From Bacteroidetes bacterium GWF2_33_38 (GTDB lineage Bacteria > Bacteroidota > Bacteroidia > Bacteroidales > GWF2-33-38), in NCBI GenBank assembly GCA_001769505.1, contig MEOF01000010.1, positions 1 to 35,843 of the forward strand: a stretch of 35,843 nucleotides of DNA. Reading direction: 5' to 3'. The translations under genes were made by a program, and so were the position numbers. This document shows positions 1 through 35,843 of this stretch, piece by piece. Position 1 is the first letter of the stretch; the number at the start of each line of letters is the position of its first letter. Under the pieces are notes generated by a model, which saw only the letters and a program-made list of their open reading frames with translations, was not told where the DNA came from and ran no database searches.

Positions 1-1833
1 ATATATGCCGACAACATAGAAGTAAACCACAGTTCGTTCAGCAACCTAAGCGTATTGAACGAAATGCGAGTAGGCGGAAACACCATGATACTGAAATCAG
101 CATTAAACGCCGACCAGCAAGTAGAAAACAGATTTTATACCGAATCGGGAAATTTATTGATACAAGATGGCGAAAACGGCTTTCACAGTTTGCTTAACCC
201 ACTAAGCGGAAACGTAGGAATAGGAACAGCCGACCCAATTGAAAAACTCGATGTAAATGGCAATGCCAACATACGCGGAACGCTCTACGTACAAGATGGC
301 GTAATAATAGGACAGCGAGTAAACAGCGACTTGGTAGAAAGCGTTGAAATAATATCGGAACGAGCCGAGTTAGAAGAACTTGATGTAGAACTAGAAATAA
401 GAGCAGGCAGAATTAATACTGGAGATTTGGACTTAGAAAATCTGCGAGTAGGAAATTTTTTGAATATCGACGGAATCAACAGCAAAATAAGCTCTGAGTC
501 AGGAATCATAAGTTTCGACGACGATAACATAACAACTACTGGAAGCATAAGTGCCGAAAGTATGAACGTAAGCACCGCTAATTACGAAACCATTCAAGTT
601 GACGAAGAACTCAGAATAGGAACCAATACCTTAATACTATCATCAACACAAGGAGAGGCGGGCTCAGAAAATTCAATACGAACCGAAACAGGCGATTTGA
701 AAATACAAAGCGAAGCAGATAATAATTACAATACCATTATAAATTTTAAAAACGAAGGAAAAGTAGGAATAGGAACAAATAATCCACAAAAAAAATTACA
801 TTTAAAAACCTTTATTCCTTCGACAACAGCAGGAGGCGGAGAAATTGGAGGTGTTGGTTATGAATACGGAGGAACAATACGAATTGAAAATGAAGTTGAA
901 AATGGAACCACTTCGATTTGGGATTTAGAACCCATTGCAAATGCTTACACAATGTATCCCAATAAGTTTAGAATTGGCACGCCCGACAACCCTGTAATTA
1001 CATTAGTTGATAATGGCAAAATGGGAATAGGAACCACCGACCCAAAAGCAAAACTACATGTTGCCGGAAATGTAAAAATTGACGATTTGCCTGTTATAAC
1101 AGCTACTGATGCCAAAATGATTGTAGCCGACGAAAACGGAAATATTGGAACAAAAGAAATGACCGCACTTTGCGATGCCATTGTTTGCAATGGCGAAAAA
1201 GTAGGAATTGGTACAAGCCCAAACGCAATTTTTCATATCAAATCAGTTGGAACAGATCAAGGAGGTAATACTTTACCATTAATAGAAAACATAGGTTCGA
1301 AAGCCGCTGGATTCAAATTTAAAGCAGGAAATACCGATACATACTGGATTGTCAGTGCAACAGGAACAAGTAATGCTCAGGGGGCACAAAAATTTGTATA
1401 CCACTGCGACAGCATAGACATTATGACTTTGCAAAAGAACGGGAATGTAGGGATTGGGACAAGCTCACCAAGCGAAAAACTGACCATAAATGGGAACGTG
1501 AACATTAATAACAATACAATGATTTACGATGATGGTAGAATTTGGGCAAAAGAAATACGAGTAAAACCTGAAAATCCCTATACCGCCGATTTTGTATTCG
1601 AAACGAATTACAAACTTAAATCGTTAAGCGAAGTAGAGAATTACATAAAAGAAAACAAACACCTACCCGATGTACCTTCGGCTAAAGAAATAGAAATAGA
1701 AGGAACCGATTTGCAAAAAATGACAGGAGTGCTACTACAAAAAATTGAAGAACTTACGCTGTATGTAATAACACTTCAAAAAGAAAATGAAGCAATAAAA
1801 AAGCAATTACATTTGTTAGAAAACAAAAATTAA
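1..1833 (+). CDS. Repetitive tail-fibre-like surface protein, 5' end outside the window
   Basis: The reading frame is open from base 1, so the gene starts upstream of the window; the TTG at 55 is only the first start-like codon inside it. At least 610 residues are visible. The motif VGIGTxxPxxKLxxxGNxxI recurs five times (near bases 210, 763, 1020, 1200 and 1445), and a longer unit with (L/M)R(I/V)G.NT.IL and RTE.GDL.IQ occurs twice. Such VGIGT arrays are common in long extracellular Bacteroidota proteins resembling phage tail fibres. The last 90 residues (FVFE.NYKL.SL.EVE.YIKENKHLPDVPSAKE) end in a Leu/Glu/Lys-rich coiled coil, a typical C-terminal module of this group that probably trimerises or folds the stalk (inference). 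It differs from the S74 endosialidase chaperone motif. No T9SS sorting domain is seen. A lipoprotein gene starts 6 bp downstream. Exact function unknown. Confidence 0.8.
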   Translation: MYADNIEVNHSSFSNLSVLNEMRVGGNTMILKSALNADQQVENRFYTESGNLLIQDGENGFHSLLNPLSGNVGIGTADPIEKLDVNGNANIRGTLYVQDGVIIGQRVNSDLVESVEIISERAELEELDVELEIRAGRINTGDLDLENLRVGNFLNIDGINSKISSESGIISFDDDNITTTGSISAESMNVSTANYETIQVDEELRIGTNTLILSSTQGEAGSENSIRTETGDLKIQSEADNNYNTIINFKNEGKVGIGTNNPQKKLHLKTFIPSTTAGGGEIGGVGYEYGGTIRIENEVENGTTSIWDLEPIANAYTMYPNKFRIGTPDNPVITLVDNGKMGIGTTDPKAKLHVAGNVKIDDLPVITATDAKMIVADENGNIGTKEMTALCDAIVCNGEKVGIGTSPNAIFHIKSVGTDQGGNTLPLIENIGSKAAGFKFKAGNTDTYWIVSATGTSNAQGAQKFVYHCDSIDIMTLQKNGNVGIGTSSPSEKLTINGNVNINNNTMIYDDGRIWAKEIRVKPENPYTADFVFETNYKLKSLSEVENYIKENKHLPDVPSAKEIEIEGTDLQKMTGVLLQKIEELTLYVITLQKENEAIKKQLHLLENKN

Positions 1834-1839
1834 TTTCAA

Positions 1840-2331
1840 ATGAAAAAATCAGTAATTTTTGTAATTGCCGTATTTCTTCTAGTTGGCAATGGTTGCCAAA
1901 AATATGAAGAGGGACCTTGGTTGAGTTTGAGAAGTAAAGAAAATAGAGTTGTTGGAACTTGGGTAGTTGATAAATATCATATTAATGGTGTTGATTCAAC
2001 AGAATTATATAATCAAAATAAAGTTATCGAATTTTTCCAATTTGAAGAATTGAAAGACGAAATAGGAGATATAAATATTTATGATAAAGATAAGAACGAA
2101 TTTCCGATAAAGGGAAGGTGGGATTTTGTGCTATATAAAGACGTTTTGTTTTTTTCAGTTTTCTTGAATGATGATTTAATACAAACATCAAACTTTTTAT
2201 TTACTTATAATAAACATGATTATTATGGTAAAATAATTAAACTAAAGGAAACAGAAATGATTCTTGAATTTGAAAATGAATATCCATATGATATAATTAC
2301 TAGGATTTGTTTTAAAAAAGTAGAATTATGA
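1840..2331 (+). CDS. Small lipoprotein, lipocalin-like family (paralog 1)
   Basis: 163 residues. The N-terminus is a lipoprotein signal: a Lys pair, a hydrophobic stretch, then the lipobox-like VGNGC with Cys19 as the probable lipidated residue. The mature start QKYEEGPWLSLRSKENRV, followed by GTWVVDKYHINGVDSTELY, is a pattern I recognise from uncharacterised Bacteroidota lipoproteins with a lipocalin-like beta fold. The GTW motif near the start of the barrel supports this loosely. The gene overlaps the next one by ATGA, so the two are translationally coupled. It probably sits on the inner face of the outer membrane or on the cell surface (inference). No substrate or partner can be named. Confidence 0.75.
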   Translation: MKKSVIFVIAVFLLVGNGCQKYEEGPWLSLRSKENRVVGTWVVDKYHINGVDSTELYNQNKVIEFFQFEELKDEIGDINIYDKDKNEFPIKGRWDFVLYKDVLFFSVFLNDDLIQTSNFLFTYNKHDYYGKIIKLKETEMILEFENEYPYDIITRICFKKVEL

Positions 2332-2813
2332 AAGATAAGCTAATTTATATAATTATAATCTTCTTCATTATATCATGTAAAAAATATGATGAGGGGCCTT
2401 TTATGAGTTTAACAAGCAAGAATAAGAGAATTGATGGAGTCTGGAGAGTTGAAACATTTAGTGTAAATGGAAATGATTCAACAGAATTATATTATGAAAC
2501 AACACCAGTTGGTATCTCATTATATGTGCACAAAGGAAAAAAGGATGTCTATACAAATTATACTGATAATCAGTTTTGGTTAGCTACAACTTTGGATAAT
2601 TATTTTGAGTCTTATGGTAATTGGAAGTTTTCTGATGATAAAAGAAAGTTAATAATTGATATTTACACAACAGAAGAAACTTTACCAATCTATTTCTTTG
2701 GGAAAGAGAAACATTCTGAATGGGAAATAACACGTTTAACTTGCTATGAACTCTGGGTTGAATCAATAATTGGTAATCAGTTATTGGAATATAAATTTGA
2801 AAAAAGATTTTAG
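2328..2813 (+). CDS. Small lipoprotein, lipocalin-like family (paralog 2)
   Basis: 161 residues. The signal segment ends at IISC (Cys17), followed by KKYDEGPFMSLTSKNKRIDGVW, clearly parallel to the upstream neighbour (KYEEGPWLSLRSKENRVVGTW). Both also share NGxDSTELY, and the DNA there is almost identical (gattcaacagaattatat in both). The pair is a tandem duplication; the C-terminal halves have diverged much more. The start ATG overlaps the upstream stop codon (ATGA). Role unknown; probably an outer-membrane-anchored partner of the neighbouring surface proteins. Confidence 0.75.
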   Translation: MKDKLIYIIIIFFIISCKKYDEGPFMSLTSKNKRIDGVWRVETFSVNGNDSTELYYETTPVGISLYVHKGKKDVYTNYTDNQFWLATTLDNYFESYGNWKFSDDKRKLIIDIYTTEETLPIYFFGKEKHSEWEITRLTCYELWVESIIGNQLLEYKFEKRF

Positions 2814-2814
2814 T

Positions 2815-4935
2815 ATGAAATATATAATTGTTTTTCTTACGCTAATTAATTTATCGTTAGATTGTATCTCGCAAAGTACAATTAATGAAGAAGAAAATTT
2901 AAAAAAATATTGGTATTATAGAGATAGGTTAAAGTATTTTGTATCTGTTGGAATAGAGCCTGGACAAAGCATTGTAGCGACTGAGCGAAATTTGTATGAT
3001 GGTGCGAAATTAGAGTTTGGACAAGATATGGTATTGTTCGGTTTTTATTTGGGAATGTTAGCTACAGAACATGAATTATTAAAAAGAAACAATCAAGATG
3101 TTACGAATACACTTTATGAATTGCAATGTGCATTGTTAGCATTTAAACGTTTAGATGAATGTGAAAGCAAGGCTCCTTATTATTTATCGGAAGATAAATT
3201 TGATGGTTTTTTTAGAAGAGACGATGTTCCCATTGATTTTATAGTAAATCATCCGGAATTAAATGATGGGCTTGAATCTACAGACATAATAAACTGGGAA
3301 AGCATATGTCATGAAGGCGTTTTGTATTGGGAGCCGGGCAAACCAGCTTTTGTAGATAAAATAGGCTCAACAGAATCATATGAAGATGATGGAAGTCTTC
3401 CAAAATATGAGTGGACAACAATGAGCCAAGATGAAGCTATTGGAGTATTGAATGGTTTAGCTTTAGTTAGTAAGTTTTTCCCCTCAGAAAGTTCATGGTA
3501 TGGTAATTTGGCAAGAACAATGGCAGGCAACATTGTTAATTATATACGTAATGAAAACGGACTGGGGCTAAGCCGATGGCATATTTACGATCCCAATGGC
3601 AACAAGATTGATAACGATCATGGTGGAAATGCGAATGCTTATGCTTATGGTTTTGCAAAAGCGGCACAAGCAATAACGGGGAAACCTTTAAGTGATTTTT
3701 ATGATTATTCTTTAGATTATTGTAGAGAGCTTATCTGGCATGAATTACAACTAGCTAATAATTTTGATTTTGAAAGTGGAGGTCCTATGGTGGCTACCTT
3801 AGCTGCAATTGGAGATTCTTGGCGATTAGTTATGTTTCCAATAGTTACTCCAATAAATACAACAAGAGAGGGATTAAATCTAGTAACATCCAGTCAAGAT
3901 TGGGATTCCTACTATTTATTGTTATGGAAAATATTACATGATAAAGATGCTGATATTGATATGACAAAAGCATTTAATCAATTAACATCAGCTCCTTGTA
4001 ATGGTCCATATTCATATTATGTTGAATTTGTTTCTCCTGAGTGGGCTGTTTATCAAAAATTTTGGCAAGGAAAAGATAGACAGCAAAATGGACGCTTTAC
4101 TATGGAAGTTGATCCTGATGGTTGTTTTGCAAAAGATTTTACTGGGAATTTCTCTGGGTTAGATTACATGTTATTATATAATCTTTATCATTTAGCAAAC
4201 GAAGGTAATTTACCCGATTATGTAAATTACATGGATAGAAAAGTTGCAGGAACAGTTCCTATAGAGACAGATTTCGGGGTAAATATTATTTGGGGAAGCG
4301 AAGAGCATCCTATTAATGTAATGGCATTTAATACCATCGAATCGAGTATGAAAATAAATGCACAAACACAAACAGGAACAGAAATGCCGGGTAATGTAAC
4401 TTACCGAGCCGGCAAAGAAATAATATTAACCGATGGTTTTGAGGCAAATGCGGGTGCAACATTTACGGCATATATCGAGCCATTTGCATGTCCATCAATC
4501 ACATGGAATAATTTTAAATCGCAAGACACAACAAGCGAAACCATATTGTATGCCGAAATGATAAACGCTTACGATAGCGCTATATCAGTACCCTATTCGG
4601 GCATTTATTACGACGATTATTACGAAAATATAGCTGATTACAATTTCAAAAACATGAGTCTTACGAGCGATTCAATTGTCGAGGAAGTTAATCAAGAATT
4701 AAGCGTTTCGTTATATCCAAACCCAAACAATGGTAATTTTGTATTGCAAATAAACCATTTGGGAAATAATACGGGACGCATTAAGGTAATTTCAACACTT
4801 GGCAATACGGTTTACAATTCGGTTGTTGACAACGAAAAATCAATAATTGATTTAAGTTCACAGTCAATCGGTATTTACATTGTTAAAGTCGAAATCGAAA
4901 ATTATATGTTTATCGAACGAGTTATAATTCAGTGA
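2815..4935 (+). CDS. T9SS-exported protein of unknown function with type A sorting domain
   Basis: I chose the ATG at 2815, one base after the upstream stop, because it begins a good signal peptide (MKYIIVFLTLINLSLDCISQ); an in-frame start at 2770 would put 15 unrelated residues ahead of it. The product is 706 residues. Residues about 25-480 form a large unrecognised domain rich in Trp, Tyr and acidic residues; it might be an alpha/alpha-barrel enzyme, but no catalytic motif is certain. Next comes a short segment, VTYRAGKEIILTDGFEANAGATF, of a kind often seen before sorting domains in Bacteroidota exoproteins. The last 80 residues (SLYPNPNNGNF ... GIYIVKVE) are a type A T9SS sorting domain, so the protein is secreted across the outer membrane and probably anchored to it. 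It converges on nth with only 11 bp between them. Confidence 0.8.
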   Translation: MKYIIVFLTLINLSLDCISQSTINEEENLKKYWYYRDRLKYFVSVGIEPGQSIVATERNLYDGAKLEFGQDMVLFGFYLGMLATEHELLKRNNQDVTNTLYELQCALLAFKRLDECESKAPYYLSEDKFDGFFRRDDVPIDFIVNHPELNDGLESTDIINWESICHEGVLYWEPGKPAFVDKIGSTESYEDDGSLPKYEWTTMSQDEAIGVLNGLALVSKFFPSESSWYGNLARTMAGNIVNYIRNENGLGLSRWHIYDPNGNKIDNDHGGNANAYAYGFAKAAQAITGKPLSDFYDYSLDYCRELIWHELQLANNFDFESGGPMVATLAAIGDSWRLVMFPIVTPINTTREGLNLVTSSQDWDSYYLLLWKILHDKDADIDMTKAFNQLTSAPCNGPYSYYVEFVSPEWAVYQKFWQGKDRQQNGRFTMEVDPDGCFAKDFTGNFSGLDYMLLYNLYHLANEGNLPDYVNYMDRKVAGTVPIETDFGVNIIWGSEEHPINVMAFNTIESSMKINAQTQTGTEMPGNVTYRAGKEIILTDGFEANAGATFTAYIEPFACPSITWNNFKSQDTTSETILYAEMINAYDSAISVPYSGIYYDDYYENIADYNFKNMSLTSDSIVEEVNQELSVSLYPNPNNGNFVLQINHLGNNTGRIKVISTLGNTVYNSVVDNEKSIIDLSSQSIGIYIVKVEIENYMFIERVIIQ

Positions 4936-4946
4936 TATAAACGCAT

Positions 4947-5585
4947 TTAATCTTTCTTTTCATAAAACATGCAAAATGCTGATATATTGCATGTTTCACA
5001 CTTGGGTTTGCGAGCTAAACAAACGTAACGTCCATGCAAAATCAACCAATGATGTGCTCGAGAAACTAAACTTTCAGGAATGTATTTTACAAGTTGTTTC
5101 TCTGCTTCGAGCGGATTTTTGGCATGTTGAGTCAAGCCAATTCGATTTGAAACTCTAAAAACATGTGTATCAACTGCCATTGCAGGTTTGTTGTAAACTA
5201 CCGAAACAATAACATTTGCTGTTTTTCGACCTACGCCGGGTAATTTTTGCAGGTCTGTAATGTTATCTGGAACTTTTCCTTCGAATTGTTCGACTATTCC
5301 TTTTGCCATTCCGAGCAAATGGTTTGCTTTATTGTTGGGATAAGAGCATGAGCGAATCAACTGGGAAATTTCATCGAGAGTCGCCGTCGCTAAGTCATAC
5401 ACGCTTGGATATTTTGTAAATAAGGCAGGTGTTAGCATATTCACTCGCTTGTCGGTACATTGAGCCGAAAGAATCACGGCAACCAACAATTCATATGCAC
5501 TTTTATAATGAAGTTCGGTATCAGCTTCCGGTTGATTTTTTTTGAAATAATCGATTATGTTATCGAATCGTTGTTTGCGTGTCAT
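4947..5585 (-). CDS. nth: Endonuclease III (DNA glycosylase/AP lyase)
   Basis: 212 residues, the usual length. It removes oxidised pyrimidines and cleaves the resulting abasic site in base-excision repair. The helix-hairpin-helix LPGVGRKTANVIV carries the catalytic Lys121, and AVDTHVFR carries the catalytic Asp139. The C-terminal [4Fe-4S] loop has Cys189, 196, 199 and 205 in the canonical C-x6-C-x2-C-x5-C spacing. It is the last gene of a minus-strand run and starts 2 bp after the LRR-barrel gene. Confidence 0.97.
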   Translation of the reverse strand: MTRKQRFDNIIDYFKKNQPEADTELHYKSAYELLVAVILSAQCTDKRVNMLTPALFTKYPSVYDLATATLDEISQLIRSCSYPNNKANHLLGMAKGIVEQFEGKVPDNITDLQKLPGVGRKTANVIVSVVYNKPAMAVDTHVFRVSNRIGLTQHAKNPLEAEKQLVKYIPESLVSRAHHWLILHGRYVCLARKPKCETCNISAFCMFYEKKD

Positions 5586-5587
5586 GG

Positions 5588-6790
5588 TTAAAAAGCTGAT
5601 ACAACTATAATTTTGAGATAACGGCTTGGTTCAATTCTATCGTCGGTGTCAGATGTGCTATTACTGTCGTCAACATAATTGTATCGAGTATTGGGACTGT
5701 TCAAAATAGCATCAGGGATAAGCGTAGTTTTATCTACATAAAGATATTCTAGATTCCGCAGTTTGTAGAGCGAATTAGGAACTTGAAGCATAACGCCACT
5801 GTTTGCAATATTTAATTCTAGTAAATATCCCAAATTTTCGATTTCGTTTGGTAAAAATTGCAAATTGTTTTTTCCAATTATTAAAAATCGAAGTTTAGGT
5901 AAGTAGCATAATTCGGTGGGAATTGAACTTATATTATTATATTCGAGTTCAAGTCTTTCGAGATTTTGTAAGAGTCCTATTTCAGAAGGAAGTGTCGCAA
6001 TTTTATTATGTTTAACCGACAAATGTTTTAACTTTTTTAATTGTGCAATTTCTTTTGGAATTTCAGTTATTTCGTTACCATCTAGAATGAGTTCTTCTAA
6101 ATTAGGCATACTAAAAACCTGATAAGGAATTTCGTGGAGTTTTTTGCGTTGAAGAACAAGTTTGCTTACGGTTGATGAATTTTTAACGGCATCTTCGATT
6201 GTAGTACATATTTGTTTGTCTCCTCCTATTTTTGTGGGATTTATAAAAATATTTGTTGTGAATTGGATATTTGTGTACGGAATATTTTTCGTTGGTATCG
6301 TGAAACGGCAACCAATGTGTACTGTTTTTTCCAATTCAACATCAACCCCAACCATAAATTCAGGGTACGATTTATACCCTTCGGTAATTATTTTACGTTC
6401 GCCTGATGCCGTTTGGCTATCGAGAACTTTGATATACGAATTGTATAAAATAGCATATTGTCCGCCAGCTTCTACATAAAGACCTTCTAACAATTTGAAC
6501 GTAGGCATAAATTGCAAATCGATAAAATTTATTCGATATTTCGTTGTTGTACCTTCGTTTGAACCTCTATTTGAAACTGATAAACCTAAATTAAGTGCAA
6601 ATCGTTTATTGATTGATGCCAAATAATTAAAACCAAAAACTGGTTGTGCAATTGTTTTTGTAAATATGGTGTCGATTCTTAAATGTGTAACATTAAGTCC
6701 AGCTTTGAACGAAAAGTTTATGGGAGTTTCTTGACTATAAATAATATTTACAATTAGAAATAAAAATATCGAAGCAAGATATTTTTTCAT
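5588..6790 (-). CDS. Outer-membrane beta-barrel domain fused to leucine-rich repeats
   Basis: 400 residues with a signal peptide (MKKYLASIFLFLIVNIIYSQ). Residues about 20-190 look like a small PorT/OmpA-type barrel, with alternating amphipathic strands such as FSFKAGLNVTHLR, RFALNLGLSVSNRG, GLYVEAGGQYAILYN and YPEFMVGVDVELE. Residues about 200-345 contain leucine-rich repeats of about 23 residues with the consensus LxxLxLxxNxIxxIPxEIxxLxxL. The C-terminus ends in Phe (VVSAF), as outer-membrane proteins often do, though the last 50 residues look disordered. The fusion is unusual: the LRR may be exposed on the surface or in the periplasm as a binding module. No enzymatic motif seen. It lies between the DPP11-like gene (3 bp) and nth (2 bp), so it is almost certainly co-transcribed. 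Confidence 0.72.
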   Translation of the reverse strand: MKKYLASIFLFLIVNIIYSQETPINFSFKAGLNVTHLRIDTIFTKTIAQPVFGFNYLASINKRFALNLGLSVSNRGSNEGTTTKYRINFIDLQFMPTFKLLEGLYVEAGGQYAILYNSYIKVLDSQTASGERKIITEGYKSYPEFMVGVDVELEKTVHIGCRFTIPTKNIPYTNIQFTTNIFINPTKIGGDKQICTTIEDAVKNSSTVSKLVLQRKKLHEIPYQVFSMPNLEELILDGNEITEIPKEIAQLKKLKHLSVKHNKIATLPSEIGLLQNLERLELEYNNISSIPTELCYLPKLRFLIIGKNNLQFLPNEIENLGYLLELNIANSGVMLQVPNSLYKLRNLEYLYVDKTTLIPDAILNSPNTRYNYVDDSNSTSDTDDRIEPSRYLKIIVVSAF

Positions 6791-6793
6791 GAT

Positions 6794-8944
6794 TTATTTT
6801 ATAATTGTCATCTCGTCGATTAAATGCGACGCTCCTGCAAATTTATCTACAATGAATAGTAAATATCTTATATCAAGAGTAATATTTCTACATTGATTTG
6901 GGTCGTACATAATATCACTCATGGTGCCTTCCCAATTTCTGTCGAAATTTACTCCAATCAAGTTTCCATCAGCATCAATTACCGGACTTCCTGAGTTTCC
7001 TCCAGTTGTATGATTTGAAGCCGTAAAACAAACCGGAACCGAACCATCAACCTCATATTGCCCGTAGTCTTTATTTATGTATAGTTCTTTCAATTTATCA
7101 GGCACATCGTAATCGTAAATTTCAGGATTATCTTTTTCCATAATTCCGTCTAGGTTTGTATAAAACTTATAATGTACGCCGTCACGAGGGTAGTAGTCGT
7201 CAACTTTTCCATATGTTACTCGCATAGTAAAGTTTGCATCGGGATAAAATATTTTATCGGATTGCATTTCCATCAATCCTTTCATGTAATGGCGGTGTAA
7301 CGAATCAATTTGATTGTTGATTGTTTCAAAATATGGTTTGACTTTTTCCATATACATTTCGATAAAACTGTTCGAAAGTTGGTACGCTGGGTCGTTTTCA
7401 AGTTTTTTAATCGATTTAGTGGTAAAATTATTTATAAAAGCGTTCGATTTTTCTTCGTTACTCAATACTGATTTTGAGTAAACAAAATCTGCATAAGCTT
7501 GGTAATCATTGTTGTATTTTGTCTCTATTAGCTTGTATATTTTTGGAAGAAATTCTGTCGGAACATTTTCTTTGTACATTTTCAATAGTGAAATAAAGAC
7601 TTTTTTATCGGTTGGCATATTGTAGTCTTTGAAAAAACTTTTAGATGTATTAAGCATGCTTTCTTTATTATTTTTAAGAGTCTCGGAGTTGTGAGTTTTT
7701 AGACGATTAAATTTATTCGAAAATTGTATAATTTCGATAGCTAATGCCGATTCGAAAAAATAGGTGAGAGCTAGATTATAAGGAGAGAGTTGGCTGTACA
7801 GCTTTTTGTATTCGGGAAGAATGTTTGCATACTTGGCTTTCAATTCTGGTGAAGAATTTGCCCATTTCGTAAAATCTTCTTCCAAGGCTTCCTTTTTTTC
7901 AATTGCATCGAGCTTTTTTAAACCGCGATTTTCACCAATCCATTTTTTCCAATAATTTGCAATACCTGCATATTTTGACGAATATTGAATTCGTACTTTG
8001 TCGCTTGCGTCCATATCTGCTTTCATAATTTCGAGGCGTTTTTCTCGAAGCTTAATTTGATGTGGGTTTTCATTTTCTGAAATCATTTTAACTGCATACG
8101 AAGTTAAATATTCGGTTGTGCTTCCTGGATAACCAAAAACCATAGTAAAATCGCCTTCTTTTACACCTTTCATCGAAATTGGGAAAAACTTTTTTGGTTT
8201 GTAAGGAACATTATCAGCAGAATACTCTGCGGGCTTGTTGTCTTTATCTGCATAAACTCTAAAAATTGAAAAATCACCCGTATGGCGTGGCCACATCCAA
8301 TTATCGGTATCGCCTCCAAATTTGCCAATTGCTGATGGTGGTGCTCCAACCAAGCGAACGTCTTTGTATTCTTCGTATATGAATAAGTAATAATTATTTC
8401 CTAAAAACATTGATTCAACGACTGCTAAATATTGATTTCCCTTGGTTGCTTGTTTAATCAGAGTGTCGATATTTGCACTAATTTTTTCGTGACGCATAAC
8501 TTCGGTCATAGTTTCGCTTACATCTTTTAATACTGCATCGGTTACTTCTTCCATTCGGACTAAAAATTTTACGCTTAAACCAGGATTTGAGAGTTCTTCT
8601 TCCTGACTCATTGCCCAAAAACCATTGGTTAAATAATCTTTTTCTACCGAGCTGTGTTTTTGAATAGTTCCGTAACCGCAATGATGATTTGTAATTAATA
8701 ATCCCTTTTCTGATACAAGTTCTCCAGTACAGCCTCCACCAAAAATAACAACGGCATCTTTTAAGCTGGCGTTATTTACACTGTAAATATCTTCAGCCGA
8801 TAATTTGCAACCCTTGGCTTGCATATCTTTAATTTTAAGCGTCTCAAGTAGAATTGGCAACCACATTCCTTCGTCGGCACGTAATTTTAAACTTGAAATG
8901 ATTATAAGTATAACTACTAATAAATACGAAATTATTTTTTTCAT
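6794..8944 (-). CDS. dpp11: S46 family dipeptidyl-peptidase, DPP11-like (Asp/Glu-specific)
   Basis: 716 residues, typical for S46 peptidases, which release dipeptides from oligopeptides in the periplasm. The signal peptide probably ends after LRA (residues 21-23). The catalytic triad motifs are TNHHCGYG (His, about 87-88), GGDTDNWMWPRHTGDF (Asp, about 220) and TGGNSGSPV (Ser651). Arg669 lies exactly 18 residues after the catalytic Ser in NFDRNWEG. In Porphyromonas gingivalis the same offset (Ser655/Arg673) gives DPP11 its preference for Asp/Glu at P1, whereas DPP7 has Gly there. So I call this DPP11-like; the specificity follows from family knowledge. It fits a peptide-fermenting or amino-acid-scavenging metabolism. 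Confidence 0.93.
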   Translation of the reverse strand: MKKIISYLLVVILIIISSLKLRADEGMWLPILLETLKIKDMQAKGCKLSAEDIYSVNNASLKDAVVIFGGGCTGELVSEKGLLITNHHCGYGTIQKHSSVEKDYLTNGFWAMSQEEELSNPGLSVKFLVRMEEVTDAVLKDVSETMTEVMRHEKISANIDTLIKQATKGNQYLAVVESMFLGNNYYLFIYEEYKDVRLVGAPPSAIGKFGGDTDNWMWPRHTGDFSIFRVYADKDNKPAEYSADNVPYKPKKFFPISMKGVKEGDFTMVFGYPGSTTEYLTSYAVKMISENENPHQIKLREKRLEIMKADMDASDKVRIQYSSKYAGIANYWKKWIGENRGLKKLDAIEKKEALEEDFTKWANSSPELKAKYANILPEYKKLYSQLSPYNLALTYFFESALAIEIIQFSNKFNRLKTHNSETLKNNKESMLNTSKSFFKDYNMPTDKKVFISLLKMYKENVPTEFLPKIYKLIETKYNNDYQAYADFVYSKSVLSNEEKSNAFINNFTTKSIKKLENDPAYQLSNSFIEMYMEKVKPYFETINNQIDSLHRHYMKGLMEMQSDKIFYPDANFTMRVTYGKVDDYYPRDGVHYKFYTNLDGIMEKDNPEIYDYDVPDKLKELYINKDYGQYEVDGSVPVCFTASNHTTGGNSGSPVIDADGNLIGVNFDRNWEGTMSDIMYDPNQCRNITLDIRYLLFIVDKFAGASHLIDEMTIIK

Positions 8945-8955
8945 TTTATCTCTGA

Positions 8956-9549
8956 TTATTTTATAAAATTATTTAATTCGTTGTACAGTTTTTGAATGGG
9001 CAATCCCATAACATTGAAATACGAACCGTTGATGTGCTCAATTCCGATGTACCCAATCCATTCTTGAATTCCATAAGCTCCAGCTTTATCATAAGGTTTA
9101 TATTTATCGACATAAAAAGTAATTTCATCATCGCTTAAAATCTTAAATTTTACATCGGTTTTTGATGAAAATGCATATTGTTTTTTCACGCTTGTAATGC
9201 AAACTCCAGAATACACTTGGTGTGTATTTCCAGAAAGTTTTTTTAACATTAAAATCGCTTCGTCGCGATTTTCGGGCTTGTTTATGACTTCGTTATTGAG
9301 CCAAACTATAGTATCGGCAGTAATTAAAATATCGGCTTCTTTAAGTTTTGATTTTAATGATTCAGCTTTTATTTTAGATAAATATATAGGAACTTGTTCA
9401 TGTGTTAATTCTATTGGAAATGATTCGTCAACATTTTCGGGTTTCATAATTTTAAACGATAGTCCAATTTCGTTGAGCAAAAAATGACGTCGAGGCGAAT
9501 TAGATGCAAGAATTATAGTGTACTTGCTAAGATTTGTTTGAAATGTCAT
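8956..9549 (-). CDS. maf: Maf family nucleoside triphosphate pyrophosphatase
   Basis: 197 residues. Maf proteins hydrolyse non-canonical or excess nucleoside triphosphates (dTTP/UTP in the YhdE type) to monophosphates. The N-terminal signature LASNSPRR is at residues 14-21, and the conserved acidic motif ITADTIVWLNNEVINKP is near residue 80. GNTHQVYSGV and YDKAGAYGIQEW are further family blocks. The start codon directly abuts the stop of the UbiA gene, so the two are probably translationally coupled. The substrate is not certain from sequence alone. Confidence 0.94.
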   Translation of the reverse strand: MTFQTNLSKYTIILASNSPRRHFLLNEIGLSFKIMKPENVDESFPIELTHEQVPIYLSKIKAESLKSKLKEADILITADTIVWLNNEVINKPENRDEAILMLKKLSGNTHQVYSGVCITSVKKQYAFSSKTDVKFKILSDDEITFYVDKYKPYDKAGAYGIQEWIGYIGIEHINGSYFNVMGLPIQKLYNELNNFIK

Positions 9550-10494
9550 TTAGTTGAGAATATTATAAAGTATTACAAATGAATAAAATAAACCAGAAAG
9601 CATCAGTAATTTAAGCAATCGGCTTATGGTATGATAATTTTCTTTTTCTTTAGCTCGAATGGTTTGAACAAGAATATACAGCAATGGTAAAATAATAAAG
9701 GCTGTGATGTACCATAAACTTATATTATCGTTGATGTATTTTGCGAAACCAATAATTGTAATTGTAATGGTAAAAAGAATTAAAAATAAAATGAATGCTT
9801 TTGTATAGAATTTTCCAACAACAACCGGCATTGTTTTTCTTCCGAATTTTAAATCGCCTTCATAGTCCTCAATATCTTTTACTATTTCTCGTGTTAAATT
9901 CAGAATAAATGCAAAAAACGAAAATCCGATTGCCCAAAATCCAATATCAGAAAAATCCATTTGTTTGCTCAATATTTCGTTTGTGTATTTTTCGTGCAAT
10001 AAAGGAATTTCAAAAATTACAGCTAATATTGGGATTGTTGCGGTTAGAGCTGCAACAACTATGTTCCCAACTAGTAACATTCTTTTGAAGGTAGTGGAAT
10101 AAAACCATAAAAGTGCGGTCATAATTATGCTTATAATTCCAAGTTTATACATTCCTGCACGGTAAGCAACATAAAAACTTAATCCAACTGCAAGAATGTT
10201 GATAATGGTGTGAGTAATAATGGCTGTTCGGCGGTGAATATGTTTACCAATGATTACAGTTTTTGGACGATTAACTAGGTCTGTTTTTCGATCAAAATAA
10301 TCGTTTATGATGTAGCCCGCCGCAGTTGTCATTACTATAGAAAGAACTAAAAGGGAAAAGTTAAACTCTGAAAATTGAAAATCGACACCTTGTTTGTGTA
10401 ATATTGGGTATGTGATGCACCATCGTATTAGATAAAAATTTATTACAATGATGAGTAAGTTTTTAATTCTAATCAGTTTTAGAAAATGCAACAT
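9550..10494 (-). CDS. UbiA-family membrane prenyltransferase
   Basis: 314 residues with eight to nine hydrophobic segments. The two Asp-rich Mg-diphosphate binding motifs are intact: NDYFDRKTDLVNRP (64-77) and DIEDYEGD (207-214). Bacteroidota homologs beside maf are usually annotated as geranylgeranylglycerol-phosphate geranylgeranyltransferase, but the acceptor cannot be read from the sequence. A quinone or other lipid acceptor is possible. It sits directly upstream of maf with no spacer and follows a 52-bp gap carrying a heptamer tandem repeat. Confidence 0.88.
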   Translation of the reverse strand: MLHFLKLIRIKNLLIIVINFYLIRWCITYPILHKQGVDFQFSEFNFSLLVLSIVMTTAAGYIINDYFDRKTDLVNRPKTVIIGKHIHRRTAIITHTIINILAVGLSFYVAYRAGMYKLGIISIIMTALLWFYSTTFKRMLLVGNIVVAALTATIPILAVIFEIPLLHEKYTNEILSKQMDFSDIGFWAIGFSFFAFILNLTREIVKDIEDYEGDLKFGRKTMPVVVGKFYTKAFILFLILFTITITIIGFAKYINDNISLWYITAFIILPLLYILVQTIRAKEKENYHTISRLLKLLMLSGLFYSFVILYNILN

Positions 10495-10510
10495 ATTTTA
10501 TATTTTTTGC

Positions 10511-10538
10511 TCATAACTCATAACTCATAACTCATAAC
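10511..10538. repeat. Tandem heptamer repeat, 4 x TCATAAC
   Basis: Four perfect copies of TCATAAC (GTTATGA on the coding strand of the flanking genes) fill the gap between the kdsC-like and UbiA genes. The number of copies could vary by slippage, changing the intergenic length inside the operon. Confidence 0.95.
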
Positions 10539-10546
10539 TTTCCCTC

Positions 10547-11068
10547 CTACCAATGAAAAGCATCGTTATCCATCCATTTTCCCTGTGCTCGCATAACTTG
10601 TTCAATCACATCTCTTACGCAACCCTCGCCACCTTTAATATTTGAAATATATCGAGAAATGCTATGAATCTCTTCGGCAGCATCGGCTGGGCTAGTAGGA
10701 ATTCCAACAGCTTTCATAACTTCGTAATCGGGCAAATCGTCTCCCATATATAAAATATTTTCGGGTTCAATATTGTATTTGAATCTAAAATCGTTAAAAT
10801 TATCTAGTTTGTAAGAAGAGTTTAAGTAAATATCGGTAATGCCTAAATCGTTAAATCGTTTTTTTACCGATAGTGAATTGCCTCCTGTGATAATAGCAAT
10901 TGGGTAGCCTTTTTTTACAGCTAATTGCACAGCATAACCGTCTTTAATATTCATCGAGCGTACGTATTCTCCGGCGGCATCTAAATAAAAGTTGCTCTTA
11001 GCAAAAACACCATCTACATCAAATGCAAAAGCTTTAACCTTCGATAATAATTCTTTAAAATTACTCAT
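10547..11068 (-). CDS. kdsC: KdsC-like HAD phosphatase (KDO 8-phosphate phosphatase)
   Basis: 173 residues, the normal length of KdsC, which removes phosphate from 3-deoxy-D-manno-octulosonate 8-phosphate in the KDO branch of lipopolysaccharide synthesis. HAD motif I is FDVDGV (Asp17 nucleophile, Asp19 acid/base), motif II is IITGGNS, and motif IV is MGDDLPDYEVM. As in other KdsC proteins there is no large cap domain, so it probably forms a tetramer. Its start overlaps the stop of the DUF2520 gene (ATGA). The KDO assignment rests on overall family resemblance. Confidence 0.88.
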   Translation of the reverse strand: MSNFKELLSKVKAFAFDVDGVFAKSNFYLDAAGEYVRSMNIKDGYAVQLAVKKGYPIAIITGGNSLSVKKRFNDLGITDIYLNSSYKLDNFNDFRFKYNIEPENILYMGDDLPDYEVMKAVGIPTSPADAAEEIHSISRYISNIKGGEGCVRDVIEQVMRAQGKWMDNDAFHW

Positions 11069-11853
11069 TTATCACTTTTATAAAAATTCAAAATACTTTC
11101 GCTTACAAAACTATATAATTTTTGGAATTCGGGCTTGTTTTTTAGCATTTCTATGTGTTTTTCGATGGTTATTTTATCGTTTCTTCTTGCCGGTCCAGTT
11201 TGAATATCTTTTGGATTGTTATCGAGAATCTTGTGTGCTGTTTCAATAATCAATGGTTTTAGCAATTCAATATCAAGATTATTGCTTTCTAAATATTGCT
11301 GCGACAACGAATACATATGGTTGGTGAAATTATTGGCAAATACCGCTGCAATATGAATTTTTTGTCTGTCTTCCGACGAAATAACTCTAACCGTATTTGA
11401 CAAGCAGCGAGCTAAATTTGTAAGATTATTAAGATTCTGAATATTGTTTGCTTCAATTAAAATTGGAATATTATTAAAATCGACAATTGTTGACTTTGAA
11501 AAAGTTTGTAGAGAGTAAAAAATACCAAAATTTTCAAATTTGTTACCAAAAACATTTACCGAAACACTTCCCGATGTATGCACCACCAATTTATTTTTAA
11601 TATTGATTTTCGACACCACTTCACTTATTGCAGAATCGCTAACGGCAACTATATATAGGTCGGCTTGTTTAGTCAATAAAGCTAAATCGGAAATCGGTTC
11701 GGAATTTGTCTGTTTAGCAAGTTCGATAGCATTTTCAATATTCCGACTATAAATTTGAACAATATCAAAATCTTTATTACTAAGATTTATCGCCAAATTT
11801 GTGGCGAGATTTCCAGAACCAATAATTGCTATTTTGTTGATTTTACTTGTCAA
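11065..11853 (-). CDS. Rossmann-fold DUF2520 protein (putative NAD(P)-dependent)
   Basis: 262 residues. The N-terminal dinucleotide-binding motif IAIIGSGNLATNLA (8-21) is followed by a Rossmann domain to about residue 130. The C-terminal helical part carries the DUF2520 signature TGPARRNDKITIEKHIEML. The fold resembles 6-phosphogluconate dehydrogenase or pyrroline-5-carboxylate reductase, but no substrate is known. The start is TTG at 11853: no ATG lies between the upstream in-frame stop and the Gly-rich motif, and a later start would destroy the Rossmann fold. First gene of the seven-gene minus-strand run and translationally coupled to kdsC. Confidence 0.88.
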   Translation of the reverse strand: MTSKINKIAIIGSGNLATNLAINLSNKDFDIVQIYSRNIENAIELAKQTNSEPISDLALLTKQADLYIVAVSDSAISEVVSKINIKNKLVVHTSGSVSVNVFGNKFENFGIFYSLQTFSKSTIVDFNNIPILIEANNIQNLNNLTNLARCLSNTVRVISSEDRQKIHIAAVFANNFTNHMYSLSQQYLESNNLDIELLKPLIIETAHKILDNNPKDIQTGPARRNDKITIEKHIEMLKNKPEFQKLYSFVSESILNFYKSDK

Positions 11854-11970
11854 TTTAAATACCGTTTGTAAAATTAATTAATACTTTTCGACGTTTATTG
11901 TTTATTCGTAATGTCAAAAAAATAAATTTATATATTTTTACTTGAAATTTGCACAAATATTTATAAAAAT

Positions 11971-12786
11971 ATGTTTAGAAGCTTAGTATTGGTTTTTGTT
12001 TTATTTATTTCGACACAAACATTTTCTCAAAATGTAGGTCAAGTTGGCGATTCGCTCATCAATTACACCGACATAAATGGAAACCGGCAGGGCTTTTGGA
12101 AAAAGCAATTTCCAAACGGAAAAACCAAGTACGAAGGGTATTTTAGAAATAATTTCCCAGTTGGTATTTTCAAACGTTATTACGATACCGGTAAGCTAAA
12201 AGCAGAATTAAAATATGATTTTGATGGAATAACTGCACGAACAAAAATATTTTATAAATCAGGAAAACTTGCTGCCGATGGAAAATACATAAACGAGAAA
12301 AAAGATAGCACTTGGAATTATTATCTAGAGTCGGGTTTCAAAATTTATGTAGAAAATTATAAAAATGGTATTCGAGATGGAGTTACGAGTAAGTATTTTT
12401 CGTCAAGTAAAAATAAATGTGAAGAAATAACATACAAAGAGGGAGAAATGCACGGAGAGTGGATTCATTATTTTGAAAATGGAACCAAAAAGATGCTTGC
12501 AAACAACAGCGATGGAATTCGTAATGGCGTTTTTTATGCGTACTATCCAACTGGGAGTATGAGAATTCAAGGATTTTACAAAGATGGTTTAAAAGAAGGT
12601 AAATGGACATTTTTTAACGAAGATGGAAGAATAAATAAGTCTTTAGAATTTGTGAAAAATATCGCAACAAATCAAGATGAACTTGATTTAGAATTTTCGA
12701 AAGAAATAAATGAAATTGAGAACAACAAGTTGCGATACGAAGAGCCAGAAAAGCAAATAATGAAGATTATTGAAGGAATGTATTAA
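11971..12786 (+). CDS. Exported MORN-variant repeat protein
   Basis: 271 residues with a signal peptide (MFRSLVLVFVLFISTQTFSQ). Residues about 35-215 hold roughly seven repeats of the MORN-variant type, such as NGKTKYEGYFRNNFPVGIFKRYYDTG, SGKLAADGKYINEKKDSTWNYY and NGTKKMLANNSDGIRNGVFYAYYPTG. Automated pipelines often call this family 'YwqK antitoxin', but here there is a secretion signal and no toxin gene nearby, so that label is misleading. It probably acts as an extracytoplasmic binding scaffold (inference). mnmA starts 2 bp downstream, so the two are very likely co-transcribed. Confidence 0.85.
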   Translation: MFRSLVLVFVLFISTQTFSQNVGQVGDSLINYTDINGNRQGFWKKQFPNGKTKYEGYFRNNFPVGIFKRYYDTGKLKAELKYDFDGITARTKIFYKSGKLAADGKYINEKKDSTWNYYLESGFKIYVENYKNGIRDGVTSKYFSSSKNKCEEITYKEGEMHGEWIHYFENGTKKMLANNSDGIRNGVFYAYYPTGSMRIQGFYKDGLKEGKWTFFNEDGRINKSLEFVKNIATNQDELDLEFSKEINEIENNKLRYEEPEKQIMKIIEGMY

Positions 12787-12788
12787 AA

Positions 12789-13886
12789 ATGAACAAAATG
12801 TCGAAAGGTAGAGTTTTGGTTGCGATGAGTGGAGGTATTGATAGTTCAATTACAGCTCTTTTGTTACACGAACAAGGTTACGAAGTTATAGGGATTACTC
12901 TTAAAACTTGGGAATATTCGTCGACTTGTAGCACCGGAAAAGAATCGGGTTGCTGCAATATCGATTCGTTTAACGATGCTCGTGAATTGGCTGTAAGTAT
13001 GGGAATTCCTTATTACATTATTGACATTAAAGAGCAATTTGAAGAAAAAATAATCAAAAATTTCATCAGTGAATATATTGCAGGTCGAACACCGAATCCA
13101 TGTGTGATTTGCAATACCGAAATAAAATGGGATTATTTTCTGAAAAAAGCCGATCAGCTTGGTTGTGAGTTTATTGCAACCGGACATTATGCTCAAGTAA
13201 ACAAAGATGATGTTAATGGAAGATATTTTCTTTCGAAAGGAATTGACGAGAAAAAAGACCAATCATACGTATTGTGGGGGCTTTCGCAAGACAACCTGCG
13301 ACGAACAATTCTACCATTGGGTAAATATCACAAATCGGAAATTAAAGAACTTGCAACACAACGAGGTTTCGATAATCTTGCAAAAAAACGCGAAAGCTAT
13401 GAAATTTGTTTCGTGCCAAACGACGATTATCGTGCATTTTTGAAAACTCGAATTCCTGAATTAGAAAAAAAAGTCGATGGAGGTAATTTTATCGATACTC
13501 AAGGAAATATTCTTGGGCAACATAAAGGTTATCCTTTTTATACCATCGGACAACGCAAAGGACTGGAAATTGCACTCGGTCAACCTATGTACGTGGTCGA
13601 TATCATTGCAGAAACTAATACCGTCGTTATCGGTACAAAAGAAGAAGTGTTCAAGCAGGAAATGTATATTACGGATATAAATTTAATGAAATACAACCGA
13701 CTTCCTAATGATTTTGAAGCATTGGTGAAAATTCGCTACAAAGATTCGGGCGAATTTGCTATTCTCAGCCAAGAAGGAAACAAAATAAATGTGAAATTTG
13801 CGAATAAAGTATCTGCTATAACTCCCGGACAATCTGCCGTTTTTTACGAAGGTGAAAATGTAATTGGCGGTGGAGTGATTTGTTAA
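12789..13886 (+). CDS. mnmA: tRNA-uridine 2-sulfurtransferase MnmA
   Basis: 365 residues, the family length. MnmA adenylates and thiolates U34 of tRNA for Lys, Glu and Gln. The PP-loop SGGIDS is at residues 14-19. The catalytic cysteines are Cys108 in TPNPCVICNTEIKW and Cys207 in RESYEICFVP. GHYAQV and YTIGQRKGL are further family blocks, and the C-terminal beta-barrel is complete. An alternative start three codons in (ATG at 12798) is possible. It converges on the pgpH-like gene with about 50 bp between them and no clear terminator. Confidence 0.97.
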   Translation: MNKMSKGRVLVAMSGGIDSSITALLLHEQGYEVIGITLKTWEYSSTCSTGKESGCCNIDSFNDARELAVSMGIPYYIIDIKEQFEEKIIKNFISEYIAGRTPNPCVICNTEIKWDYFLKKADQLGCEFIATGHYAQVNKDDVNGRYFLSKGIDEKKDQSYVLWGLSQDNLRRTILPLGKYHKSEIKELATQRGFDNLAKKRESYEICFVPNDDYRAFLKTRIPELEKKVDGGNFIDTQGNILGQHKGYPFYTIGQRKGLEIALGQPMYVVDIIAETNTVVIGTKEEVFKQEMYITDINLMKYNRLPNDFEALVKIRYKDSGEFAILSQEGNKINVKFANKVSAITPGQSAVFYEGENVIGGGVIC

Positions 13887-13937
13887 TAAATTTCACACTC
13901 ACTTTCAACTTTATAAACTTGATGAACTTTACCAACT

Positions 13938-16088
13938 CTATACAATTTCTTTAGGATATTCAATTCTAGCATGATTTATATTCAAAATTTTGCTAGTAAG
14001 AATTTCTTTGGCTCTATTAATATCTCTAAAAGTAATATCTGCATTAGCAAATTGATTTGCTTCAATTTGTTTGTTAATAATTGAGTTTACAAGGTTCTTA
14101 ACGGAATCTTCGTTAATTTCTTTTAAACTTCGTGAAGCCGCTTCAATTGAGTCGGCCATCATTACAATTGCAGTTTCTTTTGAGTATGGAGGAATTCCTG
14201 GATAAGTGAATTTATTTTCATCTATTTCTTTTCCTGGATTTTCTTTCATGTAAGTTCGATAAAAATATTCGACTTTAGATTTACCATGATGTGTTCTGAT
14301 GAAGTCTATAATCTGCTGAGGAATATTATATTTTCTAGCTATATTAACTCCATTTTTAACGTGGTTAATAATGATTTCAGCACTTTTTTCACTATCAATT
14401 GTATCGTGTGGATTTAAAGAATTTTTTTGATTTTCGATAAAAAATATAGGAGTTTCCATTTTTCCAATATCGTGATACATAGCTCCAACTCTTGTTAAAA
14501 GTGGATTTGCATCTAGCCTGAAAGCCACTTCCTCTGCTAAACTTGCAACCTGAAGTGAGTGTTGGAAAGTGCCGGGTGCTTTTTCGGCTAATTTTCGCAA
14601 AATAGGGTGATTCGTGTCTGACAATTCCATTAAAGTTACATCTGATAAAAATCCAAACGATTTTTCAAAAATATAAATAGTCGGGTAGGAGGTTAACAAT
14701 AATAAACCGTTTCCGACAAACCAAATTATATTTTTCCAATTAATGTTTTCAAGGTTCCCTTCTTGCATCAATGCAATCCCCAAATACAAAGATGTATATG
14801 TTGTAAAAATGATTAAAGCGGTTAAGAATAATTGACTTCGTTTACGAACATTAGCTAAACTGAATATAGCGATTGCTCCTGTAATAAATTGCATAAATAT
14901 AAATTCGTATGAATTTGGGAAAATAAATGCAATTAAAAACATGGTAATTAAATGTGTAAACAAGGCCAATCGAGTATCGTAAAAAGTTCGAATTATAATA
15001 GGAAGTAATGCAAAAGGGATAACGTAGTAATTTAAAAAATCAAATTTTAGAACAATTGTGGAAATCAAAACAAAGAAAACAATCATGAAATTAAGAAATG
15101 TAACTTTTAAAACATCGTAGAGAATATCCCTTCTAAAGTTATAAAGAAATAGGAATAGAATTAACATGATGATAAATATCAAAACGCCTTGTCCTAAATA
15201 AATTAAAAGATAATTTTTATTTATTCCCGAATCGTGTTCAAACTCTTTTTTTAGCGATTCAAGAATACGAAGATTATCGTTATTTACAACTTCTCCTTTT
15301 GAAATAACAAGTTCTCCTTTTTGAACCAAGCCTTTTGTTGGTGATATATTTTCGATAAGCGATTTTTTTACATCTTTTGAAATCCCAATTTCATAAAAAA
15401 GATTTGGTTCAATGTAATTTTGAAGATTCAATTTTTCTATTAAATCGATATCAATGTTTTCACTGTAACTAAAATTATTCCTTCTTTCGTGAATAGCGTT
15501 TTCGATGTACTCTTTAGCAGTTGTTGGTGTAAAAACTTCGCTTATATTAAATTCGTCGGCTTCGGAATATTGGTTTATAATAAAAATCGACAAATCAGAA
15601 TTCACTTTTCCAAGTACATCAGAAAGTTCTACAATTCCTTTCTCGTAAATAAAATTCAGAATACTTGAAATATAATTCAAGTATTCATTTTTGATTGTCT
15701 CTTTTTTATTGGTAATACTCGAATCTGAATTTAAACCAATGTCATTTCTATAATATTTTGTTGTGTGTTGTTCCCATTTTATTTCAAAATCTTTTGCAAG
15801 TCTTGAAGCTTGATTGATTTGAATTTTTTTATTGAACTTAAAATATGGTTTAAACGATTTATTTATACTGTCTTTCTCACTTTCAATTTCTCGCTTAAAC
15901 TTATATATAGGAAAATCAAATGGAGCAACTAATGTTTCGTGTAACCATGGTTTCCCTTTTGTAAATTCATATTTAAACTTAGCTTCTTTTGGGTACAAGG
16001 CAATAATTATTGCAATACTTACAATGAAAATAAAGTATTGATAAAATTTTAAAATACCTCGTTTTATATTTCTTTTAGTTGTTGTCAT
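13938..16088 (-). CDS. pgpH: 7TM-HD phosphohydrolase, PgpH-type c-di-AMP phosphodiesterase
   Basis: 716 residues. One N-terminal membrane helix (about 15-33) is followed by an extracytoplasmic 7TMR-HDED region to about 290, including the typical VQKGELVISKGEVV (255-268). Seven hydrophobic segments span about 293-480. The cytoplasmic HD domain follows VTLMELSDTNHPILRKL and has the metal-binding pattern His510 (FQHS) and His539-Asp540 in MYHDIGK. Proteins of this layout hydrolyse cyclic di-AMP to pApA and help control osmolyte and wall homeostasis. The length and all key residues look intact. The MocA-like gene lies 37 bp upstream on the same strand. Confidence 0.92.
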   Translation of the reverse strand: MTTTKRNIKRGILKFYQYFIFIVSIAIIIALYPKEAKFKYEFTKGKPWLHETLVAPFDFPIYKFKREIESEKDSINKSFKPYFKFNKKIQINQASRLAKDFEIKWEQHTTKYYRNDIGLNSDSSITNKKETIKNEYLNYISSILNFIYEKGIVELSDVLGKVNSDLSIFIINQYSEADEFNISEVFTPTTAKEYIENAIHERRNNFSYSENIDIDLIEKLNLQNYIEPNLFYEIGISKDVKKSLIENISPTKGLVQKGELVISKGEVVNNDNLRILESLKKEFEHDSGINKNYLLIYLGQGVLIFIIMLILFLFLYNFRRDILYDVLKVTFLNFMIVFFVLISTIVLKFDFLNYYVIPFALLPIIIRTFYDTRLALFTHLITMFLIAFIFPNSYEFIFMQFITGAIAIFSLANVRKRSQLFLTALIIFTTYTSLYLGIALMQEGNLENINWKNIIWFVGNGLLLLTSYPTIYIFEKSFGFLSDVTLMELSDTNHPILRKLAEKAPGTFQHSLQVASLAEEVAFRLDANPLLTRVGAMYHDIGKMETPIFFIENQKNSLNPHDTIDSEKSAEIIINHVKNGVNIARKYNIPQQIIDFIRTHHGKSKVEYFYRTYMKENPGKEIDENKFTYPGIPPYSKETAIVMMADSIEAASRSLKEINEDSVKNLVNSIINKQIEANQFANADITFRDINRAKEILTSKILNINHARIEYPKEIV

Positions 16089-16125
16089 TCAAATGGTTTA
16101 AAATCGGCATAAAATTAATAATAAA

Positions 16126-16719
16126 TTATGTCAAGCCTATAATATTATGATAATCATCGATTGTGTTAATATTTAGTAATATTTTTTCGTCATTAATCTC
16201 AATTTGTTCTTTTTCATACGAAGATAAGAATTCTTTCAATGTAATATGAAGATTATCAAATTCTTTTAAATCTTCAATTATTTTATTTGAAATAAGAATT
16301 GGGTGTCCTCCTTTTCCTTTAAATGTTGGCGAGACATAATGACTTTTACGACTATTGTTCATCAATTGACGAAGAGTTTTGGTGCTAACAAACGGATTGT
16401 CAATGTTTTGAATGAAGCAAATTCCAGATTTCATTATTTTGCTTACACCAAGTTTTATCGACAGCATTCGTCCTTGGTTGATATCTGTATTTACAACAAT
16501 GATTGTATTATTATTATCAAGCTTTATATTATTTTTTTCAAGTTCATCAATAACTATATGATTTGTTACAAGAATAATTGTTGCCCCGAAAGTAGAATAT
16601 GTTTCTATAATTTTTTCTAAAAAAGTTAGCTTTTCCGAATATTTCAACAAGGCTTTCTGTAAACCCATTCTTGATGAATGTCCTGCTGCTAAAATAATTG
16701 CGTAAATTGGTTCTTGCAT
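16126..16719 (-). CDS. MobA/MocA-like NTP transferase
   Basis: 197 residues. The N-terminal nucleotide-binding signature ILAAGHSSRMGLQKALLKY (9-27) defines the MobA-like NTP-transferase fold. The later blocks VNTDINQGRMLSIKLG, QNIDNPFVS and SPTFKGKGGHPILIS match the MocA (molybdopterin cytidylyltransferase) branch, which transfers CMP to molybdopterin for molybdenum hydroxylases. The usual DxP acid motif is DNP here. It is divergent from the ygfK-like gene, 98 bp away. In Escherichia coli mocA (ygfJ) also lies in the ygfK/xdhD region, which supports the assignment. No molybdenum hydroxylase gene is in the window, so the acceptor is uncertain. Confidence 0.72.
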   Translation of the reverse strand: MQEPIYAIILAAGHSSRMGLQKALLKYSEKLTFLEKIIETYSTFGATIILVTNHIVIDELEKNNIKLDNNNTIIVVNTDINQGRMLSIKLGVSKIMKSGICFIQNIDNPFVSTKTLRQLMNNSRKSHYVSPTFKGKGGHPILISNKIIEDLKEFDNLHITLKEFLSSYEKEQIEINDEKILLNINTIDDYHNIIGLT

Positions 16720-16756
16720 CTCGAATTAGTTTTTACTAAATATAAAATTTACATGT

Positions 16757-16787
16757 TTTCACAAATTTAAATCTTTTTATATCTTTA
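16757..16787 (+). promoter_or_regulatory. Possible promoter for the ygfK-like gene
   Basis: TTTC (16757-16760), a 19-base spacer and TATCTTTA (16780-16787) resemble the Bacteroidota TTTG-N19-TAnnTTTG promoter, with one mismatch in each element. It lies 30 bp before the start codon. Confidence 0.3.
16762..16769 (-). promoter_or_regulatory. Possible -7 element for the MocA-like gene
   Basis: TAAATTTG on the minus strand is an exact TAnnTTTG match, 43 bp before the start. No good TTTG was found at the expected upstream spacing. Confidence 0.25.
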
Positions 16788-16817
16788 CTTTCTATTGTCT
16801 AAATAAAAAACACGATT

Positions 16818-19800
16818 ATGTCTGATAAATTTTCAAGAGTCTCCATACAGAGATTGTTTCATTTAACTTTTTTAAAGGAAACTGAAATATTTGGAATCCC
16901 CAAAGAGCTAATTTACAATCCTACTAAAAAAGATAGAATTTCGTTAACTCGATTTTCACAAAAATTGGAAACCCCGCTTGGTGTTGCTGCTGGTCCACAA
17001 ACCCAAATGGCACAAAACATTATCGCATCGTGGTTAACCGGAGCAAGATACATTGAATTAAAAACTATTCAAACATTAGACGAACTCGAAGTTTCAAAGC
17101 CCTGTATCGATATGCAAGATGAAGGATATAATTGTGAATGGTCCCAAGAATTAAAAATTCACGATTCATTCGACGAGTATCTTAATGCATGGATTATGAT
17201 TCATATTCTAAGAGATAAGTTTGGCTGGGATAAAAATGTTGGAACTATTTTTAACATGAGTGTTGGTTATAATCTCGAAGGAATCCTGAAGCCAAATGTG
17301 CAATGGTTTTTTGAAAAAATGAAAAACTGTAAAGTCGAAAAAGATGCAAAAATAAATTCTTTAAAATCGCTTTATCCAAACGTGGTAAATCTTTCGATTC
17401 CCGATACAATCTCAAATAATATTACGCTTTCAACCATGCACGGTTGTCCGCCTGATGAAATCGAAAAAATTGGCTTGTATCTGATTGAAGAAAAGAAACT
17501 TCATACCACTGTTAAATTAAACCCAACTTTGCTTGGAGCTAAAGATTTAAGACTCATTTTAAACGAAAAACTACAATATTCAACCATTGTTCCTGATATA
17601 GCTTTTGAACACGATTTGAAATACCCCGATTCTTTAAACATCATAAAATCGTTACAAAAAGCGGCTAAAAAAAATGGAGTATTTTTCGGTCTGAAACTTA
17701 CCAATACACTCGAAACTGAAAATATTCGGAATGTGTTCTCTAAAAAAGAACCTATGATGTACATGAGTGGCAGGGCTTTACACCCTATTTCGATAAATGT
17801 TGTTCGAAAACTTCAAAACGAATTTCAGGGCGAATTAGATGTTTCGTTCTCTGCAGGAGCTGATTGCTTTAATATTGCTGATTTAATTGCTTGTGGTGTG
17901 AGACCAATTACCGTTTCGTCTGATTTGTTGAAACCTGGCGGATATGGACGACTTTTTCAATACATAACTGAATTAAATTCAGAAATGGATAAGTTCAATG
18001 CAACGAATCTTGTCGGATTGGTCATTGCAAAAAGCAACGAAAAAGGAACTTTAAAAGGAATATTAAAAAATCTGAACGAATATGCCGACTATGTTATTGA
18101 TAGTGAAGCGTATAAAGACCATATGTTTTTAAAGCCAGACATTAAAACTCGACGCGAATTAAAACATTTCGATTGCGTCGCTGCACCTTGCGTTGATACT
18201 TGTCCTACGAATCAGGATATCCCCGAATACTTATATCACGTTGCCACTGACAATATTCAGGCTGCTTACGATACCATTATGCGTACAAATCCATTTCCAT
18301 CAGTACTCGGAATGGTTTGTGATCACATGTGCCAAAGTAAGTGTACTCGAGTAAATTACGATAGTAACCTGCTTATTCGTGAAGTAAAACGTTATGTAAT
18401 GGATACATATGCAGGAACAGAAGTTTCTGCTCCGAAAACTAAAAATAATCTTAAAGTTGCTATTATCGGTGCCGGACCATCAGGGCTTTCGAGTTCGTAT
18501 TTTCTTGCATTGAACGGATATTCGGTCGATGTTTTTGAAAGCAAAGCAATATCTGGCGGTATGGTTAGCGATGCTATACCTGCATTTAGATTAAAAAAAG
18601 AGGCTCTTCAGAAAGACATTACTAGAATTACAAATCTTGGAGTTAACATTAATTATAACCAAAAAATTGATAAACCCAGATTCGAAAAGTTAAAACAAGA
18701 ATACAATTACATTTATATCGCCATTGGTGCACAAAAAGCAAAAGCATTGGATATTGAAGGAGCAAATGCAAAAGGAGTTCTTGACCCACTTCAATTTTTG
18801 TCAGATGTAAAAAATTGCGAAAATCCATTGAAAGGGAAAAATGTTGCCATTATTGGAGGAGGAAATACTGCAATGGACACAGCTCGCACAGTTTATCGCT
18901 TGTTGAAAGACAATGGTAAAGTTACAATTCTCTATCGTCGTACTATTAAAGAAATGCCTGCCGATGCTGAAGAAATTAAAGCAGCACTTGACGAGGGAAT
19001 CGAAATTATTGAATTAGTGTCTCCCGAAAAAATTGTGTCAGAAAATGGACAAGTTGTTGGAATCGTTTGCTCAAAAATGGAGTTGGGCGAAGCCGACGAA
19101 AAAGGGAGACGAAAACCTGTAAAAATTAAAGACTCAGAACACACACTTAAGTTCGATACAATAATTCCGGCATTAGGACAAGATGTTGTTCTTGATTTTG
19201 CGGATATTTCAATAGAAAAAGATTTTGAAACAGGCTTGTCGAATGTATTGATTGGAGGCGATGCATATCGTGGAGCTGCTACCATTATCAAGGCAGTTGC
19301 CGATGGAAAAAATGCAGCGTTCAAAATTATGAAAAGTGCCGATAAAAGTTTTGGAATAAAACCACTAATTAAAGCAAAAGAAATATCCTTTAAAGATTTA
19401 ATCGTAAAACGAGCCACTCGAAAATACGGTGAACATCCAGAGGAAACATCACTTAATGCACGTAAAAATTTCGATATTGTTGTTTCAGGACTAAATAAAA
19501 AACAAGCAATTGCCGAAGCTTCACGTTGTTTATATTGCGACGAAGTTTGTAATGTTTGTGTTTCGGTTTGCCCTAATCGAGCAAATTATTCATACACAAC
19601 CGAAGCTTTTGAAGTGAAATTACCGAAAGCAATTTTTTTGAATGGTAAAACTCAATTGCTTGATGATATTACTTTCAAGGTTGAACAAAAATATCAGGTA
19701 TTAAATATCGCTGATTTTTGCAACGAATGTGGAAATTGTACAACTTTTTGTCCGACTTCGGGAGCTCCATATAAAGATAAACCAAAGTTTTATTTAACTT

Positions 19801-20090
19801 TACAGAGTTTTAGAGATGCAGATAAAGGATACACTATCAGTAAACTTAGCGATAAAACAACGATTATTTATAAAGAAAATAAGGACAATATTCATACACT
19901 AACATTAAAAGGAAATGAATATATTTACGAGACAAATGATATAAATGTTGTTTTTGACTTTGCTAGTTTTGAAGTGAAAAGTGTTGAATTCATTTCAGAT
20001 AAAAAAGAGGCTGGACTAAAAATGGCTGCAGAATTGAAAATATTGCTCGAAAGTGTACAAAATTTATATATTGAGAATAGTAATTACTAA
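16818..20090 (+). CDS. ygfK: YgfK-like iron-sulfur flavoprotein (putative selenate reductase subunit family)
   Basis: 1090 residues, near the family length of about 1030. Domain order: a dihydroorotate-dehydrogenase-like barrel (about 1-430); a cysteine-rich glutamate-synthase-type segment with CVAAPCVDTCPTNQDIPEY and CDHMCQSKC (about 452-520); an FAD site VAIIGAGPSGLSSS (about 546); an NAD(P) site VAIIGGGNTAMDTAR (about 675); then two ferredoxin-like clusters, CLYCDEVCNVCVSVCP (about 904) and CNECGNCTTFCP (about 968). It should pass electrons between NAD(P)H, flavin and iron-sulfur centres. YgfK belongs to gene sets tied to selenium-dependent molybdenum hydroxylases and anaerobic purine breakdown. 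The 'selenate reductase' name is historical and the substrate is unproven. The product is probably cytoplasmic, since no signal peptide is present. A PLP enzyme follows after 48 bp. Confidence 0.88.
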   Translation: MSDKFSRVSIQRLFHLTFLKETEIFGIPKELIYNPTKKDRISLTRFSQKLETPLGVAAGPQTQMAQNIIASWLTGARYIELKTIQTLDELEVSKPCIDMQDEGYNCEWSQELKIHDSFDEYLNAWIMIHILRDKFGWDKNVGTIFNMSVGYNLEGILKPNVQWFFEKMKNCKVEKDAKINSLKSLYPNVVNLSIPDTISNNITLSTMHGCPPDEIEKIGLYLIEEKKLHTTVKLNPTLLGAKDLRLILNEKLQYSTIVPDIAFEHDLKYPDSLNIIKSLQKAAKKNGVFFGLKLTNTLETENIRNVFSKKEPMMYMSGRALHPISINVVRKLQNEFQGELDVSFSAGADCFNIADLIACGVRPITVSSDLLKPGGYGRLFQYITELNSEMDKFNATNLVGLVIAKSNEKGTLKGILKNLNEYADYVIDSEAYKDHMFLKPDIKTRRELKHFDCVAAPCVDTCPTNQDIPEYLYHVATDNIQAAYDTIMRTNPFPSVLGMVCDHMCQSKCTRVNYDSNLLIREVKRYVMDTYAGTEVSAPKTKNNLKVAIIGAGPSGLSSSYFLALNGYSVDVFESKAISGGMVSDAIPAFRLKKEALQKDITRITNLGVNINYNQKIDKPRFEKLKQEYNYIYIAIGAQKAKALDIEGANAKGVLDPLQFLSDVKNCENPLKGKNVAIIGGGNTAMDTARTVYRLLKDNGKVTILYRRTIKEMPADAEEIKAALDEGIEIIELVSPEKIVSENGQVVGIVCSKMELGEADEKGRRKPVKIKDSEHTLKFDTIIPALGQDVVLDFADISIEKDFETGLSNVLIGGDAYRGAATIIKAVADGKNAAFKIMKSADKSFGIKPLIKAKEISFKDLIVKRATRKYGEHPEETSLNARKNFDIVVSGLNKKQAIAEASRCLYCDEVCNVCVSVCPNRANYSYTTEAFEVKLPKAIFLNGKTQLLDDITFKVEQKYQVLNIADFCNECGNCTTFCPTSGAPYKDKPKFYLTLQSFRDADKGYTISKLSDKTTIIYKENKDNIHTLTLKGNEYIYETNDINVVFDFASFEVKSVEFISDKKEAGLKMAAELKILLESVQNLYIENSNY

Positions 20091-20138
20091 TTTATAATCG
20101 CTAAAGGTATTTAATGCCAATGGCTAAATAAAAAATTT

Positions 20139-21608
20139 ATGATACAGATAATTGATAAAATCAAAAACAAAGACGTAAGACAAAAAGCTATTGAACGTTT
20201 CCGTGAAAAAGGAATTGTTCTTCCAACTTTTGAACAAATGAGAAATCCTGATTTAATTCCACAAGAAATTAAAGAAAAACTTAAAACTGTAGGTTTATGG
20301 GATATTGATCCAGTAAATTTATTCAGAATTTCTTGGAAAAACGAACCAAAAGAAAAAGGTGGTCAATATGGTGAAGTAAATCATATCGAAATTCCAAAAT
20401 CAATTACAGGAATCGACGCTCGTATAGTTCTTTTAGTAGGAAAATTTTTCCCAACTGGAGCTCACAAAGTTGGTGCAGCTTATGCTTGTTTAGCACCAAG
20501 AATTATCACAGGAGAATTCGACCCAACTTATAACAAAGCTGTTTGGCCATCAACAGGAAACTATTGCCGTGGTGGTGCTTTCGATTCTGAATTAATGGGA
20601 GTTACTGCAGTTGCAATTTTACCAGAAGAAATGAGTAAAGAACGTTTTGATTGGTTAAAAGAAATTGGTTCTGAAATTATTGCTACACCAGGTTGCGAAT
20701 CAAACGTAAAAGAAATTTATGACGCTTGTTGGGATATTCGCAGAAACAGAAAAGATTGCGTTATTTTCAATCAATTCGACGAATTCGGAAATCCAGCTTG
20801 GCACTATAACGTAACTGGTTATGCAATTCAAGAAGTTTACGAAAAAATGAAAACTCCTAAATCAAAATTAGCAGCTTACGTTTCAGCAACTGGTTCAGCA
20901 GGAACAATTGCAGCTGGTGATTATTTGAGAACACAACATCCACATATTAAAGTTGTTGCTTCGGAAGCTTTACAATGTCCAACATTATTATTAAACGGTT
21001 TTGGTGGTCATAGAATTGAAGGAATTGGCGACAAACACGTACCTTGGGTTCACAACGTAAAAAACACTGACGTTGTAACTGCAATTGATGATGAAGATTG
21101 TATGAGAGTTTATCGTTTATTCAACGAAGCAGAAGGACATAAATATTTAAAATCGGAAGGCGTTTCTCAAAAAGATATCGATAATTTGAAATTAATTGGA
21201 ATTTCTGGTATTGCAAATATTTTATCAGCAATTAAAACAGCAAAACATTTCGAATTAACTTCTGATGATGTAATTTTCTCTTTAGCAACAGATTCAGCTG
21301 AAATGTACACTTCAAGATTAGAAGAACAAGAAGCAGAAAAAGGGAAATATTCTGAAAAACAAGCCACAAAAGATTTAGAAAAATGTTTATTCGGAACAAC
21401 AGCCGACAATATGAAAGAATTAACTTATGAAGACCGTAAAATGATTCATAACTTAAAATATTTCACTTGGGTTGAACAACAAGGAAAAACTTACGAAGAA
21501 ATTAACCAATTATGGTATGATAGAGAAATTTGGGATGCTCTTTTCAATCAACCAAAAGTTTGGGACAAAATGATTAAAGAATTCAACGACGAAGTTGCAA
21601 AAAAATAA
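20139..21608 (+). CDS. Fold-type II PLP-dependent enzyme of unassigned function
   Basis: 489 residues. GKFFPTGAHKVGAAY places the probable PLP-binding lysine at 110, and SATGSAGTIAAGDYLR is the Gly-rich phosphate-binding region; both fit the cysteine synthase/tryptophan synthase beta fold. It is about 100 residues longer than TrpB and lacks typical CysK motifs, so I do not name a reaction. Bacteroidota genomes commonly carry such a gene annotated only as a PLP-dependent enzyme. Codon choice is strongly biased (mostly TTA for Leu, GAA, AAA, CGT), as in highly expressed genes, and resembles the hydrogenase genes more than its neighbour. It ends at a strong terminator and follows the ygfK-like gene by 48 bp, so the two may act in one pathway. 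Confidence 0.8.
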   Translation: MIQIIDKIKNKDVRQKAIERFREKGIVLPTFEQMRNPDLIPQEIKEKLKTVGLWDIDPVNLFRISWKNEPKEKGGQYGEVNHIEIPKSITGIDARIVLLVGKFFPTGAHKVGAAYACLAPRIITGEFDPTYNKAVWPSTGNYCRGGAFDSELMGVTAVAILPEEMSKERFDWLKEIGSEIIATPGCESNVKEIYDACWDIRRNRKDCVIFNQFDEFGNPAWHYNVTGYAIQEVYEKMKTPKSKLAAYVSATGSAGTIAAGDYLRTQHPHIKVVASEALQCPTLLLNGFGGHRIEGIGDKHVPWVHNVKNTDVVTAIDDEDCMRVYRLFNEAEGHKYLKSEGVSQKDIDNLKLIGISGIANILSAIKTAKHFELTSDDVIFSLATDSAEMYTSRLEEQEAEKGKYSEKQATKDLEKCLFGTTADNMKELTYEDRKMIHNLKYFTWVEQQGKTYEEINQLWYDREIWDALFNQPKVWDKMIKEFNDEVAKK

Positions 21609-21624
21609 TCAAAATTTAATTTTA

Positions 21625-21659
21625 AAAACAACCGATGTCTAATAAGCATCGGTTGTTTT
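21625..21659 (+). terminator. Intrinsic terminator after the PLP enzyme gene
   Basis: A perfect 13-bp stem (AAAACAACCGATG with CATCGGTTGTTTT) around a 9-base loop, followed by a T-rich stretch, starts 17 bp after the stop codon. Confidence 0.9.
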
Positions 21660-21677
21660 GTTTTAAATCATTTGGCT

Positions 21678-21779
21678 GTCATTTCGAGGGAAACACAGTG
21701 ACGAGAAATCTTTCTTTTTATAACAAGGGGGCATGCCCCCTTGCTGAAAACAGATTCCTCACAGCAAGTTCGAAATGAC
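21678..21779. repeat. GTCATTTCGA inverted-repeat element, copy 1
   Basis: The ends are a perfect 10-bp inverted repeat, GTCATTTCGA and TCGAAATGAC. Inside are GAGAAATC near the left arm and a degenerate partner (AGATTCCTC) near the right arm. The middle holds a 20-bp palindrome. It belongs to the same family as the copies at 21794 and 35458. Confidence 0.88.
21724..21743. repeat. Perfect 20-bp GC-rich palindrome
   Basis: CAAGGGGGCATGCCCCCTTG reads the same on both strands and is by far the most GC-rich spot in this AT-rich spacer. It sits inside the first inverted-repeat element and may be a nested mobile palindrome. Confidence 0.9.
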
Positions 21780-21793
21780 GATTAGTACGTGGC

Positions 21794-21877
21794 TGTCATT
21801 TCGAAATGAGCGATAGCGATTGAGAAATCTATAGCAATTAAAGAATAGAGATTTCTCGCAGGAAACTCGAAATGACA
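21794..21877. repeat. GTCATTTCGA inverted-repeat element, copy 2
   Basis: An 84-bp element with perfect 11-bp outer arms (TGTCATTTCGA and TCGAAATGACA) and inner arms GAGAAATCT and AGATTTCTC, giving a long two-level hairpin. It is separated from copy 1 by only 14 bp. The remaining spacer, 21878-22011, holds nothing I can identify. Confidence 0.9.
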
Positions 21878-22011
21878 AGAAAAGAAGTTTGAATTGACAT
21901 AGTCTAGCTTTGATTCCGAACTTGTCATGGAATTTAAAATCAATAAAATGATTCATATAGGAGCAATCTTTCGATTAAATTAACAAAGCTGTATTTACAT
22001 TTTTGGTAATT

Positions 22012-22040
22012 AAAAAGCAGCTAGATTTAAGCTGCTTTTT
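22012..22040 (-). terminator. Intrinsic terminator after trpB
   Basis: A perfect 11-bp stem (AAAAAGCAGCT with AGCTGCTTTTT), 7-base loop, ending in a T run on either strand. It lies 11 bp beyond the trpB stop and could also stop plus-strand transcription. Confidence 0.9.
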
Positions 22041-22050
22041 TTTGTTTAAT

Positions 22051-23253
22051 TTACATATCATCTCTTTGACTGTCTTTATCTCCACGTCCCGAAAGATTTA
22101 CAATCGCTGTTTTGTTACTATTTTTTAAAACCTCAATTGCGAGAGCAATAGCATGCGACGATTCAATGGCTGGAATAATTCCTTCAAGTCGGCATGTTAG
22201 CTTAAAAGCTTCAATTGCTTGATTATCTGAAATGGGATAGTAGCTCGCTCGTTTACAATCTTTTAAATATGCGTGCATTGGACTAATTCCCGGATAGTCT
22301 AGTCCAGCTGCAATTGATTGTGTTTTTGAGGCTTCTCCATTACTGTCAACAAGACAATATGAGTAAGTGCCTTGAAATATCATTGGTTTTCCAAAGTTTA
22401 ATGTTGCGGCAGTTTCTCCAGCATTATTTCCTATTCCACCACCTTCTGCTCCATATAATTTCACAGACTTATCATTCAAAAAGCCCGAAAATATTCCAAT
22501 TGCATTTGATCCTCCGCCCAAACAGGCAATGACAGCATCTGGTAGTTTGTTTTCTTTTTCTAATATTTGTTTACGAGCTTCTCGACCAATTATCGATTGA
22601 AAATATCCAACCATATCAGGGTAAGGGTGCGGACCAACTTGTGAACCTAATAAATAAAAAACATCGGGATTTTGAATATAGTATTCAAGGGCAGCATCAA
22701 CGGCATCTCTAAGCGTTGCAGTTCCTCGTTTAGTAATAACAACTTCAGCTCCAAGTAGCTCAATTCTTTTAACATTCATTTGTTGGCGATGAGCATCTTT
22801 GGCTCCCATAAATATTTTGCATGGAATTCCAAAAAGTGCAGCTACTGTTGCGGTTGCCACTCCATGCTGTCCGGCTCCGGTTTCTGCAATTATTTCTGTT
22901 GCTTTCATTTCCCTAGCCAATAGAGCCTGACCTAAAGTATTGTTAATTTTATGTGCTCCTGTGTGGTTTAAATCTTCTCTTTTTAAGTATATTTTTGCTT
23001 CAATGTACTCCGAAAGTCTTTTTGCAAAATATAAAGGAGAAGGTCGTCCAACATAATCAATCAGCAAAGAACTTAATTCTTGTTGAAATGACTCTGTTTT
23101 TTTCGCTATTTCAAAAACTTCGGTTAATTTCTCAAGTTTTCCTGCTAGCACTGGTGGAACAAATGCTCCACCATATTTTCCTACGTAACCATTATTAAAT
23201 GTAAAACTTGTTGTTTCTGTTTTTTCTATTTCTGTTATCATTGTATTATTCAT
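22051..23253 (-). CDS. trpB: Tryptophan synthase beta chain
   Basis: 400 residues, the normal length of canonical TrpB, which joins indole and serine using PLP. KREDLNHTGAHKINNTLGQALLARE contains the PLP lysine, ETGAGQHGVA carries the catalytic Glu, and GGGSNAIG binds the PLP phosphate. The N-terminus (GYVGKYGGAFVP) is typical of TrpB1, so it is a partner for TrpA rather than a TrpB2 paralog. The gene stands alone: a terminator follows immediately and no other trp gene lies within the window. In many Bacteroidales trpB leads a trpBEGDCFA operon, so this may be a separated first gene. Upstream it carries an apparent tryptophan attenuator. Confidence 0.97.
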   Translation of the reverse strand: MNNTMITEIEKTETTSFTFNNGYVGKYGGAFVPPVLAGKLEKLTEVFEIAKKTESFQQELSSLLIDYVGRPSPLYFAKRLSEYIEAKIYLKREDLNHTGAHKINNTLGQALLAREMKATEIIAETGAGQHGVATATVAALFGIPCKIFMGAKDAHRQQMNVKRIELLGAEVVITKRGTATLRDAVDAALEYYIQNPDVFYLLGSQVGPHPYPDMVGYFQSIIGREARKQILEKENKLPDAVIACLGGGSNAIGIFSGFLNDKSVKLYGAEGGGIGNNAGETAATLNFGKPMIFQGTYSYCLVDSNGEASKTQSIAAGLDYPGISPMHAYLKDCKRASYYPISDNQAIEAFKLTCRLEGIIPAIESSHAIALAIEVLKNSNKTAIVNLSGRGDKDSQRDDM

Positions 23254-23323
23254 AATTTTTGTTTTTTTGAATTATTATTATTTTAGATATTCCCATGCAA
23301 TTCACGATTGGATAGAACGATGA

Positions 23324-23349
23324 TTTTCGTGGCATGAACGCCACGGAAA
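23324..23349. other. Hairpin between the trp attenuator and trpB
   Basis: CGTGGC and GCCACG pair around a 6-base loop, extended by one G-T and three A-T pairs (10 bp in all). There is no clean T tract behind it on the trpB strand, so it is not an obvious terminator. It may be an mRNA 5'-UTR structure or a small dispersed palindrome. Confidence 0.55.
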
Positions 23350-23404
23350 AAAAGTTTTTTTATACCAAGAAAAAATTTTAGTTGTCATTTTTTTTCAAAA
23401 AAAA

Positions 23405-23429
23405 AGACCGCAGGGATTAGCTGCGGTCT
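23405..23429 (-). terminator. Attenuator terminator of the trpB leader
   Basis: On the trpB strand a perfect 9-bp stem (AGACCGCAG with CTGCGGTCT), a 7-base loop and then at least eight T residues form a textbook intrinsic terminator. It lies 27 bases after the leader-peptide stop and about 150 bases before trpB, so read-through must be regulated for trpB to be made. Confidence 0.9.
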
Positions 23430-23455
23430 CAATATGTTAAATACAAATATAGCCC

Positions 23456-23521
23456 TTACATCCCTTTCGTTTCGAAAAAGAGACACCACCAATTTGTATT
23501 ATTTATCATTTTGTTTTTCAT
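23456..23521 (-). CDS. trpL: Tryptophan leader peptide (attenuation control)
   Basis: A 21-residue reading frame beginning MKNKMINNTN and continuing WWCLFFETKGM, then TAA. Two adjacent TGG codons lie in the middle; Trp is otherwise rare, so tandem Trp codons just before a terminator and trpB point to ribosome-mediated attenuation. The sequence AGGGAT overlapping the last codons is complementary to ATCCCT in the loop and 3' arm of the terminator (8 pairs with one bulged base if extended), which could act as the antiterminator when ribosomes stall at the Trp codons. A second possible pairing is GTCTC just after the Trp codons with GAGAC at the terminator base. The start may be Met1 or Met5. The pairing model is inference; the leader itself is read directly from the sequence. 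Confidence 0.85.
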   Translation of the reverse strand: MKNKMINNTNWWCLFFETKGM

Positions 23522-23527
23522 GCAATG

Positions 23528-23558
23528 CAAATGTAAATATTTTTTTTTACTTCCCAAA
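23528..23558 (-). promoter_or_regulatory. Bacteroidota-type promoter for trpL-trpB
   Basis: On the minus strand TTTG (23558-23555), a 19-base spacer and TACATTTG (23535-23528) match TTTG-N19-TAnnTTTG exactly. The -7 element ends only 6 bases before the leader ATG, so the transcript would begin at or just before it, giving an almost leaderless leader peptide. Confidence 0.8.
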
Positions 23559-23606
23559 ATTCAATTTTTGAGGTGTTTATATATTGTCAAATAACAAGAC
23601 GAAAGT

Positions 23607-23635
23607 AGATTTCTCATTGGAAGTTCTAGATGACA
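23607..23635. repeat. Decayed half of a GTCATTTCGA element
   Basis: AGATTTCTC...GGAA..TCTAGATGACA aligns with the right halves of the elements at 21794 and 35458 (for example AGATTTCTCGTAGGAAACTC then GAAATGAC). The left half is missing or unrecognisable. Confidence 0.6.
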
Positions 23636-23853
23636 ATAATTAGCTTTTTTTATTGTATTTTAATAGTCTTACATGTTAAGAGTTTTGCTTGTTATTTCGT
23701 TTTTTAACTTTTTCAATAATTTAATTTTTAGTCAAACAAAATTAGAAATATTGAAAATTGAACTATAATAAATTCATTTCTATCGAAAAAAAACATTTAT
23801 TTTTTTTCATCTCTATTTATATGTAATTTTATATCTTGCAACATAATTCAATT
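23636..23853. other. AT-rich spacer before the C25 peptidase gene
   Basis: Very AT-rich; it presumably holds the promoter of the downstream gene. I see no exact TAnnTTTG box (TATCTTGC just upstream of the start is the closest), no RNA gene and no further repeat. Confidence 0.5.
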
Positions 23854-26800
23854 ATGGTAAGAATAGCAATTGCCTTTGTGTTTTTTTTGTTTTTTCAATA
23901 TTCGTTTTCGCAAAATTATGGAAACGAGTGGATTAATTATTCGCAAAAATATTTTAAAGTCAAAGTTTCACAAGATGGAATTTATCGAATTTCACGTCAA
24001 GCATTAGTTGATGCGGCTGTTCCTATCGAATCAATTTCCTTATACAATATTCAACTTTTTTCAAAAGGCGAAGAACAAGCTATTTATATAAAAAGCGATA
24101 CCTATGGAATTTTAGAATATATTGAATTTTTTGGAGAGAAAAATAATGCTTGGTTAGACATCGACCTATATGGAAGTTCTGTAAATCAAACCAATCCTTA
24201 TTATAGTTTAATAAACGACACTAATGTTTACTTTTTAACTTGGAATACATCGGTTAACAACAAAAGATATACATCGGTTAACGAGACAAATTTTTCGTCA
24301 TATTCTCCCACCGAATATTGTTTTAAAAACTCGTTTCAACAATATGTGTCATCTTATCACGATGGAGGAGATACATATTCAGAATATTCGCCTGCAGAAG
24401 GTTGGTTCGATGCAAATTTTGCAATGGGAACATCAATAACAAAAAGCATTTCTACAAAAAACGCATACACTTCAGGAGTTGCAGAAATATCATTAGCTGC
24501 TGTAAGTGCCTCAAACGCATCATCAACAACAGGTTACAATCATCATATAAAAATTGAGTGTCTCGATTATGCTTTTGATACAACTTTTTATGGATATAGA
24601 AATATCAAAAAGAATTTTACGGTTTCGTCTAGTGATTTGACCGATAACACATCGGTAATTTTTTCCAGCGTAGATAATTTGGGTGCAACAACCGATTACA
24701 ATGCGGTTTCGTACATTGATATAAAATACCCACATACCTTCGATTTTGAGAATGAGACAAATTTTCGATTCAGAATACCTGAAAATTCAAACAAAACCTA
24801 TATCGAAATCTCAAATTTTAATGCAAGCGAGAATGTAATTTTATATGATATTTCAAATTCGAAACGAATAAAAGTCGTAAACGAATCATCGCTTCACAAA
24901 GCCATAATTCCACAATCCGAAATAGAATCTGATTGCTATATGATTGTAGAAGATTCGATAAAATATATATCAGAAATTGTTGCTGTAAACACAAATCCAA
25001 CGAGTTTTGGCTTATTTGATAATTACATTGTAAATTACGAAAATACCGAATATCTAATTATCAGTAATAGTTTGCTGTGGGATGAAGCAGTAAACTATAA
25101 AATTTATCGAAATTCGACAGGACTAACATCAAATGTTGTCGATATCAATCAACTTTACGACCAATTTGCCTACGGAATTGAAAAGCACCCTTTATCCATT
25201 CGCAACTTTGTATCAAAAGCAATCGCATCTTGGGAAAATTTAGAATACATCTTTTTAATCGGAAAATCAGTTCAGAGTAGTTCGCACCGTGCAGGAGGAA
25301 ACTCGTTTACCATGAACCATATACCATCATTAGGATATCCAGCAAGCGATTTATTGCTTATTGAAGGATTAAACTCTGAAAATGGAATACCCATAAGTAT
25401 TGGGCGTTTACCTGCTTATACCGAATCAGAAGTTGAAATGTACTTAAATAAGGTTGCTGAATTTGAATCAAATGAGCCCGCAATGTGGATGAAAAATGTG
25501 ATTCATTTTGGCGGAGGAAACGATGAATTTGAGCAAGCAGCTTTTGAAAATTATTTAAACAATTATAAAAGTATAATTGAAGATACTTTGTTCGGAGGTG
25601 CTGTTACAACAATTTTAAAAAATTCATCTGACCCTATTCAGTTGTCTCAATCCGATACTGTTGAAATATTAATCGATGCAGGAACCTCTTTAATTACTTT
25701 TTTTGGACATGGTTACACATATGGCTTTGATCAAAACATTGACGATCCTGATGGTTTTAATAATAAATCTAAATATCCGCTTTTGCTTTCAAATTCTTGT
25801 TATACAGGAAATATACACACAAATACCAAATCGATTTCCGAAACTTGGGTAATAACACAAGATAACGGAGCAATTGGTTTTTTGGCTTCTACTTCAGAAG
25901 GAAATTCATATTATTTAGATAAATTTTCGGAAGAATTTTATCGAAATATTAGCTTTAAAAATTACGGAAAATCAATAGGATTTGGAATGAAATCTTCAAT
26001 ATCAACCATTGCCGAAAACTTTGCAAGTAGTCCATCATTAGTTTCAGCATGTTTACAATTCAACTTAAACGGAGACCCCGCAATAGTACTAAATTCATTT
26101 CCTAAACCCGATTTAACAGTTGAAAATTCAGGAGTGTATTTTAATCCAATTAGCGTTACAACCAACGACGATAATTTTCAAATGAACATAATCGTTTCAA
26201 ATCTTGGTAAAGCAATTCGAGATTCGTTTATGGTTTCGATTACAAGGAAATATCCTGATGCTACTAGCGAAAGTTATTCTTATGTTGTTGATAAATGCAT
26301 CGGCAAAGATACGCTCAGTGTAGTTTTACCTGTAAATCCACTCAAAGCTACTGGGGTAAATGAGTTTAGTATTTATGTCGATGGAATGCAAGAAATTGAC
26401 GAACTCTCAGAACTCAATAATTCATACACAGTTAATTTAATTATAACTTCCGACGATATTACACCTATATTTCCTTACGATTACTCGATTTATCCCGATT
26501 CAATTGTTACTCTAAAAGCATCGATTGGTGACCCTTTTATCTCAGATTTTAATTATATTTTCGAAATCGATACTACCGACTTATTCACAAGCCCATTGAG
26601 TAGCCAAAGTTTTTTTGCAGTTGGTGGAGTTGTTGAATGGAATGTTCCATTTGAATTACAAGATACAACGGTTTATTTTTGGAGAGTTAGCAAAATGCCC
26701 GAAGATGGAGAGGATTATAATTGGAAAGAAAGTTCGTTTATTTACATCAACAATAAAACCGGTTGGTCGCAGGCTCACTTTTTTCAATTTAAAGAAAATA

Positions 26801-28794
26801 CATACAATTTTATAGATTACAACCGAACAGCAAGATCATTCGATTACATTACAACTCCTCGCGAATTAATTTGTCGAACCATAGGAAGTGCTTATGGAAC
26901 TGAAGAATGGAGAAGAACCTCATATTATATTAACGGTGTTGGTGACTTTACAAGTTGCGGAACAACTCCTTCAATAATGGTTGCAGTAATTGATTCTCTT
27001 ACGCTTGAACCTTGGGAATCGAACAGGGGTGATTTTGGACATAGAAATTATGAAAAATGTCCACTAAGAGCTCGTTTAGATAAATATTTTATATTCTCTT
27101 CGGATAGTTTATATCGTGAACGTCTAATAAACTTTATCAACAATTACATTCCCGATGGAAACTATGTTGTAATGTACACGTTCCGATTTGGATATTTTCA
27201 ACAGTGGACTCCCGAACAGTACAGTTTCTTTGAATCACTATCAAATTCTGCTATGCAAATTAGCAATGTTCCCGATGATTATCCATATATTTTATTTTTT
27301 CAAAAAGGAAATTTAGAATCAGTTGAAGAAATGGTTGGAGAACACAATCACGACGATATAACTTTATCGCATCTTTTTCCACGAACATACTATTATGGAG
27401 ATATAAAATCGGTACAATTTGGACCGTCATCAGAATGGAATACTTTACGTTGGAGGCAAACTCCAAGTGAAGAAAATTCGTTCGACGAATCGTCATTAGT
27501 TTTATATGGAGTTAATGAAAGTGGTAATGAACAAGAATTGATTTCTGATATTTCAGAAACTGATACAGCAGTTTACAATCTACAAAACAATGTTGATGCT
27601 CAAGAATATCCTTTTGTGAAATTGTTAATGAAAAACCGCGACGATTCAGCAAAAACTCCGGCACAACTCAAAAAATGGCAATTAATTTCTGACTTGGCTC
27701 CCGAAACAGCTATCAATTTTAACAAAGGCTTTTATTTCTATAACGATACTGTAAATGAAGGAGACAGTATTATTTTCTCAATCGCAACCGAAAACATAAG
27801 TGATTTTGATATGGATAGCTTGTTGATTAAGTATTTACTCCAAAATCACAATAGTGAATTTAGTGTTTTGAAAGAAGTTCGCGAACGACCTCACCCAGCA
27901 GGCGATGTACTAATTGACACGCTAAAATTTTCTACCGAAGGTTTATCTGGACTGAATAGTGTATGGATTGAAGTAAATCCAATAAATTCACAAACAGGGA
28001 AATATGATCAAATTGAGCAGTACCATTTTAACAACATAGCTCAAAAATATTTTTTTATAAACTCAGATATTACAAACCCTTTACTTGATGTTGTTTTTGA
28101 TGGAGTTCATATCATGAATGGCGAAATAGTATCAGCAAAACCTCAAATAGTTGTATCTCTCAAAGATGAAAATAAATTTCTAGCATTAAATGACACTTCT
28201 GTTTTTAAAGTTTATTTAAAACCTCAAGAAACTGGCGAAGAAGTTCGAATATATTTTCAAAACGATGATGGTAGTGAAAATATGAAATGGATACCAGCTG
28301 AATTGCCCGATAATAGCTGTAAAATCATTTACGAACCAATATTATCAGATGGAGTTTATGAACTGAGAGTTCAAGCAAAAGATGTTTCCAATAATGAGTC
28401 AGGGCAATACGATTACAATATTTCGTTTGAAGTAATAAATCAAGCAACCATTACCGATGTTTTCAATTACCCAAACCCTTTTTCGACTAAAACCCGATTT
28501 GTTTTTACGTTAACCGGAAGCGAAATTCCCGATGAATTCGAAATACATATTTTTACAATTTCGGGAAAGTTAGTTAAGGTTATCTCGCTTGACGAACTCG
28601 GAACAATTCATATCGGAAATAATATTACAGAATATTTTTGGGATGGGATAGATATGTTTGGAGACAAGCTAGCTAATGGCGTATATTTTTATAAAGTAAA
28701 TACCCAGATAAATGGTGAAACATTAGACAAACGACAAACCGGAGCCGAAAAATATTTCAACAACAACATAGGAAAATTATATATAATGCGATGA
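23854..28794 (+). CDS. Secreted gingipain-family (C25) cysteine peptidase with CARDB and T9SS C-terminal region
   Basis: I prefer the ATG at 23854 because it starts a clean signal peptide (MVRIAIAFVFFLFFQYSFSQ); a TTG 18 bases upstream would add six residues. The product is 1646 residues. The C25 catalytic domain lies at about 400-740, with His619 in FFGHGYTYG and Cys649 in SNSCYTGNI. A CARDB-like adhesion domain follows (about 745-875, PDLTVENSGVYF...). The long middle region is beta-rich and unassigned. The last 115 residues (FNYPNPFSTKTRFVFTL ... LANGVYFYKV) form a FlgD-like/T9SS type A sorting region. The architecture is longer than the PorU sortase, so I read it as an exported peptidase rather than the T9SS sortase itself, though a PorU-like role is not excluded. 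A CotH-type gene follows by 40 bp. Confidence 0.85.
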   Translation: MVRIAIAFVFFLFFQYSFSQNYGNEWINYSQKYFKVKVSQDGIYRISRQALVDAAVPIESISLYNIQLFSKGEEQAIYIKSDTYGILEYIEFFGEKNNAWLDIDLYGSSVNQTNPYYSLINDTNVYFLTWNTSVNNKRYTSVNETNFSSYSPTEYCFKNSFQQYVSSYHDGGDTYSEYSPAEGWFDANFAMGTSITKSISTKNAYTSGVAEISLAAVSASNASSTTGYNHHIKIECLDYAFDTTFYGYRNIKKNFTVSSSDLTDNTSVIFSSVDNLGATTDYNAVSYIDIKYPHTFDFENETNFRFRIPENSNKTYIEISNFNASENVILYDISNSKRIKVVNESSLHKAIIPQSEIESDCYMIVEDSIKYISEIVAVNTNPTSFGLFDNYIVNYENTEYLIISNSLLWDEAVNYKIYRNSTGLTSNVVDINQLYDQFAYGIEKHPLSIRNFVSKAIASWENLEYIFLIGKSVQSSSHRAGGNSFTMNHIPSLGYPASDLLLIEGLNSENGIPISIGRLPAYTESEVEMYLNKVAEFESNEPAMWMKNVIHFGGGNDEFEQAAFENYLNNYKSIIEDTLFGGAVTTILKNSSDPIQLSQSDTVEILIDAGTSLITFFGHGYTYGFDQNIDDPDGFNNKSKYPLLLSNSCYTGNIHTNTKSISETWVITQDNGAIGFLASTSEGNSYYLDKFSEEFYRNISFKNYGKSIGFGMKSSISTIAENFASSPSLVSACLQFNLNGDPAIVLNSFPKPDLTVENSGVYFNPISVTTNDDNFQMNIIVSNLGKAIRDSFMVSITRKYPDATSESYSYVVDKCIGKDTLSVVLPVNPLKATGVNEFSIYVDGMQEIDELSELNNSYTVNLIITSDDITPIFPYDYSIYPDSIVTLKASIGDPFISDFNYIFEIDTTDLFTSPLSSQSFFAVGGVVEWNVPFELQDTTVYFWRVSKMPEDGEDYNWKESSFIYINNKTGWSQAHFFQFKENTYNFIDYNRTARSFDYITTPRELICRTIGSAYGTEEWRRTSYYINGVGDFTSCGTTPSIMVAVIDSLTLEPWESNRGDFGHRNYEKCPLRARLDKYFIFSSDSLYRERLINFINNYIPDGNYVVMYTFRFGYFQQWTPEQYSFFESLSNSAMQISNVPDDYPYILFFQKGNLESVEEMVGEHNHDDITLSHLFPRTYYYGDIKSVQFGPSSEWNTLRWRQTPSEENSFDESSLVLYGVNESGNEQELISDISETDTAVYNLQNNVDAQEYPFVKLLMKNRDDSAKTPAQLKKWQLISDLAPETAINFNKGFYFYNDTVNEGDSIIFSIATENISDFDMDSLLIKYLLQNHNSEFSVLKEVRERPHPAGDVLIDTLKFSTEGLSGLNSVWIEVNPINSQTGKYDQIEQYHFNNIAQKYFFINSDITNPLLDVVFDGVHIMNGEIVSAKPQIVVSLKDENKFLALNDTSVFKVYLKPQETGEEVRIYFQNDDGSENMKWIPAELPDNSCKIIYEPILSDGVYELRVQAKDVSNNESGQYDYNISFEVINQATITDVFNYPNPFSTKTRFVFTLTGSEIPDEFEIHIFTISGKLVKVISLDELGTIHIGNNITEYFWDGIDMFGDKLANGVYFYKVNTQINGETLDKRQTGAEKYFNNNIGKLYIMR

Positions 28795-28834
28795 AATTAT
28801 TTCAAATTACTATGATAAAGTTGAAGAAAACCAA

Positions 28835-30370
28835 ATGAAGAAAAAAATCACATTTATTATATTATTCTTCTTTCTAATTTTTGCATCATACCCTGCATTT
28901 GTATTTTTTAAACTAATGAGCAATGATCATGCTCTGAATGAATATCTTAAGCATAAATATTTTCCATCATTAATCAAAAATTTTAAAACCTATTTTACAT
29001 TTTCTGAAACTTTAGATACGACTCCTATATTTAAACTCTATATTGATAAAAAAAATATTCTTTATCTCGAAAAACAAATCAACGACAAACTGTCGATGGA
29101 AGATAGCTGTGATATTTTCGGGATGAACGATTTTGAATACGTTCCTGCAAAAATTATTGACAACAATAATATTGAGCATACAATTGAAATAAGACTTCGT
29201 GGAGATATGAGTTCAAATTACAAAAATGGACTTCATAATGCAACTTATCGATTTAATATAAAAGACAGCTCTTTGCTTTTTGGAAAAAGAAAATTATCAT
29301 TGGTCCGACCCGAACTCGAAAATTATGGATTTTATGGGTTTTTGTTTTACAAATTCTTCCGAAAAGAAGGCATAATTTCAAACGATTTCAAATTTATAAA
29401 TCTATATTTTAACAATACAGATGTTGGTGTCTATATATTGCAAGAAGGTTTTTCCGGCGAACTTATTACATCATGCAATCGAAGTGGAGGTATAATTTTT
29501 AGATTAAAAAACGATTGTGAAGGTTATTACAATTCTTTTCCGGAATTAGAACCATATATGAAAAAGAAAATTTTTGATAACAAAGAACTAATAAGAAATT
29601 TTAAAGCTGCCAAAGATAAAATTGATTTGCTCGAAAAATCAGGACAAAATGCATCAGATTGTTTCGATATGAATTTATATGGTAAATTCTATGCCCTATC
29701 CGACATATTCTTATCTCATCATGCTACTCTTTGCCAAAATGTGAAATTGTGGTTCAATGAAAAAACTCAACTTTTTGAACCAATAGCTTGGGATCCTGCA
29801 AACTATATTCGTTACGATGTTGAACTTGATTTGATAAATAAAGGTCATAATTACTCGTTTGATTCGGTATATTCTTATAAGAATAAGTATCCGTTAAATC
29901 CAGTTTTGAGCAATGATTCTACTTTTCTGTTCCACTACTCCAAATATTTATATGATTATTCTCACAACGATTCGATTTTTTGCTTTATAAAAAATAATCT
30001 CAAAATTATTGAATCAATAGAACCTAAAATTTTAAGACAAGATTTTCAATCCGTTTTCCAACCAGAATGGATACTTAGCCGAATAAACGAAGTTAAAAAA
30101 ATGTTTAGAGCAACAGAATTGGTATCAGCCTCACTTTCAATTAAAGATTCAACATTAAGTATTCGTTCAACGTCAAATCTTCCTATTCGAGTTGAGTCAA
30201 TCACAATTAATAATTGCATAATTGAAATTAATAAAATTATACTACCTAAAGAACAAACAAAAATTAATATCAATATCGGTTCGATAAAGACGAATACACA
30301 TGAATTTGACCTTATTTTTTCCTATCTATATCCAATTAAAAATCACATGTATAAAGGTGTTATTTTTTAA
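28835..30370 (+). CDS. CotH-kinase-family membrane-anchored protein
   Basis: 511 residues. A single N-terminal hydrophobic segment (about 5-26) could be a signal anchor. IEIRLRGDMSSNYKNG (about 110-125), FINLYFNNTDVGVYILQEGF (about 188-207) and FEPIAWDPANYIRYD (about 315-329) match the CotH fold: a conserved Arg-rich strand, the vGvYxLxE block and the metal-binding W-D motif. CotH proteins are atypical kinases that phosphorylate secreted or coat proteins. Bacteroidota homologs are extracytoplasmic with unknown substrates. The adjacent C25 peptidase is a plausible substrate or partner (inference only). The C-terminal 90 residues resemble a small beta-sandwich. Confidence 0.75.
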   Translation: MKKKITFIILFFFLIFASYPAFVFFKLMSNDHALNEYLKHKYFPSLIKNFKTYFTFSETLDTTPIFKLYIDKKNILYLEKQINDKLSMEDSCDIFGMNDFEYVPAKIIDNNNIEHTIEIRLRGDMSSNYKNGLHNATYRFNIKDSSLLFGKRKLSLVRPELENYGFYGFLFYKFFRKEGIISNDFKFINLYFNNTDVGVYILQEGFSGELITSCNRSGGIIFRLKNDCEGYYNSFPELEPYMKKKIFDNKELIRNFKAAKDKIDLLEKSGQNASDCFDMNLYGKFYALSDIFLSHHATLCQNVKLWFNEKTQLFEPIAWDPANYIRYDVELDLINKGHNYSFDSVYSYKNKYPLNPVLSNDSTFLFHYSKYLYDYSHNDSIFCFIKNNLKIIESIEPKILRQDFQSVFQPEWILSRINEVKKMFRATELVSASLSIKDSTLSIRSTSNLPIRVESITINNCIIEINKIILPKEQTKININIGSIKTNTHEFDLIFSYLYPIKNHMYKGVIF

Positions 30371-30698
30371 TTTTGGATTGACATATTTTTTTGAATTATC
30401 GAATTCAAATTTAGGTTTTAACTTTTTACATCTTTGCAATTTTAATAATTTATCAAATATTGTTTTAAAACATTATTTAAGAAATTTTTGTCTTATTTAA
30501 ATACATAGGTATTATATTGTTCATATTCAGCATTTTAAGCCTTATTTTTATTTAGTCTATATAATAATGCCGTAGAGATGCTTTACAGCACTAAATTCGT
30601 TTAAGTCTATGTCTATATTTGAGTACCAACAAAAAAATTGGGATAAAATAATAAAAATAGTAACACGAATATTTTAATAAATAAACAATCAAAAATCT
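30371..30698. other. AT-rich intergenic region upstream of the hydrogenase operon
   Basis: 328 bp without a credible gene. No terminator is evident after the CotH gene. The only feature I can point to is the -7-like box listed separately. GTAGAGATGCTTTACAGCAC near 30574 looks like it could be repeat debris, but no partner is present. Confidence 0.6.
30614..30621 (+). promoter_or_regulatory. Possible -7 element of the hox operon promoter
   Basis: TATATTTG is an exact TAnnTTTG match 77 bp before hoxF. No clear TTTG lies 17-20 bases upstream, so the call is weak. Confidence 0.35.
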
Positions 30699-32498
30699 AT
30701 GAAAGCTACGTTGCAAACGATTATTGAAAAACATCAAAAAGATGCTACTCGATTGATGGATATTTTGCTTGATATTCAAGCAGAACATGGCTCTGTCAAC
30801 GATGAAGCAATTGCCCTAGTTGCAAGTCAATTAGGCATTTCAAAAGTAGATGTTGAACAAACTAGATCTTTTTACCATTTCTTTACAAAAGAAAGTGCAG
30901 GTAAATACACCGTTTATATGAACGACAGTGTAGTTGCCAACATGAAGGGAAAAGCAGAAGTTGTGAAAGCATTCGAAAAAGAAGCAAATTGCAAACTTGG
31001 TTCTGTCTCTGCTGACGGACTTATCGGGTTATTTAATACTGCTTGTATTGGAATGAGTGACCAAGAGCCTGCCGCATTAATCAACGGTAAAGTTTTTACA
31101 AACTTGACTCCTGCTAAAGTTAAAGAAATAGTTGCAGGATTTAAAGCCGACAAATGCGTAAAAGAAATGATAACTGAGTACGGCGACGGACAAAATTCAT
31201 CAGAATTAATCAAATCAATGGTTAAAAATAATTTGATGAAAAAAGGAGCTGTAACATTTTCTGAGTACAAAACAGGAACCGCATTACGTAAAGTTGTTGA
31301 AATGAATGCAGACCAAATCGTAGCCGAAGTTAAAACTTCTGGAATTAGAGGACGTGGTGGTGCTGGTTTTCCAACAGGATTAAAATGGGATTTTTGTAGA
31401 AAAGAAGCAGAACCAGTAAAATATGTTATGTGTAATGCTGACGAAGGAGAACCTGGTACATTTAAAGATAGAGTTATCTTAACTGAAGTTCCTGCTCTAG
31501 TTTTCGAAGGAATGACAGTTGCTGGATACACTATTGGAGCAAAACAAGGAATATTGTATTTACGACACGAATATAAATATTTAGTAAAATACCTAGACAA
31601 AGTTTTAGAAGATTTAAGAACCCAAAACTTATTAGGTAAAAATATTGCTGGAAAACAAGGTTTTGATTTCGACATTAGAATTCAACTTGGTGCAGGAGCA
31701 TATGTTTGCGGTGAAGAATCAGCTTTAATCGAATCATGCGAAGGCAAACGAGGCGAACCTAGAAACAGACCTCCATTCCCAGTTCAAAAAGGTTATATGA
31801 ATAAGCCAACAGTTATAAACAATGTTGAAACTTTAGCTCATATTACCAAAATAATTGAAAAAGGCGGAGCTTGGTATAAAGGTATTGGAACAAAAGAATC
31901 AGCTGGAACCAAATTATTAAGTATTTCTGGAGATTGTGAAAAACCAGGAGTTTATGAAATTGAATGGGGAATGACAATTCAACAAATGTTGGATATGGTC
32001 GGAGCAAAAGACGTTCAAGCAGTTCAAGTTGCTGGTCCATCAGGTACTTGCATCAATCCAAAACAATTTGGAAGAGCAATTGCTTATGAAGATTTGGCTA
32101 CTGGAGGTGCAATGACAATTATCGGAAATCAACGAAACCTTCTTAAAGATGTTGTTCACAACTATATGGATTTCTTTGTTGACGAATCGTGCGGTTCATG
32201 TGTTCCTTGTAGAGCTTTATCAGTTTTGATGAAAGAAAGACTTGAAAAAGTTATCAATGGACATGCAACCAAAAATGAAGTTAACGAATTAGTTGAATGG
32301 GGATCGTTTATGAAGCTAGCAAACCGTTGTGGTTTGGGACAAACAGCGTCAAACCCGATTATAACAACCATTCAAAACTTCCGCGAAAAGTACGACGCAT
32401 TGACAAAAGACACTGATTATGTTTCCGAATTTAATATGGAAACAGCAGTAGCAGCATCATGTGCCGTTGTTGGAAGAAAACCAAATTTAGAACATTAG
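30699..32498 (+). CDS. hoxF: NAD-reducing hydrogenase diaphorase subunit HoxF
   Basis: 599 residues, a NuoE-NuoF fusion as in the soluble NAD-reducing hydrogenase of Cupriavidus necator (about 600). It carries FMN and reduces NAD+ with electrons from H2. The NuoF part has GRGGAGFPTGLKW (about 218), CNADEGEPGTFKDR and GAGAYVCGEESALIES for FMN and NAD(H), and a [4Fe-4S] site CGSCVPC (about 498-504) plus CGLGQ (about 544). The NuoE-like domain (1-150) keeps only Cys116 (ACIGMSDQEP) of the four cysteines that hold a [2Fe-2S] cluster in NuoE: the first pair is replaced by YMNDSVVA and the last Cys by Met119. So that cluster is almost certainly absent. First gene of hoxFUYH. Confidence 0.94.
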   Translation: MKATLQTIIEKHQKDATRLMDILLDIQAEHGSVNDEAIALVASQLGISKVDVEQTRSFYHFFTKESAGKYTVYMNDSVVANMKGKAEVVKAFEKEANCKLGSVSADGLIGLFNTACIGMSDQEPAALINGKVFTNLTPAKVKEIVAGFKADKCVKEMITEYGDGQNSSELIKSMVKNNLMKKGAVTFSEYKTGTALRKVVEMNADQIVAEVKTSGIRGRGGAGFPTGLKWDFCRKEAEPVKYVMCNADEGEPGTFKDRVILTEVPALVFEGMTVAGYTIGAKQGILYLRHEYKYLVKYLDKVLEDLRTQNLLGKNIAGKQGFDFDIRIQLGAGAYVCGEESALIESCEGKRGEPRNRPPFPVQKGYMNKPTVINNVETLAHITKIIEKGGAWYKGIGTKESAGTKLLSISGDCEKPGVYEIEWGMTIQQMLDMVGAKDVQAVQVAGPSGTCINPKQFGRAIAYEDLATGGAMTIIGNQRNLLKDVVHNYMDFFVDESCGSCVPCRALSVLMKERLEKVINGHATKNEVNELVEWGSFMKLANRCGLGQTASNPIITTIQNFREKYDALTKDTDYVSEFNMETAVAASCAVVGRKPNLEH

Positions 32499-32523
32499 TA
32501 TTAACCAAAAATAATTTTATACT

Positions 32524-33399
32524 ATGGGATTTTTTAGTAGTTTATTTGGAAAAAAACAAAAACCTGAAGAGGTTAAACAGGAAGCAAAACATGAAGCTCC
32601 AAAACAAGAAGTTAAGAGAGAGCCTATTGTTGAGAAAAAAGTAGAAACTCCTGTAGTTGAAACAAAAAAAGTAGAAGAAATAAAAAAAGAAAATATGAGC
32701 GACACAATTAAATTTAAAATTGATGGAAAAGAATGTGTTGGCAAAAACGGCCAAAGCATTCTAGATGCTGCCATTGAAAATGGTGTGTATATTCCTTCTC
32801 TTTGTCACATGAAAGATGTTATTCCTGCTGGTTCATGTCGTATTTGCCAAATTAAAATGAACGGCAGAACTATGGCAGCTTGCACAACTCCTCTTACATG
32901 TGATTGTAATAATCTTGAAATCGAAAACGATACCCCTGAAATAAATGAAGTCAGAAAAGCTATCGTTGAAGTATTATTTGTTGAAGGAAACCACTTCTGC
33001 CCATCTTGCGAAAAGAGCGGTTGTTGCGAACTTCAAGCATTAGGATACAAATATGCAATGCTTGTTCCTCGTTTTCAATACGCATTTCCACAACGTGAAA
33101 TATTTGCTGCAAGCCCAAATTTAATGCTTGACAGAAACAGATGTATTTTATGTAAAAAATGCGTTCGTATAATCAAAGACGAAAAAGGAAGAAGCGTATT
33201 TGCACTTAAAAATAGAGGACACAAATTAGAAATCAATATTGATGTTGATTTGGCAAAAACTCTTTCACCTGCAATTGCACAAAAAGCTATGGAAATTTGT
33301 CCAGTTGGTGCAATAATTAAGAAAGAAAAAGGATTTGCTGTTCCTATCGGAAGTCGTAAATTCGACCTTAAACCAATTGGTATTGGTAATTTAAATTAA
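32524..33399 (+). CDS. hoxU: Hydrogenase diaphorase subunit HoxU with N-terminal extension
   Basis: 291 residues. The core (from about 58) is an iron-sulfur wire linking HoxF to HoxY: a [2Fe-2S] domain (SLCHMKDVIPAGSCRICQ plus TC), the NuoG-type His/Cys site GNHFCPSCEKSGCCELQ, and a ferredoxin-like site CILCKKCVR with CPVGA. The first 57 residues are extra: MGFFSSLFGKKQK, an amphipathic-looking start, then a Lys/Glu/Val/Pro-rich low-complexity linker. An internal ATG at 32695 (MSDTIKFKIDG), preceded by an A-rich tract, coincides with the normal HoxU start, so a short form may also be made. The spacing from hoxF is 25 bp. Confidence 0.93.
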   Translation: MGFFSSLFGKKQKPEEVKQEAKHEAPKQEVKREPIVEKKVETPVVETKKVEEIKKENMSDTIKFKIDGKECVGKNGQSILDAAIENGVYIPSLCHMKDVIPAGSCRICQIKMNGRTMAACTTPLTCDCNNLEIENDTPEINEVRKAIVEVLFVEGNHFCPSCEKSGCCELQALGYKYAMLVPRFQYAFPQREIFAASPNLMLDRNRCILCKKCVRIIKDEKGRSVFALKNRGHKLEINIDVDLAKTLSPAIAQKAMEICPVGAIIKKEKGFAVPIGSRKFDLKPIGIGNLN

Positions 33400-33409
33400 G
33401 AATTAATTC

Positions 33410-33416
33410 AAGGAGG
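33410..33416 (+). promoter_or_regulatory. Perfect Shine-Dalgarno site before hoxY
   Basis: AAGGAGG sits 7 bases before the hoxY ATG. It is the only consensus-strength site I saw in the window; other genes here start behind A/T-rich leaders, as expected in Bacteroidota. Confidence 0.85.
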
Positions 33417-33423
33417 AAAAAAA

Positions 33424-33975
33424 ATGAGTAAAAAAATAGTAGCAACAACATCTCTAGCTGGATGCTTTGGTTGTCACATGTCATTATTAGATATTGACGA
33501 AAGAATATTAGATTTAATCGAACTAGTTGAATTTAATAAATCTCCAATCGACGACATTAAAACTTTTACAAAACAATGCGATATAGGAATTATCGAAGGT
33601 GGATGCTGCAATAGCGAAAACGTTCATGTACTAAAAGAATTCCGTAAAAATTGCAAAATTTTAGTTTCTGTTGGCGAGTGTGCAATTATGGGTGGACTTC
33701 CAGCATTAAGAAACGGTATTGACATTAAAGAATGCATCGACGAAGCTTATCTTAATGGACCAACTGCAAAAATTGGAAATCCAGAAGGAATTCTTCCAAA
33801 TGATGACGAATTACCGATGATTTTAGACAAAGTGTATCCATGTCACGAAATAGTTAAAATTGATTATTTCCTACCTGGTTGTGCACCAAGAGCTGACTTG
33901 ATTTGGAATGCTTTAGTTGCCTTAGTTACAGGTAACGCTTTGGAATTACCATATGAAGTTGTTAAATTTGATTAA
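33424..33975 (+). CDS. hoxY: [NiFe] hydrogenase small subunit HoxY
   Basis: 183 residues, the short cytoplasmic type without a Tat signal. It carries the single proximal [4Fe-4S] cluster, with ligands Cys14 and Cys17 (GCFGCHMS), Cys86 (VGECAIMGG) and Cys153 (PGCAPR). The absence of a medial and distal cluster domain is characteristic of group 3d enzymes. It lies 24 bp after hoxU and 19 bp before hoxH. Confidence 0.95.
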   Translation: MSKKIVATTSLAGCFGCHMSLLDIDERILDLIELVEFNKSPIDDIKTFTKQCDIGIIEGGCCNSENVHVLKEFRKNCKILVSVGECAIMGGLPALRNGIDIKECIDEAYLNGPTAKIGNPEGILPNDDELPMILDKVYPCHEIVKIDYFLPGCAPRADLIWNALVALVTGNALELPYEVVKFD

Positions 33976-33994
33976 TTAAAAAAATTAGAGAAAA

Positions 33995-35452
33995 ATGACA
34001 AAGAAAATCACTATAGAACCCGTAACTAGAGTCGAAGGACACGGAAAAGTTACCATTCATCAAGATGAAAACCTAAATATAGCACAAAGTCGTCTTCATA
34101 TTGTTGAATTTAGAGGTTTTGAACGTTTTGTTCAAGGAAGACCTTACTGGGAAGCTCCAGTATTAGTACAACGTTTATGCGGAATTTGCCCAGTTAGCCA
34201 CCATTTAGCAGCAGCTAAAGCTCTTGACGTAATTGTTGGAGCAGGAACTGGCGACGGATTAACTCCAACCGGTGAAAAAATGAGAAGATTAATGCATTAT
34301 GGACAAATGTTCCAATCGCATTCATTACACTTCTTCCATTTAGCAGCTCCCGATTTGTTGTTCGGTTACGATGCAGACCCTGCAATTAGAAACGTTATCG
34401 GTTTAGCAATTACTCCTGAGTTTAAAGGTTTAGCTGTTCAAGCAGTTATGATGCGTAAATTCGGACAAGAAATTATTCGTGCTACTGCCGGTAAAAAAGT
34501 TCACGGAACAGGAGCAATACCAGGTGGAATCAACAAACATTTAACTCAAGCTGAAAAAGACGAATTCTTACACGGAAAAGATCCGTTGAATATCGACAAA
34601 ATGATTGAATGGGCACAAGCTTCAGTTGATTTATTCAAAGGATATCACAAAGCTAATGCTGAGTTTATCGATAATTTCTCAGTATTCCCATCAAATCACT
34701 TAAGTTTAGTTCGTAAAGACGGAGCATTAGATTTATATCATGGTGTTCTTCGTGCTGTTGATTCAGAAGGAAAACGAATTTTGAACGATGTTGATTATCA
34801 AGATTATGGTAAATATATTGCCGAAGAAGTTAGAAGTTGGAGTTATATGAAATTCCCTTTCCTAATTGACTTAGGTAAAGAAAAAGGTTGGTACAGAGTT
34901 GGTCCATTGGCTCGCTTAAATACTTGCGATTTTATCCCAACTCCAATGGCTCAAAAAGAATTCGAAATTTATAAAGCTTACACAAACGGCAAACCAAACA
35001 ATATGTGTATGCATATGCATTGGGCTCGATTAATTGAATTGTTGCACTCTGCTGAAATGATTAAAGAATTATTGAACGACCCAGACCTAATGTCAGGTGA
35101 ATTAACAACAAAAGGACAAAAACGTAAAGAAGGTGTTGGTTTAATTGAAGCTCCACGCGGAACATTATTCCACCACTATGCAATTAACGACGACGATCAA
35201 ATTACAATGGCAAACCTTATTGTTTCTACAACAAACAATAACGAGCCAATGAATCAAGGCGTTAATTTTGTTGCTAAAAAAATGATGACTGGTCAAAAAG
35301 AAATTACCGAAGGAATGCGAAATGCAGTTGAAGTTGTTATCAGAGCTTATGACCCATGTCTAAGTTGTGCAACACATGCTTTAGGTAAAATGCCTCTAGA
35401 CATCAAATTAATTGATAATAACGACGAAGTAATTTCTGAATTGAAATCGTAA
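33995..35452 (+). CDS. hoxH: [NiFe] hydrogenase large subunit HoxH precursor
   Basis: 485 residues. It holds the Ni-Fe(CN)2CO site that splits or forms H2. The four Ni-binding cysteines are present: Cys62 and Cys65 in RLCGICPVSHH and Cys455 and Cys458 in DPCLSCATH. TRVEGHG near the start is a further large-subunit motif. After His461 there is a 24-residue C-terminal extension (ALGKMPLDIKL...) that a HoxW-type endopeptidase would remove once nickel is inserted. No maturation protease or hyp gene lies in the window, so these must be encoded elsewhere. The operon ends here: a repeat element and a strong terminator follow. Confidence 0.97.
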   Translation: MTKKITIEPVTRVEGHGKVTIHQDENLNIAQSRLHIVEFRGFERFVQGRPYWEAPVLVQRLCGICPVSHHLAAAKALDVIVGAGTGDGLTPTGEKMRRLMHYGQMFQSHSLHFFHLAAPDLLFGYDADPAIRNVIGLAITPEFKGLAVQAVMMRKFGQEIIRATAGKKVHGTGAIPGGINKHLTQAEKDEFLHGKDPLNIDKMIEWAQASVDLFKGYHKANAEFIDNFSVFPSNHLSLVRKDGALDLYHGVLRAVDSEGKRILNDVDYQDYGKYIAEEVRSWSYMKFPFLIDLGKEKGWYRVGPLARLNTCDFIPTPMAQKEFEIYKAYTNGKPNNMCMHMHWARLIELLHSAEMIKELLNDPDLMSGELTTKGQKRKEGVGLIEAPRGTLFHHYAINDDDQITMANLIVSTTNNNEPMNQGVNFVAKKMMTGQKEITEGMRNAVEVVIRAYDPCLSCATHALGKMPLDIKLIDNNDEVISELKS

Positions 35453-35457
35453 TTAAC

Positions 35458-35512
35458 TGTCATTTCGACCGCAGGGAGAAATCTAGATTTCTCGTAGGAA
35501 ACTCGAAATGAC
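35458..35512. repeat. GTCATTTCGA inverted-repeat element, copy 3
   Basis: TGTCATTTCGA and TCGAAATGAC form the outer arms. The centre is the perfect 18-bp palindrome GAGAAATCTAGATTTCTC (35476-35493). This is the most compact copy, inserted 5 bp after hoxH and before its terminator. Confidence 0.9.
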
Positions 35513-35518
35513 TTGAAT

Positions 35519-35550
35519 AAAAAAGTCGATAGGAAACTATCGACTTTTTT
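35519..35550 (+). terminator. Intrinsic terminator of the hox operon
   Basis: A perfect 14-bp stem (AAAAAAGTCGATAG with CTATCGACTTTTTT) closed by a GAAA tetraloop and ending in a T run. It is symmetric and may also serve the minus strand. Confidence 0.92.
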
Positions 35551-35599
35551 ATTTGGAGTAATGTGGTAAAATGACGTTTTTTATGTTCATAGACGTTGA

Positions 35600-35843
35600 T
35601 TATTTCAATTTCACGGGAATCCAAATTTCTTCTTCTGAATCGGCGGAATTATTTTTATATTTTTTACCTAAAATTTCGAAATGTGGACGATTGTCTAATT
35701 CATAATCGGAATTTGGCAACCATTGCGTGAAAATATATTGAAAAATTGAATTATCCCAGATTACGCAATAGATTTTTTCTAATGCGTAGCATTAGGTAAA
35801 TTTGCAGCATGGAATATGATATAAGCTATACAAATAAAGAGAT
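35600..35843 (-). pseudogene. Remnant of a GyrI-like (AraC effector-binding) domain protein
   Basis: The minus strand encodes 63 codons ending in IFQYIFTQWLPNSDYEL, FEILGKKYKNNSADSEEE and IWIPVKLK, then TAA. WLPNSxYEL and the terminal IWIPVK are hallmarks of the C-terminus of GyrI-like small-molecule-binding domains, found alone or behind AraC DNA-binding domains. There is no start codon in this frame, and a stop at 35792-35794 interrupts it within a 17-bp hairpin. The piece between YCVIWDN and IFQYIFTQWLP also looks short for the family. I infer a broken gene; the rest lies beyond the right edge. Confidence 0.6.
35779..35795. repeat. 17-bp hairpin interrupting the GyrI-like remnant
   Basis: CTAATGC-GTA-GCATTAG is a perfect 7-bp inverted repeat that contains the in-frame stop. 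Taking out these 17 bases joins the frames on both sides without a stop up to the window edge. Confidence 0.6.

Follow-up and report, generated by a model that had tools for sequence, protein, structure and literature searches.

A putative tryptophan attenuator and a conserved second small open reading frame ahead of a solo trpB in the Bacteroidales

We propose that the solo trpB of Bacteroidetes bacterium GWF2_33_38, a gene that probably serves indole salvage, is controlled by a ribosome-mediated transcription attenuator, and that a second small open reading frame lying behind this attenuator (hereafter uORF2) is most likely a further cis-acting, peptide-based control; we would give this reading a probability of about 0.87. 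The case is a comparative one. The tryptophan codons of the leader, the terminator, both RNA pairings and the protein-level constraint on uORF2 all come from comparison with related loci, as does the finding of a host with neither a TrpA over cut-off nor a TrpC homologue.

The window, by which we mean the whole 35,843-nucleotide stretch of DNA that was analysed, is one entire contig (C10) of a 3.93 Mb genome that is 99.12% complete. Along its minus strand lie, in order, a promoter-like pair of boxes, a 21-codon leader reading frame with the codons TGG TGG, a strong terminator, uORF2 and trpB. A first-pass annotation had described the leader and its parts on this strand, and all of them were found in place. 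The 21-residue leader peptide (MKNKMINNTNWWCLFFETKGM*, 23456-23521) has WW or WxW counterparts in relatives and carries its tandem tryptophan codons, which are kept there, at 23486-23491. Directly 3' of these codons is a first protector strand (TCTTTTTCG, 23473-23481) that pairs in the fold with a second one (CGAAAGGGA, 23461-23469), and the second overlaps the 5' strand of the antiterminator, AGGGAT, within the last leader codons (23460-23465). The 3' strand, ATCCCT (23412-23417), occupies the loop and 3' arm of an intrinsic terminator (23404-23430) of 10 pairs, G-T allowed, of which 6 are G-C (-16 kcal/mol, z -5.84), with a tract of nine T (23397-23405). Next comes uORF2 (MTTKIFSWYKKTFFPWRSCHENHRSIQS*, 23302-23388), which bears a W-x7-W motif, and then trpB (22051-23253), whose 400-residue product, tryptophan synthase beta, contains no Trp residue and scores 518.2 bits against TIGR00263, over the curated cut-off of 392.45, bearing out the identity that the gene had been given. 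There is thus a short 5'-proximal reading frame that carries tandem Trp codons, and an intrinsic terminator between leader and structural gene, as in ribosome-mediated tryptophan attenuators.

If the leader acts as this anatomy suggests, scarcity of charged tRNA-Trp would stall the ribosome at the tandem Trp codons, where it would cover the first protector strand; the AGGGAT arm would then be free to pair with the loop and 3' arm of the terminator, letting RNA polymerase pass. With ample tryptophan, the ribosome would reach the stop codon and cover the AGGGAT arm, and the terminator would form; with no ribosome at all, the protector hairpin would hold that arm, and the terminator would form again. 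The read-through RNA would carry uORF2, with its conserved peptide, ahead of trpB. Transcription attenuation is here deduced from the anatomy together with the covariation described below, and tryptophan as the presumed signal from the Trp codons.

Among 393 genomes of the order that were scanned, 39, the window's own included, hold a TrpB at least 58% identical to that of the window, and we refer to the 45 trpB loci of this group as clade A. The other clade A proteins are 58-70% identical to the window's, and the remainder among the matches listed 48-55%; in a tree, the 45 rows form one clade (support 100/100), apart from 7 canonical rows. Three loci (L005, L131 and L146) have too little upstream sequence, so that 42 were usable, and three pairs of rows are near-duplicates (L002/L082, L133/L134 and L005/L146). 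For comparison, 95 upstream regions of canonical trpB genes were fetched, one of which was too short. Defining the device as a reading frame with WW or WxW followed by a terminator within 90 nt, we found it in 37 of the 42 clade A upstreams (window included) and in none of 840 shuffles; in canonical upstreams the count is 23/94, against 0/1880. Shuffles are first-order Markov sequences throughout, not exact dinucleotide shuffles, except in the test of Trp codons against the spacer behind the leader and in the within-locus covariation control, which used single-base shuffles. The five clade A misses are varied: in L115 and L142 the device lies farther off, 600-900 nt upstream, L003 combines its leader with a hairpin outside the scan criteria, L119 has no WW or WxW frame in its 455 nt of upstream sequence, and in L126 trpB closely follows another gene. 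The 71 canonical upstreams that lack the device include 66 with no terminator in the stretch searched; among these, L107 and L194 have a WW leader and no accepted terminator. Outside the order, a sample of the class contained one clade-A-like trpB (in G640), which sits in an operon without a leader. The first-pass annotation had itself proposed comparing the Trp codons and the terminator with those of relatives; both proved to be conserved, and its reading survived the comparison.

These counts bear directly on the possibility that there is no regulator here, only a promoter, a chance short reading frame and an unrelated terminator. A chance short frame was rejected on the shuffles (0/840 and 0/1880 with the device), and the counts as a whole strongly disfavour such an accident, which is contradicted by the conservation and the covariation as well. 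The nearest upstream gene (23836-28794), moreover, is on the other strand, pointing away. In its favour stands the promoter motif, which taken alone is within chance in the window, and we regard the accident as very improbable indeed. That gene, divergent from trpB, encodes a PorU2-type T9SS sortase (NF052324, 726.9 bits).

The exact TTTG-N19-TACATTTG pair reported by the first-pass annotation, which we take to be a Bacteroidota-type promoter, is present on the minus strand, with the TTTG (-33) box at 23555-23558 and the -7 box at 23528-23535. Its 3 matches in the window, where 1.65 are expected, are not significant, and the motif therefore proves nothing alone. Across clade A, TAnnTTTG precedes the Trp codons by at most 110 nt in 22 of 37 loci (window included), compared to 10% of shuffles, and a -7 box preceded at 18-23 nt by TTTG or TTG is found in 14 of 37 (1.5% of shuffles); the corresponding figures for canonical loci are 16/22 (shuffles 12%) and 13/22 (shuffles 3%). 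Since the -7 box and the leader ATG are 6 nt apart, the leader RNA of the window may be nearly leaderless. Leader and terminator have a second -7-like box, TATATTTG, between them (23444-23451), and an RNA begun there would bypass the leader yet still reach the terminator.

Covariation was tested without alignment: each locus had its leader tail paired with the terminator loop and 3' side, taken both from that locus and from every other one. Clade A contributed 37 loci to this test, namely the 37 device loci plus L115 and L142, minus the near-duplicates L082 and L134. The antiterminator duplex averaged -12.1 kcal/mol when matched and -9.1 kcal/mol when mismatched (z -7.1, 0/5000 permutations), and the pairing of AGGGAT with ATCCCT, whose letters are exactly those the first-pass annotation had given, can thus be placed within a pairing that covaries across the clade. 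The protector, which joins the codons behind the Trp codons to the antiterminator arm, covaries too (z -5.4 and -4.6 in two forms, 0/5000 each). When one segment was shuffled within each locus, which keeps composition, the antiterminator retained -0.25 of its -3.08 difference and the protector -0.31 of its -2.21, and a negative control that used the segment upstream of the leader was flat (0.01). Clade A therefore has, with composition and negative controls in place, an alternative antiterminator that competes with the terminator, and a protector in which leader codons pair with the antiterminator arm. For canonical loci (20, once L172 had been removed as a near-duplicate, along with L154 and L177, in which the scan chose a different hairpin), the antiterminator gave 2/5000 and the protector 304/5000 in one form, which is weak, and 0/5000 in the other; their negative control departed from zero (-0.60, where the antiterminator gave -1.76), so that the evidence for pairing is weaker there. 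Pairing of the Trp codons themselves with the spacer behind the leader gave mixed results and is left out of the mechanism: in a narrow form it did not covary (622/5000 in clade A, 871/5000 in canonical loci), it surpassed shuffled spacers in clade A (0/100) but barely so in canonical loci (8/100), and with a wider segment it covaried (0/5000).

In folds of the window's RNA, the stalled, incomplete transcript adopts the antiterminator, and the released-ribosome and complete transcripts adopt the terminator. It counts against the proposed switch that the window's antiterminator is short, with 6 pairs, 3 of them G-C, and removes two pairs of the terminator stem. Because the finished terminator wins in the complete RNA, switching must be kinetic.

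The first-pass annotation had overlooked that trpB stands alone in this host. No TrpA over cut-off was found in the host genome (best 21.5 bits, cut-off 27), nor any indole-glycerol-phosphate synthase (TrpC homologue), and the host's one chorismate-binding match was rejected as TrpE, its nearest relative being PabB (326.1 bits, cut-off 328.4). A tryptophanase is present (NF053783, 852 bits against 750). The lack of TrpA and TrpC together with the presence of tryptophanase suggests that TrpB probably recycles indole. An assembly gap could in principle account for the missing TrpA; the genome is 99.12% complete, and 31 of the 39 clade A genomes likewise have no TrpA over cut-off. It was found in the other 8, once as a fragment (G359), and it adjoins the clade A trpB in none of them. 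In 6 of the 7 genomes with a full-length TrpA it lies beside a canonical trpB, and for the seventh (G346) a second trpB is absent among the matches listed. Like the window's enzyme, 42 of the 45 clade A TrpB rows, some of them incomplete, have no Trp residue; Trp occurs in L084, in L132 and, for L123, in the uORF2 stretch. The open frames around clade A trpB genes vary in length and orientation, and some may share the trpB transcript. Convergent with trpB in the window, a frame at 20139-21608 encodes a 489-residue PLP enzyme, which was considered as a second TrpB and rejected, its best NCBIfam matches being cysteine synthases, far under their cut-offs. Farther along (30699-35452), genes for a Nuo51-like FMN/NADH-binding subunit and a nickel-dependent hydrogenase stand in a row, probably a soluble hydrogenase locus.

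The comparison also brought out uORF2, which the first-pass annotation had likewise missed. We defined it by a start 13-47 nt behind the terminator and by W-x7-W, or else WWWR, or W.W with R or W next; so defined, it is present in 26 of the 33 clade A loci that offer 90 nt or more between terminator and trpB, as against 4 of 1650 shuffles. Because the W-x7-W pattern was first seen in these data, all Trp spacings from 0 to 14 were scanned in 31 non-redundant loci. Spacing 7 occurred in 16 loci, spacings 0 and 1 in 7 and 8, and every other spacing in 3 at most, with shuffles giving no more than 0.05 per set. Canonical loci had no spacing-7 frame (0/22, 19 of which have less than 60 nt of room). 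The interval is short in six clade A loci without uORF2 (L120, L127, L133, L134, L135 and L145), and uORF2 is absent despite room in seven (L084, L113, L118, L121, L128, L132 and L142). One of these, L113, encodes MKTDSNEQTIFRWRFKIEIRF, with the second Trp only. L121 and L128, which lack W-x7-W, have another short motif in common between terminator and trpB, RWxxxATETN, and the peptide bearing it is perhaps a diverged uORF2. In four loci whose uORF2 has WWWR or WxWR (L001, L002, L045 and L082), a G-C hairpin, GCGGGG..CCCCGC, starts from the end of the last Trp codon and resembles a second RNA switch without a T tract.

On the tree, uORF2 is spread over the clade yet absent from the two deepest single rows and from several branches, a distribution that fits an old gain with losses. 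Searched against the 393 genomes, a profile of 17 uORF2 rows placed its best 16 matches (E up to 1.6e-4) all before clade A trpB genes; 15 were its own rows and the other came from the genome of L123, which was not a row. Weaker matches start at E 1.2e-3, one of them (G350, E 0.0062) also before its trpB, and among the matches listed no other context was convincing. Searches of Pfam and NCBIfam up to E 10 with three of the 26 uORF2 peptides and three leader peptides returned no family.

It is the pattern of substitution that points to the peptide. In six independent closer pairs, with the Trp codons excluded, uORF2 has a pN/pS of 0.26 in frame (pS 0.92, pN 0.24), compared to 0.74 and 1.27 when the same DNA is read in the other two frames; when every pair among the 17 rows is counted, the distant ones too, pS comes to 0.80 and pN to 0.45. 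Leader 1, in five of the closer pairs, has a pS of 0.27 and a pN of 0.38. By this contrast, leader 1 behaves as if held at the level of RNA and codons, and uORF2 as if held at the level of protein. We therefore think it improbable, more so than the free microprotein discussed below, that uORF2 is just a second counter of Trp codons, or a ribosome antenna (for example against Rho), in which the peptide would be irrelevant. At least two Trp codons are indeed present in a frame in 25 of 31 loci, and in one lineage WWW or WxW replaces W-x7-W, as a plain counter would allow, but such a counter would account neither for the in-frame constraint nor for the dominance of spacing 7.

A second, peptide-based, cis-acting control on trpB is, in our judgement, most likely what uORF2 provides. 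We favour an effect of the nascent chain because of the dominant Trp spacing and the constrained residues between the two Trp, and disfavour simple reinitiation because the uORF2 stop and the trpB start are anywhere from -4 to 414 nt apart. Were the second Trp to occupy the peptidyl-transferase centre, the first would sit eight residues up the exit tunnel, a geometry that would allow nascent-chain arrest in response to Trp or indole. Somewhat short of even confidence, we would extend this to the solo, indole-salvaging trpB genes of the Bacteroidales at large, as a two-stage control by tryptophan on one transcript, in which a codon-counting attenuator is followed by a putative peptide-level sensor in uORF2. 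If true, uORF2 would represent a leader peptide of a new kind, linked to indole salvage that relies on TrpB alone.

The main rival to control in cis is that the attenuator alone regulates and that uORF2 encodes a free microprotein, which might bind TrpB in the place of TrpA, or a membrane. Constraint on the protein and the dominance of W-x7-W would be expected of such a product as well, and the variable interval shows no fixed coupling to the trpB start. Nor did the uORF2 core pair convincingly with the start of trpB (254/5000), so that a pairing between them was dropped. In L123 (1372-2670), furthermore, uORF2 runs in frame into trpB with no stop between, making this locus a natural candidate for an extended TrpB; in an AlphaFold model its residues 1-55 fall under pLDDT 50 and are unplaced on TrpB, which tells nothing either way. 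Against a free product, uORF2 begins 13-47 nt past the terminator in all its 26 loci and carries codons for Trp, the limiting amino acid, and some members of the clade do without it. On balance we hold the microprotein to be unlikely and retain the cis-acting peptide, itself a small and directly testable unit.

How does this arrangement compare with known systems? The E. coli trpL attenuator (RF00513) works through tandem Trp codons and the logic of protector, antiterminator and terminator, and in it the terminator's 5' arm is the partner of the antiterminator. The clade A leaders have the same codons and logic, and to this extent the trpL-type mechanism claimed in the first-pass annotation holds, with conserved Trp codons, a conserved terminator and a covarying antiterminator. 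In its detail the likeness fails, since clade-wide the part of the terminator that the antiterminator uses is its loop and 3' half (z -5.6, 0/5000), with no significant fit to the 5' half (z -1.7, 244/5000), the 3' half being the stronger partner in 26 of 37 loci. Nor was a Shine-Dalgarno site seen here. RF00513 gives the window leader 24.3 bits (E 0.75), under its gathering score of 41, and is passed by none of 40 clade A loci. The TnaC leader of the tna operon, a Trp-linked small reading frame whose peptide sequence matters, offers a model for how uORF2 might act; the Pro-stop end of TnaC is absent from uORF2 in the 17 aligned rows, however, and uORF2 precedes trpB, not tnaA. Comparative work on attenuators from 2004 reportedly mentioned Bacteroidetes.

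The first-pass annotation had thought the Bacteroidota background noteworthy in itself; that background is not new as such, because Trp leaders of the phylum are already catalogued as Rfam RF01692, Bacteroid-trp, a row in Table 1 of its source (Weinberg 2010, PMC2864571). Like the leaders described here, RF01692 is a Trp leader RNA before trp genes in Bacteroidota; the clade A leader differs in controlling a lone trpB, often with uORF2 behind it. The model passes its threshold of 49 in 4 of 20 canonical loci (L208, L097, L101 and L106), in none of 40 clade A loci, nowhere in the window and in none of the 39 clade A genomes, with 64 candidates scored per genome; in that genome-wide search, two sub-threshold matches of about 30 bits coincide with the leaders of L117 and L140. 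The leaders were accordingly rejected as members of RF01692 or RF00513 on score, all 40 clade A loci scanned being below the gathering thresholds (0/40 for both families), but 16 of 20 canonical loci fail RF01692 too, so that this failure reflects the limits of the model and does not by itself define a separate class. From stop to stem, clade A leaders measure 19-39 nt and canonical ones 22-57 nt.

The published record, as far as the texts consulted extend, touches the locus from several sides. Bacteroid-trp has been placed upstream of the trp operon in a Flavobacterium (PMC6414381), and for the same species there are clues to leader-peptide attenuation before amino-acid operons (PMC9723704); extracts of other sources treat leader-gene distances across many phyla (PMC4833913) and gut genomes with TrpAB only, with no TrpB-only variant in the extract (PMC9026213). 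The main text of an attenuation survey (PMC2965389) contains no word beginning Bacteroid. Literature on Trp leaders at trpB and on attenuation in Bacteroidetes, mostly outside subscription journals, yielded no Trp leader on a solo trpB.

Two further systems bracket the proposal. In the mgtCBR operon of Salmonella (PMC3641672), the tandem leader frames mgtM and mgtP serve as two attenuators, so that two short reading frames likewise lie serially on one leader transcript; there, the two attenuators answer different signals, whereas uORF2 sits behind the terminator, is constrained as a peptide and has no terminator behind it in the scan of our loci. The indole-salvaging trpRBA of Chlamydia trachomatis (PMC6504234, PMC7755916) also keeps tryptophan synthase for indole under special regulation, with trpB and trpA together and the repressors TrpR and YtgR; a solo trpB with a Trp leader does not appear in the material consulted on it. 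Set beside these systems, a Trp attenuator on a solo trpB and a uORF2 between terminator and gene look new. They bring comparative covariation for a trpL-like switch to the Bacteroidota, in a lineage that current RNA models miss, and by tying the switch to a lone trpB beside tryptophanase they bear on the recovery of indole by Trp auxotrophs.
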